Origin: Microvirga mediterraneensis
GTDB lineage: Bacteria > Pseudomonadota > Alphaproteobacteria > Rhizobiales > Beijerinckiaceae
DNA length: 64,000 nucleotides
Direction: 5' to 3'
Assembly (NCBI RefSeq): GCF_013520865.1
Contig: NZ_JACDXJ010000001.1
Coordinates: 1,665,001-1,729,000 of the forward strand
The notes beneath the pieces were generated by a model that was given only the letters and a program-made list of their open reading frames with translations, did not search any database and was not told the origin of the DNA. Both the position numbers and the translations under genes were made by a program. Of the stretch, positions 1-64,000 are shown in pieces. Each line of letters starts with the position of its first letter. Positions within the stretch are counted from its first letter, which is position 1.

Positions 1-57
1 CACGCTCCGCTCGTTCTGTTCGTCCAACCCGTGAAGATGTGAGTGCGCGCGAACCAC

Positions 58-85
58 AAAAAAAGCGGTGCCAAAAGCACCGCTT
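58..85 (-). terminator. Rho-independent terminator of the first minus-strand gene
   Basis: The arms AAGCGGTGC and GCACCGCTT (63-71 and 77-85) form a 9-bp stem with a 5-nt loop. Read on the minus strand it is followed by an uninterrupted T run (58-64). It lies just downstream of the 91-aa gene ending at 100. Confidence 0.8.
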
Positions 86-99
86 CAGAGAATGTTGGA

Positions 100-375
100 T
101 TACTCCGCCGCCTGGAGATAAACTACTTTCGACTGCTCCCTCTGGACCTCGCGCAGAGTGCGGGCCATGTAGGTCAGCTGCTCGACGGCTTTGTCGAGAT
201 CGAGCTTTGTGCCGTCCTCGAGATCGTACGCCTCGCGCCCGCGATAGAGCCGGTTGACCTGGCTCTCCATCTCGGCGGCAGCCTCGCGGATGCGGTGAAC
301 GAGGTTGTCGGCGATGACATTGGCGTTGTCGTCGACAACGCAGAAACCGACGTCGCTTGCGCGGACCTTGGCCAT
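100..375 (-). CDS. Conserved hypothetical protein, 91 aa
   Basis: I do not recognise the family. The start is the ATG opening MAKVRASDVG; a GAGGAA ribosome site lies a few bases upstream, so a longer reading from 426 is rejected. The product is small, charged and predicted helical in its second half. It has no membrane segment or signal peptide. A good terminator follows the stop. It lies at the edge of the repair island, but nothing in the sequence ties it to DNA repair. Confidence 0.65.
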   Translation of the reverse strand: MAKVRASDVGFCVVDDNANVIADNLVHRIREAAAEMESQVNRLYRGREAYDLEDGTKLDLDKAVEQLTYMARTLREVQREQSKVVYLQAAE

Positions 376-403
376 GGGGTGATTCCTCTTCTTGTTCTTC
401 GCT

Positions 404-817
404 TTAGGCAACGGCCCGCTGCCCATGCTCCGCGTAGATGCCGAGCCGGCGAGCCAGGGAATGTTTCGTCACGGGTCCCACCCAGGGCAATGTCGCGAGA
501 AAGCGCAGCCTGTCGGGACTTGCGTTGTACTCTTCGAACAGGCGCTCACGCTCGCGCCAGATCATGTCGATCGCCTCGGCCTTGGCCGGGTGGCGGAAGC
601 CGACGCGAACCGTCGACCCGAAGTCAAGTGCGCGCATGCAGCGCTCGAACGTGCGACGGCCGATGCCGGGCGTCACGCTCGCATGGCAGATCGCTTCGAT
701 CACATGCTGGGCGAACTCGTCCGCCGTCTCGGGAGTCGTGGCCTCTGTGCCCGAGGCGTCTCCCTGAAAAGTATGGGCGCCGTAGCGCATGGTTTCTTCG
801 AGGCCGAAGCTCGGCAT
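404..817 (-). CDS. Small helix-hairpin-helix protein, 137 aa
   Basis: The start chosen is the ATG opening MPSFGLEETM; upstream in-frame sequence reads as low-quality antisense of the next gene. Near the C terminus the segment LPWVGPVTKHSLARRLG has the h-x-GVGP-x-hA shape of a helix-hairpin-helix DNA-binding hairpin. The middle (about 30-100) is a helical domain I cannot name. The stop of the 823..1437 gene is 5 bp upstream, so the two are probably one operon behind the LexA-boxed promoter at 1522-1549. A DNA-binding role is inferred; no catalytic residues were identified. Confidence 0.6.
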   Translation of the reverse strand: MPSFGLEETMRYGAHTFQGDASGTEATTPETADEFAQHVIEAICHASVTPGIGRRTFERCMRALDFGSTVRVGFRHPAKAEAIDMIWRERERLFEEYNASPDRLRFLATLPWVGPVTKHSLARRLGIYAEHGQRAVA

Positions 818-822
818 GGTTC

Positions 823-1437
823 TCACCGTAGGGTCCAGGCGGCCTGAAGCAGCCGGACGAGCTTTGTCCCGGTCTTTCGGATCCGGCGCTGCGCCCGCCA
901 GGGAAGGTCGGATTCTCGCGACGGATTCGGGCGTTCGGAACGGATACGCGGGTTCTTCAGAAACGGGCGCGCGCCCGATTGCGGACGGATGCGCCAAGAA
1001 TCGTCCGGGCTCGGAAAACCTTGACCATTCAAAGGCTTGTCCGAGGAGCGCGGTTCGATAAAGATGGGGTTTTGATCTCGCGAATGCAAGGTTCGCGGGA
1101 TCAGCGGGACTGGATTCGACATACGGCTGGTCTCTCTGGCGACCTTCGGCCAGGGCGAGATCTCGCAACGGGCCATCTTGAAGGTTCGCGCCAGTTCCGC
1201 GCCAGCCGCGACCCCATAGACCGAAGCCGCGCAGGAGAACGCCTCGGAGAACGGCTCGATAGCGCACCAGGTCTTTTCGGCCATGTGCAGCGGCCATGTC
1301 CACAGGCCGTCCTCGCGGCGCTGGCCTACGCTCTCGCGGTCGATGAAATAACCGGTTCGTTTGTGCTCCAGACCGCTCTCGACCACGAGCCATTCCTCGT
1401 TCTCGAAAATCGGTCTTTCCTCCGTCATGACGGTCAT
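823..1437 (-). CDS. Conserved hypothetical protein with an atypical C-terminal tail
   Basis: The start is the ATG of MTVMTEERPIF, preceded by AAAGGATCC at proper spacing. The first 100 or so residues look like a real compact domain (FENEEWLVVESGLEHKRTG, then WTWPLHMAEKTWC). The rest is proline-, arginine- and serine-rich and does not look like folded protein. A frameshift or read-through into former noncoding sequence is possible, but neither alternative frame looks better. A strong promoter with an overlapping perfect SOS box lies 70-110 bp upstream. Function unknown. Confidence 0.55.
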   Translation of the reverse strand: MTVMTEERPIFENEEWLVVESGLEHKRTGYFIDRESVGQRREDGLWTWPLHMAEKTWCAIEPFSEAFSCAASVYGVAAGAELARTFKMARCEISPWPKVARETSRMSNPVPLIPRTLHSRDQNPIFIEPRSSDKPLNGQGFPSPDDSWRIRPQSGARPFLKNPRIRSERPNPSRESDLPWRAQRRIRKTGTKLVRLLQAAWTLR

Positions 1438-1509
1438 CGCAGGATCCTTTGCGGCGGTGAGGCGCGGCTGCCCTAATGGCGTCACATCCACGACGCATAC
1501 ACAGGATGC

Positions 1510-1549
1510 GAACAAACCAAGAACATACTCCCGATGGCCGCCATGTCAA
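1510..1549 (-). promoter_or_regulatory. SOS (LexA) box and promoter for the 823..1437 / 404..817 pair
   Basis: GAAC-AAACCAA-GAAC at 1510-1524 is a perfect match to the alphaproteobacterial LexA direct repeat GAAC-N7-GAAC. On the minus strand TTGACA (1544-1549) and TATGTT (1522-1527) form a sigma-70 type promoter with 16-bp spacing, and the box overlaps the -10. It also lies about 200 bp upstream of the divergent ATPase operon and might affect it. Confidence 0.75.
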
Positions 1550-1727
1550 GCAAAGTCGACATCGTGGGACTGTAATCTCGGAGTAACGGATACTATGTGG
1601 AGGGTCAGATGGCAGGATTGAAGAGATTGCTCTCGATCACGATCAAAAAGAGGCAAAGTCGTTGCGGCGAAATATCGCTGGCGATAACTGAAGCTCGACC
1701 ATTCCAACGCAGCGGATTCGCCACCTC

Positions 1728-2024
1728 ATGACCAGCCCGACACGTCTCGAAACAGACCAGCTCCGACGCCTGGAGGATATGCGCAAGACCTTCGACAAGC
1801 TGCGGGCGGAAAGGATCCGGGCCGAGGGCGAGGTGGAGCGTCTCACGCGCGAACTCGAGCAGGCGCGGGCCTTGGCCTTGTCGGAATTCGGCACCGACGA
1901 CGAGGGGCAGCTCCAGGGACTGATCGAGGATGCGCAGGCGCGCAACGCCAAGCTCGCCGACGAGTTCGGCGCCGCCCTGCGCGAGGTCGAAGCGCGTCTC
2001 AAGCAGCTTGGAGACGAGCGTTGA
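1728..2024 (+). CDS. Small coiled-coil protein heading the permuted-ATPase operon, 98 aa
   Basis: Nearly the whole protein is charged heptad-like helix (RLEDMRKTFDKLRAERIRAE onward), with one break around residues 53-60. There is no catalytic motif or membrane segment. Its stop overlaps the TTG start of the Rad50-like ATPase (TTGA), indicating translational coupling. Inference: it may supply a coiled-coil strand missing from the permuted ATPase, or bridge ATPase and nuclease. The protein could also be an independent small coiled-coil; homologues with fixed gene order would decide. The 290 bp upstream of it hold the 1510 SOS box and no other clear promoter. Confidence 0.7.
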   Translation: MTSPTRLETDQLRRLEDMRKTFDKLRAERIRAEGEVERLTRELEQARALALSEFGTDDEGQLQGLIEDAQARNAKLADEFGAALREVEARLKQLGDER

Positions 2025-3856
2025 TCGGACCCGATATCGATCACGACGTCGCGCGGGCGCAAGCCTCCCTCGCGCGCCTGGAAGGGCGGCGCGATGCCCT
2101 GCGCGGTCGCCGCGAGGAGCTGACGCGGGAGATCGAGCTCGCCAAGGGGCGTCTTGCCGTTAAGGACGAGGTGGAGGCCTTCATCGAGGCCGTGCACGGC
2201 TCTGCAAGCCGCCGCAGCCTGTCCGCGTTCGAGACGCTGCTCACTGCCCTGGTCCAGGAGGTTCTGCCGGGCGAGAAGCCCGTGGCGCTCGATCTCTCGA
2301 CCGAGCGCGGTCTCGCTTCGCTCGACATCTGCGTGCGCCGCGCCGACGGCACGCTCGAGGACGTGCTGGAGGACAATGGCGGCGCATTGACGAACGTGAT
2401 CAGCATGGCGCTGCGGCTGATCGCGGTGGTCAAGGCGGATGTCGCCCGCTTCCTCGCTCTCGACGAAGCTGATTGCTGGATCGCGCCCGACCGCGTCTCG
2501 TCCTTCTACAGGGTGCTGGAGGACGGCGCCGCGCGTCTCGGCGTGCAGTGCCTCGCCGTTTCGCATCACGACCTGTCGCAGTTCTCAGGCTCGTTCCACA
2601 TCGCCCGCATCGTCGGCGAGCCCGTTTCCGGAGTCGAGGTGCAGTCCACCGACACCCATGCTGCATGGAACGAAGCTCAGCCCGGGCTGCGGTTCATCCG
2701 GCTCGTCAACGTGCAGGCCTACGAGGACGCCACGCTTCATCTAGCCCCCGGCGTGAACGCGCTCATCGGCCCGAACAACCGCGGCAAGTCCACCTTCATC
2801 CGCGCCCTGCGCGCGGTGTTCTACGGTGAGGCCCGCGACAGTCTCGTGCGCGCGGGCACGAGGGCGGCGAGCGTCGAGATTGGCGTGGCGGGGCGCCGGA
2901 TTCTGCGCTTCACGCGCCAGCCGCGCCGTTCGCCCGTCAACATCTGGTCCCTGCACGAGGCGGACGGTTCCCTCGTCGAGGAGCAGGGCATGCGCTACGA
3001 GACCGGCGGTCGCAATGTGCCGGACTGGGTTGCCGATCTCATCCGTATCCGCAAGGTGGAGGATCTCGACGTTCAGATCGCGCATCAGAAATTCCCCGTC
3101 TTTCTTCTTGGAGAGACGCCGTCCCGCCGCTCGGCCGTTCTCTCGATCGGCCAGGAGGCTGGCTATATCCGCGATATGCTCGTCATTCATCGCGAGCGTT
3201 GCCGGCGGGACACCGATCTCGTGCGCAATGGGGAGCGGGAGCTGATCGCGCTGGGCGAAACGCTCGATGGGATGAACGATCTCGATGCGCTCAAGGACAA
3301 GCTGTCGGCTGTCCGAAACCAGGCCGAGGACCTGAAGGTGGTCTCATTGCAGCTGCAGGGGCTGCGGCAGCGCGCGACGCAGCTCGCTGATCTCCATGGT
3401 CGTCTGGAGAAAGCGCGAGCGCGCGCCGACATCACGGCGACACTGCCTGAGGCTGAGCAGTTGATGAACCTTACGCGATCGGTGGAGCGCTCGCGCGAGC
3501 GTCGGCGGATCGCGGAGCGGGTCGTCGGGCTCAGTCATGATCTTGCTTTGAGCGAAGCCCGGATTGCGGCGCTGCGGGACTTGCCGGAGGATCTTCCAAG
3601 CCTTGAAAACACGGGCCCGGCGCAAAATATGCTGACGCGCATGGCGGATCTTCGGAACGCGTCCCGGATCGCGCAGAGCCGCATTGCGCAGGTCAGCGAG
3701 GGGCTCGCATCCCTGCAGACGGAAATGGCGCAGCTCATGGAGGAGACCGGCGGGCTCTGCCCCACTTGCGGTTCGCCGGTGAAGCCCGAGAACCTGCTGG
3801 ACCATCACGCCCATTCCTCCCACTCTTCCACGCCGTCGGAGCGGCTGATCGCATGA
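2021..3856 (+). CDS. Circularly permuted Rad50/SMC-like ATPase with C-terminal zinc hook
   Basis: The 611-aa product has ABC-ATPase head motifs in reverse order. After an N-terminal helix (about 8-60) come a signature-like stretch (119-131, NGGALTNVISMAL), Walker B (144-151, FLALDEAD) and an H-loop (181-183, SHH). Only then come the strand normally found at a Rad50 N terminus and Walker A (250-258, GPNNRGKST). A long coiled coil (about 390-575) follows, ending in CPTC (580-583), the zinc-hook motif, about 28 residues before the stop. Canonical Rad50/SbcC runs Walker A, coil, hook, coil, Walker B; this chain looks opened at the hook and joined through the head. The TTG start overlaps the upstream stop, and the stop overlaps the nuclease ATG (ATGA). 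Role inferred: ATP-driven DNA end processing with the downstream phosphoesterase. Confidence 0.85.
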   Translation: MIGPDIDHDVARAQASLARLEGRRDALRGRREELTREIELAKGRLAVKDEVEAFIEAVHGSASRRSLSAFETLLTALVQEVLPGEKPVALDLSTERGLASLDICVRRADGTLEDVLEDNGGALTNVISMALRLIAVVKADVARFLALDEADCWIAPDRVSSFYRVLEDGAARLGVQCLAVSHHDLSQFSGSFHIARIVGEPVSGVEVQSTDTHAAWNEAQPGLRFIRLVNVQAYEDATLHLAPGVNALIGPNNRGKSTFIRALRAVFYGEARDSLVRAGTRAASVEIGVAGRRILRFTRQPRRSPVNIWSLHEADGSLVEEQGMRYETGGRNVPDWVADLIRIRKVEDLDVQIAHQKFPVFLLGETPSRRSAVLSIGQEAGYIRDMLVIHRERCRRDTDLVRNGERELIALGETLDGMNDLDALKDKLSAVRNQAEDLKVVSLQLQGLRQRATQLADLHGRLEKARARADITATLPEAEQLMNLTRSVERSRERRRIAERVVGLSHDLALSEARIAALRDLPEDLPSLENTGPAQNMLTRMADLRNASRIAQSRIAQVSEGLASLQTEMAQLMEETGGLCPTCGSPVKPENLLDHHAHSSHSSTPSERLIA

Positions 3857-4854
3857 TCCTGTCCGGAGATCGTCTTCCCACCGTCACGTGCAACGGCGTC
3901 CTCGTGATCGGGGATCCGCATGTGGGCTCAAGGCGTCCAGGCCGGCGCAAGGATACCGTGTGGCCCCAGGCCGTGCTCGGCAAGCTGGAGCGCTGCGCGG
4001 CCATCGCCAACGAGCGGGGGCTCGCCGTCGTGATCCTGGGCGATCTGTTCGACCGGCCGGTCGAGACTGACGTGGCGCTCAAGAACCAGCTCATCCGCGT
4101 TCTGAAAGGCTTTGCTCATCGGCCCATCGTCAATGTGGGCAATCATGACATCCAGCATACGACGCTGACGGACAGCGACTCGCTCGCCTTGCTGGGACTG
4201 TGCGACGTGGTTGATGTGGTGGCCGCATCGGCGCCCGTGACCGAGTTCCAGGTCGATGCGCGCCGGATCGGTATCGGCATGACACCCTACGGCCAGCCGA
4301 TCCCGACCGATGCGCGCGGTTCCTTCGCCGGCGTCGATCTTCGCGCATGGTTCACACATCACGACATCGCCTTCGACGGCGGCTATCCCGGAGCAGTGCC
4401 GCCCTTCGCGGTCGAGGGCTGCGACGTCCTGATCAACGGGCACATCCATAAGACGCAGAAATCCATCCTGGCCGGACGCACCCGCTGGATGAATCCCGGC
4501 ACCATCACGCGCCAATCCGTCGATCTCGTGGATCACGTGCCGCGCGCCTGGATCCTGGACGGCAGCGGCGCCCTGGAGCCGCATGCCCTGCCGTATGAGA
4601 GCAATGTGTTCGACCTGACCGGGCGCGTCGTCAATGCGGCGGATGGAGCCGTCGTGGCGCGGGAGGTGGAAAGCGCCTTCGTGACGCTGCTGCAGGCGGA
4701 ATCGGCCACGGAGCTGAAGCGAAGCGGCGACGGCGCGATCGTCCGCGACGAGATCGAGGCGAAGTTCTCCGCCGACGACACACCGGATGCCGTGCGGGCC
4801 ATCGTGCGCTCGCTTCTCGGCGAAGCGGTGGAACGCCACGCGGCGCAATCTTAG
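3853..4854 (+). CDS. Mre11/SbcD-like metallophosphoesterase, 333 aa
   Basis: All calcineurin-type metallophosphoesterase motifs are present: GDPHVG (20-25), GDLFDRP (63-69), GNHD (96-99), HHD (169-171) and GHIH (196-199). They are followed by a substrate-cap-like C-terminal region. The ATG overlaps the ATPase stop, so the pair is translationally coupled, as Mre11-Rad50 and SbcD-SbcC genes often are. Inferred activity is manganese-dependent nuclease on DNA ends. It differs from PdeM (28369..29070), which is smaller and belongs to the ligase set. Substrate is not readable from sequence. Confidence 0.85.
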   Translation: MILSGDRLPTVTCNGVLVIGDPHVGSRRPGRRKDTVWPQAVLGKLERCAAIANERGLAVVILGDLFDRPVETDVALKNQLIRVLKGFAHRPIVNVGNHDIQHTTLTDSDSLALLGLCDVVDVVAASAPVTEFQVDARRIGIGMTPYGQPIPTDARGSFAGVDLRAWFTHHDIAFDGGYPGAVPPFAVEGCDVLINGHIHKTQKSILAGRTRWMNPGTITRQSVDLVDHVPRAWILDGSGALEPHALPYESNVFDLTGRVVNAADGAVVAREVESAFVTLLQAESATELKRSGDGAIVRDEIEAKFSADDTPDAVRAIVRSLLGEAVERHAAQS

Positions 4855-4943
4855 AGCACTCCTCGGTGAAGTGGATCCGGTTCACCGTCAAAGATGCGGT
4901 CGAACGAAGAAGAGAGGTGGTTCCACGTCAGTGGAAACAGCTT
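4855..4943. repeat. Short palindromic intergenic sequence between convergent genes
   Basis: The 89-bp gap contains GTGAA-(N)-GTTCAC flanking GTGGATCC (about 4866-4885) and a hairpin TTCCAC-GTCA-GTGGAA (about 4923-4938). It resembles common rhizobial intergenic palindromes. The hairpins could end transcription of both convergent genes, but no T run is present. Confidence 0.45.
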
Positions 4944-5594
4944 CTAAAAGGCGAACGGGTCCGTGTAAGGCAGGCGACGCCTACGCACCTGCGTTTCCGG
5001 CAGGATCGGGCGGCTGATATCGACCGCGATCAGTCCCTCGCAGGCGAGTGCCAGGACGGCCGCGACACCGTCCTGCGTGTTCATGACGGCGCTGGCGCAA
5101 TCCACCAGCCGCATCGCCCCGACCTCGTCGAGTTGATGCAGGACCCGCACCCGGTCGCCTGCCGTGACGGGCGTGCGTCTACAGGCCATGATGAGGCGCA
5201 TGGTCGTGAAGCGCGGCTCGGCCCGGATGCTGGCAGCCGTTTCGATCACGAAAAGGCGGCCGTCCGACGAGGCGATGCCATGGATCGCGGCAGCCCGCAG
5301 CGGATGCTTCAGAAGGTCGTCATCGGTCACCACATCGACCAGATAGGCGGTGCCGTCCCGGACGATTTCGAAATCAGCCACGTGTTCGATGGTCTCGTCC
5401 CCGATGGCGAATTCCGCCGGATCTGCAGGCGCACGCAGGGATTCGACCTCGGCATCGAGCTCGCAGAGCGCCAGGTAATCGGCGATCAGGGCGTTGCGCG
5501 TGAGCGGCGTAGACGGGCGCTTCTGGGCTCGGCGGGTTCCCGAGCGGCGGGCAGGGCGCCTGTCCGAAAGGTCGAGGAGCGCTTGCGCGGACAT
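4944..5594 (-). CDS. SOS-associated hypothetical protein, weakly TnsA-like, 216 aa
   Basis: The start is the ATG of MSAQALLDLSDRR, with GGAGG 6 bp upstream; the longer frame back to 5756 crosses the promoter and is rejected. The N terminus is basic (RRPARRSGTRRAQKR). Residues about 70-95 (HVADFEIVRDGTAYLVDVV) resemble the core of TnsA-type PD-(D/E)XK nucleases, where a D...(D/E)xK strand pair is expected. The lysine is absent (VDVVT), so nuclease activity is doubtful. A perfect LexA box in a strong promoter lies about 60 bp upstream. Function otherwise unknown. Confidence 0.6.
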   Translation of the reverse strand: MSAQALLDLSDRRPARRSGTRRAQKRPSTPLTRNALIADYLALCELDAEVESLRAPADPAEFAIGDETIEHVADFEIVRDGTAYLVDVVTDDDLLKHPLRAAAIHGIASSDGRLFVIETAASIRAEPRFTTMRLIMACRRTPVTAGDRVRVLHQLDEVGAMRLVDCASAVMNTQDGVAAVLALACEGLIAVDISRPILPETQVRRRRLPYTDPFAF

Positions 5595-5652
5595 CGGGGC
5601 CTCCAGCTTGGCTTTACATACGGATGGGCGATCCTGCCCATTGCTAAGATGA

Positions 5653-5684
5653 GAACATATACAGAACAATGTGGTGCGGGTCAA
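5653..5684 (-). promoter_or_regulatory. SOS box and promoter of the 4944..5594 gene
   Basis: GAAC-ATATACA-GAAC at 5653-5667 is a perfect LexA direct repeat. On the minus strand TTGACC (5679-5684) and TATATG (5656-5661) are spaced by 17 bp, and the box lies between and over them. This places the TnsA-like gene in the SOS regulon with good confidence. Confidence 0.8.
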
Positions 5685-5819
5685 ACTTCGCACGGTTCGC
5701 GAGGGCAGACGTTCTCCCAAGTTCCGACAAGCACCTTTTTGCGCGGGTTGGGACAAAATGGCACATGGATCAAGTGACTGTTAAATAAGGCATTATCGTT
5801 TGGCGGCGGGAGCGCGGAA

Positions 5820-5862
5820 TTGGACCGAACAGCATAAATTTGCTATAGAACAAATACCGAAC
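5820..5862 (+). promoter_or_regulatory. SOS box and promoter of the 5935..6600 / recD2-like operon
   Basis: GAAC-AAATACC-GAAC at 5848-5862 is a perfect LexA direct repeat. TTGGAC (5820-5825) and TATAGA (5844-5849) form a promoter with 18-bp spacing, and the box overlaps the -10. It is back to back with the box at 5653 in a 340-bp divergent intergenic region that has no other gene. Confidence 0.8.
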
Positions 5863-5934
5863 GCGCCTGCCGAACATGGCTGCGACAAGAGCGCGTCAGC
5901 GATTTGCGGGCTCCTGAGAACGTTAGGATCGAGG

Positions 5935-6600
5935 ATGAATACGACAGACAAGAAAATTTCAGAGGTGCTTGCGAAATTCGGCGAGCCGATGGCCGGGAGC
6001 GTCTGGCGCGTCCAGGGAACCGCGGTCATCTATCACAAGACTCTGGAGCGCATTGCCGCCCAGGCGAGGATCGTCTTCGACGAGCCCAAGATCATTCGCG
6101 CCGAACGCGACGAGGCCGTCATCCAGGTGACAGGCCGCATGGGCGAGCGCGTCGAGTGGTCAATCGGCGAAGCGCTCATCGGGGTCAATTACCGGGTATC
6201 GGGCAAGCAGGCGGCGTATGTCTACGCCATGGCGGAGAAGCGCGCGAAGGATCGCGTGATCCTCAAGCTCATTGAGCTGCACGGCTATGTCTATTCCGAG
6301 GAAGAGGCCGACGAGTTCAAACAGGGCCGTCCGGGCTACGCCGATCCGCATGTGGAGATCGAGAAGACCGAGCCGCAGAAGGGCAAGGTCGAAGCGGCCG
6401 TTGCCGATGGCAAAATCGAGGACGATCTGAAGGCGAAGATCAAGAAGGCCAAGACCATCAATGCGGTCACGGACCTGATGCTCCACGCCGACACGCAGAA
6501 GACACTCGCCGATCTTCCCGAAGGCATCCGAGACGAGATCCGTGACTTCGCCAAGGCGCGCCTCGTCGAACTCGGCTGGCCGACCAAGAAGGCAGCCTAA
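5935..6600 (+). CDS. Putative phage-type ssDNA-annealing or recombination protein, 221 aa
   Basis: The start is the ATG opening MNTTDKKISEVL; an AGGATCGAGG purine stretch precedes it. The central segment about 93-130 (AAYVYAMAEKRAKDRVILKL then GYVYSEEEADEF) has the amphipathic 'A-x-KRA-x-x-R' helix seen in phage single-strand-annealing and Rad52-like proteins. The N-terminal part is beta-rich and the C-terminal 60 residues are helical. Assignment to a named family is uncertain. It is expressed from a LexA-boxed promoter and followed 89 bp later by a RecD2-like helicase, which favours a recombination role. I infer co-transcription with the helicase. Confidence 0.55.
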   Translation: MNTTDKKISEVLAKFGEPMAGSVWRVQGTAVIYHKTLERIAAQARIVFDEPKIIRAERDEAVIQVTGRMGERVEWSIGEALIGVNYRVSGKQAAYVYAMAEKRAKDRVILKLIELHGYVYSEEEADEFKQGRPGYADPHVEIEKTEPQKGKVEAAVADGKIEDDLKAKIKKAKTINAVTDLMLHADTQKTLADLPEGIRDEIRDFAKARLVELGWPTKKAA

Positions 6601-6689
6601 CTTTCGCTGCGATCATGGACGAGACAGTCGCAAGCTGCCTCGCCCATCTTAGTCTCATGGCGTCCCGGCGCTCGTGGTCCCGCTGATCG

Positions 6690-8879
6690 ATGCCGAAATC
6701 ATCCGCCCTTCCTGCTCCTGGGCAGGACGCCTTGTCCCTCTCCGAACATCTCGTCGGCTCCATCGAACGCGTGACGTTCCACAACGACGAGACCGGTTTC
6801 TGCGTGTTGCGCGTCAAGGCGCGCGGCCACCGGAAGCCTGTTGCCGTCGTCGGCCATGCGCCGTCGGTCGCCATCGGCGAAGTGGTCGAGGCCAGCGGCG
6901 AGTGGCTGCACGATCGCAACCACGGGGTTCAGTTCCGCGCCGCCGAACTGAAGACCACGGCTCCGACGACGGCGGAAGACCTGCAGCGGTTTCTGGGATC
7001 AGGCCTCCTGAAAGGCGTCGGCCCTGCCGTTGCGCAGCGGCTCATCGCCTCCTTCGGATCGCGCATCCTCGACGTCATCGAGAAGAAGCCGCACGAGCTG
7101 ACGCGCGTGCACGGCATCGGCATGGCGAAAGCGCTCGGCATCGGCGAGGCCTGGGCGGAGCACCGTGCGTTGAAGGACATCGCGGCCTTCCTCAACGCCC
7201 ATGGCATCGGCGGCTTCCTGCTCACGCGCATCTACCGCGCCTATGGCGTCGGGGCGATCGATATCATCTCGGCCAATCCGTATCGGCTGACCCTCGACAT
7301 TCCCGGTTTCGAATTCGCCCTGGCCGACCAGGTTGCCATGCAGCTTGCCGTCGAGCCGACGGCTGGGATCCGGCTCCAGGCCGGTCTCGCCAACGTCCTG
7401 TCGGAAGCCGTGAAGGACGGACATTCCGGCCTGTCGGCCGACGACCTCCTGCGGCAGGGAGGCGCGTTGCTCGACGTGCCGTCGACTGAGCTTGAGCCGG
7501 TGCTCGATGCGCAATGTTCAGCGGGGGGGCTCATAGCCGATGAACTCGATGGCGATCGCCGCATCTTCCTCAAAAGCCTTTACGGCGCCGAGATTTTCAT
7601 TGCTCAACGACTGAAGGAGATCGCGCAAGGCGTCCATCCCTGGCGCGGGCTCGACACCGCGCAGGTGATCGCCGAGGCGGAACTGGCTGCTGGCGTCTCC
7701 TACTCGGCGAGCCAGCGCGACGCGCTCATTGCCTCATGCCAAGCGAAGGTGCTTGTCGTCACCGGTGGTCCCGGCGTCGGCAAGACCACGCTCATTCGCA
7801 GCCTCACGCATCTCTGCGCGAAGCACGAGTTGCAGGTTGCCCTCTGCGCGCCGACCGGGCGCGCGGCGAAGCGGCTCGCCGAGAGCACGGGCTTCCCCGC
7901 CAAGACCGTGCACCGGCTTCTCGAAGCGTCCGAGGGTGGGTTCCGGCGTAACGCCAAAATGCCGCTAGATTGCAATCTCCTCGTCGTGGACGAGGCTTCC
8001 ATGCTCGACATCCGGCTCATGGCGGCTCTCTTGCGCGCGTTGCCGGACGAGGCCTGCCTGCTCCTTGTCGGCGATGTGGACCAGCTTCCCTCCATCGGGC
8101 CCGGACAGGTCCTGTCCGACATTATCGCATCCGGCGCCGTTCCGGTCGTGCATCTGAAAGAGGTGTTCCGGCAGGAGCGGGAAAGCCGCATCATCACCGT
8201 GGCGCATGCCATCAATCGCGGCCTCTTGCCGGATCTCTCGCACCGGCCGGATTCGGATTTCTATTTCATCGAGGCCGACACGCCGACTGATGCCATGGCC
8301 AAAATGACGATCCTCATGCGTGACCGCATTCCAAGGAAGTTCGGCCTCGATCCCGTGCGCGACGTCCAAGTGCTGTGCCCGATGAATCGCGGGCGGCTCG
8401 GCACGCATATGCTGAACGGCGAGTTGCAGCAGATCTTCAATCCGCCGGGGCCCGACAGTGTGCATCGCGCCGGATGGGTCTACGGCCCCGGCGACAAGGT
8501 CATGCAGGTCAGGAACGACTACGAGCGCGACGTCTATAACGGAGAGGTCGGGATCGTGCGTGAGGTGAACCGGGAGCACGGCGAACTCTCGGTCGCGTTC
8601 GACGACAGACGCGTGGTCTATACGCTGAAGGAGCTCGACGAGCTGGCGCTCGCCTATGCGGTGACGATCCACAAGGCCCAAGGATCGGAATATCCGGCGG
8701 TGATCGTTCCCGTGGCATTGCAGCAGGCCTCCATGCTGCGGCGCAAGCTCCTCTATACCGGCGTGACGCGCGCCAGCCGCCTCGTCATCCTGGTGGGAAG
8801 CCGTGCGGCGCTCGCCCAGGCCGTCGCCCAGGAGGAGGAGCCACGCCTCTCCCGTCTGCGGAACTGGCTTAGTCTCTGA
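6690..8879 (+). CDS. recD2: RecD2-like ATP-dependent DNA helicase
   Basis: The 729-aa product has the SF1B RecD2 plan. An N-terminal OB-like domain (about 20-95) is followed by helix-hairpin-helix repeats (LKGVGPAVAQRLI and VHGIGMAKAL, about 108-150). Then come Walker A GGPGVGKTT (about 356-364), Walker B VVDEAS (about 431) and a UvrD-like C-terminal domain with TIHKAQGSEYPAVIVP and TGVTRAS near the end. RecD2 acts without RecBC as a 5'-3' helicase in repair. It probably belongs to the SOS-controlled operon that starts at 5935. The length is normal for the family and all motifs are intact. Confidence 0.9.
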   Translation: MPKSSALPAPGQDALSLSEHLVGSIERVTFHNDETGFCVLRVKARGHRKPVAVVGHAPSVAIGEVVEASGEWLHDRNHGVQFRAAELKTTAPTTAEDLQRFLGSGLLKGVGPAVAQRLIASFGSRILDVIEKKPHELTRVHGIGMAKALGIGEAWAEHRALKDIAAFLNAHGIGGFLLTRIYRAYGVGAIDIISANPYRLTLDIPGFEFALADQVAMQLAVEPTAGIRLQAGLANVLSEAVKDGHSGLSADDLLRQGGALLDVPSTELEPVLDAQCSAGGLIADELDGDRRIFLKSLYGAEIFIAQRLKEIAQGVHPWRGLDTAQVIAEAELAAGVSYSASQRDALIASCQAKVLVVTGGPGVGKTTLIRSLTHLCAKHELQVALCAPTGRAAKRLAESTGFPAKTVHRLLEASEGGFRRNAKMPLDCNLLVVDEASMLDIRLMAALLRALPDEACLLLVGDVDQLPSIGPGQVLSDIIASGAVPVVHLKEVFRQERESRIITVAHAINRGLLPDLSHRPDSDFYFIEADTPTDAMAKMTILMRDRIPRKFGLDPVRDVQVLCPMNRGRLGTHMLNGELQQIFNPPGPDSVHRAGWVYGPGDKVMQVRNDYERDVYNGEVGIVREVNREHGELSVAFDDRRVVYTLKELDELALAYAVTIHKAQGSEYPAVIVPVALQQASMLRRKLLYTGVTRASRLVILVGSRAALAQAVAQEEEPRLSRLRNWLSL

Positions 8880-8943
8880 TCTCTTTCCCTTGCAATGGCA
8901 GCCCTCTATAGTGACTGCCCGACATCTTTGTGGGATCGCGGAC

Positions 8944-9111
8944 ATGCATGTCGAGACCGGACAGATCAACCAGCAGGAACGGCGGGTCCGCACGGGCCTG
9001 CTCGCCGGGACTGTCCTGTGTCTGGTGGCATCCGGCGGGATCCTCTGGTGGCGCTATGGGGGCGCCGTCTTCAACGATCTGGTGCTGTCCACGCTCGCCT
9101 GGTGCTTCTGA
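8944..9111 (+). CDS. Small single-pass membrane protein, 55 aa
   Basis: Charged N terminus (MHVETGQINQQERRVR), then one hydrophobic segment (about 18-36) and a short C-terminal tail. No known family recognised. Its last 58 bp overlap, antisense, the 3' end of the glycosyltransferase gene. The ORF looks real because of the clean topology and the position 64 bp after recD2, but this remains moderate. Confidence 0.45.
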   Translation: MHVETGQINQQERRVRTGLLAGTVLCLVASGGILWWRYGGAVFNDLVLSTLAWCF

Positions 9112-10937
9112 GCCAATCCGGCGCGCGATGTCCGGGCGTGGCCATGGCTCGTCTTGTTCCAACGGAACGTTGCCGTCGCCAGCTCCCACAATCCCCTCCA
9201 GGCGGCAATGCTCACGAGGCCGTAGTAGAACGGGAGCAGCGGCAGCCACGGCCAAAGCCGCCAGAGCCCGCGCCGGTGCAGGGCGACCAAGGCTGGGATC
9301 ATGATCGCCGCCGTGCCGGATAAGAAAAGCGTCAGGCTATAGAACCAGGCGACGTTGTCCCAGCGAGAGGTGTAAAGCCCGGTCGTTCCGAAGAACCATG
9401 AGGTCAGGAACAGCGCGGAAAAGAGCGGGTAAACCAAGGCTCTGAGCACGATGCCCCAAGTCAGGACGAGAGCGCCGCAAAACCGCCAGAAACCCAATTG
9501 CCGCAGCAGAACCCACGGCCTGCGCGAATGGGTTGTCGCTGTCTGGACAAAACCTTTCATCCACCGAGTCCGCTGCCGCATCCAGACACCCAGGGTGCCC
9601 GGCGCCTCTTCCAGGGTCGAGGAGGGAAGATCCCTGACGTCGTAGCCCAGACGCGCCAGACGAAGGCCGAGATCGGCATCCTCGGTGACGTTCCAGGCAT
9701 CCCAGCCGTGAACCGCCTTCAGAACCGAGGTGCGGAAGTGGTTAGAGGTGCCGCCCAGAGGAATGGGACTTCCGATTTCAGCCAGTCCGGGATTGAACAC
9801 GTCGAACAGGGCCGCGTACTCGATGGTGAAAAGCCGCGTGAGCCAGGAATCGTCCGTGTTATCGATGCTTAGCCGTGCCTGGAGGCAGGCGACTTGGGGC
9901 GGCAGGCTGGCGAACCGGGCCACGGCGAGTCGTAATTGGCTGGGATCCGGCACGTCCTCGGCGTCGTAGATGACCGTGAAACGGCCCCGCGCCAGGGGCA
10001 GGGCGACGTTGAGCGCTCTCGGCTTCGTGCGCGGTTGGCCCTCAGGTGCGACGACGATCTCCATGTTGCCCGGCAGGTCAATGTCCTGAAGGGCATCGAG
10101 CGTTTCCCGGTCGTCGGCTTCGAGCACGAGCTTGATGTCGAGCTTTGCCGCGGGATAGTCGAGGCGTGACAGGGCTCGGATGAGCGTGGCGGCCACCCGT
10201 TTCTCCCGGTAGAGCGCTGCGATGATCGTATAGACCGGCAGGGCGGCATCCTCAGCGCGGGGAGCCTCCGTGCTGGGCGCGACCGGATGGTCGAGCACCG
10301 AAGCCACGAGTCTCAGGACGGTCATGCCTAGAAACAGCGGCCCCAGGACAGCCCCCATGATCGCCAGGGTCGTCCCGGGAGCGTGGCCGATGCCGAACGC
10401 GGTGAGCGCCAGGACGATGAAGAGGGCAGCGATCTGCCCATAGCTGAGGCCGGTCGCCAGCTCGGGAGCCTGCCGGGCCAGATCCGAGGCGGCGCGATCG
10501 GCGATCTGCCGACCTTGTGCACGAAAGACCGCTTCCCTCAGGCGTGATGGCGAGGTGACGGCAAGCTCCCCGCTGCGGAGCCGGGTTCCCAGGAGACGAA
10601 CGAGCCCTGTGCCGCGAGGGGCCGTTACGAAACCCGCCTGCAGGCCGGCCAACGGAGCGATGCCCGCCAGAAGGCTGTCGGGATAACGAGCCGATTGCGA
10701 CAGGCGGGGGGAGACCAGAAAGGGCAGCCTAAGCTCGGCCGCGAGGGCGCGATAGAATTCGTCCTCGTCGACAAGGTCGTGCTTCAGCAGAAATTCATCC
10801 GCCGGGACCCCGGCGAAACGGGCGAGGATCGCGGCTTGGCGCAGGGTTTCCGGGGCGTGGCCATAATGGGCCAGGAAACCAATCTCGACCGGCAGCGCTG
10901 TTGACTGTGGGCTCGGCTCCGCTAGACCCTGCCTCAT
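9054..10937 (-). CDS. Membrane glycosyltransferase, GT2 / cellulose-synthase-like
   Basis: A 627-aa protein. The N-terminal part (about 15-160) resembles the MshEN/GspE-N cyclic-di-GMP-type domain often fused to these enzymes. Two membrane helices follow (about 170-215). The GT2 domain has DAEDVPDP (about residue 320), TEDAD (about 416) and QRTRW (about 450), the D,D,D,QxxRW signature of processive transferases, then several C-terminal membrane helices. It likely polymerises or transfers sugars at the inner membrane; the polysaccharide is unknown. No partner synthase genes are adjacent. Its ATG overlaps the longest reading of the divergent binding-protein gene, so one of the two starts must be internal. 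Confidence 0.82.
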   Translation of the reverse strand: MRQGLAEPSPQSTALPVEIGFLAHYGHAPETLRQAAILARFAGVPADEFLLKHDLVDEDEFYRALAAELRLPFLVSPRLSQSARYPDSLLAGIAPLAGLQAGFVTAPRGTGLVRLLGTRLRSGELAVTSPSRLREAVFRAQGRQIADRAASDLARQAPELATGLSYGQIAALFIVLALTAFGIGHAPGTTLAIMGAVLGPLFLGMTVLRLVASVLDHPVAPSTEAPRAEDAALPVYTIIAALYREKRVAATLIRALSRLDYPAAKLDIKLVLEADDRETLDALQDIDLPGNMEIVVAPEGQPRTKPRALNVALPLARGRFTVIYDAEDVPDPSQLRLAVARFASLPPQVACLQARLSIDNTDDSWLTRLFTIEYAALFDVFNPGLAEIGSPIPLGGTSNHFRTSVLKAVHGWDAWNVTEDADLGLRLARLGYDVRDLPSSTLEEAPGTLGVWMRQRTRWMKGFVQTATTHSRRPWVLLRQLGFWRFCGALVLTWGIVLRALVYPLFSALFLTSWFFGTTGLYTSRWDNVAWFYSLTLFLSGTAAIMIPALVALHRRGLWRLWPWLPLLPFYYGLVSIAAWRGLWELATATFRWNKTSHGHARTSRAGLAQKHQASVDSTRSLKTAPP

Positions 10938-11001
10938 GAGCAGACGCTTTCACGGAGCGCTGTTGGTGGGTGCCGGGTTGCGTGCAAGAGATGATCGATT
11001 G

Positions 11002-11880
11002 ATGCTTCGGGATATTGTTACATTGGTTGCGCGCTTCCTTGCCAAGATCAACCCCCTAAGGCTTTTCCAGGCTTTGGCGGTGCTCCTGCTGATGGCAGGC
11101 CAAGCCCAGGCCGAGGGCGTGACGATCCCGAACTTCTGGGATCCCAAGGCTTTGCTCGAGCGCCCCGACCTGCCGGCCACTCGCACGATCCGCTTCCTCG
11201 TGGACGACGATTTCCCGCCGCTGCACTTTCCGGGGCTCGACGGCAATCCGACCGGATTATCGGTCGAACTCGCCCGAGCCGCCTGCGAGCGGCTGAGCCT
11301 GACCTGCACCGTCCAGGTCCGCCGCTTCGACACCCTGCTCGACGCTTTGCGGGAGCGCCAGGGCGATGTGGTGGCCGCGGCCATTCCGATCACAACGGAT
11401 CTGCGGAGCCGGTTTGCCGTCACGGCTCCCTACTTCAAGATCCCGGCGCGCTTCGCCGTGCGCAAGGACCGCAATCAGCCGGTGCCCGAAGCCAGGACGC
11501 TGCAGGGCAAAGCCATCGGGGTCGTCGGCGGCACGGCCCATGAAGCTTTCGCCAAGGCTTTTATGGCGGGCGGCAATCTCAAGCCGTTTCCAGACCAAGC
11601 CGCCGCGCAAGTTGCCCTCAAGGCCGGTGAAATCGATTACCTGTTCGCCGACGGGCTCGGCCTCGCCCTGTGGATCGGGGGAGAGGAGGCGGGCGGCTGC
11701 TGCGACTTTTCCGGCGGGCCTTACCTGGAGAGCCGCTTCTTCGGCGAGGGCATCGGCTTCATCACGCGGACCGAGGATGAATCCTTGCGCCGCGCCCTGG
11801 ATTTCGCACTGCAGCAGCTCTGGAAGGAAGGAAAATACGCCGAGCTCTATCTGCGGTTCTTCCCCATCAGCCCGTTTTGA
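11002..11880 (+). CDS. Periplasmic solute-binding protein, family 3 (amino-acid type)
   Basis: I chose the ATG opening MLRDIVTLVARF because it gives a signal peptide with an AQA-E cleavage site near residue 37; an upstream ATG at 10936 would overlap the divergent gene. The mature part (TIRFLVDDDFPPLHF, then GLSVELARAACERLSLTCTV) is a SBP_bac_3 fold. It has no ABC permease or ATPase neighbours, so it could work with a remote transporter or as a sensory protein. A lone CC pair (GGCCDFSG, late in the chain) is unusual for the family. The protein is 292 aa, the usual size. Confidence 0.75.
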   Translation: MLRDIVTLVARFLAKINPLRLFQALAVLLLMAGQAQAEGVTIPNFWDPKALLERPDLPATRTIRFLVDDDFPPLHFPGLDGNPTGLSVELARAACERLSLTCTVQVRRFDTLLDALRERQGDVVAAAIPITTDLRSRFAVTAPYFKIPARFAVRKDRNQPVPEARTLQGKAIGVVGGTAHEAFAKAFMAGGNLKPFPDQAAAQVALKAGEIDYLFADGLGLALWIGGEEAGGCCDFSGGPYLESRFFGEGIGFITRTEDESLRRALDFALQQLWKEGKYAELYLRFFPISPF

Positions 11881-11984
11881 CACCGGATCTGTTGAGACGG
11901 CGACGGGTTTACCGCATTGACCCTCGCTGCTCTCGTCCCTAGTGTGCCGCGCTTCTGGAAGCATTTCCTGCAAGCACTAGGCCC

Positions 11985-13706
11985 ATGTCTCACCCTCTGA
12001 CCCTTGACCCTGCCCTGATTGAAGCCGCCCAGACCGCCAATGCCTGGCCTTTCGAGGAGGCGCGCAAGCTCGTCGAGCGGCTCAAACGGACAGGGAAGAA
12101 GGAGGCTCTGTTCGAGACGGGCTACGGTCCCTCGGGACTGCCGCATATCGGCACCTTCGGTGAGGTGGCGCGCACCAGCATGGTGCGTCATGCCTTCCGG
12201 GTGCTGACCGGGGACAGCATCCCCACGCGCCTCGTCGCCTTCTCGGACGACATGGATGGTCTGCGCAAGGTGCCGGACAACGTCCCGAACAAGGAACTCG
12301 TCGCCTCTGCGCTGGGCAAGCCGCTGACCCAGGTGCCGGATCCGTTCGGCACCCATGAGAGCTTCGCGCATCACAACAACGCGCGCCTGCGCGAATTCCT
12401 CGATGCCTTCGGGTTCGATTACGAGTTCATGTCCGCGACCGAGTGCTACAAGGCCGGTCGCTTCGACAAGACCCTGCTCACGGTGCTCGAGCGCTACGAT
12501 GCCGTGATGGCGATCATGCTCCCCTCGCTGCGCGAGGAGCGCCAGCAATCCTACTCGCCCTTCCTGCCCGTCCACCCCAAGACCGGCATCGTCATGCAGG
12601 TGCCGATCGACGAGCGCAAGCTGGATGCCGGCACTATCGTTTGGCGCGATCCCGATACGGGCGAGCGTTTCGAGACGCCGGTCACGGGCGGCCACGCCAA
12701 GCTGCAATGGAAGCCCGACTGGGCCATGCGCTGGGTGGCGCTCGGGGTCGATTACGAGATGGCCGGCAAGGACCTGATCGACAGCGTGAAGCTCTCGGGC
12801 GAGATCGCCAAAGCGCTCGGCGGCCTGCCGCCGGACGGGTTCAACTACGAACTCTTCCTGGACGAGAAGGGCCAGAAGATCTCCAAGTCGAAGGGCAACG
12901 GGCTCACCATCGACGAATGGCTGACCTATGGCACGCCGGACAGCCTGCGGCTGTTCATGTTCAACAAGCCGCGTGAGGCGAAGAAGCTCTATTTCGACGT
13001 GATTCCGCGGCAGGTGGACGATTACCTGACCTTCCTGGAGAAGTATCCGGCGCAGGATGCCAAGGCACGCCTGATGAACCCGGTCTGGCATCTCCATTCC
13101 GGCGAGCCGCCGGCTCCCGAGCTGGTCTCGTCGGGCGGCGGCAACCAGCCGGGCACGACGATTTCCTTCTCCATGCTGCTCAATCTGGTGGCCGTGGCGA
13201 ACTCCGAGGATCCCAACGTCCTTTGGGGCTTCATCCGCCGCTATGCGCCGGGCGTGTCGCCCGAAACGCATCCGCGCCTCGACAGCCTCGTGAAGCGCGC
13301 CGTGCGCTACTTCGAGGATTTCGTGAAGCCGCAGAAGGCCTATCGCCTCGCCGATGAAGTCGAAGCCGCGTCGCTGAAGCGCCTGGAAGAGGTGCTCGGC
13401 TCCTTCGAGTCGGGCGAGCGGCCCGCGACGGCGGAAGCGATCCAGGAAGAGATCTACAATGTGGGTCGGGCCGAGCCGCGCTATCAGGACCTCAAGGCCA
13501 AGGGCGCCACGCCCGAGCGGCCGGGCGTGTCCATCGAGTGGTTCAACACGATCTATCAGGTGCTGCTGGGCGAGCCACGCGGTCCGCGCTTCGGCTCGTT
13601 CATCGCCCTCTACGGGGTGAAGGAGACGCGGGCGCTGATCCGAAAGGCGCTGAACGGAGACCTCGTGCGCGAGCACGAGGCGTTCCTGAAGGAGCGCGCG
13701 GCTTAA
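11985..13706 (+). CDS. lysK: Lysyl-tRNA synthetase, class I
   Basis: A 573-aa class I LysRS. The HIGH-type motif is at about residue 54 (LPHIGTFGE) and KISKSKG at about 299. It charges tRNA-Lys in the cytoplasm. Class I LysRS is typical of archaea and of alphaproteobacteria, where it replaces class II LysS. A 673-aa antisense ORF over it is a codon-bias shadow. It stands alone, 104 bp after the binding protein, with the divergent repressor gene converging 8 bp downstream. Confidence 0.95.
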
Positions 13707-13714
13707 AACGGCGC

Positions 13715-14347
13715 CTATTGCCGCGCCCACATGATCCGGGCCGACCAGGAAACCTCCTCGGCCGGGATCACCTGATCCTCCTGGTCCTTGCTCAGGGACG
13801 CCATCTCCAGGGTCTTGGCCGAGCGGCGCTTGAGCTCCTTGGCCAGGATCCCTCCGGTGGTCGTGCACACGACGATCCGGTCGCCCTTGCGGGTGCTGGC
13901 CGTCGGCGAGACGATGAGGATGTCGCCGTCGCGATAGAGGGGGGCGAGGGCGTCGCCCGTGACCTCGAGGGCAAAAACCTTCTCCTGCCCGAAGTCGGGG
14001 AACTCGATCTCGTCCCAGCCCGGGCCCTCGTTGGGCATGCCTTCTTCATTGAAGACCTTGCCGGCGGCCGCATCCTCCATGCCGATCAACGGGATCATGG
14101 AGCGGCGCAAGGAGCCGGTGGGCTCGACGAGGCGGAGGAAATCCTCCAGGGTCGCCCCGGTGGCCTTCAGGATTTTCGAGATGGATTCCGTGGAAGGCCA
14201 TCGCTCCCGGCCTTCGGGGCTCACGCGCTTCGACTTGTTGAAGCTGGTCGCGTCGAGACCGGCCTTGCGCGCCAGTCCTGATGCGGTCATGCCATGACGT
14301 GATGCCAATGCATCGATAGCAGCCCACACGCGCTCGTGAGATAGCAT
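13715..14347 (-). CDS. HTH/S24-type (LexA-like) repressor lacking the catalytic serine
   Basis: A 210-aa protein with an N-terminal XRE-like HTH (about 5-70, TASGLARKAGLDATSFNKSK) and a C-terminal S24 peptidase fold (about 85-205). In LexA/CI proteins the active-site serine sits in 'GDSM'; here the sequence is GDALAPLYRDGD with Ala133 (codon GCC). A lysine at about 170 (ILAKEL) is kept. Self-cleavage is therefore unlikely and the domain may serve as a dimeriser or ligand sensor. A 15-bp palindrome, TTCGCT-AAG-AGCGAA, lies directly upstream and is a probable autoregulatory site. Confidence 0.82.
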   Translation of the reverse strand: MLSHERVWAAIDALASRHGMTASGLARKAGLDATSFNKSKRVSPEGRERWPSTESISKILKATGATLEDFLRLVEPTGSLRRSMIPLIGMEDAAAGKVFNEEGMPNEGPGWDEIEFPDFGQEKVFALEVTGDALAPLYRDGDILIVSPTASTRKGDRIVVCTTTGGILAKELKRRSAKTLEMASLSKDQEDQVIPAEEVSWSARIMWARQ

Positions 14348-14357
14348 TGTACGAACC

Positions 14358-14372
14358 TTCGCTAAGAGCGAA
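14358..14372. promoter_or_regulatory. Palindromic operator candidate next to the S24-type repressor
   Basis: TTCGCT-AAG-AGCGAA is a perfect 6+3+6 palindrome 10 bp upstream of the repressor start; a further AGCGAA half-site follows at about 14383. The spacing fits negative autoregulation by an HTH dimer. Confidence 0.5.
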
Positions 14373-14436
14373 ATCTAATGAAAGCGAACCTACAATTAGG
14401 AATTAAATGTGACCGAAAAGTTAGCCGATTGGCAAC

Positions 14437-14458
14437 AGACTATTGAGACAATATGTCT
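14437..14458. promoter_or_regulatory. Inverted repeat in the repressor / DUF952 divergent region
   Basis: AGACTATTG and CAATATGTCT, separated by AGA, form an inverted repeat with a one-base bulge, 45 bp upstream of the DUF952 start. It lies in an AT-rich promoter region and could be a regulator site for the DUF952-pyrD operon. Confidence 0.35.
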
Positions 14459-14502
14459 AATTTGGGTTGCTCCTGATGTGACGCGCGGATACTCAAGTCT
14501 TC

Positions 14503-14847
14503 ATGCACATTATTTATAAAATTTGCCCTGCTTTGCTTTGGCATGAGGCGGAACGCATCGGCTCATTCGAAGGAGCACCCATCGATATCCAGGATGGGTA
14601 CATCCATTTTTCAACGGAAAAACAGGTCCGCGAAACGGCTGAAAAGCATTTTGCGGGTCGGAAAGATCTGCTGCTGATCGCCGTCGATGGCGATTCGCTC
14701 GGCGATGCTCTTCGTTATGAGCCGTCCCGAGGCGGAGATCTATTCCCGCATCTTTACGCGCCACTGCCCTTGTCCGCCGTCCGATGGGTAAAACCGATGC
14801 CGCTCGGCGCGGACGGCCAGCACATTCTTCCGGATCTTTCCCGATGA
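14503..14847 (+). CDS. DUF952 family protein, 114 aa
   Basis: Contains the DUF952 landmarks: an N-terminal [10 protein letters not shown], the central [20 protein letters not shown] and the C-terminal [20 protein letters not shown]. The conserved histidines suggest a glutathione-S-transferase- or cyclase-like pocket, but the function is unknown. Its stop overlaps the pyrD ATG (ATGA), an arrangement frequent in alphaproteobacteria, so the two are translationally coupled. Confidence 0.85.
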
Positions 14848-15929
14848 TCGGTAAGCTCTTTTCCTTCGCCAAACCCGCTCTTCACGCGCTCGATGCGGAG
14901 ACGGCCCACCAGCTGACGATCCGTGGATTGTCGCTGATGCCGATTGCGCCCGCGCCTGTGGACGATCCAAGGCTCTCCGTCGACGTCTTCGGTCGGCATT
15001 TCCCCAATCCGGTCGGGCTCGCTGCGGGTTTCGACAAGCAATGCGAGGTTCCCGACCAGCTCCTCGGACTGGGCTTCGGCTTCGTCGAACTCGGCGGCGT
15101 CGTGCCGAAGCCCCAGGCCGGCAATCCGCGCCCACGGGTCTTTCGCCTGGCGCGCGACGAGGCCGTCATCAACCGGTTCGGCCTCAACAGCGAAGGGCTC
15201 GATGCCGCGCGCCGGCGGCTTGCCAGCCGTCGCGGACGCCCGGGCATCGTCGGGGTCAATATCGGGGCGAACAAGGATTCGACGGATCGCATCGCCGATT
15301 ATGTTCTCTGCATCGAGCGTCTGTGCGGGTTGGCGGACTTCCTGACGATCAACGTATCCTCTCCCAACACGCCGGGATTGCGCGACCTGCAGGGCGAGGC
15401 ATTCCTCGACGATCTCCTCGCCCGCAGCATGGAAGCGCGTGACAAGGCGGACCTGGGCAGCGGCAAGACGATCATCCTGTTGAAGATCGCGCCCGATATT
15501 TCGCTCGACACGCTCGATGCGATCGTCGCCACGGCGCTCAAGCGCGGAATCGACGGGCTGACCGTTTCCAACACTACCATTGCCCGGCCCGACAGCCTGA
15601 AGGAAAAGGCGCTTGCATCCGAAACGGGCGGCCTGTCCGGCAAGCCTCTCTTCGTGCCGTCTACGAAGCTCCTCGCTGAGACGTTCCTGCGCGTGGAGCG
15701 CAAGGTCCCGCTCATCGGTGTCGGCGGCGTCGATTCCGCCGAGGCCGCCTGGGCCAAGATCCGCGCCGGCGCGAGCCTGGTGCAGCTCTATTCGGCCATG
15801 GTCTACAAGGGCCCCGGCCTCATCGGCGACATCAAGCGCGGGCTGTTGCGGACCCTCGCAAGCGAGCGGACGACCCTGGCGCAAGCCTTGGGACGCGACG
15901 CTTCGGCGATTGCCCAGGGACGATTCTAG
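14844..15929 (+). CDS. pyrD: Dihydroorotate dehydrogenase (quinone), class 2
   Basis: A 361-aa protein oxidising dihydroorotate to orotate with quinone in pyrimidine synthesis. The N-terminal helical extension ([20 protein letters not shown]) is the membrane-associating part typical of class 2. Family landmarks are [30 protein letters not shown] (which carries the class 2 catalytic serine) and the FMN-site [15 protein letters not shown]. The start overlaps the DUF952 stop. It converges with the MATE gene 12 bp downstream. Confidence 0.95.
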
Positions 15930-15941
15930 CCGTTCATTTCC

Positions 15942-17279
15942 TCAAGACAGGCTGGCGAAGGTCTTCTTCGCCAGTCGCGGATAGAGCATGAACTGGCCGA
16001 GGCCGCGTGCGCTCAGGAACGTGAGGAGCGCAATCCACAAGGCCGTGTTGCCGAGATCGCGGGCCACCAGAAGAATGGCTCCGTAAACGATGAAGGCGAT
16101 CACCATCAGGTCGCGCATGGACCTTGTCCAGGTCGCTCCCGTGTAGATGCCGTCGAACGCGAAGGCGGCTGCTCCGAGGAACGGGGTCAGGGCGGCGAAG
16201 ACCAGGTAATCCCGCGCATAGGCACGCACCTCCGGGTTCGTCGACACGAAATCGATGAACACGCCGCCGCCGATCAGGAAAAGGCTCGAGACGGCGAAGC
16301 CGAAGCCGATGCACCAGCCCAGGTTCAGGCGAATGGCGCGTCGGAAGCCGCGTTCGTCCCGGGCGCCGATGCACTGGCCGCAGAGGGTTTCGGCCGCGGT
16401 GGCGAAGCCGTCGAGGAAATAGCCGCCGACCAGGAACATGTTGTAGAGTACCGCATTCGCCGCGAGCGTGACGTCGCCCGAGCGGGCCCCGAGCGCGCTG
16501 AAGATCGAGAAGGCGAGGATCAGCGCCACGTTGCGGATCATGATGTCCCGGTTCATTGCGAGCGTCTGCAGCATCGCCGCCCGGTTCAGGACTTCAGGCC
16601 ATGTGACCGCCAGCGGATTCGAGCCGAGGCGGCGCAGGACCACGATGCCGATGCCGACGCCCAGTACTTCGGCCAGGGCCGTGCCGATGGCTGCGCCCGC
16701 AATGCCGAGGCCGAAGCCGAGGACCAGCGCCATCGTGAACACGATGTTCGCCACATTGATCGCCACCTGCAGCAGAAGCCCGAGATCCGTCCGCCCGCGC
16801 CCCAGGGGGGAGCCGAGGATCACGTAGTTTGCCAGAGTGAAGGGGGCAGCCCAGATGCGGATGAAGAAATAGATCGAGAGCGCGTCCGTCACGGCCGGGC
16901 TCGCGCCCGCCATGGAGAAGGCCAGCGAGGCGATGGGCCATTGCAGCAGGATCAGCAGGAGGCCGGTCACCCCTGCCACCAGGAACGCCCGGGCGAGCGT
17001 CAGGTCGACCTCATGACGGTTTCCGGCCCCGGTCGCCTGCGCGGTCAGGCCGGCGGTCGCCATGCGCAGGGAGCCGAAGCTCCAGAACACGAAGTCGAAG
17101 ATCACGGCGCCCAGGGCCACCGCTCCGAGAAGATGCGCCTCGCCGAGCCGTCCGATCACCGTCGCGTCGACGAGCCCAAGAAGGGGCGTCGTCACGTGCG
17201 ATAGGGTCATCGGCAGCGCGAGGAGCAGGATGCGCCGATGGGAGATGTCCAGGCGCCGAGTGCTCGTTGATCCGTCCAT
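15942..17279 (-). CDS. MATE family efflux transporter (DinF-like)
   Basis: A 445-aa integral membrane protein with about 12 hydrophobic segments arranged as two six-helix halves. The N-terminal half has the MATE signature (ALPMTLSHVTTPLLGLVDAT, then GSLRMATAGLTAQATG). These proteins export cationic drugs or metabolites using Na+ or H+ gradients. Substrate not predictable. The start at MDGSTSTRRL leaves 17 bp to the upstream DUF6460 gene on the same strand, so they probably form an operon. Confidence 0.9.
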   Translation of the reverse strand: MDGSTSTRRLDISHRRILLLALPMTLSHVTTPLLGLVDATVIGRLGEAHLLGAVALGAVIFDFVFWSFGSLRMATAGLTAQATGAGNRHEVDLTLARAFLVAGVTGLLLILLQWPIASLAFSMAGASPAVTDALSIYFFIRIWAAPFTLANYVILGSPLGRGRTDLGLLLQVAINVANIVFTMALVLGFGLGIAGAAIGTALAEVLGVGIGIVVLRRLGSNPLAVTWPEVLNRAAMLQTLAMNRDIMIRNVALILAFSIFSALGARSGDVTLAANAVLYNMFLVGGYFLDGFATAAETLCGQCIGARDERGFRRAIRLNLGWCIGFGFAVSSLFLIGGGVFIDFVSTNPEVRAYARDYLVFAALTPFLGAAAFAFDGIYTGATWTRSMRDLMVIAFIVYGAILLVARDLGNTALWIALLTFLSARGLGQFMLYPRLAKKTFASLS

Positions 17280-17296
17280 GATCCGTCTCGAACGCC

Positions 17297-17560
17297 TCAG
17301 CGGCGACTGCCGAACAGCCGGGAGATAAGCCAGAGCGGCACGACGATGATCGCGCCGTACAGGATCCAGCGTCCGACCTCGAGAACCGTCTCAAAGCTGA
17401 GATTGAAAACGGAGGCGATCCAGTTGAACAGGCGCTCGATCAGTTCGAACGGCGTGATCTCGTAAAAGGCCAGGAAGGCGCCGACGAGGAGGGACAGGAA
17501 GATCAGCTTCACCAGCACCGAGCCGGGGGAGCCGCCGAGAAAGCGGTTCAGGTTGGACAT
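17297..17560 (-). CDS. DUF6460-like small membrane protein, 87 aa
   Basis: Two hydrophobic helices (about 16-35 and 62-82) flank an amphipathic segment (ITPFELIERLFNWIASVF). The opening NRFLGGSPGSVLVKLIFLSL resembles the rhizobial DUF6460 family. Function unknown. It lies immediately upstream of the MATE gene on the same strand. Confidence 0.7.
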   Translation of the reverse strand: MSNLNRFLGGSPGSVLVKLIFLSLLVGAFLAFYEITPFELIERLFNWIASVFNLSFETVLEVGRWILYGAIIVVPLWLISRLFGSRR

Positions 17561-17670
17561 GTCCTCATCTCGTCAGAAAGCTTTACTGGAAGAAAGCGTA
17601 ATGGACCTGGGGCGTCGTGTGTGCTTCATCGCAAGGGCCGGCGACGAACGCAACCTAAACCGAGCTTCGC

Positions 17671-18612
17671 ATGATCGATCCAGCCCTTTTCGACCCCTCC
17701 GCCATCAGCGACGAGATCCGCGCCCAGAACGCCGAGATCGTGGCGAAGCTCGCGGCCCTGCCGGACCCCATGTCCGTGCCTCCGGCCCTGGTGCGGGAGC
17801 GGCGTCGCCAGGGGCTCGGGCCGTTTCCCCTGATGCCGTTGAGCGGCAAGGCGAAAACGATTTCCATCGATGGCCCCGCCGGTCCCATCCCCTTGCGGAT
17901 CATCGCGCCCGAGAACCCCCGTGGGGTCTATCTGCATATCCACGGCGGCGGCTGGACCTGGGGCACAGCGGACGAGCAGGACCCCTGGCTCGACCGGCTG
18001 GCGGATCGCTGCGGCCTCGCGGTGGTCTCGGTGGAGTACCGGCTCGCCCCAGAAAATCCCTATCCGGCCCCGCTCGACGACTGCGAGGCGGCGGCCCTCT
18101 GGGTGATCGGGGAGATGGAAAGCCGCTTCGGCACCTCGCGCCTGTTCATCGGCGGCGAGTCGGCGGGCGCCCATCTCTCGGCCGTCACGATCCTGCGTCT
18201 TCGCGACAAGCACGGGCTGAACCCCTTCCGGGGTGCCAATCTCTTCGCCGGCTGCTACGACCTGAACCTGACGCCGAGCGTGAGGAGTTGGGGACCTGAG
18301 CGGTTGATCCTCAACACCGGCGATGTCACGGCGATGGCCAACAACCTGTGCGGCTCCCATGCGGACCGGCGCAGCCCCGATGTCTCGCCGCTTTATGCCG
18401 ACCTCAAGGGCCTCCCGCCGGCGCTGTTCTCCGTCGGCACGAAGGACATGCTCCTCGACGACACGCTCTTCATGGCGTCGCGCTGGGCGGCGGCCGGCAA
18501 CACGACCGACCTCGCCGTCTGGCCCGGCGGCTGCCACGTGTTCATCCGCTTCGACAGCGCCCTGTCGGAGCAGGCGCTGTCGCGGATCGACGGGTTCATC
18601 GAAGGGCTTTAG
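17671..18612 (+). CDS. Alpha/beta hydrolase, hormone-sensitive-lipase family
   Basis: A 313-aa esterase. The oxyanion-hole motif HGGGW is at about residue 91, the nucleophile GESAG at about 162, an acid in the GTKDMLLDD region and the catalytic His in GGCHVFIRF at about 288. The order and spacing match the HSL (type IV) family. Likely hydrolyses short-chain esters; the natural substrate is unknown. It stands alone, with a palindromic repeat immediately downstream. Confidence 0.88.
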   Translation: MIDPALFDPSAISDEIRAQNAEIVAKLAALPDPMSVPPALVRERRRQGLGPFPLMPLSGKAKTISIDGPAGPIPLRIIAPENPRGVYLHIHGGGWTWGTADEQDPWLDRLADRCGLAVVSVEYRLAPENPYPAPLDDCEAAALWVIGEMESRFGTSRLFIGGESAGAHLSAVTILRLRDKHGLNPFRGANLFAGCYDLNLTPSVRSWGPERLILNTGDVTAMANNLCGSHADRRSPDVSPLYADLKGLPPALFSVGTKDMLLDDTLFMASRWAAAGNTTDLAVWPGGCHVFIRFDSALSEQALSRIDGFIEGL

Positions 18613-18722
18613 AGCCTCGGACCCAAAAGTGGAATCCACTTTTGGGATTCATCCGATGCTCCAACTCTTTGTTGGCGCATCGAATGGACCGGAAAACCGG
18701 GGCCACTTTTCCGTCCGATGCG
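18613..18722. repeat. Palindromic intergenic repeat, family 1 copy A
   Basis: Contains CCCAAAAGTGG-AAT-CCACTTTTGGG (about 18630-18654), CGATGC half-sites and a CGGAAAA / TTTTCCG pair. The same modules occur inverted at 56945-57057. This is a dispersed element and may also act as a bidirectional terminator between the convergent genes. Confidence 0.65.
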
Positions 18723-19394
18723 CTAGTCGGCCCCGGCCGGGGAGGGGCGCTGGGTCACGCCGATCTTCGACGCGGCAATGACGGCCTGCGTGCGGCTGTC
18801 GACGCCGAGCTTGTCGAGGATGGCCGAGACATGGGCCTTCACGGTGGCTTCCGAGACGCCGAGTTCGTAGGCGATCTGCTTGTTGAGCAGGCCTTCGGAC
18901 AGCATGGTCAGGACGCGGACCTGCTGCGGGGTCAGGGTGCCGAGGCGGCGGACGAGATCGGCGGTTTCGGCATCTTCCGATGCGGAAAGGTCTACATCGG
19001 GCGGGGTCCAGGTGTCGCCCGCGAGCACCGCCTGGATGGCGCCGCCGATGCTATCGGTGTCGATGGATTTCGGGATGAAGCCGGAGGCGCCGAAATCCAT
19101 GGCGCGGCGGATCACCGTCGGCTCTTCCGTTGCGGAAACGATCACGACCGGCAGTTCCGGATACTGGGCCCGAAGCGACATCAGGCCGGAAAATCCCTGC
19201 ACACCCGGCATCGTCAGGTCGAGCAGGATCAGGTCGACATCCCTCTCCTGGGTCAGGGTCGTGTTCAGGTCATCCATGCCGCTCGCCTCGACCACCCTGG
19301 CCTGGGGCATCGTAGAGGCGACCGCCTGCCTCAACGCCCCGCGAAACAACGGATGGTCATCGGCGATGATGATCGTGGTGGTTTGACTCTGCAC
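18723..19394 (-). CDS. NarL/FixJ-type response regulator
   Basis: I take the GTG beginning the VQSQTTTIIIADDHP reading as the start, with GGGAGA upstream; the longer ATG reading adds a charged tail without homology. The receiver domain (about 5-120) has the acidic pair ADDHP and phosphoacceptor in LLDLTMPG. The LuxR-type HTH (about 155-215) reads LTPQQVRVLTMLSEGLLNKQ then VSEATVKAHVSAIL. No kinase is adjacent, so the partner is elsewhere. Target genes unknown. Confidence 0.85.
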   Translation of the reverse strand: MQSQTTTIIIADDHPLFRGALRQAVASTMPQARVVEASGMDDLNTTLTQERDVDLILLDLTMPGVQGFSGLMSLRAQYPELPVVIVSATEEPTVIRRAMDFGASGFIPKSIDTDSIGGAIQAVLAGDTWTPPDVDLSASEDAETADLVRRLGTLTPQQVRVLTMLSEGLLNKQIAYELGVSEATVKAHVSAILDKLGVDSRTQAVIAASKIGVTQRPSPAGAD

Positions 19395-19521
19395 GTTCCG
19401 TCTTCTCCCACGAGAGCTTTCCTGAGCCTTAGCCGCATCCTTTGCAGGATGGCAAGGCGGCAAACGTTGATCCCGGCTATTCTAAGGCAATCTGCCAGGG
19501 CGTCATATGCAATCATGTGGA

Positions 19522-19971
19522 TTAAGCCCCGATCAGGTGAAGTATAACGTCGCGGCGATGCGCCCTGTCCCGGTGCTCGGCAAGATAGATCCCCTGCCAA
19601 GTTCCTAAATTCATCCGACCTTCCGTAACGGGAATGCTCAAGGACACGCCCGAGAGCATGGTCCGGATATGGGCCGGCATGTCGTCCGGCCCCTCTGCCG
19701 TGTGGACATAGCCGGCGGTCCGGGGCGCCAGCCGGTCGAAGGCGGTCATCAGGTCGCGGCGGACATCCGGGTCGGCGTTCTCCTGGATCAGGAGCGAGGC
19801 CGAGGTGTGGCGGCAGAAGGCGGTCAACAGACCGGTCCGGATGCCGGTTCCGGCCACCCACTCGGCCACCGCGTCGGTGAGCTCGGTCAAGCCCTGGCCC
19901 CGGGTGTCGAGGCTCAGCCTGCCGCTGCTCTGCCGCCCGATCGCGCCTTCGGATACGGTTTCGATCCTCAT
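19522..19971 (-). CDS. yjbQ: YjbQ/UPF0047 family protein, 149 aa
   Basis: The ATG chosen opens MRIETVSEGAIG and overlaps the ligase stop (ATGA), so the longer reading to 20085 is rejected. UPF0047 landmarks are FCRHTSASLLIQENADPDV and the C-terminal LGTWQGIYLAEHRDRAHRR. Family members form trimers with a metal-like site of conserved histidines, and thiamine-phosphate-synthase-like activity has been reported for some. Its coupling to the ligase suggests co-expression with repair genes rather than a proven repair role. Confidence 0.88.
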   Translation of the reverse strand: MRIETVSEGAIGRQSSGRLSLDTRGQGLTELTDAVAEWVAGTGIRTGLLTAFCRHTSASLLIQENADPDVRRDLMTAFDRLAPRTAGYVHTAEGPDDMPAHIRTMLSGVSLSIPVTEGRMNLGTWQGIYLAEHRDRAHRRDVILHLIGA

Positions 19972-21701
19972 CCCTTCCGCCTCGTCGCTGCCTTGTCCTG
20001 CAGGGGATAGACCTCCTCCTCGCCGCGCTCCAGGATCTTTTCCAGGGTCTCGATCCGGTCCGCTTCCGCGGCGGGTTTGTCCCACCGGATCCGGTTGATG
20101 CGGGGAAACCGCATGGCGACGCCGGATTTGTGCCGGGTCGAGCGCTGCAGCCCTTCGAAGGCCACCTCCAGTACGAGGCCCCGGTCCTTGCCGTATTCCA
20201 CCTCCCGCACGGGGCCGAAGCGCTTGACCGTGTGGTTGCGGACATAGCGGTCGAGCTTCACCAGCTCCTCGTCGGTGAAGCCGTGATAGGCCTTGCCGAC
20301 CGGCACCAGCTCCTCGCCGCTAGGGCCGTCGCGCCAGACGCCGAAGGTGTAGTCAGAATAGAAGGACGAGCGCTTTCCGTGCCCCCGCTGGCCGTACATC
20401 ATCACGGCGTCGACGAGGTAGGGATCGCGCTTCCACTTGTACCAGTAGCCCTTCGGTCGGCCAGGAAGGTAGGGGCTGTTCGCCCGCTTCACCATGCAGC
20501 CCTCGATGGCGTCTGCGTCGGGGCCGGCCCCCAGGGAGGCCGGGTCGGCACGGGCGGCCGCGAGATCGTCCCAGGTCGAGAAGGGCACCATGGGCGAGAG
20601 GTCGATGCGCGGATCGTCGAGGCGGGCGACGAGCGCTTCCAGGCGCTTGCGCCGCTCGGCGAAGGGGAGGGCGCGCAGGTCTTCCTCGCCCTCGAACAGG
20701 ATGTCGTAGACGCGTAAGTGAGCCGGAAACTCCGCGATGAGCTTGGGCGTCACGGCCTTCCGGTTCAGGCGCTGCTGGAGCACGTTGAAGCTCTGGACGC
20801 GACCCTCGCGCACGATCAGCAATTCGCCGTCGATGGCACCCTCGAAATCGAGCGCCTCCACGAGATCCGGAAAGGCCCGGGAGACGTCCTCGCCCGTGCG
20901 GGAATAGATCCGCTTCACCGGCCGCCCGTCGCTGCCGTGCCCGGCGGCCGCCTGGAGGCGGATGCCGTCCCATTTCCACTCGGCCAGGAACTCGGAGGCT
21001 TCGAGCTTCTCGAAATCTTCATCCTCGAGGGGATGCGAGAGCATGGACGGGCGGAACGGCGCAGGATTGCCGGATTCGGGCTTGGGTCCGCGCCCCTCGA
21101 CCCAGGCGAAGAGATCCTCGTAAGGCGCCTCGAGGCCGTGCCAGACCAGCTCGACCTCGTCGGGCCCGATCTCTCCGAGCTGGGCGACCGCCGTCTTGGC
21201 GAGCCGCGCCGAGACGCCGACGCGCAGCTCCCTGGTGATGAGCTTGATCAGCGCCCAGCGCCCCGTTTCGTCCAAGGCGTCCATCCACTCGGCCACTTTG
21301 CCGGGCAGGTCGCTCTTGCCGGTCGTCGCGAGCGTCTCGATCACCTCGGTGAGACTCGGGACATGGGGCGGCGGGTTGTTGTGGCCGATAGCCGGAGCGC
21401 CCGATGCGGGAGCCACGCTCTCATGTCCGGGCGAGGGCCAGATCAGGGCCACGGTCTCGGCCAGGTCGCCCACATAATGATAGGACATGCGGAACAGCTC
21501 CGGATCGGTCCGCTCCTCGACGAGACCGCGGATCAGGCCGGGTTTGGCCTCCTTGAACATGAGCGCTCCGGTCATGGCCGCGAGGGCATAGCCGCGTTCC
21601 GGATCCGGTGTGTGGTGGAAGTAATCGGTCAGGAGCCGGAGCTTCGCGTTGCGGCGGGGCTCGTAGCCGAGGCGGTCGAGAAGGGCGGCGAAGCGGTTCA
21701 T
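19968..21701 (-). CDS. Ligase-associated DNA damage response ATP-dependent DNA ligase
   Basis: A 577-aa ligase of the bacterial damage-response type (TIGR04120-like). The N-terminal DNA-binding domain (about 1-200) precedes the nucleotidyltransferase with motif I EWKWDGIRLQ (adenylated Lys), GAIDGELLI (motif III) and EGCMVKRANSPY (motif IV), and a C-terminal OB domain. It seals nicks using ATP. It overlaps the exonuclease stop upstream and the yjbQ start downstream, so the three genes form one translationally coupled unit. The helicase and PdeM partners are on the plus strand at 25742-29070. Confidence 0.93.
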   Translation of the reverse strand: MNRFAALLDRLGYEPRRNAKLRLLTDYFHHTPDPERGYALAAMTGALMFKEAKPGLIRGLVEERTDPELFRMSYHYVGDLAETVALIWPSPGHESVAPASGAPAIGHNNPPPHVPSLTEVIETLATTGKSDLPGKVAEWMDALDETGRWALIKLITRELRVGVSARLAKTAVAQLGEIGPDEVELVWHGLEAPYEDLFAWVEGRGPKPESGNPAPFRPSMLSHPLEDEDFEKLEASEFLAEWKWDGIRLQAAAGHGSDGRPVKRIYSRTGEDVSRAFPDLVEALDFEGAIDGELLIVREGRVQSFNVLQQRLNRKAVTPKLIAEFPAHLRVYDILFEGEEDLRALPFAERRKRLEALVARLDDPRIDLSPMVPFSTWDDLAAARADPASLGAGPDADAIEGCMVKRANSPYLPGRPKGYWYKWKRDPYLVDAVMMYGQRGHGKRSSFYSDYTFGVWRDGPSGEELVPVGKAYHGFTDEELVKLDRYVRNHTVKRFGPVREVEYGKDRGLVLEVAFEGLQRSTRHKSGVAMRFPRINRIRWDKPAAEADRIETLEKILERGEEEVYPLQDKAATRRKG

Positions 21702-22750
21702 GCGGCGTCTCCCGCTTCAGTGGCGGCGGGAGCCTCCTCCGCCTCGCCCTCGTCGCCATAGCCTAGCATATGCAGCGGGCGCGCCCGGATGCCGTGGGTG
21801 GTGCACCAATGGACCAGGGCGTCCTCCTGCCCGTGCGTAACCCAGACCTCTCCGGCCCCGGTCTCGCGGATCGTGCGGCACAGATCGTCCCAGTCGGAAT
21901 GATCCGAGATCACCAGCGGCAGCTCGACGCCCTTCTGCCGGGCGCGGGCCCGCACCCGCATCCAGCCGGAGGCGAAACAGGTGACCGGGTCGGGAAAGCG
22001 CCGGGACCACAGGTCCTGGATCGACGAGGGCGGGCAGATCACGATGGCGCCGGCGAGCTTCGACCGCTCGGAGGCCACGACCTTCGGAGTCTCGCCCAAC
22101 GGGACCCCCTCCGATTTGTAGAATTCGGTCAGGCGCTCCATGGCGCCGTGGAGATGGATCGGCCTGTCGTAGCCTTCCTCGCGCAGCAGGGCCATGACCC
22201 GCTGCGCCTTGCCGAGCGCATAGGCGCCGACGATATGGGCGCGCTCGGGGAACAGGGCGACGGAATCCAGGAGCTTGCGCACTTCGGCCCGCGTGTCGGG
22301 ATGGCGGAAGACCGGCAGGCCGAAGGTCGCCTCGGTGATGAAGACGTCGCAGGGCACGACCTCGTAAGGCAGGCAGGTCGGGTCCTCCGCGCGCTTGTAG
22401 TCGCCCGAGACCACGATCCGGGTGCCTCCGGCCTCGATGGTAATCTGGGCCGAGCCCAGCACATGGCCGGCGGGCGTGAAGCGCACGGTCACGTCGCCGA
22501 TCCGCAGGCTCTCGCCCAAGGGCGCCTCCTGGGTCGAGCCCGCGAAATCCTCGCCGTAGCGCACTGCCATGATGAGCAGGGTCTCCCGGGTCGCCAGGAC
22601 GGAATGGTGGCCCGACCGGGCATGATCGGAATGCCCATGGGTGATCAGCGCCCGTTTGACGGGGCGGACCGGATCGATGTGGAAATCGCCAAGGGGGCAG
22701 TAGAGCCCTTGCGGGGTCTGGGTGAGGATGTCGGTGGAACGCAGCGCCAT
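21698..22750 (-). CDS. Ligase-associated DNA exonuclease (metallo-beta-lactamase / beta-CASP)
   Basis: Start at MALRSTDILTQTPQG, giving 350 aa; the frame runs further upstream to 23104 but that part lacks homology. The MBL motif HGHSDH (38-43) and later metal ligands (GHVLGSAQITIEAG, SGDYKR) are present, with a beta-CASP-like region near the C terminus. It is the TIGR04122-type exonuclease of the ligase cluster. The stop overlaps the ligase ATG. An SOS-type promoter 500 bp upstream points toward it (23245-23299). Confidence 0.9.
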   Translation of the reverse strand: MALRSTDILTQTPQGLYCPLGDFHIDPVRPVKRALITHGHSDHARSGHHSVLATRETLLIMAVRYGEDFAGSTQEAPLGESLRIGDVTVRFTPAGHVLGSAQITIEAGGTRIVVSGDYKRAEDPTCLPYEVVPCDVFITEATFGLPVFRHPDTRAEVRKLLDSVALFPERAHIVGAYALGKAQRVMALLREEGYDRPIHLHGAMERLTEFYKSEGVPLGETPKVVASERSKLAGAIVICPPSSIQDLWSRRFPDPVTCFASGWMRVRARARQKGVELPLVISDHSDWDDLCRTIRETGAGEVWVTHGQEDALVHWCTTHGIRARPLHMLGYGDEGEAEEAPAATEAGDAA

Positions 22751-23244
22751 GGATGAGAATATAGGGTTCGGCCCGTCGATATCAGGTTGAGGGATAATGC
22801 CGTGCTCCACGATGGGCTCCATCGTCCTTGCTGGATCGCCGTGCCGATATGAGTGCGTCGACACGGCGCGGCGCCGGAACCCCGAAGCAGTCATTCCCGC
22901 ATCGGCGGTTCTTGGTCCCGGGTTCCGCTGCGCGGCCCCGGGAAAAGCCGACCATGACGGGCGGGTGCTGACCCCCTCAAATTCAAAGAGCCAGCACCTT
23001 TGGGCCCGCAGCTTGCGCTGCGAGCCTTTCGGGTTCGAGGGTGGCGCGTCGGGCAGCCCGGCTCGCTCTCTAGGGGTGAATGTGAGAGCCGAACTGCTCG
23101 TCACGCACGGTTCTTTTCAGGTGGACCAGCTGGGGAGCCCCCAAGGTCGACCTCCCGCGACCACAGGCGTGCGAGACCTGCGGCGGGACCGTGCCTGCTC
23201 TCACTCTTGCGACGCCTCGCGAGCGCGCCCCTCGTCAGAGCAGA

Positions 23245-23299
23245 TCTAGGGCAACGATATAGCCAAGGTTATCCGCCCTGTCAAGAACAAAGTGAGAAC
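23245..23299 (-). promoter_or_regulatory. SOS box and strong promoter facing the exonuclease-ligase operon
   Basis: GAAC-AAAGTGA-GAAC at 23285-23299 is a perfect LexA repeat. Immediately after it on the minus strand is TTGACA, 17 bp, then TATATC, a near-ideal sigma-70 promoter. The first annotated gene downstream is the exonuclease, about 500 bp away, so there is either a long leader, a small RNA or a lost gene in between. Confidence 0.72.
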
Positions 23300-23429
23300 A
23301 TAACATCGCCTCGCACCCGGAGCCCTCCTCAGGATGAGGCCGGAGGGGGTGTTGGCACGGCAGGACGGGGATGGCCGCAACACGTGCGGCCATGACGATG
23401 AAGGTGTCATCCTCACGTTGGTTGCCGCA

Positions 23430-23510
23430 GGGGAAGGGGATCCGCGCTCCAGCGCCGAGCGATGGATTGCCTCCCTCTCCGCTGTACGTCCATCCGGGAA
23501 TGACACCGCG
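23430..23510. repeat. Palindromic intergenic repeat, family 2 copy A
   Basis: Matches copies at 24563-24640 and 44350-44427: GGGAAGGGGATCC, then a central part with CGAGCGATGGATT, then CTCCGCTG and GGGAATGACACCG. This copy is the most diverged. Confidence 0.65.
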
Positions 23511-23554
23511 GGCGCGCCATTGACAGCTTTTCCGCTCTCCCGCATCCAAAGGCC

Positions 23555-24502
23555 ATGTCACCGACCTCCACCGTCCGTTCCTCCGGCGATTTTCTGGCCG
23601 ACCGCCGCTATGAATATGCCCGTGGGGCGTTCGACGAGCGCGACTTCGAGGCCGCTGCCGATCTCGCCCAGCAGGTGCTCGAACTGGCGCCGGGCTTCGC
23701 GGCCGCCCATGCGATGCTGGGGCGCTCGCTCGCCGAACTCGGCACGCGGGAGGAGGCGGTGGACGCCCTGCGGCGGGCCCTTTCCCTGGACCCTGAGGAC
23801 GCGTTGGGCGTGCGGCTCGACCTCGCCAGGCTAGGCGCGCTGACGCCCGATGAGGCGATCACCGGGGGCTACGTGCGGGCCCTCTTCGACGATTACGCAC
23901 CGAAATTCGACCGGCATCTGACCCGAAGCCTCGCCTATCGAGGCCCGGCACTGATCGCCGACGCCCTGCGCCGGGCCTGTTCCAGGCAGATCCGCGATTT
24001 CCGCTTCGGGCCGACGCTCGATCTCGGCTGCGGCACCGGGCTGATGGCGCAGGAGCTCGCCGGTCTTTGCAGCGGGATCGAGGGCGTCGATCTCTCGCCG
24101 CGCATGCTGGAGAAGGCTGAAAGGACGAAGCTCTACGTTGCCCTGCACGAAGGCGAGCTCGTCGCGTTCCTGAGCGGACGCGGGGTAGGCGAAGCGGACC
24201 TCGTCGTGGCGGCCGACGTGTTCGTCTACATGGCGTCGCTCGACGCGGTTTTTCGCGAGGCGCATCGTGTGTTGAAGCCCGAGGGCTTCTTCGCCTTCAC
24301 CGTTCAGGCCCATGAGGGTGAGGGCTATATCCTGGGTGACGACGCGCGATACGCTCACGGCGAACCTTACCTGCGCCAGCTCGCCGACAGCGTAGGGTTC
24401 ACGCCCGTCGTCTTCGAACGCGTCTCGACGCGGGAGGATCGCGGCGTGCCGGTTCCCGGGTTTCTCTTGGTGTTGCAGCGGTCGACCGCCGACCGTTTTT
24501 GA
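23555..24502 (+). CDS. TPR-containing class I SAM-dependent methyltransferase
   Basis: A 315-aa protein. The first 95 residues form TPR-like helices (DFEAAADLAQQVLELAPGFA, then EEAVDALRRALSLDPED). The Rossmann methyltransferase part has motif I LDLGCGTG (about residue 155), GVDLS after it and the VLKPEGFFAFTV strand. Substrate unknown; similar rhizobial proteins are annotated only generally. It separates the two halves of the ligase-associated repair set, but nothing in it points to repair. Confidence 0.85.
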   Translation: MSPTSTVRSSGDFLADRRYEYARGAFDERDFEAAADLAQQVLELAPGFAAAHAMLGRSLAELGTREEAVDALRRALSLDPEDALGVRLDLARLGALTPDEAITGGYVRALFDDYAPKFDRHLTRSLAYRGPALIADALRRACSRQIRDFRFGPTLDLGCGTGLMAQELAGLCSGIEGVDLSPRMLEKAERTKLYVALHEGELVAFLSGRGVGEADLVVAADVFVYMASLDAVFREAHRVLKPEGFFAFTVQAHEGEGYILGDDARYAHGEPYLRQLADSVGFTPVVFERVSTREDRGVPVPGFLLVLQRSTADRF

Positions 24503-24562
24503 CGTCATGCCGGGGCTGTCCCAGCCATGACGAGGAGGGTGTCCTCCCCGGCGCACGGAGTG

Positions 24563-24640
24563 TGGGAAGGGGATCCATGACGTTGCGCCTGATCGTGGAT
24601 TCCCTTCCCCTCCGCTGCGCTTTGGCCGGGAATGACACCG
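24563..24640. repeat. Palindromic intergenic repeat, family 2 copy B
   Basis: GGGAAGGGGATCC ... GGATTCCCTTCCCC ... CCGGGAATGACACCG. The ends are complementary and can form a long hairpin. It lies between the convergent methyltransferase and SDR genes and may stop transcription from both sides. Confidence 0.7.
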
Positions 24641-24745
24641 AAGGCGCATTTCCAGTCGAGATTAACGGCACAAGGCCGGTGATGACGCTAGAAGGGGCAT
24701 TTGCCCATCAGCCGGCATGCGGCCACGTTCGTTCGTAAGGGGCGC

Positions 24746-25564
<819 letters not shown>

Positions 25565-25741
25565 GGCATTGACCTTTTCATCTCGTTGTTGGCGTTGAGC
25601 CGAGCTGAAATGATCTTACACAGGATGGCAAGCGGACATTGGCGGCGTTCACACCCGTTTGCACCATGATGAATGCGATTTCGTTTCTTCCGATAGGGAA
25701 TTCTCTGGCGAAAGGCCCGATGGACCTTATGTTCAGGATCC

Positions 25742-28372
25742 ATGTCTCAAGCGTCCCTTCTCCCGAAAACCTTCCGTGACTGGTTCAAGAGCCGAGGCTG
25801 GGCGCCGCGCGAGCACCAGCTCGACCTGCTCGCCAAGGCCCGGCAGGGGCGCTCCGTCCTGCTCGTGGCGCCGACGGGCGCCGGAAAGACCCTCGCCGGG
25901 TTCCTGCCGAGCCTGGTGGAGCTGGCCGAGCGAGGGCCGGGACGAGGCACGACCCAGGACAGGCGAGGGCTCCACACCCTCTACATCTCCCCCCTGAAGG
26001 CGCTTGCCACCGACATCGCCCGCAATCTCGAAACGCCCGTGCAGGAGATGGGGCTCCCCATCCGCATCGAGACGCGAACGGGCGACACCCCCTCCCACAA
26101 GCGCGCCCGGCAGATCGAGCGCCCGCCGGACATCCTGCTGACCACGCCCGAGCAGCTGGCGCTCCTGCTCGCCCATGCGGAGGCGCGGGAGTTCTTCCAA
26201 AATCTGCGCCGCGTGGTGCTGGACGAGCTGCATTCCCTCGTCACCTCGAAGCGCGGCGACCTGCTCTCGCTCGGGCTGGCGCGGCTCCTGGCCATCGCCC
26301 CGGAGGTGACGGCCGTGGGCTTGTCCGCGACGGTGCGCGAACCGGACGATCTGCGGCGCTATCTGGTGCCTCAGCATTCCACCTCCCCCTCGAGGGGGGA
26401 GGTCGCACCGCAGGTGCGGGAGGGGGTGGGAGGCGCGAGCTTTAAAAGCGAAGTGCTGCCACCCCACCCCAGCCTACAGGCTGACCCTCCCCCTCAAGGG
26501 AAGGGTGAAGAAGCGCTCGCCGATCTCGTCGTCGTCCAGGGCGGCGCGCAGCCGGACATCCGCATGCTCGAACTCGACGAGCGCCTGCCGCTCGCCGGCC
26601 ACACGGCCTCGCTGTCGATGCCGGCGATCTACGATCTGATCCGCGCGCACAAGACCACGCTCGTCTTCGTCAACACGCGCCTGCAGGCGGAATACACGTT
26701 CCAGGAACTCTGGAAGCTCAACGACGACAACCTCGCCATCGCGCTCCATCACGGTTCGCTCGACGTGTCGCAGCGCCGGCGCGTGGAGGAGGCGATGGCG
26801 GCGGGAAAATTGAAGGCGGTCGTGTGCACCGCGACGCTCGATCTCGGCATCGACTGGGGCGACGTGGATCTCGTGGTGAATGTGGGCGCGCCGAAGGGCG
26901 CCTCGCGCATCATGCAGCGCATCGGCCGCTCGAACCACCGCATGGACGAGCCGTCGGAAGCCTATCTCGTACCGGCGAACCGCTTCGAGATCCTCGAATG
27001 CCGCGCGGCGCTCGACGCGGTGCACGAGGCGGCGCAGGATACGCCGGATGCGCGCACCGGCGCGCTCGACGTGCTCTGCCAGCACATCCTCGGCATGGCC
27101 TGCGCCGAGCCGTTCAGGCTCGACGAACTCTACGAGGAAGTGCGGTCCGCCGCACCCTACGCGGGTTTGACCTGGGAGGATTTCGAGGCCTGCGTGGCCT
27201 TCGTCGCGACGGGAGGTTACGCCCTTCGTGCATACGAACGCTTCGCCAAGATCGTGAAGGGCAAGGACGATCTCTGGCGCGTGCGCGACGCGAAGGTCGC
27301 GCAGCAATACCGGCTGAATGTCGGCACCATCGTCGAGTCCAGCATGATCAAGGTGCGGCTCGGCAGGAGCGCGCGCTCGCGTCCCGGCACGGTCCTGCCG
27401 CGCGGACGCATCCTTGGCGAGATCGAGGAGTATTTCGCCGAGACGCTCACGCCGGGCGACACGTTCCTGTTCGCCGGCGAGGTGCTGCGCTTCGAGGGCA
27501 TCTCCGAGGACGAGGTGCTGGTGACGCGGGCGGGTTCGGGCACCGATCCGATGATCCCGTCCTACGAGGGCGGCAAGTTCCCGCTCTCGACCTTTCTCGC
27601 CGCGCGGGTGCGGGCGATCCTGGCCGATCCGTTCGAATGGGACCGCCTGCCGCCGCAGATGACCGAGTGGCTCCTGCAGCAGCGCCGCCGCTCCATCGTG
27701 CCCGGACCGCGCGACCTCCTGGTCGAGACCTTTCCGCGCGGCAACCGCTACTACATGACCTGCTTTCCCTTCGAGGGCCGGCTCGCGCACCAGACGCTCG
27801 GCATGCTGCTCACCCGTCGCCTGGAACGGGCGAAGCTCAAACCGCTCGGCTTCGTGGCCAATGATTACGGGATCGCGGTCTATGCCTCGGGCGACATCGC
27901 GGCCCGCGCCGGGCGCGACCCGGCCTTCATGGACGACCTCTTCTCCGAGGACATGCTCGGCGACGACCTGGAGGACTGGCTCGCCGAATCGGCCCTCATG
28001 AAGCGCACCTTCCGCCAATGCGCGGTGATCGCGGGCTTGATCGAGCGTCGCTTTCCGGGGGAGAAGAAGACCGGCCGGCAGGTCACCATCTCGACGGATC
28101 TCGTCTACGACGTGCTGCGCAAGCACGAGCCCGACCACGTGCTTCTGCGTGCCGCGCGGGCGGATGCGGCAACGGGACTCCTCGACGTGCGGCGCCTCGG
28201 CATGATGTTAGAGCGCATCCGGGGGCGAATCATCCACAAGCCGCTCGACCGGGTTTCTCCTTTGAGCGTGTCCGTCATGCTGGAGATCGGCCGCGAGCGC
28301 GTCTATAGCGACAACGCGGACGAAATTCTGGCCGAGGCGGAAGCGGCGCTTCTCGACGAGGCTTTGGCGTGA
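25742..28372 (+). CDS. Ligase-associated damage response DEXH-box helicase (Lhr-core type)
   Basis: An 876-aa SF2 helicase: Walker A APTGAGKT (about 39-46), VVLDELHS (motif II, about 158), LSATVREPDD (motif III) and MQRIGRSNHR (motif VI), followed by the winged-helix and Lhr-core C-terminal domains. It is the TIGR04121-type 3'-5' translocase of the ligase cluster. Residues about 212-257 are an in-frame insertion encoded by a palindromic repeat (26376-26508), making it longer than usual. The stop overlaps the PdeM GTG start (GTGA). No SOS box was seen upstream. Confidence 0.93.
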   Translation: MSQASLLPKTFRDWFKSRGWAPREHQLDLLAKARQGRSVLLVAPTGAGKTLAGFLPSLVELAERGPGRGTTQDRRGLHTLYISPLKALATDIARNLETPVQEMGLPIRIETRTGDTPSHKRARQIERPPDILLTTPEQLALLLAHAEAREFFQNLRRVVLDELHSLVTSKRGDLLSLGLARLLAIAPEVTAVGLSATVREPDDLRRYLVPQHSTSPSRGEVAPQVREGVGGASFKSEVLPPHPSLQADPPPQGKGEEALADLVVVQGGAQPDIRMLELDERLPLAGHTASLSMPAIYDLIRAHKTTLVFVNTRLQAEYTFQELWKLNDDNLAIALHHGSLDVSQRRRVEEAMAAGKLKAVVCTATLDLGIDWGDVDLVVNVGAPKGASRIMQRIGRSNHRMDEPSEAYLVPANRFEILECRAALDAVHEAAQDTPDARTGALDVLCQHILGMACAEPFRLDELYEEVRSAAPYAGLTWEDFEACVAFVATGGYALRAYERFAKIVKGKDDLWRVRDAKVAQQYRLNVGTIVESSMIKVRLGRSARSRPGTVLPRGRILGEIEEYFAETLTPGDTFLFAGEVLRFEGISEDEVLVTRAGSGTDPMIPSYEGGKFPLSTFLAARVRAILADPFEWDRLPPQMTEWLLQQRRRSIVPGPRDLLVETFPRGNRYYMTCFPFEGRLAHQTLGMLLTRRLERAKLKPLGFVANDYGIAVYASGDIAARAGRDPAFMDDLFSEDMLGDDLEDWLAESALMKRTFRQCAVIAGLIERRFPGEKKTGRQVTISTDLVYDVLRKHEPDHVLLRAARADAATGLLDVRRLGMMLERIRGRIIHKPLDRVSPLSVSVMLEIGRERVYSDNADEILAEAEAALLDEALA
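26376..26508. repeat. Palindromic element inserted in frame inside the helicase gene
   Basis: The left arm begins CCTCCCCCTCGAGGGGGGAG and carries GGTGCGGGAGGGGGTGG. The right arm is CCACCCCACCCC ... GACCCTCCCCCTCAAGGG and is roughly the reverse complement of the left. This is the usual design of alphaproteobacterial intergenic palindromes. Here it is translated as a low-complexity, proline- and glycine-rich stretch without stops. Confidence 0.7.
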
Positions 28373-29070
28373 CGGCATTGCTTAAGAACAAACAGACAAC
28401 GCACGAGATCGAGCTGTCCGGGCAGCTGGCGCTCCTCGACCTGACCGGCGCGATGGCGCTGCCCGCGCACGATGCGCTGCTCGTGGCCGATCTCCATTTC
28501 GAGAAGGGCTCGTCCTTCGCCCGGCGCGGCATGATGCTGCCGCCCTACGACACCCGCGAGACGCTGGCCGCTCTCTCCGATGCGGTGTTCCGCTTCGATC
28601 CGAAGACCGTCATCGCCCTCGGCGACAGCTTCCACGACATCGGCGGACCGGATCGGCTCGGCGAGGAGGAGCGTTCCGCCTTGGCCGAGGCGCAGAAGGG
28701 GCGCGAGTGGATCTGGGTCACGGGCAATCACGACCGCATCCTGCCCGACAGCATCGGCGGGCAGGTGGTCGAGGAGATGGCGCTCGGCTCGCTCACCCTG
28801 CGCCACGAGCCGGCGGCGGGCGAGCAGGCGGAAATCGCCGGCCATCTGCATCCCGTCGGCAAGGTGGTGATGCGCGGCCGCGCCACCCGGCGGCGCTGCT
28901 TCCTCACGGACGGTCAGCGCTGCGTCATGCCGGCGCTCGGCGCCTATGCGGGCGGCTTGAACGCCTGCGACGCCGCCTTCAAGCCGCTCTTCCCGAAAGG
29001 CTTCACCGCGCATCTCATCGGCACCGAACGGATCTTCGCGATTGCCCGGGCGATGCTCTGCCGGGATTGA
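28369..29070 (+). CDS. pdeM: Ligase-associated metallophosphoesterase PdeM
   Basis: A 233-aa single-domain phosphoesterase with VADLHFEKG, GDSFHD, GNHD and GHLHP metal-binding motifs. Pseudomonas putida MPE/PdeM from the equivalent cluster is a manganese-dependent single-strand DNA endonuclease, so I infer the same. It uses a GTG start overlapping the helicase TGA, meaning translational coupling. It is distinct from the Mre11-like protein at 3853..4854. Confidence 0.92.
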   Translation: MTALLKNKQTTHEIELSGQLALLDLTGAMALPAHDALLVADLHFEKGSSFARRGMMLPPYDTRETLAALSDAVFRFDPKTVIALGDSFHDIGGPDRLGEEERSALAEAQKGREWIWVTGNHDRILPDSIGGQVVEEMALGSLTLRHEPAAGEQAEIAGHLHPVGKVVMRGRATRRRCFLTDGQRCVMPALGAYAGGLNACDAAFKPLFPKGFTAHLIGTERIFAIARAMLCRD

Positions 29071-29100
29071 GCGACGCAAGCCCTCTTGCTGTTGCAGTGG

Positions 29101-30078
29101 TCACCCGGTCTTCTTCACCACGGGCGCCTCGGAGAAACGGGCCTGCCTCGGCGCGAGCTCGTGGCCCTGCGGCTCGGTGAGAAGGCTGTAAAGCTCCGGC
29201 CGTCGGCCGCGAATCCAGCGCCGGCCTGTGGCGAGCGGCAGGAGGCCGAGGTCGAGATCGGCCACGACAAGGGCATCCTGCGCTTTCCAGGTCTCGTTGA
29301 TGATGCGGCCGTAGCAATCGATGATCATGGCGTTGCCGGTGCGCACCTCGCCGTCGTCCTCGCCGACGCCGTTGGCGAACAGCAGGAAATAGCCGTTGTC
29401 GTGGGCACGGGCGGGCAGCCAGCGCAGCAGCCATTCGCGCCCTTTTGGCCCACGGAACTCGGCTTCGATGGCTTCGGGATCGTTGTGGCGGTTCTCCCAG
29501 AGGGCAGGGTCGATGAGGCCCATCGCCTGGGGACTGCGGGAATGGCAGCCGCCGGTCTGGTGCGGCGCCATGACGATGTCGGCGCCGAGAAGGGCGGTGG
29601 CGCGGGCGTTCTCCACGAGGTTGTTGTCCCAGCAGATGAGCACGCCGACCTTCACGCCGAAAGGAGTGTCGAAGACCGTGTAGCTGTCGCCGCTGGCGAT
29701 GTCGTCACTCTCGAAGGCGTGAAGCTTGCGGTGGCGGTGAACCTGTCCGTCGGGCAGGCAGACCACATAGGTGTTGAACAGGCGCCCGTCGTCTCCGCGC
29801 TCGATCAGTCCGACGCCGATGACCATGTCATGGCGCTTCGAGAGTTCGAGGATGGCCTGCGTGGATGGACCGGACGGCACGGGTTCCGCAAGCTGCTCCA
29901 GCCGCTCGCGTCCCAGATTGCGAACGTGCCAGTAGCCGGTGAGGCACATCTCCGGGAAAGCCAGGATCTTGACCTGCGCCTCGGCGGCTTCCCGGGCGAA
30001 GCGCTCCACCACCGACATGTTGTAGCCCTTGTCATCCGCCTTGTGATGGAACTGAACCGTTCCACACCGGAGCATCAT
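29101..30078 (-). CDS. Carbon-nitrogen hydrolase (nitrilase superfamily)
   Basis: A 325-aa nitrilase-fold enzyme with the full catalytic triad: Glu in AFPEMCLTGY (about 43), Lys in HRKLHAFE (about 118) and Cys in LICWDNN (about 150). The family cleaves amides or nitriles. Similar proteins are annotated as amidases or N-carbamoyl hydrolases, but the substrate is not readable. It converges with PdeM at a 30-bp gap and appears to be a single gene. Confidence 0.88.
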   Translation of the reverse strand: MMLRCGTVQFHHKADDKGYNMSVVERFAREAAEAQVKILAFPEMCLTGYWHVRNLGRERLEQLAEPVPSGPSTQAILELSKRHDMVIGVGLIERGDDGRLFNTYVVCLPDGQVHRHRKLHAFESDDIASGDSYTVFDTPFGVKVGVLICWDNNLVENARATALLGADIVMAPHQTGGCHSRSPQAMGLIDPALWENRHNDPEAIEAEFRGPKGREWLLRWLPARAHDNGYFLLFANGVGEDDGEVRTGNAMIIDCYGRIINETWKAQDALVVADLDLGLLPLATGRRWIRGRRPELYSLLTEPQGHELAPRQARFSEAPVVKKTG

Positions 30079-30151
30079 GGTGCACCCCTTGTTCCTGCCG
30101 TCGACAGGATTGCCTGCCTGTCCTGCGTCGTAAAGGGGGATGCGCGCCTAT

Positions 30152-30913
30152 TCAGTCCCGCCGGAAGATCGTGCTGGCGAGCCAGCCGAAGAAGAGCGCG
30201 ATGGCGGCCGTGGTCAGGCCGTAGGCGAGCGACCAGTCGCGGGCGATGACGCCGACCTGCTCCTCGAAGCCGGTCTTGACCAATTCGAAATGGGTCTGCG
30301 TGCGGGCCAGGATCACGGTGTCGGCGAAGAGCGTCACGTCGACGTCGTAATTGCCGGGCGGCGCCGTCGCCGGCAGCGCGATGGCCGCGCGAAAGATCTC
30401 GGGCGTCAGGAACGTCACGCCGCGCTCGTCCTCCAGATAGAGGCCTTCCTCCGCCTTGAGCCGGTACAGCGCATCCCGGAACGGCTGGTCAGCGCCCCCC
30501 CGCGCGAGGGTGAAATCGCCGGAATTGATGACGGCGCCCAGGCCGATCTTCTGGCGCTGGCGCAACTGGTCGCTCGTGATCTCCGTGATAGGCCGGGAGC
30601 TGAGCACGTTCAGGTAGGACGGCGCCGTCGGGAATTTCTGCTGATCCTGGTTGATCCAGACGGGACCGAGCCGCTCCTTTTCGCGCACGGTGAGGAACTG
30701 GCGCGGGCCGCGCACGGTCACGACGATGTCGTAGCCCGTGGCGCGGGCGATGGTTTGCGCGTCCCGCTCGATGGCGCCGAACACGGCAATCTGCGTACCC
30801 GTATAATTCGAGTTGATCAGGACCCGATGGTTCGACAGCGAGGTGATCAGGGTTTCCGCGCGGGCGCAGGCCATCGTGGCGAGAAGGATCAGGAGGGCGC
30901 CGGCGAGCCTCAC
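30152..30913 (-). CDS. TIGR02186-like periplasmic membrane-anchored protein, 253 aa
   Basis: GTG start overlapping the TauE stop (GTGA); the longer frame to 31546 is antisense-like and rejected. An N-terminal signal peptide (LAGALLILLATMACARAE), a beta-rich exterior domain (TLITSLSNHRVLINSNYTGT) and a C-terminal membrane helix (LTTAAIALFFGWLASTIF) match the TIGR02186 family. This family is regularly encoded next to TauE/SafE exporters. It probably assists the exporter at the membrane; the molecular role is unknown. Confidence 0.82.
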   Translation of the reverse strand: MRLAGALLILLATMACARAETLITSLSNHRVLINSNYTGTQIAVFGAIERDAQTIARATGYDIVVTVRGPRQFLTVREKERLGPVWINQDQQKFPTAPSYLNVLSSRPITEITSDQLRQRQKIGLGAVINSGDFTLARGGADQPFRDALYRLKAEEGLYLEDERGVTFLTPEIFRAAIALPATAPPGNYDVDVTLFADTVILARTQTHFELVKTGFEEQVGVIARDWSLAYGLTTAAIALFFGWLASTIFRRD

Positions 30914-31869
30914 GTGCGCACCTCCTGCACCGTGATGGAGAACGGCTCCTCCGGCTTCATCACCAGTTCGAGGCCGAAGCGCAGGCCCACCGCCAGCAGC
31001 AGGATGGCGAGCAGGAAGCGGAACAGCTCCGCCCGCAGGTGGCGGCCCATGCGCGCGCCGAACTGCGCGCCGAACACGCCGCCGACGATGAGCAGGATCG
31101 CCAGGACCATGTCGACGGCCTGGTTCGTCACCGCATGGAGAATGAGGGCGACCAGGGTCGTGCAGACGATCTGGAACTGGGAGGTGCCCACGACCACGTT
31201 GGTCGGCACCCGGAAGACGTAGAGCAGGGCCGGCACCACGATGAAGCCGCCGCCGATGCCGAGCAGCGCGCCGGCAAAGCCGATGAACAGCGACAGCCCG
31301 ACGATCGGGATGATGCTCACATAGAGCTTGGACCGGTAGAAGCGCATGCGCAGGGGCCAGCCGAGATAGGGTGCATGCTCGCCGGCCCTGCGCCGCGGGC
31401 GCACAGCGCCGCCCTTCCGGCGGCTCCAGAACTCCCGGATGCTCTCCTTGAGCATCAGGCTGCCCACGATGGTGAACAGCGTCACGTAGGAGACGACGAT
31501 GACGAGGTCGAGCTGGCCGGCCCGCCGCGCCGCCGCGAAGAACCACACGCCCAGGGCCGAGCCGACGAAGCCGCCCGCGACCAGGATGGCGCCGAGCTTA
31601 TGGTCGAGGGCGTTGCGGCGCAGCGCGCCGAGCACGCTCGTGGTGGAGGAGGCAACGATCTGGGCCGATTGCGTCGCCACCGCGACGGCCGGAGGGATGC
31701 CGAGGAAGATCAGGAGCGGCGTCATCAGAAAGCCGCCGCCGATGCCGAAAAGGCCCGAAATGAAACCGACCGCCGCACCCATCCCCAGAATGAGAAGAAC
31801 GCTCACAGGCATCTCGGCGATCGGCAAATAGATTTGCACCCCGGTTCCCCCAATGGCCGGTGCAGCCAT
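30910..31869 (-). CDS. TauE/SafE family sulfite/organosulfonate exporter
   Basis: A 319-aa polytopic protein with the two TauE halves: GFISGLFGIGGGFLMTPLLI near the N terminus and GFAGALLGIGGGFIVVPALL in the middle, the repeated glycine-rich motif of the family. Predicted to export sulfite or other anions. It forms an operon with the TIGR02186 gene through a GTGA overlap. An inverted repeat GTTACA-N15-TGTAAC lies just upstream. Confidence 0.9.
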   Translation of the reverse strand: MAAPAIGGTGVQIYLPIAEMPVSVLLILGMGAAVGFISGLFGIGGGFLMTPLLIFLGIPPAVAVATQSAQIVASSTTSVLGALRRNALDHKLGAILVAGGFVGSALGVWFFAAARRAGQLDLVIVVSYVTLFTIVGSLMLKESIREFWSRRKGGAVRPRRRAGEHAPYLGWPLRMRFYRSKLYVSIIPIVGLSLFIGFAGALLGIGGGFIVVPALLYVFRVPTNVVVGTSQFQIVCTTLVALILHAVTNQAVDMVLAILLIVGGVFGAQFGARMGRHLRAELFRFLLAILLLAVGLRFGLELVMKPEEPFSITVQEVRT

Positions 31870-31875
31870 GTCGTT

Positions 31876-31902
31876 GTTACAGCATCATGCAGGCGATGTA
31901 AC
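31876..31902. promoter_or_regulatory. Inverted repeat upstream of tauE-like gene
   Basis: GTTACA (31876-31881) and TGTAAC (31897-31902) are perfectly complementary with a 15-bp spacer, 7 bp upstream of the gene. It is a candidate operator, or part of a 3' hairpin for the upstream PodJ-like gene, which is on the same strand. Confidence 0.35.
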
Positions 31903-31942
31903 GGTCATGTTCTGAACGGAAGATGACAAAGCCCGCGTGCCG

Positions 31943-34900
31943 TCAACTCCGGTTGCCAGGAGTTCGATCCAGAACGGCGGTCTGGCCCTGGGCCGCGCCC
32001 GGCGGCTTGTTCGCGACAGGGTCGGCGGTCCGCGGGCGCCAGAGTTCGAGAGCGGCCTTGGCGGCCTTGATCTCGGCCTGGCTCATGAACACGGCGATCT
32101 CCTCGCGCTTCTGCCCGGCTTCCGGGTCGCCCTGGTCTGCGGCAAGGGAGAACCACCGATAGGCCTTGGAGCGATCGGGCCTTGCCCCGATGCCGCGGGC
32201 GAGCAGGACGCCCAGGTTGTACTGGCTGTCCCGCAGGCCGTATTCCGCAGCCTCCGCGTACCAGCGCAGAGCGGCGGCATAGTCCGGCTTGCCGTTCTTG
32301 CCCGAGGCGAGGACAGTGGCGAGGTTGTGCATGGCGCGGATGTTGCCGCCCAGGGCCGCACGCTCGTACCAGAAGGCGGCCTGCTTGAGATCGAGCGGAA
32401 CGCCTTCGCCCTTTTCATGCATCATGGCGAGCCGTTCCTGGGCAGGGGGCAGGCCCGCTTGGGCAACGCGCTCGAAGAGACGGGCTGCGGCTTTCGCGTC
32501 CCTTGCCATGCCGCGGCCTTCCGCGGCCCGCGACGCGAGCTCATAAAGCGCCGCCGCATCGCCGGACAAGGCCGCGTGCTGCAGCGCTGCGGGCGTATCG
32601 GCGGGGATGCCGTCGATGGTCGCGGGATCGACCAGGAATTGCCCGGCCGGCACGGGGTCGGAGGGGATGGAGCCCGTGGCGAGGCTGGACGACTGGAAAA
32701 GATTCGTCTCTTCGGCTGCCGGGGGATTGCCCGCCTCGTCGGCTCGCATTGCCGGTGCTGGCTGCGCCGGCGCCTGCACGCTCGCCGGCACCAGCGACAG
32801 GTCCTGCAGGTTTTGGGTGACGGACAGGATCTGGTAGGTGCCTGCGGCCAGGATCAGGAAGGCGAGCCCGAAGAGAAGCGGACGTCGCCGGTTGTCGAGG
32901 CTCCGGCGCAGGCGCTCGAAGAAGGATCCGGGAGGAGGCAGGAAATCGTCGGATTCCGGCTCTTCCGTGTCGGCGAATTTCGCCTCCCAGGATGACGCCC
33001 TTGCGGCGGGCTGCAGTTCCGGTGCCGTGTTCTGCACGGCCCGTCGCGCCGCGGCGATGAAGTCGGCGCGCACGGTTCCGAGATCGGGTTCGGGAGCAAC
33101 GTCCGGAGCCTGCGCCATGGACGGTTCCCGGGAGATTTTGTCCAGGGGCGCCGGAGCGGTTTCTTCGATCTGAGTCAGGGTGGCGGCATGGAGCCTGCGC
33201 ACGGCCGCTTCCAGGCGGTCCGCGGGCTGCAACGGTTCGACACCCAGGCTCGGCGACGATCCGACCGCGCCGGCAATGGAGATCGCGGTCTCGTTCGGCA
33301 GGCGGGAGACGAGCGCCTCCAGCGCATCGTGAACGGCGCGCAGGGTTTCCTGCGTCTTCCTGTCGGAGCGGTTGTGCAGCGCCTTCAGCTCGACGAAGCC
33401 ATGCTTGAGCACATCGAGATCGCCGGTCGCCGGCAGGGAAGGGCGGATGTCGTTCAGCACCGTCCGGGCGGCACGCTCGGCAATGCCGACCGCTTCGTCC
33501 TGAAGGCTCCTGAGATGCCCGGTCGCTTCGGTCAGGACCGTGTGCAGAGCCTCCCCGGGCACCTGCTCGAAGCGCTCGGTCAGGGTTCTGATCTGACGCT
33601 CGAGGTTATCGAGGCCCGCAGGGTGAGGCGGCGTCCGCTCGAGCTTCTCGTCGATGGAGCGGAGCATCTGCGCCATGCCGGTGGCATCAGGCTGCCGGGC
33701 GAGTTCGCGCAGTTCCTGCTCGATGCGGTCGAAGCGCCGCATCAGAGGCTCATGAGAGGCCGTCTCCCGTTCGGCAACGGCGTCGATCCGCGAGGTCAGC
33801 CGCTCGATGGTCCCGGTGAGTGTCTCGCTGCCGCCGACGCGGCTCTCCGACAGGTTCGCCATCCGCTCGGTCAGAAGCGCGAGTTGCGCGCTGATCGGGG
33901 CGAGATCGGTCGAGACGGGATCCGGTCGGCGCACGAGCGCGTCGATACGCCGGCTCAAGGTCTCCAGCTGCTCGGGAACCTTGCTCGTCTCCTGCGCGGT
34001 GGCGGTGACGTAGAGGGCCGAGCAGACATCGTCGAGGGACGTCTTGAGGGCGGTGAAATCGCTTTTGCTCACCTGGTGGAGGCGAAGTTCCGAAAGCTGG
34101 CGGCTGATCGTCCCGATGTCGTCCGAGAGCCGGGCGATCTGCTGCGGTTCGGCCCGATGCGCCAGATCCTGGCGCATGTCGACGATCTGGCCGCTCAGGA
34201 AATCGACGACGGAGCGGTCGACGCCCGTGGAAGCCAACGCGTCGATCTTGCCCTTGATTTGGTCGATCTCGCGGCCGATGCGCCGGTGCAGGCCGTCGCT
34301 GACGTCTTCCGAAAGGGACTGGACCTGCTCGTAGAGCACGGTGATCGAGCTGGCGAGGGTCCGCAGATCCTTCGTGGTCGGCCCTTGTTCGAGCTCCTTG
34401 CCGATGGAGCCGAGGGCTGCACCGAGAGCCGCGATCTCGTCGCGGGTCGCCAGGCTTTCGATGCCTGCGCGCAATCCGTCGATCTCGGTCCTGATGCCCT
34501 CGACGGCGGGGGCCCAGAAAGAATGGGGCTGCTCGAGATGTGCCGTGAGGCGGGACATGTCCGCCCGCAGGCCGGTCAGCGTCTCGGACACGGGAGCGAG
34601 CGCCTTGAGCGCTTCCTCCATGGGGAATTCGATGCGGGCCGGCGAGGCCCGTTCCGCGGTCACCTTGCGTTCGACCGAGTCGAGGCGGTTCTTCAACGAG
34701 GCCAGAGCCTGGGACAGCACGGCGGCGATCCGGTCCTGCTGGTCCGCAGAGCCGCGGGTCGCCTCATTCAGGCGGATCTCGGCCTGCTCGATCCAATGGG
34801 CCATGGACTCGAGAGCAATCGCGGTTTGCGCAGCCTGGTCCTTGGCCTGGCGCTCGCCCTCCTGGGCCACGGCAGCCATCAGGGATTCATAATCCTGCCT

Positions 34901-35116
34901 GGATGGGGATCGGGGCGAAGGAGACACCCGGGGGATCACGCTGTCGAGATCGCTCCCGGCTCTCCGAGGTGAGGAGACCGGCTTGCCCTGTGCCCCTTCG
35001 AGGACGGAGGCGGTCCATTCGTCAAGGCTCATGCCGGCCCGGCGGGCCGCGGCGGCAATCAGCTCGCGGGCGTTGAGGTCCAGGTCGCTCGGTCTCGAGA
35101 AGACGGGTCGTCTCAT
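31943..35116 (-). CDS. podJ: PodJ-like polarity protein with coiled coil and Sel1 repeats
   Basis: A 1057-aa protein. The N terminus (DLDLNARELIAAAARRAGMS, then DEWTASV) is the conserved head of rhizobial PodJ-type proteins. About 700 residues of coiled coil follow, then one membrane helix (RRPLLFGLAFLILAAGTYQI, about 800-820). A periplasmic part ends in four or five Sel1 repeats (about 900-1030). PodJ organises cell poles in Caulobacter and Agrobacterium; a polar scaffold role is inferred. A C-terminal peptidoglycan-binding domain is not visible. The large antisense ORF (33188-34972) is a shadow. Confidence 0.78.
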   Translation of the reverse strand: MRRPVFSRPSDLDLNARELIAAAARRAGMSLDEWTASVLEGAQGKPVSSPRRAGSDLDSVIPRVSPSPRSPSRQDYESLMAAVAQEGERQAKDQAAQTAIALESMAHWIEQAEIRLNEATRGSADQQDRIAAVLSQALASLKNRLDSVERKVTAERASPARIEFPMEEALKALAPVSETLTGLRADMSRLTAHLEQPHSFWAPAVEGIRTEIDGLRAGIESLATRDEIAALGAALGSIGKELEQGPTTKDLRTLASSITVLYEQVQSLSEDVSDGLHRRIGREIDQIKGKIDALASTGVDRSVVDFLSGQIVDMRQDLAHRAEPQQIARLSDDIGTISRQLSELRLHQVSKSDFTALKTSLDDVCSALYVTATAQETSKVPEQLETLSRRIDALVRRPDPVSTDLAPISAQLALLTERMANLSESRVGGSETLTGTIERLTSRIDAVAERETASHEPLMRRFDRIEQELRELARQPDATGMAQMLRSIDEKLERTPPHPAGLDNLERQIRTLTERFEQVPGEALHTVLTEATGHLRSLQDEAVGIAERAARTVLNDIRPSLPATGDLDVLKHGFVELKALHNRSDRKTQETLRAVHDALEALVSRLPNETAISIAGAVGSSPSLGVEPLQPADRLEAAVRRLHAATLTQIEETAPAPLDKISREPSMAQAPDVAPEPDLGTVRADFIAAARRAVQNTAPELQPAARASSWEAKFADTEEPESDDFLPPPGSFFERLRRSLDNRRRPLLFGLAFLILAAGTYQILSVTQNLQDLSLVPASVQAPAQPAPAMRADEAGNPPAAEETNLFQSSSLATGSIPSDPVPAGQFLVDPATIDGIPADTPAALQHAALSGDAAALYELASRAAEGRGMARDAKAAARLFERVAQAGLPPAQERLAMMHEKGEGVPLDLKQAAFWYERAALGGNIRAMHNLATVLASGKNGKPDYAAALRWYAEAAEYGLRDSQYNLGVLLARGIGARPDRSKAYRWFSLAADQGDPEAGQKREEIAVFMSQAEIKAAKAALELWRPRTADPVANKPPGAAQGQTAVLDRTPGNRS

Positions 35117-35479
35117 GATGGGACTCGCGGGGGGTACTCGTGAACTGGTGTGGCTGGCCTGGCCCCGTGCCGGTGCTCGCCTGGCGGGCCAAGCGCCCGA
35201 AAGAGGCGAATCACGCCGCTTCCAAACCCTTTGCCCGACGTCGCAACTTTTGTCCGTCGTAGTAAAAAACTCGTTAAGGATAGGGAGTTAGCGGCAACGA
35301 TATCCGCTGCTGGGCGGGTGCCGTTAGGTCATGTGCGAGGAGGGGCGCCCTTTGCCTCTGCGGAACAGCCTTGATGCAATACTCTTGCAAGATAACGAAA
35401 ATGTGTTCTATTATTTCGTTACGAAAGGATACGTGCTGGGCCACAGATCCTCTGACAATAACAATCGATGGGGCGTTCC
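35117..35479. other. 363-bp divergent region between podJ-like and merR-like genes
   Basis: Contains the MerR promoter/operator at 35385-35421 and probably the podJ-like promoter around 35250-35285, where an AT-rich tract (GTAGTAAAAAACTCGTTAAGG) is present. No convincing ORF or RNA gene was found. Confidence 0.5.
35385..35421 (+). promoter_or_regulatory. Promoter with inverted repeat, likely MerR autoregulatory site
   Basis: TTGCAA (35385-35390) and TATTAT (35409-35414) have 18-bp spacing, longer than usual, as in MerR-controlled promoters. TAACGAAA (35393-35400) and TTTCGTTA (35414-35421) are perfect 8-bp inverted arms around it. Confidence 0.6.
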
Positions 35480-35890
35480 ATGAATCAGTTTCTAATCACT
35501 CCGAATGTCGACGAGACCGGAGAGGGTACGAAATCCTACACGATCGGCGATCTCGCGCGCGAGTTCGGAGTGACCCTCCGGACCCTGCGCTTCTATGAGG
35601 ACCGCGGTCTCCTGTCCCCGCGCCGGGACGGGACGGCGCGCATCTACGACGCCCGCGATCGCGAGCGTCTTTCCGTTATCCTCAAGGGCAAGCAGCTCGG
35701 CTTCACGCTCACCGAGATCCGCGCCATGGTGGCCGAGGAGCGGTCGGGCGCCGGGGCGGCCATGAACCTCAAGCTCTCGCTCGATCAGATCGAAAGCCAG
35801 ATTCAGCATCTCGAACAGCAGAAGAAGGAGATCGAGGAGGCCTTGGCCGAGCTCCAGGCGCGCCGCGCCGGCCTCGCCGCCGCCGCCTGA
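35480..35890 (+). CDS. MerR family regulator, probably of beta-oxidation genes
   Basis: I use the ATG opening MNQFLITPNVDET, 137 aa. The winged HTH (about 22-90) reads YTIGDLAREFGVTLRTLRFY, then EDRGLLSPRRDG, followed by a dimerising coiled coil (EQQKKEIEEALAELQARR). It lacks the cysteines of metal-sensing MerR proteins. It precedes an acyl-CoA dehydrogenase, thiolase and FadJ-like gene, the setting of LiuR-type MerR regulators in proteobacteria. A terminator at 35927-35973 separates it from them. Confidence 0.85.
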   Translation: MNQFLITPNVDETGEGTKSYTIGDLAREFGVTLRTLRFYEDRGLLSPRRDGTARIYDARDRERLSVILKGKQLGFTLTEIRAMVAEERSGAGAAMNLKLSLDQIESQIQHLEQQKKEIEEALAELQARRAGLAAAA

Positions 35891-35926
35891 GCGGCCAGCG
35901 CTCTCTGCAAAACTCGAACCTTCTAG

Positions 35927-35973
35927 AACGCCCACTCGGGAGCATGGCCTTTGCCTGCTGACGGGTGGGCGTT
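35927..35973 (+). terminator. Hairpin terminator after the merR-like gene
   Basis: AACGCCCAC (35927-35935) pairs perfectly with GTGGGCGTT (35965-35973); the loop is 29 nt with internal pairing. A short T-rich stretch (GCCGTTTG) follows. Confidence 0.5.
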
Positions 35974-36239
35974 GCCGTTTGTCAGGGGGAGCCTGCGCCG
36001 CCCTCGCCAGGGAGGATGATGCCCACCCCGTCCTCGCCAGCCATCCTGCTTCTGTGAGGCGCAGCGCTTTTCCGGTCGAGATCACCGGGATGGTGATGAC
36101 CTGAAAGGGAGCGGGCAGGGCATTGCCAGCGTTCCACTGACGAGCGGCGCCTCTCGACTGACCGGAGCGGCGGCCTGGCGGAAAACCGCCTTTGTCGCTT
36201 CCACCAAAGATATTCGACCCTACCTCTTTCCAAAACGGC

Positions 36240-36265
36240 GATATAGTTTATATGTGAACTATATC
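36240..36265. promoter_or_regulatory. Perfect 9-bp-arm palindrome upstream of the beta-oxidation genes
   Basis: GATATAGTT-N8-AACTATATC in an otherwise GC-rich context, 60 bp before the acyl-CoA dehydrogenase ATG. Best read as an operator for a dimeric regulator. It differs from the MerR-type repeat at 35393-35421, so it may be bound by a different protein. Confidence 0.6.
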
Positions 36266-36325
36266 TTTGGCCGGTGCGGATCCCTGCGGATTCTCGGCAC
36301 CGGAATCCGATCTGGGAGAGTCCGA

Positions 36326-38119
36326 ATGCCGGTCTACAAGGCCCCCGTCGAAGACGTCACATTCCTTCTGAACGACGTGTTCCCGATTGAGCGGTACAAC
36401 AATCTGCCCGGTTTCGCCGATGCGACGCCCGACATGGTCGAGACGATCCTCTCTGAGGGTGCCAAGCTGTGCGAGGAGGAGTTCGCGCCCCTGAACCTGT
36501 CCGGCGACCAGGAGGGCTGCACCCGCAATCCGGATGGCTCGGTGACGACGCCGAAGGGCTTCAAGGCGGCCTACGATGCCTATGCGGCGGGCGGTTGGAT
36601 GGGGCTCGCGGCGCCGGAGGAATACGGCGGGCAGGGACTTCCCTCCGTCCTGAACACCATCATGCAGGAATTCGTCTCCTCGGCGAACCTCGCGCTCGGC
36701 ATGTATCCGGGCCTGACCCAGGGAGCCATCGCGGCGCTCCTCGTGCACGGGACCGAGGAGCAGAAGCAGACCTATCTGCCGAAGATGGTGGAAGGCGCCT
36801 GGACCGGCACCATGAACCTCACCGAGCCCCATTGCGGCACGGACCTCGGCCTTCTCAAGACGAAGGCGGTGCCGAACGGCGACGGCTCCTACGCGATCTC
36901 CGGCACCAAGATCTTCATCTCGGCCGGCGAGCACGACATGGCTGAGAACATCGTCCATCTGGTGCTCGCCCGCATCGAAGGGGCGCCGGCCGGCACCAAG
37001 GGCATCTCGCTCTTCGTCGTGCCGAAGGTCCTCGTGAATGAGGACGGATCCCTCGGCGATCGCAACGGCGTCTCCTGCGGCTCCCTCGAGCACAAGATGG
37101 GCATCCACGGCAACGCCACATGCGTGATGAACTACGACGGCGCGAAGGGCTGGCTCGTCGGCGAGGCGAACCGCGGTCTCAACGCGATGTTCGTCATGAT
37201 GAACGAGGCGCGGCTCGCGGTCGGCGTCCAGGGATTGTCGCAGTCCGAGGTCGCGTATCAGAACGCCGTGACCTATGCGAAGGACCGCCTCCAGGGCCGT
37301 TCGCTCACGGGTGCGAAGTTCCCCGACAAGCCGGCCGATCCGATCATCGTGCATCCGGATGTGCGCCGCACGCTTCTCTCGATCAAGGCCTTCAACGAGG
37401 CGGCGCGCGCGCTCGTCGTCTGGACGGGCCTCAACAGCGATATCGCGCATCGCTCGTCCGACGATGCGCAGCGCCAGACCGCCGAAGACTACATGGGCCT
37501 GATGACGCCTGTGGTGAAAGGCGTTCTGACGGATCTCGGCTTCGACAATGCGGTCAAGGCGCAGCAGATGTTCGGCGGCCACGGCTATATCGAGGAATGG
37601 GGCATGTCGCAGTTCGTGCGCGATGCCCGCATCGCCATGATCTACGAGGGCGCCAACGGCATTCAGGCCATGGACCTCGTCGGCCGCAAGCTCGGCAAGG
37701 ACGGCGGACGGGCCGTCATGAACTTCTTCAACGAGGTCGGCGCCTTCTGTCAGGAGAATGCCGGCGACGAGACCATGAAGGCCTACATCGCTCCCCTGCA
37801 GCAGGGTCTCGGCCACCTGCAGCAGGCGACCATGTGGTTCATGCAGAACGCCATGGCGAAGCCCGACAACGCGGGTGCTGGCGCCACAGACTACATGCAC
37901 CTCTTCGGCCTCGTGGCCCTGGGCTACATGTGGGCCAGGATCGCGAAGGCCGCACAGACGAAGAAGGCTCAGGGCAACGGCGTCGCGGCCAAGATGGATG
38001 CGAAACTGCTTACGGGCCGCTTCTTCATGGAGCGCATGATGCCTGAGACCGGGATGCGCCTCGCGCGCATTTCCGCCGGTGCGGACACCACCATGGCGCT
38101 GCCGATGGAAGCCTTCTAA
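36326..38119 (+). CDS. Acyl-CoA dehydrogenase (FadE/DmdC-like), 597 aa
   Basis: Start at MPVYKAPVEDVTF with GGGAGAG upstream; the longer frame to 36254 crosses the operator. It is the roughly 600-aa type with an extra C-terminal domain. Landmarks are FLNDVFP near the N terminus, GTMNLTEPHCGTDLGLLKTK (FAD/substrate loop), HKMGIHGNATC, and FGGHGYIEEWGMSQFVRDAR with YEGANGIQ, the catalytic-base region. It performs the first oxidation of acyl-CoA. It is transcribed with thiolase and FadJ-like genes downstream. A 646-aa antisense ORF is a shadow. Confidence 0.9.
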   Translation: MPVYKAPVEDVTFLLNDVFPIERYNNLPGFADATPDMVETILSEGAKLCEEEFAPLNLSGDQEGCTRNPDGSVTTPKGFKAAYDAYAAGGWMGLAAPEEYGGQGLPSVLNTIMQEFVSSANLALGMYPGLTQGAIAALLVHGTEEQKQTYLPKMVEGAWTGTMNLTEPHCGTDLGLLKTKAVPNGDGSYAISGTKIFISAGEHDMAENIVHLVLARIEGAPAGTKGISLFVVPKVLVNEDGSLGDRNGVSCGSLEHKMGIHGNATCVMNYDGAKGWLVGEANRGLNAMFVMMNEARLAVGVQGLSQSEVAYQNAVTYAKDRLQGRSLTGAKFPDKPADPIIVHPDVRRTLLSIKAFNEAARALVVWTGLNSDIAHRSSDDAQRQTAEDYMGLMTPVVKGVLTDLGFDNAVKAQQMFGGHGYIEEWGMSQFVRDARIAMIYEGANGIQAMDLVGRKLGKDGGRAVMNFFNEVGAFCQENAGDETMKAYIAPLQQGLGHLQQATMWFMQNAMAKPDNAGAGATDYMHLFGLVALGYMWARIAKAAQTKKAQGNGVAAKMDAKLLTGRFFMERMMPETGMRLARISAGADTTMALPMEAF

Positions 38120-38256
38120 CCGACAAGTGTCATCCCGGCCGGAGCGTGAGCGAAGAGCCGGGATCGCATGACGAGTATAGTGCCTCATTCTGATAACGAT
38201 CCCGGGTCGCGCTTCGCTTGCCCGGGATGACGCTCAAATAAAGCTGGGAGACCGCC
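38120..38256. repeat. Palindromic intergenic repeat in the beta-oxidation operon
   Basis: GTCATCCCGG ... GAGCCGGGATCGC on the left and GATCCCGGGTCGCGC ... GCCCGGGATGAC on the right form a long imperfect palindrome. It may attenuate or stabilise the transcript between the dehydrogenase and thiolase genes. Confidence 0.6.
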
Positions 38257-39465
38257 ATGGCTGAAGCCTATATCTACGACGCTGTTCGCACGCCGCGCGG
38301 GCGCGGCAAGCCGGATGGGTCATTGCACGAGGTTCCGGCGGTCGATCTCGCCGTGACGGCGCTCGATGCGATCCGCAAGCGCAACGATCTCGATCCCATG
38401 CTGGTGGAGGACGTGGTGCTCGGCTGCGTCGACCCGGTCGGCGAGGCCGGCGGCGACATTGCGCGCGCGGCGGCCCTAAAGGCAGGTTTCGGCAAGGAAG
38501 TGCCGGGCGTGCAGATCAACCGCTTCTGCGCCTCGGGCCTGGATGCGGTGAATTTCGCCGCCGCGCAGATCATGTCCGGCATGAAGGACATCGCCATCGG
38601 CGGCGGCGTCGAATCCATGAGCCGCATCGGCATGGGAGCATCGGGCGGCGCATGGCCGGTCGATCCCGGCATCGCCATTCCCACCTATTTTCTTCCGCAG
38701 GGCATCTCGGCCGATCTGATCGCCACGAAATACGGTTTCTCGCGCGATGACGTGGATGCCTATGCGGTCGAGTCGCAGAAGCGCGCCGCGAAGGCCTGGG
38801 ACGAGGGGCGCTTCACGAAATCCGTCGTGCCCGTGAAGGATGTCAACGGCATCACGATCCTGTCCAGGGACGAGCACATGCGGCCGCAGACCGACATGCA
38901 GTCGCTCGGGCAGCTGAAAGCCGCCTTCGTGCAGATGGGCGAGATGGGAGGTTTCGACGCGGTGGCCATCGCGGCCCATCCGGACGTGGAATTCGTCAAC
39001 CACGTGCATCACGCCGGCAATTCGTCTGGCATCGTGGACGGCGCCGCTGCCGTTCTCGTCGGCAGCAAGGAGGGCGGCGCGAAGGCAGGCCTGAAGCCGC
39101 GCGCGCGCCTCAAAGGCTTCGCCTCCATCGGCTCGGACCTCGCGCTCATGCTCACCGGCCCCATCGACGTGTCGGAACTCGCTTTGCGCAAGGCCGGCAT
39201 GACGAAGGACGATATCGACCTCTTCGAGATCAACGAGGCGTTCTCCTCCGTGGTGCTGCGCTACATGCAGGCCATGGATCTCGATCCGGCCAAGGTCAAC
39301 GTGAACGGTGGCGCCATCGCGATGGGCCATCCGCTCGGCGCCACCGGCGCCATGATTCTCGGGACGGTACTCGACGAACTGGAACGCACGAACAAGCAGA
39401 CGGCCCTGATCACGCTGTGCGTCGCCGCCGGCATGGGCACGGCTGCGATCATCGAGCGGGTTTGA
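38257..39465 (+). CDS. fadA: Acetyl-CoA C-acyltransferase (thiolase, FadA-type)
   Basis: A 402-aa thiolase with the acylated Cys in [13 protein letters not shown] (about residue 91), GHPLGATGA and the second active Cys in CVAAGMGTA near the end. NEAFSS and the HHAGNSSGI loop are also conserved. It cleaves 3-ketoacyl-CoA to acetyl-CoA and shortened acyl-CoA. It lies between the acyl-CoA dehydrogenase and the FadJ-like enzyme, 24 bp from the latter, completing a beta-oxidation module. Confidence 0.93.
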
Positions 39466-39489
39466 GACAGCGGGAAGGGGAGAAGCATC

Positions 39490-41697
39490 ATGACGAATTT
39501 CACCAATTTCCGCTTCGAGATCGATTCCGACGGCATCGCGCTTGCGACCTGGGACATGCCCGGTCGCTCCATGAACGTGATCACGCCCGAAGTGATGGGA
39601 GAGCTGGAGCGGATCATCGAGACGGTCGCCGGCGATGAGGCGATCAAGGGCTGCGTCATCACCTCCGGCAAGGAGGCATTCTCGGGCGGCGCCGATCTCA
39701 CCATGCTCCAGGGACTCGGCGCCGAATACGGACGCCTCGCGAAGGAGAAGGGCGAAGAGACCGCCATGCAGTTCTTCTTCGAGGAATCGCGCAAGCTCTC
39801 GCTGCTTTATCGCCGTCTCGAAACGAGCGGCAAGCCTTTCGCCGCCGCCATCCACGGCGTGTGTCTCGGCGGTGCCTTCGAGCTGGCGCTTGCCTGTCAC
39901 TTCCGTGTTCTGTCTGACGTGGATGCTACCCGGGTGGGCCTGCCCGAGGTGAAGGTCGGGCTATTCCCCGGCGCCGGGGGCACGCAGCGCGTGGCGCGCC
40001 TCATGCAGACGGGCGATGCCCTGCAGATGCTGTTCAAAGGCGAGCAGCTCCGCCCGCTCATGGCGCGCAACATGGGTCTCGTCCATGCGGTCGCCCCGCG
40101 CGACCAGATCGTGCAGGCGGCGAAGGACTGGATCAAGCAAGGCGGTTCCGCCGTCGCAGCCTGGGACCAGAAGGGCTACAAGCTGCCTTCCAACAAGGTC
40201 TATTCTGCGGCCGGCATGCAGATCTGGCCGCCGGCGAACGCCATCTACCGCCGCGAGACGCAGGACAATTACCCGGCAATCCGCGCAATCCTCGAATCCG
40301 TCTACCAGGGACTGCAGCTGCCGATGGATCTCGCCCTGAAGGTGGAATCGCGGTGGTTCGCCAAGATCCTGCGCTCGAAGGAGGCGGCGGCGATGATCCG
40401 CACGCTCTTCATCTCCATGCAGGATCTCAACAAGGGCGCCCGCCGTCCCAAGGACGTGCCGCCGACGAGCCTGAAGAAGGTGGGCGTGGTCGGCGCGGGC
40501 TTCATGGGCGCGAGCGTCGCCTATGTCACGGCCCATGCGGGTCTCGAGGTCGTGCTCATCGACCGCGACATGGAGGCCGCCGAGAAGGGCAAGGCCCATT
40601 CGCACAAGCTCATGTCGGACCAGATCATGAAGGGGCGCGCCAAGACGGCGGATCGCGATGCGCTGTTGTCCCGCATCACGCCATCGGCCGATTACGGCGA
40701 TCTCGCCGATTGCGATCTCGTCATCGAGGCCGTGTTCGAGGACCCCAAGGTCAAGGCCGAGGTGATCGGGAAGGTGGAGGCCGCGATCCGGCCCGATTGC
40801 ATCTTCGCGTCCAACACCTCGACCCTGCCGATCTCGGGTCTCGCCAGGCAATCGAAGAAGCCCGAGCAGTTCATCGGCATCCATTTCTTCTCGCCCGTCG
40901 AGAAGATGATGCTGGTCGAGATCATCATGGGCAAGGAAACCGGCGACACGGCACTTGCCACCGCGCTCGACTATGTGCGCCTGATCAAGAAGACGCCGAT
41001 CGTCGTCAACGACTCGCGCGGCTTCTTCGCCAATCGCTGCGTGCTCGCCTATATCCTCGAGGGCCATCTCATGTTCACCGAGGGGCTGCCCGCGGCCATG
41101 ATCGAGCAGGCTGGCAAGCAGGCCGGCATGCCGGTCGGCCCGCTCTCGCTCAACGACGAGGTCGGAGTCGATCTCGGCCTCAAGATCCTGCGCGCCACCA
41201 AGGCCCAGCTGGGCGAAGCGTCCATCGTGCCGCAGCAGGAGCAGCTGCTCGCGACCCTCGTGGAGAAGGAAGGACGCCTCGGCCGCAAGAACCGCAAAGG
41301 CTTCTACGATTATCCCGAGGGTGGGCAGAAGCGCCTCTGGCCTAACCTGAAGGACCTTCAGGCGAAACACGTGGAGGCTGAGCTGGTCGACATGCAGGAG
41401 CTGAAGCAGCGCCTGCTCGTCACGCAGGCCCTGGAGGCCGCGCGCACCTTCGAGGAGGGCGTGATCACCGATCCGCGCGAGGCGGATGTGGGCTCCATCC
41501 TCGGCTTCGGCTTCGCTCCCTATACGGGCGGCGCGCTCTCCTACATCGACTTCATGGGAGCAAAGGCCTTCGTTGAATTGTGCCGGAGCCTGCAGGCGAA
41601 GCACGGCGACCGTTTCGCGCCGCCGAAGATCCTGCTCGACATGGCAGCCTCCGGCGACACGTTCTACGGTCGCGCCGGGGCGAGGAAGGCGGCTTAA
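39490..41697 (+). CDS. fadJ: Bifunctional enoyl-CoA hydratase / 3-hydroxyacyl-CoA dehydrogenase (FadJ/FadB-type)
   Basis: A 735-aa fusion. The hydratase domain (about 1-190) has the oxyanion region SGGADLTML and [16 protein letters not shown]. The dehydrogenase Rossmann motif [14 protein letters not shown] starts at about 330, with the catalytic His in [12 protein letters not shown]; two C-terminal HAD domains follow. It carries out the second and third beta-oxidation steps. An AAGGGGAGAAG ribosome site precedes the ATG. Confidence 0.92.
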
Positions 41698-41815
41698 ACG
41701 TCTCCTGCTCCACGTCATCACCGGCCTTGGCCGGTGATCCCGATTGATTGAGGCGGCAACGCTTCTCCAATCGGGATGGCCGGGACAAGCCCGGCCATGA
41801 CGTGAAGCGTGCCAT
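41698..41815. repeat. Palindromic repeat downstream of the fadJ-like gene
   Basis: ATCACCGGCC-TT-GGCCGGTGAT is an inverted repeat, and GGCCGGGACAAGCCCGGCC forms a second hairpin. ATCCCGATTGATTG ... CCAATCGGGAT is a third pair. Likely ends the beta-oxidation transcript. Confidence 0.6.
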
Positions 41816-41883
41816 CGCGAAAGCTTGACCGATGCTTCGTCGCGTCACATGACTCGGAGGAAGCGACCGGGAGGAGCCTATCC

Positions 41884-42393
41884 ATGAAATCGCACTTTGC
41901 CATGATGGCGGGCTACAATGCTTGGTGCAACGAGCGCGTCTATGACGTCGCTGCGCAGCTCTCGGACGCCGATTATCGCGCGGACCGTGGGGCCTTCTTC
42001 AAATCGGTCCACGGCACCCTGAACCATCTCCTCGCCACCGACCGGATCTGGATGAAGCGTTTCACCGGCCAGGGCGAGGCGCCGAACCGGCTCGATGCGA
42101 TCCTGTTCGAGAATCTGGGAGACCTTCGGGACGCGCGCCGGAGGGAAGACGAGCGGATCGCCGCCTATATCGACGGCCTGTCCGACGACGATCTCGCAGG
42201 CCGCATCCGCTACAAGACGATCACGAACCCGGCGGAGATCGAACAGCCGCTCGCACCGGCCCTGATCCATCTTTTCAATCATCAGACGCACCATCGCGGG
42301 CAGGTGCATTGCCTGTTGACGGGCTTCGATCTTGATGCGCCCGCCCTCGATCTCATCCTGTTTCAGCGCCAGACCGGGATAGGCCTCGCATGA
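41884..42393 (+). CDS. DinB family protein, 169 aa
   Basis: Start at MKSHFAMMAGYNAWCN. A four-helix-bundle DinB protein with metal-ligand histidines in GTLNHLLATDRIW (about 45-57) and LFNHQTHHRGQ (about 135). DinB-like proteins often act as metal- or thiol-dependent transferases; the substrate here is unknown. The stop overlaps the thioesterase ATG (ATGA). There is no SOS box upstream, so the family name does not imply damage induction. Confidence 0.87.
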   Translation: MKSHFAMMAGYNAWCNERVYDVAAQLSDADYRADRGAFFKSVHGTLNHLLATDRIWMKRFTGQGEAPNRLDAILFENLGDLRDARRREDERIAAYIDGLSDDDLAGRIRYKTITNPAEIEQPLAPALIHLFNHQTHHRGQVHCLLTGFDLDAPALDLILFQRQTGIGLA

Positions 42394-42938
42394 ACCTGTG
42401 GCTGCGCGTCCTTCACCTGATCGTCACCTCGTTCTTCCGGCCGAGGCTCGATCCGGTGCGGGACGTGTCGCGCCTGACGTACCGGGTCTGGCCGCATGAC
42501 CTCGACACCTCGCTCCACATGAACAATGGGCGCTACTGGTCGCTCATGGATCTCGGCCGCTCCGACATCATGATCCGGTCAGGCCTGTGGCGGCCCATCC
42601 TCAGGCACGGCTGGGTGCCGGTGGTGGGCGCGGGGCAGATCCGGTTCCGGCGGGAGCTCAGGCCCTTCCGGCCCTTCACCCTCGAAACCCGCATCCTCAC
42701 CTGGTCCGACAGCCATGTGGTGATGGAGCATCGGCTGGTTTCGACCGCCCGGGACGGTAGCCCCATCCTCAACGCCATCGCCCTTGTCCGGGCCGGGATC
42801 TACGACCGCCGCGAGAGGAGCTTCGTCCCCATGAGCCGCCTGCTCGCAGAGGTCGGCATCCAGGAGAGGGCGCCCGCGGCGTCGCCCGAGGTCGAGGCTT
42901 TCCTCGTGGCCGAAGAAGCGTTGAAGAGCGCCGCCTGA
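42390..42938 (+). CDS. Acyl-CoA thioesterase, 4HBT/THEM6-like hot-dog fold
   Basis: A 182-aa protein with the hot-dog fold pattern: YRVWPHDLDTSLHMNNGRYW carries the Asp and Asn/His of the 4-hydroxybenzoyl-CoA thioesterase family (THEM6-like). The N-terminal hydrophobic segment (LWLRVLHLIVTSFF) could anchor it to membrane. Coupled to the DinB gene by an overlap. A role in acyl-CoA turnover fits the neighbouring beta-oxidation genes, but that is inference. Confidence 0.82.
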   Translation: MNLWLRVLHLIVTSFFRPRLDPVRDVSRLTYRVWPHDLDTSLHMNNGRYWSLMDLGRSDIMIRSGLWRPILRHGWVPVVGAGQIRFRRELRPFRPFTLETRILTWSDSHVVMEHRLVSTARDGSPILNAIALVRAGIYDRRERSFVPMSRLLAEVGIQERAPAASPEVEAFLVAEEALKSAA

Positions 42939-42984
42939 TGGTCCAAGGTGGGGCACCCGTTTCAGCTACCGGCGAACCGAACCC

Positions 42985-43608
42985 ATGCCCCGCACCATCG
43001 ATTACTACTTCTCCCTCGTGAGTCCCTGGGCCTATATCGGCCATGCGCCCTTCATGGAGGTCGCGCAGAAGCATGGGGTCGAGGTCAATTTCAAGCCCGT
43101 CTTCCTTGGGCGTGTCTTCTCGGAAACCGGCGGCCTGCCGCTCGCCCAGCGCCATCCGGCGCGGCAGCGCTACCGGATCGTGGAACTGCAGCGCTGGCGC
43201 GAGAAGCGCGGCCTGACCTTCAACATCAATCCGAAGCATTGGCCCTTCGACGTGAACCTCGCCGACCGCTTCGTCATCGCGATAACGGCCTCCGGCCGCA
43301 GCCCGGATGCTTTCCTGCGCCGGGCCTTCGCGGCCATTTGGGAGGAGGAGCGTGACCTGGGTGATCCGCTCGTCCTGTCCGAGCTGGCCGAGCAGGCGGG
43401 GCTCGACTCGTCGGCTCTCATGGACGTGGTGACCGGCAGCACCACGGAGGCGATCTATGCCCTCAACCTCGAGAACGCCGTCGCGGGCGACGTCTTCGGC
43501 TCCCCGGCCTATGTGCTCGACGGCGAGGTGTTCTGGGGGCAGGACCGGCTCGAACTGCTCGACGATGCGCTGAGCTCCGGACGCGCGCCCTATACGCCGA
43601 ACGCCTGA
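42985..43608 (+). CDS. 2-hydroxychromene-2-carboxylate isomerase family (DsbA-fold)
   Basis: A 207-aa thioredoxin-fold protein. The active-site region reads DYYFSLVSPWAYIGH, with Ser at the position glutathione-dependent kappa-GST-type isomerases use, instead of the DsbA CxxC. The C-terminal GSPAYVLDGEVFWGQDRL is the cis-Pro and substrate region. The reaction is glutathione-dependent isomerisation in naphthalene-type pathways; here the true substrate is unknown because no such pathway is present in the window. Confidence 0.85.
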   Translation: MPRTIDYYFSLVSPWAYIGHAPFMEVAQKHGVEVNFKPVFLGRVFSETGGLPLAQRHPARQRYRIVELQRWREKRGLTFNINPKHWPFDVNLADRFVIAITASGRSPDAFLRRAFAAIWEEERDLGDPLVLSELAEQAGLDSSALMDVVTGSTTEAIYALNLENAVAGDVFGSPAYVLDGEVFWGQDRLELLDDALSSGRAPYTPNA

Positions 43609-43615
43609 CGGCCCC

Positions 43616-44314
43616 ATGCGGACCATCGGACTCATCGGCGGCATGAGCTGGGAAAGCTCGGCCGAATATTACCGCATCATCAATCAGGAGGTGAACCGGC
43701 GGCTCGGCGGCGTGCGCTCGGCGCAATGCCTGATGTATTCGGTCGATTTCGAGGACATCAAGCGCCTGCAGCACGAGGGCGATTGGGACAGCCTCGCAGA
43801 GGCGATGAGGAAGGCCGCCCTGCGCCTGGAGCGCGGCGGGGCGGACTTCATCGTCCTGTGCACCAACACCATGCACCGGGTCGCCGATGCGATTTCATCG
43901 GCCGTGAACCTTCCGCTGCTTCACATCGCGGATCCCACGGCCGACAGGATCAGGGCTGCCGGATTCCATCGGATCGGCCTTCTCGGCACGGCCTTCACCA
44001 TGGAGCAGGATTTCTACAAGGGCCGCCTGCTCGAGCGCCACGGGCTCGACGTGATCGTGCCGGACGAAGCGGACCGGCGGATCGTGCACGAGATCATCTA
44101 CAAGGAACTCGTGCTCGGGATCGTCAGTCCGGAATCGCGCCAAGCCTACCGGGAGATCATCGCGCGCCTGGTCGAACGCGGCGCGCAAGCGGTCATTCTC
44201 GGCTGCACAGAAATTATGCTGCTGGTCTCGCCCGAGGACAGCGCCGTGCCCCTGTTCGACACCACGACGATCCACGCGGTCGCGGCGGTAGATGAGGCGC
44301 TGAAGTCGGATTGA
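43616..44314 (+). CDS. Aspartate/glutamate racemase family protein
   Basis: A 232-aa protein with IGLIGGMSWESSAEYYRIIN at the start, catalytic Cys pair VLCTNTMH (about 82) and LGCTEI (about 197), both present. YgeA/RacX-type members racemise broad amino acids. The gene begins 7 bp after the isomerase stop, so the two may be co-transcribed; no functional link is evident. Confidence 0.9.
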   Translation: MRTIGLIGGMSWESSAEYYRIINQEVNRRLGGVRSAQCLMYSVDFEDIKRLQHEGDWDSLAEAMRKAALRLERGGADFIVLCTNTMHRVADAISSAVNLPLLHIADPTADRIRAAGFHRIGLLGTAFTMEQDFYKGRLLERHGLDVIVPDEADRRIVHEIIYKELVLGIVSPESRQAYREIIARLVERGAQAVILGCTEIMLLVSPEDSAVPLFDTTTIHAVAAVDEALKSD

Positions 44315-44349
44315 AGCGCTCCGCTGTCATCCCCGGCGGTCCGCAGGAC

Positions 44350-44427
44350 CGGGAAGGGGATCCACGATCAAGCGCCGAGCGATGGATTCCCTTCCCCTCC
44401 GCTGCGCTCCGGCCGGGAATGACACCG
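44350..44427. repeat. Palindromic intergenic repeat, family 2 copy C
   Basis: GGGAAGGGGATCC, then GCCGAGCGATGGATT, then CCCTTCCCCTCCGCTGCGCT and CCGGGAATGACACCG. Nearly the same as the copy at 24563-24640. It lies between the convergent racemase and kinase genes. Confidence 0.7.
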
Positions 44428-44485
44428 TCCCACGTCACCACCTTGCCGGATCGAACCCGGGGAGGTGATGACATGCGGTGGTGAC

Positions 44486-47400
44486 TTACTCCGCCGCCGC
44501 CCGCGTTGCGCGCCACTGCGTCAGCAAGGCCCGCAAGGCCGCCGGTTTCAGCGGCTTGTTGAGCACGTGGATGTTCATTGCCGCGGCGGCGTCGCGCACG
44601 ACCGGCGTGCGGTCGGCGGTCACGAGAACGGCCGGGGTATCGACCTGGGTTTTCCAGCGCAGGGCCTTGATGAGTTCGAGCCCGTCCGTGTCGTCCAGAT
44701 GATAATCGGCGATGATGACTTCGGGCAGGGCCCTATGCGTCCTCAGGGCCTGATGGGCGGTCTCGAGATCGGACGCCGTCCAGGTGTCGCAGCCCCAGCC
44801 TGAGAGAAGCAGGCGCATGCCTTCGAGGATGGCGGGCTCGTTGTCGATGACGAGCACACGCAGGCCCGACAACACCGTCGCGGCCGGCTTCGGCGCCTCC
44901 GGCGCAGCCACCGTGGCCGGGAGAGCCGCCACCACCGGCACCTCGACCCGGAACACGGAGCCGCGGCCCACGTCCGAGTTCAACGTGATCGGATGCTTGA
45001 GCACGCGACCGATGCGCTCGACGATCGAGAGACCGAGGCCCAGGCCCCGCGCGGCCTTCATGCCCTGGTCCAGGCGCTGGAACTCGCGGAACACGATGCG
45101 CTGCTTCGAGGGCGGAATGCCGAGGCCCGTATCCCATACCTCCAGCACGAGATGGCCGCCGCGCCGGCGGCCGCCGACGAGCACGCGGCCCGACGGTGTG
45201 TATTTGATCGCGTTGGAGATCAGGTTCTGCAGCAGGCGGCGCATGAGGCGGCGGTCGGAGCGCACGGTCAGCGACGACGGCACGAAGGCGAGCTTCAGGC
45301 CCTTGTTGCGGGCGACGGGCTCGAACTCGCGCTGCAGCTGACGGAACAGTTCGTCGATGCGGAAGCTCGACCATTGCGGCTTCATGGCGCCCGTATCGAG
45401 GCGCGAGATGTCGAGGATCGCGGTCAGGATTTCCTCGACCGCATCGAGCGAGGCGTCGATGTTCTCCGCCAGCGTTCCGTCGCCGGCTTCGCGATCCCGC
45501 TCCACGAGGGAAACCGCGTAGAGGCGCGCCGCATTGAGCGGCTGGAGGATGTCGTGCGAGGCGGCTGCGAGGAAGCGCGTCTTGGAAATGTTCGCCTCAT
45601 CGGCCTCGGCCTTCGCGCTTCGCAGGGCTTCGTTGAGGCGCGTCAATTCCTCGGTTCGCTCGCGGACCCGCTGTTCCAGCGTCTCGTTCGCGCGGCGGCT
45701 CGCCTCTTCCGCCAGAACGGTTTCAGTCACGTCCGTGTAGGTGGTCACGTGCCCCCCGTCGGGCAGCAGGTTCGAGCGGATCTCGATGACCTTGCCGGAG
45801 GGATAGAGCTTGAGGCGCACCGGTTCCACGTCGTGGCGGAAGGAGTGCAGGCGAGCCTCGACGAGCTCGTCGATCCTGCCGGGCCCATACGAACCGCGCG
45901 AGGCGTTGTAGTGAACGATGCGCTCCATGCTGATGCCCACGTGAACGAAGTTGGGCGGCATGTCGTAGAGATCGATGAAGGCCTGGTTCCAGGCCAGCAG
46001 GCGCAGGTCGCTGTCGAGAACGGTGATGCCCTGCTTGGCATAGTTCAACGCATGCTGGAGAAGGTCGCGGCTGTGCTGGATGGCTGCGGAGGCGTCGTCG
46101 AGCAGCTTCAGCGCTGCTTCCGTGGACACGGTGCGGCGGCGCAGCAGCAGAGACAGCGCGAGCCGCGACGATGCCGTACCGATGGCGGAGGCCAACAGGT
46201 GTTCCGCATAGCGCAGAAGATGGACATCGGCTTCGGCGCGGGGTTCCAGGTTCTGTCCTCGGCTATGGGTGAAGCCTTCGAAGGAGCGGGTCGTGCGCTC
46301 CTCTCCGAGGTACCGGGCGACGGTGGTGCGCAGCTCGCCGACGGTCACGCTGGCACGGAACAGGCGGAAGCTCGGTGCCGCAGAGGCGGCGGCCTCGCCC
46401 AGGAAGACATTGGCCTGGATCTGCTCCATCGCAGTCACCGGCCGCCAGAGTGAGAAGCCGATATAGCAGAGGATGTTGAGCGTCAGGCTCCAGACGACGC
46501 CGTGGGTGAGCTGCGGCAGGTCGACACCGAACAGCGATGTCGGCTTGAGAGCCGTGATGCCGAAGGGACCCGTGACGACGACATCGGACCAGAACACGCC
46601 GTCCCAGACGAGGCTCGGGAGGAGGAGCGTATAGGCCCAGGTGAGGAAGCCGACCACAAGCCCGATGCTGGCGCCGAGCGCCGTGCCGCGGGACCAGATG
46701 AGCCCCCCGATGAAGGCAGGCGCGACCTGGGCGATGGCCGCGAAGGACAAGAGACCGATGGCGGCAAGCGCTGCCTCTCCGGAGGCCCGGTAATAGGCAT
46801 AGCCGAGGAGGATGACCAGGACGATGGAGATGCGCCTGACGCCGATCACGAAATTGCCGGGATCGACGCCGGAGAAGGCGCGCCGCCGCAGCACGATCGG
46901 CATGACGAGATGGTTCGAGATCATCACCGCCACGGCGACGGAATCGACGATGACCATCGCGGTGGCCGCCGAGAAGCCGCCGAGAAAGGCGAGAACGGCG
47001 ATGACGCCTGCCTTGTCCGAGAGCGGCAGGGCGAGCAGGGTCATGTCGCGATCGACCGCGCCTTCGGGAAACGACGCAAGGCCCGCAAGAGCGATCGGGA
47101 GCACAAATAGGTTGATGAGCACCAGATAGAGCGGAAACAGCCAGGCGGCACGCTTCAGGTCTGCGATATCGTGGTTCTCGACCACCGTCACATGGAACTG
47201 GCGTGGCAGCAGAAGCGCCGCGCATGTGGAGAGAAGGATGAGCGTGACGTAGCTGCCGAACCCCGAGGTCCGGCTCATCAGGTCCGCGGTGGTGCCCTGT
47301 TCATGGAGCCGCTGCACGATGGCATCGTAGCCGTCGAACATCACGAAGGTGATGTAGCCGCCGACCACCAGGAAGGCGACGAGCTTCACCACCGACTCGA

Positions 47401-47995
47401 TGGAGATCGCCAGCAGGAGTCCGTTCTGGTGCTCGGTCGCATCCGTATGGCGGGTGCCGAACGCGACGGCGAAGCCGGCCAGGACGAGGGCGACCACGAG
47501 GGCGAGATCGCCGATGAAGGGGGGCTTCGTCAGGAAGGTTTCGTTGGCCGCCGTCAGGAAGACGTCGAGAGAGGACGAGACGGCTTTCAGCTGCAGGGCG
47601 ATGTAGGGAATGGACCCGACAAGCGCGATCAGGCTGACGAGGGCCGCGACCCGCTCGCTCTTGCCGTAACGGGCCGCGACGAAATCGGCGATGGACGAGA
47701 TGTTCTGCGTCTTCGCCACACGCACGACCCGGGCGACCAGGGGATAGCCCAGGCCGATCACGAGGATCGGACCGATATAGATCGCCAGGAAGTCGAAACC
47801 GGAATGGCTCGCAAGGCCCACCGATCCGAAGAAGGTCCAGGACGTGCAATAGACCGCGAGAGCAAGGGCCGCGATGGTGGAACGGGCAGGGCCCTGGATG
47901 ACGCGCCTCCCGCCATTGTCGCCCCAATGGGCCACGGTGAACAGAAAGCAGAGATAAACCAGCGCGGACAGTACGACGGCCCAGGTGGCGACCAT
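44486..47995 (-). CDS. Hybrid sensor histidine kinase with N-terminal Na+/solute-symporter domain (CbrA-like)
   Basis: I choose the ATG reading MVATWAVVLSALV with GAGGG upstream; the track-longest TTG start adds seven residues. The 1169-aa product has an SSSF-like transporter domain with about 12-13 membrane helices (1 to about 500), then a PAS domain (about 640-740). HisKA (H-box ASHDILQPLNAA, about 811) and HATPase (ISNAIKYTPSGR, then GLGLGLSIVERIG) follow, and finally a C-terminal receiver (LVIDNEPAIL, with ADYHLDDTDG). Related to CbrA-type kinases of carbon/nitrogen balance. No separate response regulator is adjacent. Confidence 0.9.
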   Translation of the reverse strand: MVATWAVVLSALVYLCFLFTVAHWGDNGGRRVIQGPARSTIAALALAVYCTSWTFFGSVGLASHSGFDFLAIYIGPILVIGLGYPLVARVVRVAKTQNISSIADFVAARYGKSERVAALVSLIALVGSIPYIALQLKAVSSSLDVFLTAANETFLTKPPFIGDLALVVALVLAGFAVAFGTRHTDATEHQNGLLLAISIESVVKLVAFLVVGGYITFVMFDGYDAIVQRLHEQGTTADLMSRTSGFGSYVTLILLSTCAALLLPRQFHVTVVENHDIADLKRAAWLFPLYLVLINLFVLPIALAGLASFPEGAVDRDMTLLALPLSDKAGVIAVLAFLGGFSAATAMVIVDSVAVAVMISNHLVMPIVLRRRAFSGVDPGNFVIGVRRISIVLVILLGYAYYRASGEAALAAIGLLSFAAIAQVAPAFIGGLIWSRGTALGASIGLVVGFLTWAYTLLLPSLVWDGVFWSDVVVTGPFGITALKPTSLFGVDLPQLTHGVVWSLTLNILCYIGFSLWRPVTAMEQIQANVFLGEAAASAAPSFRLFRASVTVGELRTTVARYLGEERTTRSFEGFTHSRGQNLEPRAEADVHLLRYAEHLLASAIGTASSRLALSLLLRRRTVSTEAALKLLDDASAAIQHSRDLLQHALNYAKQGITVLDSDLRLLAWNQAFIDLYDMPPNFVHVGISMERIVHYNASRGSYGPGRIDELVEARLHSFRHDVEPVRLKLYPSGKVIEIRSNLLPDGGHVTTYTDVTETVLAEEASRRANETLEQRVRERTEELTRLNEALRSAKAEADEANISKTRFLAAASHDILQPLNAARLYAVSLVERDREAGDGTLAENIDASLDAVEEILTAILDISRLDTGAMKPQWSSFRIDELFRQLQREFEPVARNKGLKLAFVPSSLTVRSDRRLMRRLLQNLISNAIKYTPSGRVLVGGRRRGGHLVLEVWDTGLGIPPSKQRIVFREFQRLDQGMKAARGLGLGLSIVERIGRVLKHPITLNSDVGRGSVFRVEVPVVAALPATVAAPEAPKPAATVLSGLRVLVIDNEPAILEGMRLLLSGWGCDTWTASDLETAHQALRTHRALPEVIIADYHLDDTDGLELIKALRWKTQVDTPAVLVTADRTPVVRDAAAAMNIHVLNKPLKPAALRALLTQWRATRAAAE

Positions 47996-48066
47996 AGGCT
48001 CAACCCTCGAAAGCAAACACGCAACAGCTTTAGCGGGTTAAGAGGATGAAAGCCATGGCAGGGGCG

Positions 48067-48981
48067 TCACAGGTCCCGGTCCCATTCCGGCTTCTCTCCG
48101 AACCGCCTGGCCAGGAATGCCACGAAGGCACGGACCTTGGCCGGAGCCTGCCGGCCCGAGGGCAGGATGGCATGAATGGCGGGCTCGTAGGTCGGATAGG
48201 CGGTCAGGACGGGAATGAGGCTGCCGTCGCGCAGGCTGTCGCCGACGATGAAGGTGGGCTGGTAGATCAGCCCCTGGCCCGCAATGGCCGCGGCCAAGAG
48301 GGCATCGCCGTTATTGGCCCGCAGATTGCCCTGGATCGGCACCGCGATGTCGCCGTCGAGGCCGAAGGCCCAGCGGCTCGCCCCGATGGCGCTGGGCAGG
48401 GTATAGCCGAGGCAATTGTGCCGGGCGAGATCATCCAGGGTTTGCGGAACCCCGTGGTCCTTCAGATAGGCCGGAGAGGCGCACACGATGGTGCGGCAGG
48501 CGGCGAGGCGCCGTGCCACCAGGCTCGAATCCTTCAGGCGCCCGATCCGGATCGCAAGATCCCAACCTTCCTCGATGAGATCGACATAGCGGTCCGCGAG
48601 CCCCAGGTCGAATGAGACGGCGGGGTAAAGACGGCTGAACTCCGTAAGAGCCGGAACGACCTGCCGGAAGCCGAAGGTGAGGGGGACGTTGAGCCGCAGC
48701 GTCCCCCGCGGCTCGATGCGGTCGAGGCTGGCGGAGGCCTCCGCCTCCTCGATCTCGGCGAGGATGCGCTCGCAGGCGGCGAGGTAGGCGCGGCCCTCTT
48801 CGGTCAGCACCAGCTTTCGGGTGGACCGGTGCAGCAGCTTGACCCCGAGCCGGTCCTCAAGCGCCGCCACATGCTTGGTCACCATGGTCTGCGACAGGTG
48901 GAGCGCCCGAGCCGCCGCCGAGAAGCTGCCGAGCGTGGCGACACGGACGAAGACCTGCATGCCGGTGACGCGGTCGAGCAT
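48067..48981 (-). CDS. LysR family transcriptional regulator, 304 aa
   Basis: The N-terminal winged HTH is typical: FVRVATLGSFSAAARALHLS, then QTMVTKHVAALEDRLGVKLL. The effector-binding domain is of the CrgA/DsdC-like subgroup (LRLNVPLTFGFRQ). It is divergent from the DoxX gene with a dyad in between, suggesting it controls that gene, the usual LysR arrangement. Confidence 0.92.
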   Translation of the reverse strand: MLDRVTGMQVFVRVATLGSFSAAARALHLSQTMVTKHVAALEDRLGVKLLHRSTRKLVLTEEGRAYLAACERILAEIEEAEASASLDRIEPRGTLRLNVPLTFGFRQVVPALTEFSRLYPAVSFDLGLADRYVDLIEEGWDLAIRIGRLKDSSLVARRLAACRTIVCASPAYLKDHGVPQTLDDLARHNCLGYTLPSAIGASRWAFGLDGDIAVPIQGNLRANNGDALLAAAIAGQGLIYQPTFIVGDSLRDGSLIPVLTAYPTYEPAIHAILPSGRQAPAKVRAFVAFLARRFGEKPEWDRDL

Positions 48982-49008
48982 GGGATAGCCTCACTCTCCG
49001 GGTGTGAA

Positions 49009-49035
49009 GTGATATTCTAGAAGCAGAATTATCAC
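49009..49035. promoter_or_regulatory. Dyad between lysR and doxX genes
   Basis: GTGATATTCT (49009-49018) and AGAATTATCAC (49025-49035) are inverted with one extra base. This lies in the 100-bp divergent gap and fits a LysR binding site of the T-N11-A kind. Confidence 0.55.
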
Positions 49036-49081
49036 ATCGATAGTTTGAGATCATATGAAAAGCTCATTTCAGGAGATTCTT

Positions 49082-49516
49082 ATGATCGATACCCGTACCG
49101 CTCCCTACGCCGCCCTGATCCTGCGCATCACGCTCGGCATCGTGTTCCTCGCCCATGCGGGCCTGAAGGTCTTCGTGTTCACGCCGGCCGGCGCGGCCCA
49201 GTTCTTCGGAAGCCTCGGCCTGCCTCCGGCCCTGGCCTATCTGACCATCGCGGCTGAAACGGTCGGCGGCATCGCTCTCATCCTCGGCTTCTACACCCGC
49301 TGGGTCTCGCTGGCCCTGATCCCGATCCTGCTCGGCGCCATCGCGTTCGTCCACGGCCCGGCAGGGTTCTTCTTCAACAACCCGAATGGCGGCTGGGAAT
49401 ATCTGGCGTTCTGGATCGCGGCCCTCGTGGCGCAGGCGCTCCTGGGCGACGGCGCTCTTGCGGCGCGGGCCGGATCGGCCAAGACTGCTCCCACGTTCTC
49501 CCCGCGCTCAGCCTGA
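49082..49516 (+). CDS. DoxX family membrane protein, 144 aa
   Basis: Start at MIDTRTAPYAAL because AGGAGA lies 6 bp upstream; a start at 49055 would lack it. Four membrane helices, with the DoxX pattern ILRITLGIVFLAHAGLKVFV and ETVGGIALILGFYTRWVSL. The family includes putative quinone or thiosulfate-oxidation subunits and redox-stress proteins; the substrate is unknown. It is probably controlled by the divergent LysR regulator and transcribed with the VOC gene 9 bp downstream. Confidence 0.88.
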   Translation: MIDTRTAPYAALILRITLGIVFLAHAGLKVFVFTPAGAAQFFGSLGLPPALAYLTIAAETVGGIALILGFYTRWVSLALIPILLGAIAFVHGPAGFFFNNPNGGWEYLAFWIAALVAQALLGDGALAARAGSAKTAPTFSPRSA

Positions 49517-49525
49517 GGCAGACCC

Positions 49526-50053
49526 ATGGTCAAACCCATTCCCCAGGAATCCGCCGGAGTACCGGCGGCCCGTCCCATCGATCCCGGCGTCAGGATCGGG
49601 CATGTCCACCTGAAGGTGGCCGATCTCGACCGCGCGCTCGCCTTCTATTGCGGCGTGCTCGGCTTCGAGCTGATCCAGCGCTACGGGACCCAGGCCGCCT
49701 TCGTGTCGGCGGGCGGCTACCACCACCACATCGGCCTGAACACCTGGGAGAGCAAGGGCGGCTCCCCGCCGCCTCCCGGCACGACGGGTCTCTACCATGT
49801 GGCGATTCTCTACCCGACGCGGGCAGCGCTGGCGGATGCGCTCTACCGGCTGGCGGAGGCCGGCATCCCTCTCCAGGGCGCGAGCGACCATGGAGTGAGC
49901 GAGGCGCTTTACCTGAGCGATCCCGACGGCAACGGCATCGAGCTCTATGTCGACCGGCCGGAGGACCAGTGGCCCAGAACCGCCAATGGCGAACTCGCCA
50001 TGGTCACGCAGCGCCTCGACCTGCAGGATCTGCTGGCGGCCCGCGAGGCTTGA
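49526..50053 (+). CDS. VOC superfamily / glyoxalase-like dioxygenase fold protein
   Basis: A 175-aa protein with two beta-alpha-beta-beta-beta modules. The first has GHVHLKVADLDRALAFYCGV and AGGYHHHIGLNTW. The second contains FVSDPDGNGIELY-like (LYLSDPDGNGIELYVDRPED). His and Glu metal ligands are at GHVHL, HHHIG and GIELY, as in catechol-2,3-dioxygenases. Co-directional with doxX; the actual ring substrate is unknown. Confidence 0.88.
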   Translation: MVKPIPQESAGVPAARPIDPGVRIGHVHLKVADLDRALAFYCGVLGFELIQRYGTQAAFVSAGGYHHHIGLNTWESKGGSPPPPGTTGLYHVAILYPTRAALADALYRLAEAGIPLQGASDHGVSEALYLSDPDGNGIELYVDRPEDQWPRTANGELAMVTQRLDLQDLLAAREA

Positions 50054-50107
50054 CGAAATTCCCAGTTCGGGCAGCTTTAGCTTAGGGTCAAGCAAAGGGG
50101 TCCGGTC

Positions 50108-50542
50108 ATGTGGAATGAGTTCAAGCAATTCGCCCTGCGCGGCAACGTGGTCGATCTCGCCATCGGCATCATCATCGGTGCCGCCTTCGGCCGGATCGTG
50201 GATTCCCTCGTCGGGGACATCTTCATGCCCATCATCGGGGCCGTCACCGGCGGCCTCGATTTCTCGAACTACTTCACAGCCCTGTCCGGCAACGTCACGG
50301 CCGGATCCCTCGACGAAGCCAAGAAGCAGGGCGCCGTGCTCGGCTGGGGCAATTTCATCACGGTCGCCATCAACTTCGCCATCATCGCCTGGATCCTCTT
50401 CCTCCTGGTCAAGGGCATGAATCGCCTGCGCCGCACGGAGGATGCGAAGACCGGCACGGCCGAGAAGCCGGCGGAAATCCCGGCCGATGTGAAGCTGCTG
50501 ACGGAGATCCGCGATCTTCTGAAGACGGGCCGCACGATCTGA
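50108..50542 (+). CDS. mscL: Large-conductance mechanosensitive channel
   Basis: A 144-aa protein with the conserved start [19 protein letters not shown], first pore helix ([20 protein letters not shown], about 19-40) and second helix ([20 protein letters not shown], about 88-107), and a charged C-terminal bundle. It protects cells from hypo-osmotic shock. Monocistronic with AAAGGGG ribosome site. Confidence 0.95.
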
Positions 50543-50656
50543 CATCCATCACGGGTTTCGATCGGACACTTCGTCTTTTGTCATGAGACCTATTCCGGAC
50601 TTGCCTTGAGATTGCGAACGGGCCATGCCTGTTTGCGTCTTTCCGAGGAAGCCCCC

Positions 50657-51859
50657 ATGAATGTGTCCGTGCCGGTTCCGTCCGTTCTCAACCTGCGCCC
50701 GGAGGCGGAGCAGGCGCCGACGAGCGGCATCGTCGACGTGTTCACCTACGGCCGACTGAAGCCGGGCATCATCCCGCTCTGGGTCGGGGAGGGCGATCTG
50801 CCGACGCCGTCCTTCATCTGCGAGGCCGCAGCCCAGTCGCTCCTGAAGGGTGAGACCTTCTATACCTATCAGCGCGGCATACCGGAGCTCCGTCAGGCCA
50901 TCGCCGGCTACCACGAGAGGGTCTACGGCAAGGCCTTCGATCCGGAACGCTTCTTCGTGACCTCCGGCGGCATGCCCGCGATGCAGATCGCCTTCCGCAT
51001 GCTGGCCGGGAACGGCGACGAGGTCCTGGTCCCCACGCCGGCCTGGCCGAACTTCGCCGGCGCCATCACCGTTGCCGGCGCGCGTCCCGTCGCCGTGCCG
51101 ATGACGATCGATGCCAAGGGCTGGCATCTCGATTTCGAGCGGCTCGAGAAGGCGGTCACGCCGCGCACCCGCGTGCTCGTCATCAACTCGCCGTCCAATC
51201 CCACCGGATGGGTCGCGACCCACGCGGACCTGCGCGCCGTGCTGGACCTCGCCCGGCGGCACGGATTGTGGATCGTGGCCGACGAGATTTACGGGCGCTT
51301 CGTCCATGATCCGGCACTGACGGTCGATGGACGCACGCCGTCCTTCCGGGACGTGATGGAGCCGGAGGACAAGATCGTCTTCATCCAGACCTTCTCGAAG
51401 AACTGGGCCATGACCGGCTGGCGCCTCGGCTGGCTGGAGGCCCCGCCCTCTCTGGGGCAGGTGATCGAGAACCTCGTGCAGTACCAGAGTTCCGGCACGC
51501 CGGTCTTCATCCAACGCGCGGGCGTGGCGGCCATCGAGCAGGGCGAGGAATTCCTGGCCGACCAGATCGCCAAGGCCCGTCACGGCCGCGAGGTGGTCGG
51601 GCGTCTTGCGGAAACCGGCCTCGTGGAACTGCCGCCGCCGAGCGGCGCCTTCTACGCGTTCCTTAAGATCAAGGGCGCGACGAACTCGAAGGACATCGCC
51701 TTCCGGCTCATCGACGAGGCGAATGTCGGCCTCGCGCCGGGCTCCGCCTTCGGAGAGATCGGCGAGGGGTATCTGCGTCTTTGCTACCTGCGCAAGCCCG
51801 AGGACGTGGAGGAGGCGGTCCGCCGCATCAGCGAAGCCCTGCCCAGGCTCGTGGCCTGA
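50657..51859 (+). CDS. PLP-dependent class I/II aminotransferase, 400 aa
   Basis: Start at MNVSVPVPSVLN with GAGGAA upstream. The fold-type I landmarks are VINSPSNPTGW, the Asp of DEIYGRF and the Schiff-base Lys in FSKNWAMTGWRLGW (about residue 248). FTYGRLKPGIIPLWVGEGDL is the N-terminal substrate arm. Similar rhizobial enzymes are annotated as aspartate aminotransferase-like; the amino donor is uncertain. Confidence 0.9.
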   Translation: MNVSVPVPSVLNLRPEAEQAPTSGIVDVFTYGRLKPGIIPLWVGEGDLPTPSFICEAAAQSLLKGETFYTYQRGIPELRQAIAGYHERVYGKAFDPERFFVTSGGMPAMQIAFRMLAGNGDEVLVPTPAWPNFAGAITVAGARPVAVPMTIDAKGWHLDFERLEKAVTPRTRVLVINSPSNPTGWVATHADLRAVLDLARRHGLWIVADEIYGRFVHDPALTVDGRTPSFRDVMEPEDKIVFIQTFSKNWAMTGWRLGWLEAPPSLGQVIENLVQYQSSGTPVFIQRAGVAAIEQGEEFLADQIAKARHGREVVGRLAETGLVELPPPSGAFYAFLKIKGATNSKDIAFRLIDEANVGLAPGSAFGEIGEGYLRLCYLRKPEDVEEAVRRISEALPRLVA

Positions 51860-51868
51860 GGCAAGGGC

Positions 51869-52333
51869 CTACGGAGGCGGGATCACGCCCTTCTTGAGGA
51901 TGAAGCAGCCGTAGAAGCGGCGCTCGCCGGTCGCCACGATGGCATAGGCCTTCTTGGCGCGCTCGTAGAACGCGAAGCGTTCGACTGATCCCATCGGCCA
52001 GGTGTCGCGCCCGGCGTCGCGGCGCGCAACCGCATCGATCTCTGCTTGAACCTCCTGCTGAATGGCCGGGAGCTCGTCAGGATTGTCGACGACCTCCATG
52101 CGCTCCGCCGGATGCTCGACGAAGCTGTCGAGGGGCATCAGCGAGAGGACCGCCCGGATGGCGCGCGGCGAGCCGATATTGTCCATGCGGATCACCCGGC
52201 CATAGGCGGTCTGGCGCGCGATGGAATCGGCAGGGAAATTGGCATCGCAGATCACGATATCGTCGCCGTGCCCCATGGATTGGAGCACATACAAAAGATC
52301 CGCGTTGAGCGCCGGGTCGATTCCGTGCAGCAC
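51869..52333 (-). CDS. fucU: RbsD/FucU family sugar mutarotase, 154 aa
   Basis: Starts MLHGIDPALNADLL and keeps SMGHGDDIVICDANFPADS, which contains the catalytic His and Asp of FucU (L-fucose mutarotase). The C-terminal YGCFILKKGVI is also typical. It interconverts sugar anomers. No sugar transporter or catabolic operon is adjacent, so it is an orphan here and its sugar is unknown. Confidence 0.9.
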   Translation of the reverse strand: MLHGIDPALNADLLYVLQSMGHGDDIVICDANFPADSIARQTAYGRVIRMDNIGSPRAIRAVLSLMPLDSFVEHPAERMEVVDNPDELPAIQQEVQAEIDAVARRDAGRDTWPMGSVERFAFYERAKKAYAIVATGERRFYGCFILKKGVIPPP

Positions 52334-52492
52334 CGTTTCCTCCCTGATCCCGCTTGAATGCGCGCAATCTCAGCAGGCTTTCGCGAACTCCGCAACGCCT
52401 CACCGGGGCACGGGCAGACCTTGGCCGCATGGCATCCGCGCATCCTCGGCATTTGACCTTGAAAGCAAGGACGTCCATTCAGCGAAGTCGTG

Positions 52493-53542
52493 ATGCGTCT
52501 GATCCTTGCCCATCTCATACAGATCCTGGTTGCCGGTCTCGGCGGGCTCGTCTTCTACTGGCTCGGCGTTCCGGCCGCATGGCTGTCCGGTTCCGCCATC
52601 GCGGCAACGCTCTGGGGCCTGACCGGCTGGGCTCTGCCCCTGCCGCGGGCGCTGGCCGATGCCGCCATGCTCACTTCGGGCGCCGCCATGGGCGCGGCGG
52701 TGACGCCCGCCGCCATCGAGGCGATGGGCCGGTATCCGGGCAGTCTCATCCTTCTGGTCTTCGGCGTCATGGCCATCTCGGCAGCATCGAGCGCCTGGCT
52801 CGTGCGCATCTCCGGCTGGCGCAAGGCCGATGCGGTGCTGGCCTCCGTCCCAGGCGCGCTGTCCACGGTTCTTGCCGTGGCGGCTGACCGGAAGGCCGAG
52901 GTCGCCGCCATCGCCATCGTGCAGAACTTCCGGCTTTTCGTGCTGATCGCCCTGCTGCCGAGCCTCGTCGTCATGACCGGCGGAGAGGGCAACGCGGGCG
53001 CATTGGTCGGAGCCGGACTTCCTGTCGAGAGCCCGGGAGGCATGGCCTTCATCCTGCTCGGTGGGCTTGTCCTGGGGACGGTGTTCAAGAAGCTGAAGGT
53101 GGCAGCGCCGATTCTGCTCGGCGCCACCATCGTCAGTTCCGTGAGCCACGGCACCGAGTTCGTGACCGGCGTCATCCCTCCGGCGATCGCCACGGGCGGC
53201 CTCGTGCTGATCGGGCTCTTCATCGCCGACCGGTTCCGCAATCTCCAGCGCTCGACTCTTCGAAGAGCGCTCGTCTCCGCGCTCGGCTCCTTCACGGTCG
53301 GCATGGTGGTGGCGGCGCTCTTCGCCAGCGTGGCCGCCTGGCTCGCCGGCGTCAGCTTCGCCAACGGCCTCGTGGCCTTCGCACCGGGCGGGCTTGAAGC
53401 CATGACCGTGCTGGCCCTGATCCTCGGCCTCGACCCGCTTTATGTGGGCATCCACCATCTCGTCCGATTCCTGGGGATCGGACTCGTCCTGCCATTCCTC
53501 ATCGGCTGGCTACAGAGAAGCCGGCCGGAGGCGGCGGAATAA
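52493..53542 (+). CDS. AbrB-like membrane protein (ammonia monooxygenase-family annotation)
   Basis: About 350 aa of hydrophobic helices as two similar halves: LPRALADAAMLTSGAAMGAA in the first, HLVRFLGIGLVLPFLIGWL at the end. It is a member of the 'AbrB family transcriptional regulator' membrane group, a misleading name for a transport-like protein. ATG chosen over a GTG 3 bp upstream. Substrate unknown. It converges with the RpiR gene with a 3-bp gap. Confidence 0.8.
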   Translation: MRLILAHLIQILVAGLGGLVFYWLGVPAAWLSGSAIAATLWGLTGWALPLPRALADAAMLTSGAAMGAAVTPAAIEAMGRYPGSLILLVFGVMAISAASSAWLVRISGWRKADAVLASVPGALSTVLAVAADRKAEVAAIAIVQNFRLFVLIALLPSLVVMTGGEGNAGALVGAGLPVESPGGMAFILLGGLVLGTVFKKLKVAAPILLGATIVSSVSHGTEFVTGVIPPAIATGGLVLIGLFIADRFRNLQRSTLRRALVSALGSFTVGMVVAALFASVAAWLAGVSFANGLVAFAPGGLEAMTVLALILGLDPLYVGIHHLVRFLGIGLVLPFLIGWLQRSRPEAAE

Positions 53543-53545
53543 GCC

Positions 53546-54418
53546 TTAAGGCTTCTCGCTCCGCAGCCGCTCTACCGCCTCCATGCGCGGCTTGGCCGTG
53601 TCCCACAGGCGCTTGGTGACCGCCGCCACGAGTGCTTCGGTCAGCAGGAGAAGGCCGGCCGAGGAGTCCCAGTTCGACGGCGCCACGATATGGGCCGGCA
53701 GGACGTGGCGGGCGACGCGGGCGATGGGCGACAGCCAGGGGTCGGTCAGGAGCACGACCGTCGCGCCCTGTTTCGCCGCCGCCTCGCAGAGGGCCGTCAC
53801 GTCCTCCTGGTAGCGACGGATGTCGAAGGCGACGATCACGTCCTTCCTGCCGATCTCGATCATCCGGTCGCGCCAAAGCACCGGCTGGCCTTCGATGAAG
53901 TCCACATGGCTGCGCACGATACGGAAATGGCTTTCGGCGTAGCGCGCGAGCGCTCCGGTAAAGCGTCCGCCCGTGAAATGGATCCGCCGGTGAGGATCGC
54001 CGAGCAGGGCAACGACCGCATCGAACTCCGTCGGGGCGATGTTCTCCACCGTCGCGCGCAGGTTCCCGATCACCGCTTCGGCAAAGGACGCCAGGGCAGG
54101 GGCGCCGTGGCTCTTGTCGGAGGGGCTCGCCTTGGCCAGCGGCGAGAGCAGCTGGGCTTCCAGTTCCTCGCGGAGATGCTTCTGGAAATCCGGGAAGCCG
54201 CTGAAGCCGAGGCGGCTTACGAAACGTAATACTGACGGAGCAGAAATCCCCGCCCGCGAGGCGAACTCGGCCACCGTGTCCAGGCCCGCGAAGGGATAAT
54301 GGCTGAGCAGCAGATGGGCTGCCTTCTTCTCGCTGGGCGTGAAGCCGTCCATGTCGAGGCGGATGCGTTCGGCCAGGCTCGCCGGAGCCGCAGCCGGAAG
54401 GGCGTTGTCAGTTTTCAT
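53546..54418 (-). CDS. RpiR/MurR family transcriptional regulator
   Basis: A 290-aa protein with an N-terminal HTH_6 domain (FTPSEKKAAHLLLSHYPFAG, then SRAGISAPSVLRFVSRLGF) and a C-terminal SIS domain (about 120-260) carrying RIHFTGGRFTGALARYAESH. It is divergent from the amino-alcohol cluster starting at 54557 and probably represses it. The 12-of-16-bp palindrome TATCAAA-AA-TTTCATA (54463-54478) is its likely site. The ligand is not predictable from the SIS domain. Confidence 0.9.
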   Translation of the reverse strand: MKTDNALPAAAPASLAERIRLDMDGFTPSEKKAAHLLLSHYPFAGLDTVAEFASRAGISAPSVLRFVSRLGFSGFPDFQKHLREELEAQLLSPLAKASPSDKSHGAPALASFAEAVIGNLRATVENIAPTEFDAVVALLGDPHRRIHFTGGRFTGALARYAESHFRIVRSHVDFIEGQPVLWRDRMIEIGRKDVIVAFDIRRYQEDVTALCEAAAKQGATVVLLTDPWLSPIARVARHVLPAHIVAPSNWDSSAGLLLLTEALVAAVTKRLWDTAKPRMEAVERLRSEKP

Positions 54419-54462
54419 GTTGGAATGTTTCGTCTCCCCACCTTGACGGTTGTTTAAAGCTG

Positions 54463-54478
54463 TATCAAAAATTTCATA
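54463..54478. promoter_or_regulatory. Candidate RpiR operator in the divergent promoter region
   Basis: TATCAAAAATTTCATA matches its own reverse complement at 12 of 16 positions and lies in an AT-rich region 45 bp from the RpiR start and 79 bp from the hydrolase start. AT-rich palindromes are the usual target of RpiR regulators. Confidence 0.45.
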
Positions 54479-54556
54479 GAATAAAAATCGTCAAGAAACG
54501 TACTAGGCGTTCAAACGAGGGTGATCACCTGCATTCCGCAGGGACGGGAGGGCCGC

Positions 54557-55345
54557 ATGGCGCATGCGAGTCGGACGGCATTCGGTCAGGAAACCGCCGC
54601 ACAGGCGGTGGAACCGGTTGCCGCCGTCGAGAACCCGGATGGGCGCTCGCCGGTCCTGCTCATCTGCGAGCATGCCTCCAACCATCTGCCGGACCGCTAT
54701 GGCACCCTGGGGCTGAGGCCCGCCGAACTGGATAGCCACATCGCCTGGGACCCGGGAGCGCTCGGTGTGGCGATGGAGCTCTCGCGTCTGCTCGACGCCC
54801 CGCTGATCCATGCCACCGTTTCGCGCCTCGTCCTCGACCTCAACCGCGCACCGTCCGCTCCGGACTCGATCTGTACGCTCAGTGAGCGGACCACGATCCC
54901 CGGCAATCTCGATCTCGACGAGACGGAGCGGGCGACCCGTGTGCGCGAGGTCTACGATGCGTTTCACGGTGCGGTCGATGTCCTCGCGGATGCCCGCAGG
55001 GTGGCAGGGCAACTGGCCGCCATCGTCTCCATCCACTCTTTCACGCCGGTCTACCGGGATGTTCCGCGTCCCTGGCATGTCGGCCTGATCTTCGATCGCG
55101 ACGAGCGCTATGCGCGCAGCGTCGAGGCCGGATTGAGGCAGGATCCGGCGCTCGTCGTCGGCATGAACGAACCCTATTCACCGGCGGACCGGGTGTTCCA
55201 CACTCTCGAGCGCCACGCCGAGAGGCGTGGCCTTCCTCCGCTGATGATCGAGATCCGCAACGACCTGATTCGCACACAAGACGAACAGGCGTCGTGGGCT
55301 CGCCGTCTCGCGCCGCTTTTGAGGGAGGGGGCACGGACGCTCTGA
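54557..55345 (+). CDS. N-formylglutamate amidohydrolase-like hydrolase, 262 aa
   Basis: Start at MAHASRTAFGQE; the GTG at 54521 is less likely. FGase-family landmarks: LLICEHASNHLPDRYG, LDLNRAPSAPDSICT, and SIHSFTPVYRDVPRPWHVGL with several His/Glu/Asp metal ligands. In the histidine pathway FGase cleaves N-formyl-L-glutamate, but here no histidine genes are present. Its position before the permease and the GS-like ligase makes hydrolysis of a gamma-glutamyl product a candidate reaction; this is inferred, not shown. Confidence 0.82.
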   Translation: MAHASRTAFGQETAAQAVEPVAAVENPDGRSPVLLICEHASNHLPDRYGTLGLRPAELDSHIAWDPGALGVAMELSRLLDAPLIHATVSRLVLDLNRAPSAPDSICTLSERTTIPGNLDLDETERATRVREVYDAFHGAVDVLADARRVAGQLAAIVSIHSFTPVYRDVPRPWHVGLIFDRDERYARSVEAGLRQDPALVVGMNEPYSPADRVFHTLERHAERRGLPPLMIEIRNDLIRTQDEQASWARRLAPLLREGARTL

Positions 55346-55408
55346 TGACGGGCATGGCGCGTGACGTGCCGTGACCCGAAAGGCAGATCTTCTTGGAGGA
55401 AGAACGCG

Positions 55409-56944
55409 ATGTCAGTCGGACAAGGAAGTACAGGAGTGCATGCCCCGCCGGCCGGAGCACAGGGCGCTGCCGGCATCACCTATACCACGGTGGATGAAAG
55501 CTACTTCGAGGCGCGGCGCCTGAAGCGCCATGCCCGTGTCTGGTCGCTCTGGGCGCTCGGCGTCGGGGCGGTGATCTCGGGCCATTATTCCGGATGGAAC
55601 CTGGGCCTCACCAACGGCTTCGGCGCGATGTTCTTCGCAACCATCATCATCGCCGTCATGTATTTGGGCCTCACCTTTTCGCTCGCCGAGATGTCGCCGG
55701 CCCTTCCGCATACGGGCGGCGCCTACTCGTTCGCGCGCACCTCCATGGGGCCCTGGGCGGGCTACATCACGGGGATCGCGGAGAACATCGAGTTCGTGCT
55801 CACCCCGGCCGTGATCGTGTTCTTCATCAGCTCGTACCTGTCGGCGATCTTCGATACGTCACCTGCGTTCCAGCCGGTCTACTGGGTTCTGTGCTACGCC
55901 TTGTTCGTCGGCCTGAACATCATCGGCGTCGAGCTCTCGTTCAAGGTTACCGTCGGCGTGACTCTGGCGGCGCTCGCGGTGCTCGCCTTCTTCTACGCGG
56001 CGGTGCTGTTCTCCGGCCAGTTCGATTTCTCGCGCTGGGCGCTGAACATCGGGCCGGACGGAGCGGAACTGCCGAACGGCAACGGCCCGTTCCTGCCCAT
56101 GGGCGTGGGCAGCATCCTGGCGTCGCTGCCCTTCGCCGTCTGGCTGTTTCTCGCCATCGAGCAGCTCCCGCTCGCGGCCGAGGAATCGCATGATCCACAG
56201 AACGATATGCCCAAGGGCATCATCGCCGGTATCCTGACCCTGATCGCCTCCGCGTTCCTTGTGCTCTTCCTGAACACGAGCATCGCTCCCGGCGCCGCAG
56301 GCCTGGGCAAGTCCGGCGAGCCGCTGCTCGACGGATTCCGCACCTTGTTCGGCACGGACATCGCCAAGATCCTGGCGGCGGTTGCCGTGATCGGACTGAT
56401 CGCATCGTTCCACACCATCATCTTCGCCTTCGGGCGGCAGATCTACTCGCTGTCGCGGGCGGGATACTTCCCGAGCTTCCTGTCGGTCACGCACGGCGAA
56501 CGAAAGACGCCGCACGTGGCGCTGATCGCGGGCGCGGTACTCGGCCTCCTGGTGATGCTGATCATCTGGTTCGCCCGTGGCGCCGAGGCGGGCGCGACCG
56601 TCATCGGCGGTACGCTGCTCAACATGGCGGTCGCCGGTGCGATGCTGGCCTACTTCATGCAGGGCATGTCCTACATCGTCCTGAAGACGAAGTTCCCGGG
56701 TCTGCACCGACCTTATCGGAGCCCCTTCGGCATCGCCGGGGCCGTAACCTGCATGGTCATCGCGGCGGTGACGCTCTACTTCCAGCTCATCGACTCGGTC
56801 TTCCAGACGGCCGTGATCGGCGTGGCCATCTACTATGCCGTGATGATGGCCTATTTCCTGATCATCGGGCGCCACAAACTCATTCTCTCCCCCGAGGAGG
56901 AGTTCGCCCTCACCAAGGGCGAGGCGGAATACAAGACGTACTAG
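55409..56944 (+). CDS. eat: Amino-acid/ethanolamine permease (APC family, Eat-like)
   Basis: A 511-aa transporter with 12 hydrophobic helices. Start at MSVGQGSTGVHAP with GGAGGAA 8 bp before. The first helix SLWALGVGAVISGHYSGWNL and the GGAYSFARTSMGPWAGYITG loop are the Eat/ethanolamine-permease type of APC transporter (compare the 'VISG-x-x-x-GW' core). It probably imports ethanolamine or a related amino alcohol with protons. Located between hydrolase and GS-like genes. Confidence 0.82.
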   Translation: MSVGQGSTGVHAPPAGAQGAAGITYTTVDESYFEARRLKRHARVWSLWALGVGAVISGHYSGWNLGLTNGFGAMFFATIIIAVMYLGLTFSLAEMSPALPHTGGAYSFARTSMGPWAGYITGIAENIEFVLTPAVIVFFISSYLSAIFDTSPAFQPVYWVLCYALFVGLNIIGVELSFKVTVGVTLAALAVLAFFYAAVLFSGQFDFSRWALNIGPDGAELPNGNGPFLPMGVGSILASLPFAVWLFLAIEQLPLAAEESHDPQNDMPKGIIAGILTLIASAFLVLFLNTSIAPGAAGLGKSGEPLLDGFRTLFGTDIAKILAAVAVIGLIASFHTIIFAFGRQIYSLSRAGYFPSFLSVTHGERKTPHVALIAGAVLGLLVMLIIWFARGAEAGATVIGGTLLNMAVAGAMLAYFMQGMSYIVLKTKFPGLHRPYRSPFGIAGAVTCMVIAAVTLYFQLIDSVFQTAVIGVAIYYAVMMAYFLIIGRHKLILSPEEEFALTKGEAEYKTY

Positions 56945-57057
56945 CGCATCGTGCGGAAACCGGACCCGGTTTTCCGCAAGAACGATGCGCCGCTTAAGGG
57001 ATTGAGCATCGGATCAATCCCAGAAGTGCAAGTCCACTTTTGGGTCCGATGCTCAAA
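56945..57057. repeat. Palindromic intergenic repeat, family 1 copy B (inverted)
   Basis: Contains GCGGAAA-CCGGACCCGG-TTTTCCGC and CCAGAAGTGCAAGTCCACTTTTGGG, followed by GTCCGATGCTC. These modules match copy A at 18613-18722 in opposite orientation. It sits between the permease and the GS-like gene within the cluster and may attenuate transcription. Confidence 0.65.
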
Positions 57058-57114
57058 CGCTTCCAAGGGAGCGCGCCTGACGCGCTCCCTCCCATTCTGC
57101 TGAAGGTGTTTCGT

Positions 57115-58485
57115 ATGGACGCTCCCAAGATCAAGAATGCCGCCGAGGCTGCCGAGTATGTGCGAAGCCGCGATCTCCCCTTCGTGAAGGTCGGTGTGGT
57201 CGATGTCGACGGTATCATGCGCGGCAAGTATATGGCCCGCGACAAGTTCGAATCCGCTCTCGAGAAGGGCTTCGGCTTCTGCGACGTGGTTCTGGGTTGG
57301 GATTCCAACGATCAGCTCTACGATAACACGAAGCTCACCGGCTGGCACACGGCCTATCCGGACGCATCCGTGCGGATCCTGCCGGAGACGATGAGGCTCA
57401 TTCCCTTCGAGAACGACCTGCCGTTCTTCCTTGCCGAGTTCGACGGCTACGCCGAGGCTGCCTGTCCGCGCGGCGTGCTGCGCCGCGTGCTGAAGAAGGC
57501 GGAGGATATGGGTTTCGCTGTCTCCGCCGCCGCCGAGTTCGAGTTCTTCCTGTTCGAGGAAACCCCGCATTCCGTGCGCGAGAAGAACTATCGTGGTTTG
57601 AAGAACATCACGCCGGGCTTCTTCGGCTATTCGGTGCTGCGCTCAGGCGTTCACGCGGATTTCTATCACGAGCTTCTCGACCTCGCGAACAGGATGGATT
57701 TCGAGATCGAGGGGCTCCATACCGAGACCGGGCCCGGTGTTCTGGAAGCCGCAATCCGCGTGGATGACGCGTTGAAGGCCGCCGACAAGGCAGCCCTGTT
57801 CAAGACCTACACCAAGATCCTCGCGCAGCGGCGCGGATGGATGGCGACCTTTATGGCGAAATGGTCGCGCGATTGGCCCGGCCAGTCCGGTCATCTGCAC
57901 GCCTCCCTGCGCGATCTTCGCACCGGCAAGGGCGCATTCTACGATGCGGTCGGCAAGCATTCGATGTCGGAGACCATGCGCTGGTTCGTGGGCGGTCAGC
58001 AGAAGCTGATGCCCGAGATCCTCGCCATGGTGGCCTGCACGGTGAACAGCTACACGCGGCTCATCCCCGGATTCTGGGCTCCGACCGACTCGGCCTGGGG
58101 CGTGGAGAATCGCACGACGGCCCTGCGGGTCATTCCCGGCTCCGAGAAGTCGCAGCGCGTGGAGTACCGGGTCGCCGCCGCCGACATCAATCCTTACATC
58201 GCTCTCGCGGCTGCCATCGGCTCCGGCCTGTGGGGAATCGAGAACCGGATCGATCCGGGCGATCCTGTCGAGGGCAATGCCTACGCGGTGGAGCATCCGA
58301 AGGAGCGGGCCCTGCCGCGCTCTCTGGGAGAGGCCGCCGAGCGCCTGAAGGGCTCCCAGGCCGCCCGCCAGCTCTTCGGCGATACCTTCGTGGATCATTA
58401 CGCGGCAACGCGCGAATGGGAGGAGAGGGAGGCCCGCAAGGCCATCACGGATTGGCAGCTCGCCCGTTACTTCGAGATCATCTAA
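57115..58485 (+). CDS. Glutamine-synthetase-like gamma-glutamyl-amide synthetase, 456 aa
   Basis: Start at MDAPKIKNAAEAA; a longer frame to 57040 runs into the repeat. GS signatures: VVDVDGIMRGKYM (the N-terminal beta-grasp), AEFEFFLFEE (metal-binding Glu), GQSGHLHASL (the catalytic HxH-like loop) and RVIPGSEKSQRVEYR. It is the class that ligates glutamate to amines (PuuA/GlnA3/GlnA4/IpuC type) rather than to ammonia. Together with the permease and the dehydrogenases downstream it suggests gamma-glutamylation of ethanolamine or a similar compound. Confidence 0.85.
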   Translation: MDAPKIKNAAEAAEYVRSRDLPFVKVGVVDVDGIMRGKYMARDKFESALEKGFGFCDVVLGWDSNDQLYDNTKLTGWHTAYPDASVRILPETMRLIPFENDLPFFLAEFDGYAEAACPRGVLRRVLKKAEDMGFAVSAAAEFEFFLFEETPHSVREKNYRGLKNITPGFFGYSVLRSGVHADFYHELLDLANRMDFEIEGLHTETGPGVLEAAIRVDDALKAADKAALFKTYTKILAQRRGWMATFMAKWSRDWPGQSGHLHASLRDLRTGKGAFYDAVGKHSMSETMRWFVGGQQKLMPEILAMVACTVNSYTRLIPGFWAPTDSAWGVENRTTALRVIPGSEKSQRVEYRVAAADINPYIALAAAIGSGLWGIENRIDPGDPVEGNAYAVEHPKERALPRSLGEAAERLKGSQAARQLFGDTFVDHYAATREWEEREARKAITDWQLARYFEII

Positions 58486-58556
58486 AAGATTCATCCAGAA
58501 CAAGCACAGGAGAAGACCATAGTCCTCGCGGGCGATGGTCTTTCGGACATCACACC

Positions 58557-59948
58557 ATGGCTGACACCGATATCGTCTGCGTTTCTCCCATCGACGGGCG
58601 CGAGCTCGTCCGCCGTCCCATCATGTCCGAGGCCGCCATCGACGCGGCGATCGCGGCCGCCCGCGATGCGCAGAAGGCATGGCGTCACGTGCCGCTGCCT
58701 GAGCGCGTCGCCATGGTCGGCGCCTTTCTTGATGCACTGCTCGCCATGAACCAGGAGGTGGTGCCCGAGATCGCCCAGATGATGGGCCGTCCCGTACGCT
58801 ACGGCGGCGAGTTTCGCGGCGTGGAAGAGCGCGCGCGTCACATGATCTCGATCGCGGAGAAGAGTCTGCTGCCCATCCCGGCCGATGACGAGAAGCCGGG
58901 CTTCCGCCGCATGATCAAGCGCGAGCCCGTGGGGCTCGTTCTCGTCATCGCGCCCTGGAATTATCCCTATCTCACGGCGATCAACACCATCGTGCCGGCG
59001 CTCATGGCCGGCAATGCGGTCCTGCTGAAGCACGCATCCCAGACGGTGCTGGCTGGCGAGCGCTTCCAGATGGCGATGGACCGCGCCGGCATGCCGAAGG
59101 GCCTGTTCCAGAACCTGCACCTGAGCCACGACCAGACGAGTCGGATCCTGGGCGGCGGCCTCGTCGACCATTGCAACTTCACCGGTTCCGTCGGCGGCGG
59201 CCGCGCCATCGAGCGTGCGGCGGCCGGCACCTTCACGTCCCTCGGACTCGAACTCGGCGGCAAGGATCCGGCCTATGTGCGCGAGGATGCGAACATCGAT
59301 CACGCCATCGAGAACCTCGTCGATGGCGCGTTCTTCAATTCCGGCCAGTGCTGCTGCGGCATCGAGCGCATCTATGTGCACGAGAAACACTATGACCGCT
59401 TCGTGGATGGCGCTGTCGATCTCGTGAACCGATATGTGCTCGGCAGCCCGCTGGAGGAGGCGACCACGCTCGGCCCGATGGCTCACAAGCGCTTCGCCGA
59501 TCTCGTGCGCGGGCAGAATGCGGAGGCCGTGGCGAAAGGTGCGAAGGCGCATATCGACGCGAAGACGTTCCCGGCCGATATGGGCAACACCGCCTATCTC
59601 GCGCCCCAGGTGCTGACCGATGTCGATCATTCCATGAGCGTGATGCGCGATGAGAGCTTCGGCCCGACCGTCGGCATCATGAAGGTGAAGAGCGACGAGG
59701 AGGCGATCCGGCTCATGAACGATTCGCCCTACGGTCTCTCCGCAGCCATCTGGACCTCCGATGTCGATGCTGCCGAAGTGATCGGCGAGAAGCTCGAGAC
59801 TGGCACCGTCTTCATGAACCGCTGCGACTACCTCGATCCCGCGCTCGCCTGGACCGGCGTGAAGGATACGGGCCGCGGTGCGAGCCTGTCGCGGCTGGCC
59901 TACGAGTCGCTCACCCGTCCGAAATCCTACCACCTCCGTCAGATCTGA
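58557..59948 (+). CDS. Aldehyde dehydrogenase family protein, 463 aa
   Basis: The ATG reading MADTDIVCVSPIDG is the start; the same frame open upstream overlaps the GS-like gene and is rejected. Landmarks: APWNYPYLTAIN (NAD site), GLELGGKDPAYV (general-base Glu) and NSGQCCCGIERIYV (catalytic Cys, notable triple Cys). It oxidises an aldehyde to acid with NAD(P)+. The 71-bp gap to the ligase contains CACAGGAGAAGACC. I infer it handles the gamma-glutamyl-aldehyde. Confidence 0.9.
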   Translation: MADTDIVCVSPIDGRELVRRPIMSEAAIDAAIAAARDAQKAWRHVPLPERVAMVGAFLDALLAMNQEVVPEIAQMMGRPVRYGGEFRGVEERARHMISIAEKSLLPIPADDEKPGFRRMIKREPVGLVLVIAPWNYPYLTAINTIVPALMAGNAVLLKHASQTVLAGERFQMAMDRAGMPKGLFQNLHLSHDQTSRILGGGLVDHCNFTGSVGGGRAIERAAAGTFTSLGLELGGKDPAYVREDANIDHAIENLVDGAFFNSGQCCCGIERIYVHEKHYDRFVDGAVDLVNRYVLGSPLEEATTLGPMAHKRFADLVRGQNAEAVAKGAKAHIDAKTFPADMGNTAYLAPQVLTDVDHSMSVMRDESFGPTVGIMKVKSDEEAIRLMNDSPYGLSAAIWTSDVDAAEVIGEKLETGTVFMNRCDYLDPALAWTGVKDTGRGASLSRLAYESLTRPKSYHLRQI

Positions 59949-59959
59949 TTGAAAGCACC

Positions 59960-61123
59960 ATGACCACGTCTCCCCGCTCCAACTGGAACTACCCGACAGC
60001 CGTGCGTTTCGGCGCAGGCCGCATCGCGGAACTGGCCGAGGCCTGCAAGGCCGTCGGCATGTCCGCGCCGCTCATCGTCACGGATCCCTTCCTGGCGGCG
60101 CAGCCCATGACGAAGGCCGCGCTCGATCAGCTGACGGGCGCCGGTCTCAGGGCCGCGATCTTCTCGGAGATCAAGCCGAACCCGGTCGAGACCAATGTCT
60201 ACAAGGGCCTCGAGGTCCTGCGCTCCGGCCAGCATGACGGCGTCGTTGCCTTCGGCGGCGGCTCGGCGCTCGATGCGGGCAAGGTCATCGCCTTCATGGC
60301 GGGCCAGACGCAGCCCATGTGGGATTTCGAGGATATCGGCGATTGGTGGACCCGGGCGGACCCGAAGGGCATCCTGCCGATCGTTGCCGTTCCGACCACG
60401 GCGGGCACGGGCTCGGAAGTAGGACGCGCCGGCGTCATCACGCAGGAAGCGACGCACACCAAGAAGGTGATCTTCCATCCGCTGATGATGCCGAAGATCG
60501 TGATCTGCGATCCGGAGCTGACGGTGGGCATGCCGCCCCACATCACGGCCGGCACGGGCCTCGACGCGCTCGCGCATTGCATCGAGGCCTATTGCGCCCC
60601 GGGCTACCACCCGATGGCGGACGGCATCGCTGTCGAGGGCATCCGTCTCGTGAAGCAATACCTGCCGCGCGCCTATAAGGACGGCCGGGACATCGAGGCG
60701 CGCGCGCAGATGATGTCGGCCGCCGCCATGGGAGCGACCGCGTTCCAGAAGGGCCTGGGCGCGATCCATGCGCTCTCGCACCCGACCGGCGCCCTCTACG
60801 ACACGCATCACGGCCTGACCAACGCGGTCTTCATGCCCTACGTGCTGGTCTACAACCGCAAGGCGATTGAGGAGAGGATCGAGCGGCTCGCCGCCTATAT
60901 CGGCTTGCAACCGTCGTTCCAGGCGTTCCTCGATTGGGTGCTGCAGCTGCGCAAGGATCTCGGCGTGCCGCACACGCTCGAAGGCCTGAAGGTCGATGCG
61001 GCTCGCTTCGACGAGATGTCCGAGATGGCGCCGAACGATCCCACGGCCGGCGGCAATCCGGTTCCGATCACCAAGGAGAGTTCACGCAAGCTCTTCGAGG
61101 ATGCGCTGGCCGGGCGTCTCTGA
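59960..61123 (+). CDS. Iron-containing alcohol dehydrogenase, 387 aa
   Basis: A group III metal ADH: FGGGSALDAGKVIAFMA (NAD binding), TTAGTGSEVGRAGV, GLDALAHCIEAY and AIHALSHPTGALYDTHHGLT. The Asp and His residues (GLDALAH, SHPTG, DTHHG) coordinate iron. It starts 11 bp after the aldehyde dehydrogenase, so it is co-transcribed. In the proposed pathway it oxidises the alcohol of the gamma-glutamylated amine to the aldehyde. Confidence 0.92.
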   Translation: MTTSPRSNWNYPTAVRFGAGRIAELAEACKAVGMSAPLIVTDPFLAAQPMTKAALDQLTGAGLRAAIFSEIKPNPVETNVYKGLEVLRSGQHDGVVAFGGGSALDAGKVIAFMAGQTQPMWDFEDIGDWWTRADPKGILPIVAVPTTAGTGSEVGRAGVITQEATHTKKVIFHPLMMPKIVICDPELTVGMPPHITAGTGLDALAHCIEAYCAPGYHPMADGIAVEGIRLVKQYLPRAYKDGRDIEARAQMMSAAAMGATAFQKGLGAIHALSHPTGALYDTHHGLTNAVFMPYVLVYNRKAIEERIERLAAYIGLQPSFQAFLDWVLQLRKDLGVPHTLEGLKVDAARFDEMSEMAPNDPTAGGNPVPITKESSRKLFEDALAGRL

Positions 61124-61137
61124 GCGTCGCGCTATGT

Positions 61138-61170
61138 AAAAAAGGCACCGCTGCTTGCCACAGCGATGCC
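61138..61170 (-). terminator. Rho-independent terminator of the FMN reductase gene
   Basis: GGCACCGCTG (61144-61153) pairs with CAGCGATGCC (61161-61170) except for one mismatch. On the minus strand the stem is followed by six Ts (61138-61143). It also marks the end of the plus-strand catabolic cluster. Confidence 0.8.
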
Positions 61171-61196
61171 TCCTGATTTGCTCGGACCGATCTTGG

Positions 61197-61793
61197 TTAG
61201 GCCGCAGCCTTCATGGGCGTCTTGCGCTCGGCGCGCAGCGATCTGAGAGTTTCCGTCCAGCGGAAGAGCTCGTCGAGCATTGCCGATGCCGAGGTCTTGT
61301 AGATCTCGGGCGCATTGAGAGTGCCGTTCTCGTCCAGATTCTGGAACACCATGGGCATGGGAACTCCTTCCGGAATCGGCATCATCTTCAAGGTCGTGAC
61401 GATCTGCTTGGCGACCTGGACCGAGCGTAGGCCGCCCGAGATGCCGCCATAGCTGACAAATCCGGCCGGGGCATAGTTCCACTCGCGGGACAGATAATTG
61501 AGCGCGTTCACGAGAGCCGGAGGCGGAGCGTAGTTGTACTCCGGCGTCACGAACACGAAAGCGTCAGCGGAGCCGACGCTCGCGGCCCAGGCCTTGGTAT
61601 GGGCATGATGATAGTTCTGCTTCATCGGGTGCTCAGGCTCATCGAAGACCGGCAGGTTGAACGACGCCAGGTCGACCAGAACCGGCTCGAACTTGCCATG
61701 CTCTGCGGTATAATCGCTGAACCACTGGGCGACGCTCGGACCGATCCGGCCGGGACGGGTGCTGCCGATGATGATGTGAAGCTTGGGCTTCAT
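61197..61793 (-). CDS. NADPH-dependent FMN reductase family protein, 198 aa
   Basis: Starts MKPKLHIIIGSTRPGRIGPS, the flavodoxin-like phosphate loop, and has EYNYAPPPALVNALNYLSREW, the FMN-contact loop of the SsuE/ArsH/azoreductase group. It reduces FMN, quinones or azo compounds with NADPH. It is divergent from an HxlR regulator, a common arrangement for redox-responsive enzymes, with an operator-like repeat between them. Confidence 0.9.
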   Translation of the reverse strand: MKPKLHIIIGSTRPGRIGPSVAQWFSDYTAEHGKFEPVLVDLASFNLPVFDEPEHPMKQNYHHAHTKAWAASVGSADAFVFVTPEYNYAPPPALVNALNYLSREWNYAPAGFVSYGGISGGLRSVQVAKQIVTTLKMMPIPEGVPMPMVFQNLDENGTLNAPEIYKTSASAMLDELFRWTETLRSLRAERKTPMKAAA

Positions 61794-61831
61794 GACATGT
61801 CCTTGGTTTGCGTTCGGAAGTCGGGACCCTT

Positions 61832-61868
61832 AAGTTCCCTTTCGTAACCAAGGCTCATTAGGTAACTT
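61832..61868. promoter_or_regulatory. Inverted repeat between FMN reductase and HxlR genes
   Basis: AAGTTCCC (61832-61839) and GGTAACTT (61861-61868) match at 7 of 8 positions with a 21-bp spacer. HxlR regulators often bind such divergent dyads, so it is a candidate shared operator. Confidence 0.4.
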
Positions 61869-61896
61869 CCCTAGCGTCATGCAAGGAGGCACTTTC

Positions 61897-62304
61897 ATGT
61901 CACCCAGTCACATCCATGTGCCCGCAGATTGCAGGACCGTGACCGAGATCCTGTCGCGCGTCGGCGACAAGTGGAGTGTCCAGGTCGTTGTGCAGCTTGG
62001 TGGAGGTCCTAAGAGATTCAATGAGTTACGCCGGATCGTCGGCGGGATTTCGCAGCGGATGCTCACCCTGACCCTGCGCGGATTGGAGCGGGACGGGCTC
62101 GTGACGCGCACCGTTTACCCGACGATTCCGCCCCGGGTGGATTACCAGCTCACAGGGCTGGGTTGCTCCCTGCTCAAGACTGTCCGGGGCCTGGGCGATT
62201 GGGCGATCGCGAACCGGGACGAGATCCTAGCCGCCCGGCGCCGCTTCGATGCGGAGAGCGGTGACGATCATGGGGCCGGACAGAAACAGTCCAATGCCGC
62301 CTGA
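61897..62304 (+). CDS. HxlR family transcriptional regulator, 135 aa
   Basis: Start at MSPSHIHVPADCR with AAGGAGG 9 bp upstream, preferred over the ATG at 61879, which lies at the AAGGAGG itself. The winged HTH has VGDKWSVQVVVQLGGGPKRF, the ISQRMLTLTLRGLERDGLVT recognition region and YPTIPPRVDYQLT. A single Cys (PADCRTV) lies in the N-terminal arm, the place where redox-sensing HxlR proteins have theirs. Probably controls the divergent FMN reductase gene. Confidence 0.88.
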   Translation: MSPSHIHVPADCRTVTEILSRVGDKWSVQVVVQLGGGPKRFNELRRIVGGISQRMLTLTLRGLERDGLVTRTVYPTIPPRVDYQLTGLGCSLLKTVRGLGDWAIANRDEILAARRRFDAESGDDHGAGQKQSNAA

Positions 62305-62321
62305 GCGGTCAGTCCCATTCT

Positions 62322-63137
62322 TTAGGATTTGGCATTCCGCTCCAACCACGTGACGGCAAAGGCGCAGATGGGAGCTGCTTCGACCAGGATCGAGGAGGCC
62401 TGACCGATGCGTCCTTGCGCGCCTCGGCCCGTGGCGAGGAAGTCCCGCACGATGGTGGCGAAGTAATCCTCGGCAAGGCCTTCCACGATGGGCACGGAAG
62501 TGTCGAACTCCTCCACCATGCGCCATGCGACGCCGTGAGGCGCGGCGAAGGGCACCTCATAGCGGCGGATGCGCTTGCCGGAGATGGAGGCCAGGTGTTC
62601 GGCGTGGTGGAGAAGGGTCATGGTATCGAGCGGCGCACCGACCATCAGGACCTTGCCGCCGGCTTCGATGAGCTTTGCCAAGGGCGAGCCTTCACCATAA
62701 CCGTAATCGAGAGGGTGATCCGCCGTCAGCCATTCGGCACGGGCGCCGATGGCGGCCATAGAGGCTGCCGGGTTGCCGCTGCGCCGGGCACCGGGCGTGG
62801 TGCGGATGAACTCGGCCAGCACTCCGTTGTCGCGAATGGCCCGCGAGGCGGCGGGGTCATAGGGTGGGATGTGGTCGCGCCATTCCGGCGGAACCTGCCC
62901 GGATGAACCCAGCAGCTCGTCATAAACCGCATCCCAATCCGTATAGCTCATGATCGTGCCCGCAGGGCCGACCACGTCGAGGAGGGCGCCGATCAGGGCA
63001 TCGGGACCGTTGAGCAGCCGTCCGACGCGCCTCATGGCGGCATGCACCATCACGGTGTCCCCCTGGGCGACGCCAAGACCGATGATGTCCTGCTTCAGGG
63101 AGGCACGGGTGTGAAACAAGGGAGACGGACCAGGCAT
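62322..63137 (-). CDS. Aminoglycoside 3-N-acetyltransferase family protein, 271 aa
   Basis: Start at MPGPSPLFHTRASL; the longer reading to 63215 overlaps the HAD gene. Antibiotic_NAT (PF02522) landmarks: GDTVMVHAAMRRVGRLLNGP, ALLDVVGPAGTIMSYTDWD, and the LLHHAEHLA near the C terminus that carries the catalytic His. Family members acetylate the 3-amino group of aminoglycosides using acetyl-CoA, but many chromosomal members act on other substrates. No mobile-element signs are nearby, so acquired resistance is not supported. Confidence 0.85.
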   Translation of the reverse strand: MPGPSPLFHTRASLKQDIIGLGVAQGDTVMVHAAMRRVGRLLNGPDALIGALLDVVGPAGTIMSYTDWDAVYDELLGSSGQVPPEWRDHIPPYDPAASRAIRDNGVLAEFIRTTPGARRSGNPAASMAAIGARAEWLTADHPLDYGYGEGSPLAKLIEAGGKVLMVGAPLDTMTLLHHAEHLASISGKRIRRYEVPFAAPHGVAWRMVEEFDTSVPIVEGLAEDYFATIVRDFLATGRGAQGRIGQASSILVEAAPICAFAVTWLERNAKS

Positions 63138-63168
63138 GCCTTCAGGGTCGTAGGGTCCGGCAAAGGTG

Positions 63169-63828
63169 TCAACAGGCGGCCCTGTGCTCCAGGATCTCCC
63201 ACAGGGCCCGGTCATGGAAGGTCACGATGGCCCCATCGGCGCCGATCTCCCGCATCTCGTCGGCGGACAGGCCTGTCAGAACGCCGAAGGAGAAGAGGCC
63301 AGCCGCCTTGGCGGCCCTCATGCCCGACGGGGAATCCTCGAAGGCGACGGCCTCCTCGGCCTGAATGCCGAGCCGCTCCAGGGCGGTGAGGTAGGGCAGG
63401 GGATCGGGTTTGCCGCGCTCGACCTGATCTATGGTGATCTTGATCTCGAAACGGTCGGTGATGCCCAGAATGTCCAGGACATGGGTTGCGTTCAGAAGCG
63501 GGGCATTCGTGACCAGGGCAATCTTGACGCCGTGGTTGTCTGCCCAGTCGAGCAGCTCGATCAAGCCTTCGAGCGGCTTGAGTTCGCGCGCGAGGCGACG
63601 GAAGGCAGCCTCCTTGCGGTCGGCATAGGTTTCGTGCTCTTCGACCGGTAGGTGAGGCAGAAGGGACGCGAAGATCGACTCGTTCGTGTGACCGATGATC
63701 GAGGTGCGATAGAGTTCGTCATCGATGACAACGCCCTCGGGGCCGAGGACTTCCGCGAAGGCCTTGAGATGGACGGGATCGCTATGCACCAATGTGCCGT
63801 CCATATCGAAGATCAGGGCTTTGAGCAT
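63169..63828 (-). CDS. HAD superfamily phosphatase/phosphoglucomutase-like protein, 219 aa
   Basis: Start at MLKALIFDMDGTLVH, the HAD motif I (DxD). Motif II is LVTNAPLLN, Lys in VERGKPDP and motif IV in VAFEDSPSG. The cap domain sits between motifs I and II as in beta-phosphoglucomutase/GPH-like proteins. It removes phosphate from a small metabolite; identity unknown. It lies 31 bp upstream of the acetyltransferase, on the same strand. Confidence 0.9.
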   Translation of the reverse strand: MLKALIFDMDGTLVHSDPVHLKAFAEVLGPEGVVIDDELYRTSIIGHTNESIFASLLPHLPVEEHETYADRKEAAFRRLARELKPLEGLIELLDWADNHGVKIALVTNAPLLNATHVLDILGITDRFEIKITIDQVERGKPDPLPYLTALERLGIQAEEAVAFEDSPSGMRAAKAAGLFSFGVLTGLSADEMREIGADGAIVTFHDRALWEILEHRAAC

Positions 63829-63966
63829 GGGAACGTCTCTCAAGAATGTCTGGTCTCGTGATGCAGGAATAGAACGTTCGGCCCCGGAAGGCACCCCGTT
63901 GGAATTGCGGCCCAGCTCTATAGATATTCGAGGACCCGTGAAACCGTATAAAGCGTGATTCCACCG

Positions 63967-64000
63967 ATGGTTCGCATCCTTTTCCGCTTCATCGACGAGA
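63967..64000 (+). CDS. Possible start of a gene leaving the window
   Basis: An ATG opens the hydrophobic reading MVRILFRFIDE and remains open to the end of the window. The N terminus would suit a small inner-membrane protein. The evidence is only 11 codons long. Confidence 0.2.
   Translation, partial: MVRILFRFIDE

Follow-up and report, generated by a model that had tools for sequence, protein, structure and literature searches.

The textbook picture of Rad50 and SMC proteins is a single chain that folds back on itself at a hook or hinge. In the 64,000-nt window of Microvirga mediterraneensis, by which we mean the whole stretch of DNA analysed, an initial annotation had described an ORF that departs from this layout, with Walker B and the H-loop ahead of Walker A and a CPTC motif at the C-terminus, and had read it as a circularly permuted Rad50/SMC-like ATPase unless an assembly error had swapped two adjacent reading frames. 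The locus thus raises the question of whether a Rad50 can be opened at its hook, and of what would complete its rod if so. The explanation that sequence comparisons lead us to consider probable is an SOS-induced Mre11-Rad50-like complex in which the Rad50 chain is opened at the hook, its C-half is fused before its N-half, and a separate piece contributes to the arm.

Motif order and conservation of the ATPase

The ATPase gene (2021–3856, plus strand, as are all protein features below; TTG start, ORF open) encodes 611 residues whose motifs run in the order signature, Walker B, H-loop, Walker A, Q-loop, helical arm, and C-terminal CPTC. The C-lobe of the ABC head (residues 52–215; 2174–2665), recognized by hhalign to split C-halves and to the Rad50 of phage JWF, contains the signature motif DNGGALTNVISMAL (residues 118–131; 2372–2413), Walker B and the D-loop, FLALDEAD (residues 144–151; 2450–2473), and the H-loop SHH (residues 181–183; 2561–2569). 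A linker at about residues 208–222 (2642–2686) leads to the N-lobe (residues 223–376; 2687–3148), recognized by Pfam AAA_23 and hhalign, which holds Walker A, GPNNRGKST (residues 250–258; 2768–2794), and the probable Q-loop glutamine Q356 (3086–3088), whose role we assigned by position. An ascending helical arm, predicted by the structure model as four helices (residues 378–575; 3152–3745), is followed by the zinc-hook-type CPTC (residues 580–583; 3758–3769). An alignment of 21 permuted ATPase sequences from three proteobacterial classes had 18 invariant columns, including G121, N125, R132, D148, E149, D151, and H182 (signature, Walker B/D-loop, and H-loop), G250, G255, and K256 (Walker A), Q356, C580, and C583; the linker was poorly conserved.

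A pattern scan of 63 rows, the window's own protein counted, found the order Walker B, H-loop, Walker A, CxxC in 62 of them, the sole exception (row L069) being a pattern artefact caused by a chance second match to the H-loop pattern. The last CxxC starts 10–61 residues (median 26) before the C-terminus. The arrangement described in the initial annotation is therefore common to its homologs, and its recurrence excludes an assembly error that swapped adjacent frames. That two adjacent genes were misjoined through assembly or frameshift might seem plausible given that phages and other plasmids encode the halves separately, but we regard the chance of such an artefact as negligible: a single ORF holds both halves in 63 of 63 rows, from many assemblies, and purifying selection is strong on both lobes. 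Comparison with five congeners gave dN/dS values of 0.11–0.17 for the ATPase, with the junction and arm less constrained (pN of 0.10–0.22 at residues 205–225 vs 0.02–0.06 in the lobes).

Relationship to one-chain Rad50 and other known proteins

Three segments of the permuted ATPase profile aligned in permuted order to the one-chain Rad50 of phage JWF, with 107–192 matching residues 576–659 (E-value 8.5e-4), 231–277 matching residues 2–48 (8.3e-7), and 581–638 matching residues 294–339 in the hook region (2e-3); the best E-value from 40 column shuffles was 0.13. When the lobes were compared separately by hhalign, the N-lobe matched E. coli SbcC 4–190 (4.3e-5) and JWF Rad50 3–113 (1.8e-7), and the C-lobe matched JWF Rad50 576–659 (1.6e-4), with non-significant values against E. 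coli SbcC (0.42 and 0.47). The CPTC region aligned with the hook region of E. coli SbcC at 493–513 (4.7e-3); the CxxC is thus invariant and aligned to canonical hook regions, yet C-terminal. With Rad50/SbcC proteins (E. coli SbcC, archaeal Rad50, phage Rad50) the permuted ATPase shares the Walker A N-lobe, a C-lobe bearing the signature, Walker B, and the H-loop, a helical arm, a CxxC, and an adjoining SbcD/Mre11-like gene. It differs in the order of these parts (C-lobe, N-lobe, arm, hook rather than N-lobe, arm, hook, arm, C-lobe), in the C-terminal position of its CxxC, in its GGA/GGS-type signature, and in probably depending on a second protein for some of its arm.

Pfam identified solely the Walker A half above cut-off (AAA_23 at 226–343, E-value 1.8e-10), and PHROGs split the ATPase between two families, phrog_15167 at 6–183 and phrog_16465 at 223–519. 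No NCBIfam Rad50 model scored above cut-off for the permuted ATPase, the scores being far below; its best NCBIfam match was NF045487 (ASRP, archaeal SMC-related proteins) at 59.5 bits vs a cut-off of 300. Among sub-cut-off NCBIfam matches, residues 242–662 of the Vibrio permuted protein aligned to 3–447 of 878 in a Rad50 model (9.1e-15), and a split C-half aligned to 804–893 of 895 in another (4.1e-7). TIGR00618, a model that passes in just 1 of 14 control genomes, had no match above cut-off in this genome. The predicted four-helix arm at 378–575 appears to leave out an SMC hinge, having no hinge-sized domain, and the NCBIfam SMC model matched the ATPase only in the arm (392–574). ASRPs have a zinc hook and coiled coil in common with the permuted ATPase, whereas their order, with Walker A at the N-terminus and Walker B at the C-terminus, is canonical rather than rotated, according to the available text of PMC9389158.

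Sequence searches of the PDB gave weak matches for the whole ATPase (best E-value 0.013, in the N-lobe region) and nothing relevant for residues 1–220. The best PDB matches of the ATPase structure model by Foldseek were Rad50 head chains, which together with the sequence profiles favors the ABC head expected by the initial annotation, although the model has a pTM of just 0.51 (pLDDT <50 at 94–99, 346–379, 523–528, and 595–611); since the Foldseek output came without aligned ranges, the permutation cannot be read from it. The top BFVD match of the model was A7KV18 of Bacillus phage 0305phi8-36, an Mre11/Rad50 fusion in which, according to the available text of PMC3175470, one P-loop NTPase segment went unobserved, which would fit a split C-half. 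Such fusions are likewise mobile-element variants of the same complex, but differ in that the nuclease is fused to the ATPase, and that available text describes no Rad50 permutation (PMC3175470).

Split relatives in phages and plasmids

In phages and in Gram-positive and Fusobacterial plasmids, corresponding pieces are present as separate genes in the order N-lobe plus hook, small helical protein, C-lobe. These split relatives, which correspond to phrog_16465 plus phrog_15167, came from Bacillus phage vB_BboS-125, Microcystis phage Mvi-JY20, and plasmids of Paenibacillus, Alkaliphilus, Geobacillus, and Cetobacterium. By hhalign the C-lobe matched the split C-halves with an E-value of 2.1e-23 and the N-lobe matched the split N-halves with 6.4e-24, compared with 0.25 and 0.28 for controls in which each lobe was aligned to the wrong one. 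Six of the 10 fetched split loci have the order N-half, small gene, C-half, and in each of those six the N-half ends near its CxxC. GGG was found in 7 of 10 split C-halves read, making "GGG-type" an apt term for the signature in the initial annotation. Several split loci also have a metallophosphoesterase gene near the Rad50 genes; in Paenibacillus the N-half lies downstream of the metallophosphoesterase within one ORF, and Geobacillus looks alike.

The split and permuted systems thus have homologous N- and C-halves, and differ in that the former keeps them as separate genes in canonical order whereas the latter has the C-half fused ahead of the N-half. Taken with the ORF upstream of the ATPase (below), the canonical order of the split homologs leads us to read the ATPase as a C-half fused before an N-half. 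In a C-lobe tree the 21 permuted rows all fell on one side of one branch (89/100; 91% of 200 bootstrap trees), which is below the tool's star threshold. The profile alignments, the split homologs, and the recurrence of the motif order (62 of 63 rows) support a circularly permuted Rad50 whose chain is opened at the hook, as first proposed, with the amendment that the permutation is not complete within one chain.

A small upstream protein as candidate arm piece

The stretch due after the hook is probably encoded, at least in part, by a separate upstream ORF at 1728–2024, which overlaps the ATPase ORF by 4 bases and appears to belong to the permuted Rad50 system. This helical ORF had been missed in the initial annotation. 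Its 98-residue product, characterized by tblastn, alignments, and a profile match, is modeled as two helices (4–54 and 59–97; pLDDT 93) with a conserved GTDD turn, and tblastn matches to it were found in 52 of 52 loci (L002–L053). Its profile matched the small protein of the split systems with an E-value of 1.4e-5 and 80% probability; in controls, the best of 100 column shuffles was 0.32, the reversed profile gave 0.049, and 14 rotations gave 1.3e-5 to 9.8e-3. The two small proteins are likely homologous, though less firmly so than the N- and C-halves.

The 98-residue protein had no match to the two one-chain comparisons, SbcC and JWF (0.2–0.5), and faint matches to the split halves (0.028 and 0.049), so that gene order is what places it in the arm. 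The arm pieces are unequal, with about 200 residues ascending vs about 145 descending. It is possible, if somewhat doubtful in our judgment, that the protein is instead an independent regulatory or DNA-binding subunit and that the rod has a shorter or different construction, a reading that draws on the lack of a one-chain match, on the long extra tails of the small protein in Alteromonas and Aeromonas, and on the absence of an in-frame fusion with the ATPase among those rows in which it was picked out. Against this, in the six three-piece split loci the small gene sits between the N-half and the C-half, which is the canonical position of the arm segment.

The SbcD/Mre11-like partner and the LexA-type box

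An SbcD/Mre11-like metallophosphoesterase of 333 residues with the motifs DPH, GDLFD, GNHD, and GHIH is encoded at 3853–4854 (ORF as called from 3766: Pfam Metallophos, E-value 1.7e-6; phrog_100 SbcD-like, 4.5e-12). Its GNHD nuclease motif was present in 54 of 63 rows, and the catalytic motifs were missing in 9 of 9 Gammaproteobacterial rows, so cutting is not universal. Upstream of the locus, at 1510–1524, an exact match to a LexA-type (SOS) box, GAACAAACCAAGAAC, reads GTTCN7GTTC on the minus strand, a pattern that is the consensus in Caulobacter according to the available text of PMC12700426. The box lies upstream in 48 of 48 genome-contig loci, namely 36 of 36 Microvirga-type rows (within 250–700 nt ahead of where the match begins) and 12 of 12 others (within 200–900 nt), and in 0 of 15 plasmid rows, against a background of 7% of random 450-nt windows. 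The same GTTCN7GTTC pattern was found upstream of one recA and of lexA in this genome.

An SMC-like machine of the Lamassu or condensin kind, serving plasmid maintenance, replication, or defence, is in our view an unlikely alternative to a repair complex that processes DNA ends. The gene's presence on 21 plasmid records, the partner's missing motifs in Gammaproteobacteria, and LmuB as the best PADLOC match of the ATPase (1.9e-10) would all suit such a machine; however, the LmuB match spans the shared N-lobe and arm (237–589), and both the GNHD motif in most rows and the box in genome-contig rows argue for repair. The SbcD-like protein and two neighbours had no PADLOC match and the small protein just one to PglZ (0.0027), leaving no Lamassu match among these four for the partners LmuA and LmuC. 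PADLOC matched the ATPase with 46 families, nearly all on the N-lobe region among the 25 of 46 listed, and we did not adopt a defence assignment.

Proposed architecture of the complex

In the assembly we infer, the Rad50-type ABC ATPase chain would begin in the descending arm, pass through the C-lobe and a short linker into the N-lobe, climb the ascending arm, and end at the zinc hook, with the piece between hook and N-terminus supplied, at least partly, by the separate 98-residue protein. Because the linker is short, one chain could still build one head. With the SbcD/Mre11-like subunit this would form an SOS-induced complex able to bind broken DNA ends, to tether them in an ATP-driven manner, and to cut them where the nuclease motifs are intact. 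The ancestor would be a split Rad50 with genes for N-lobe plus hook, small protein, and C-lobe, as still found in phages and Gram-positive plasmids, and the permuted gene would have arisen when the C-half gene became fused ahead of that for the N-half.

With a linker between the lobes and a chain left open at the hook, heads might also assemble in trans, from the C-lobe of one chain and the N-lobe of a second, to give linked chains or closed rings. The linker does differ between rows in both sequence and length, Acidiphilium having a long insertion, and the model does not establish one-chain packing (pTM 0.51); we nevertheless find trans heads very unlikely, as the linker is short in most rows (Walker B to Walker A spacing in 63 rows: minimum 103, median 103, maximum 138) and in canonical Rad50 the two lobes of a chain lie within a single head.

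We tentatively suggest a multi-chain permuted Rad50 whose hook is a free C-terminus and whose descending arm is partly a separate subunit, such that the rod might be opened and rebuilt without breaking the head, swapping the small subunit might regulate arm length or hook contacts, and the Gammaproteobacterial branch might have become a purely structural, nuclease-dead DNA tether. A natural, selected Rad50 opened at the hook, its lobes linked in the reverse way and some of its arm probably on a second chain, would show the covalent links that rod and head need and can test which rod parts must be one continuous chain, while the branch whose Mre11 appears nuclease-dead could allow tethering to be studied apart from cutting; the permuted system also supplies small testable proteins and links three forms (one-chain, split in three, and permuted fusion) in one series. 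We found no description of this architecture in the literature on circularly permuted or split Rad50, SbcC, and SMC (bioRxiv lay outside this literature and subscription papers were thinly covered), nor in the available text of PMC7824862, PMC3710099, PMC3175470, PMC12153180, PMC12474458, PMC6969161, PMC9389158, PMC2147016, and PMC12700426.

Distribution and genomic setting

Within its genus the permuted ATPase gene occurs in 43 of 48 genomes, and its 21 large-plasmid records are from Alpha-, Beta-, and Gammaproteobacteria; Methylorubrum extorquens AM1 carries a copy on a megaplasmid. The permuted form was not seen in phages at the sensitivity of our tblastn and IMG/VR searches: IMG/VR viral contigs had no relative by single protein, alignment, or residues 49–220, and tblastn of a phage collection returned just two records of Bacillus phage vB_BboS-125 (N-half) with the window protein and no match with the Vibrio permuted protein. 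Neither NCBIfam nor Pfam assigned a family to the neighbours at 4944–5756 and 100–426 or to the stretch 5800–6600. A recent mobile element was considered and rejected, given that nine of the ten genes scanned from 0.8 to 22 kb belong to ordinary Pfam families, that the cassette neighbours recur in most Microvirga loci, and that some 8 kb upstream there is a 16S rRNA gene accompanied by tRNA-Ile and tRNA-Ala. The same genome has a second pair on contig C3 (from 112629), of the kind called YhaO/YhaN-like, where an SbcD-like metallophosphoesterase is beside a long AAA_23 ATPase that differs from the permuted one in having its N-lobe first and no CxxC in the 755 residues read of its frame.

Motif order of the ATPase and its relatives

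The ORF at 2021-3856 (+) was open for 611 residues from a TTG start and overlapped by four bases the stop of a 98-residue ORF at 1728-2024 (+). Its best Pfam match was AAA_23 (residues 226-343), and its halves fell in different PHROGs families, phrog_16465 "exonuclease" at 223-519 and phrog_15167 "ATPase" at 6-183, a first hint that known separate proteins had been joined in reversed order. A scan of genome contigs found 53 ATPase loci, mostly in Microvirga or Methylobacterium, and tblastn matched 24 records of a plasmid collection; a Vibrio query recovered 21 of these 24, the others being a Cetobacterium split system (see below) and two Thermus records (42-residue match). Besides the window, our 63 working rows took in 47 of the 53 loci on genome contigs and 15 of those 21 records from plasmids, leaving out L001 (the window itself), L046, L050, L051 and L052 (cut at contig ends), L053 and L054 (partial matches), L062 and L068 (split systems), and six plasmid records. 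Among whole genomes, the ATPase was present in 43 of 48 from the genus (one a 59-residue fragment), gave matches in 11 of 119 from the family (five long and six short N-lobe matches) and, at E 1e-20, was found in 2 of 398 from the phylum, the window's genome counted. The host's closest relatives place it in Microvirga. The congener G154 had a second, 35% identical copy at C33:235699-237336, beside an 81% identical one.

The initial annotation had described a Rad50/SMC-like ATPase with Walker B and the H-loop ahead of Walker A and with its hook cysteines last, and a pattern count bore this order out in 62 of 63 rows; L069 failed the pattern through a second, chance H-loop match. In an alignment of 21 diverse rows, 18 columns were invariant, including residues of the signature, Walker B, D-loop and H-loop, then Walker A, Q356 and finally both hook cysteines. 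The permuted ATPase was a single ORF in all 63 rows. Against five congeners its dN/dS was 0.11-0.17, and pN was 0.02-0.06 in the lobes, rising to 0.10-0.22 at the junction and to 0.11-0.30 along the arm. The spacing from Walker A to hook was 290-409 residues (330 in 37 of 63 rows), with clusters near 290, 330 and 370, as if helical units of ~40 residues had been gained or lost.

Comparison with one-chain Rad50 proteins

We compared A2, the permuted ATPase profile, with two canonical one-chain proteins, phage JWF Rad50 and E. coli SbcC. A2 231-277 aligned to JWF Rad50 2-48 (E 8.3e-7), A2 107-192 to 576-659 (E 8.5e-4) and A2 581-638 to the hook region 294-339 (E 2e-3), with a weaker fourth segment of arm to arm (E 0.011); over 40 column shuffles of the JWF alignment, E never fell below 0.13 with A2, 0.12 with the C-lobe or 0.091 with the N-lobe. 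With SbcC, A2 232-394 aligned to 4-190 (E 1.8e-4) and A2 610-632 to the hook at 493-513 (E 4.7e-3), while the match of A2 106-207 to 930-1037 was correctly placed and not significant (E 0.47). The N-lobe, C-lobe and hook segments of JWF Rad50 thus align with A2 in permuted order, as expected of the circular permutation first proposed from sequence, and we are highly confident that ORF 2021-3856 has a permuted Rad50-like architecture. The Vibrio N-half (242-662) fell on positions 3-447 of 878 of one NCBIfam Rad50 model; a split C-half covered 804-893 in a second such model, 895 positions long, and both matches were far below cut-off. Because of its domain order and these failed curated cut-offs, we regard the ATPase, which is predicted to work like Rad50, as a variant outside the Rad50 family as now defined.

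An AlphaFold model of the window's ATPase (mean pLDDT 76.7, pTM 0.51) gave Rad50 chains as its best PDB matches by Foldseek (9a9j_A, E 2.7e-4; 1ii8_A, E 7.9e-4), with heads of RecF and SMC proteins ranking next. Its best BFVD match was A7KV18 (E 9.6e-12), and the next included proteins of 193-219 residues, the size of split C-halves. As the output lacks aligned ranges, these matches support the predicted Rad50-like fold and not the domain order.

Split systems and the small upstream protein

We compared ten split loci, with phage JWF (L090) as the one-chain comparison. Six (L062, L068, L089, L091, L092 and L094) were complete: an N-half ending near a CxxC was followed by a small helical protein and that in turn by a C-half, some with intervening genes; these lay in Bacillus phage vB_BboS-125 and the cyanophage Mvi-JY20 of Microcystis, and on plasmids of Cetobacterium (a Fusobacterium, its N-half spread over two ORFs) and of the Firmicutes Paenibacillus, Alkaliphilus and Geobacillus. 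The other four had a C-half (one also the small protein), and no N-half was recognised within the stretch examined. Profiles of the split pieces drew on 10 C-halves, five N-halves and seven small proteins. The permuted C-lobe matched the split C-half at E 2.1e-23 and the permuted N-lobe the split N-half at E 6.4e-24, against 0.25 and 0.28 for each lobe with the wrong split lobe. In a C-lobe tree the 21 permuted rows lay on one side of a branch (support 89/100; 91% of 200 bootstrap trees, under the star threshold of the tool), which makes a single origin of the permuted form the simplest reading; long branches make the order of the split rows unsure.

By tblastn, the 98-residue protein was present in all 52 loci L002-L053. 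It was modelled as two helices (4-54 and 59-97; pLDDT 93) with a conserved GTDD at the turn. An alignment of it covered 19 rows, 13 from plasmids. In profile comparisons it matched the small protein of split systems at E 1.4e-5 (80%), the split C-half at 0.028 and the split N-half at 0.049, and neither JWF Rad50 nor E. coli SbcC. The best E-value over 100 column shuffles was 0.32 and the reversed alignment gave 0.049; 14 circular rotations, in which long stretches are preserved, gave 1.3e-5 to 9.8e-3. Since its gene in the six split loci sits where the post-hook arm segment belongs, we lean towards reading the small protein as a hook-side piece of the descending arm.

The Mre11-like partner

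In the SbcD/Mre11-like partner (3853-4854, +) we looked for four motifs, which we take to be those of Mre11, and all were present. GNHD was found in 54 of 63 rows, in some of which the last residue of the second motif varied, and in none of the remaining nine, all Gammaproteobacterial plasmids whose gene after the ATPase lacked catalytic motifs (L057, L059, L060, L065, L066, L067, L069, L070 and L071). As a profile, seven of these nine degenerate partners matched active ones at E 1.4e-17 over 270 columns and kept the C-terminal F-x-x-x-L segment, and the ATPases beside such partners retained the invariant residues and hook. These nine rows apparently encode a nuclease-dead Mre11-Rad50-like complex, and their sequences point to a predicted tethering role without cutting in this branch.

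LexA-type boxes and genome setting

All 36 Microvirga-type rows had a GAACN7GAAC (or GTTCN7GTTC) box upstream, and so did all 12 other genome-contig rows, searched over 700 nt; 7% of random 450-nt windows contain one. The box forms a conserved island within a diverged region. The pattern also occurred upstream of lexA and one of two recA genes in the window's genome. LexA of Beta- and Gammaproteobacteria uses other boxes, so that among the plasmid rows (0 of 15 with the box) the ten from these classes are uninformative and five are informative. These box-less Alphaproteobacterial plasmid copies were L055, L058, L061, L063 and L064; the 48 genome-contig rows have the box. The box agrees with the Caulobacter consensus GTTCN7GTTC (PMC12700426). 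Across the whole window, boxes with up to one mismatch showed no excess over chance (36 found, 43 expected). We consider a repair role under SOS control likely.

Two further exact boxes, at 5653-5667 and 5848-5862, lay near the starts of 4944-5756 (-) and 5800-6600 (+), and at least two boxes lay 1000-3600 nt past the ATPase gene in 35 of 36 Microvirga-type rows. Both genes, with 100-426 (-), recurred across Microvirga loci, and none matched a Pfam family over cut-off or an NCBIfam family. SbcC_Walker_B had no match over cut-off in the window's genome and was over cut-off in 12 of 14 control genomes; on contig C3 of the window's genome an SbcD-like gene adjoined a long AAA_23 ATPase. Elsewhere in the window, 19968-28372 held an ATP-dependent DNA ligase, a metallo-beta-lactamase-fold protein and an Lhr-type helicase, a second DNA-repair-like cluster.
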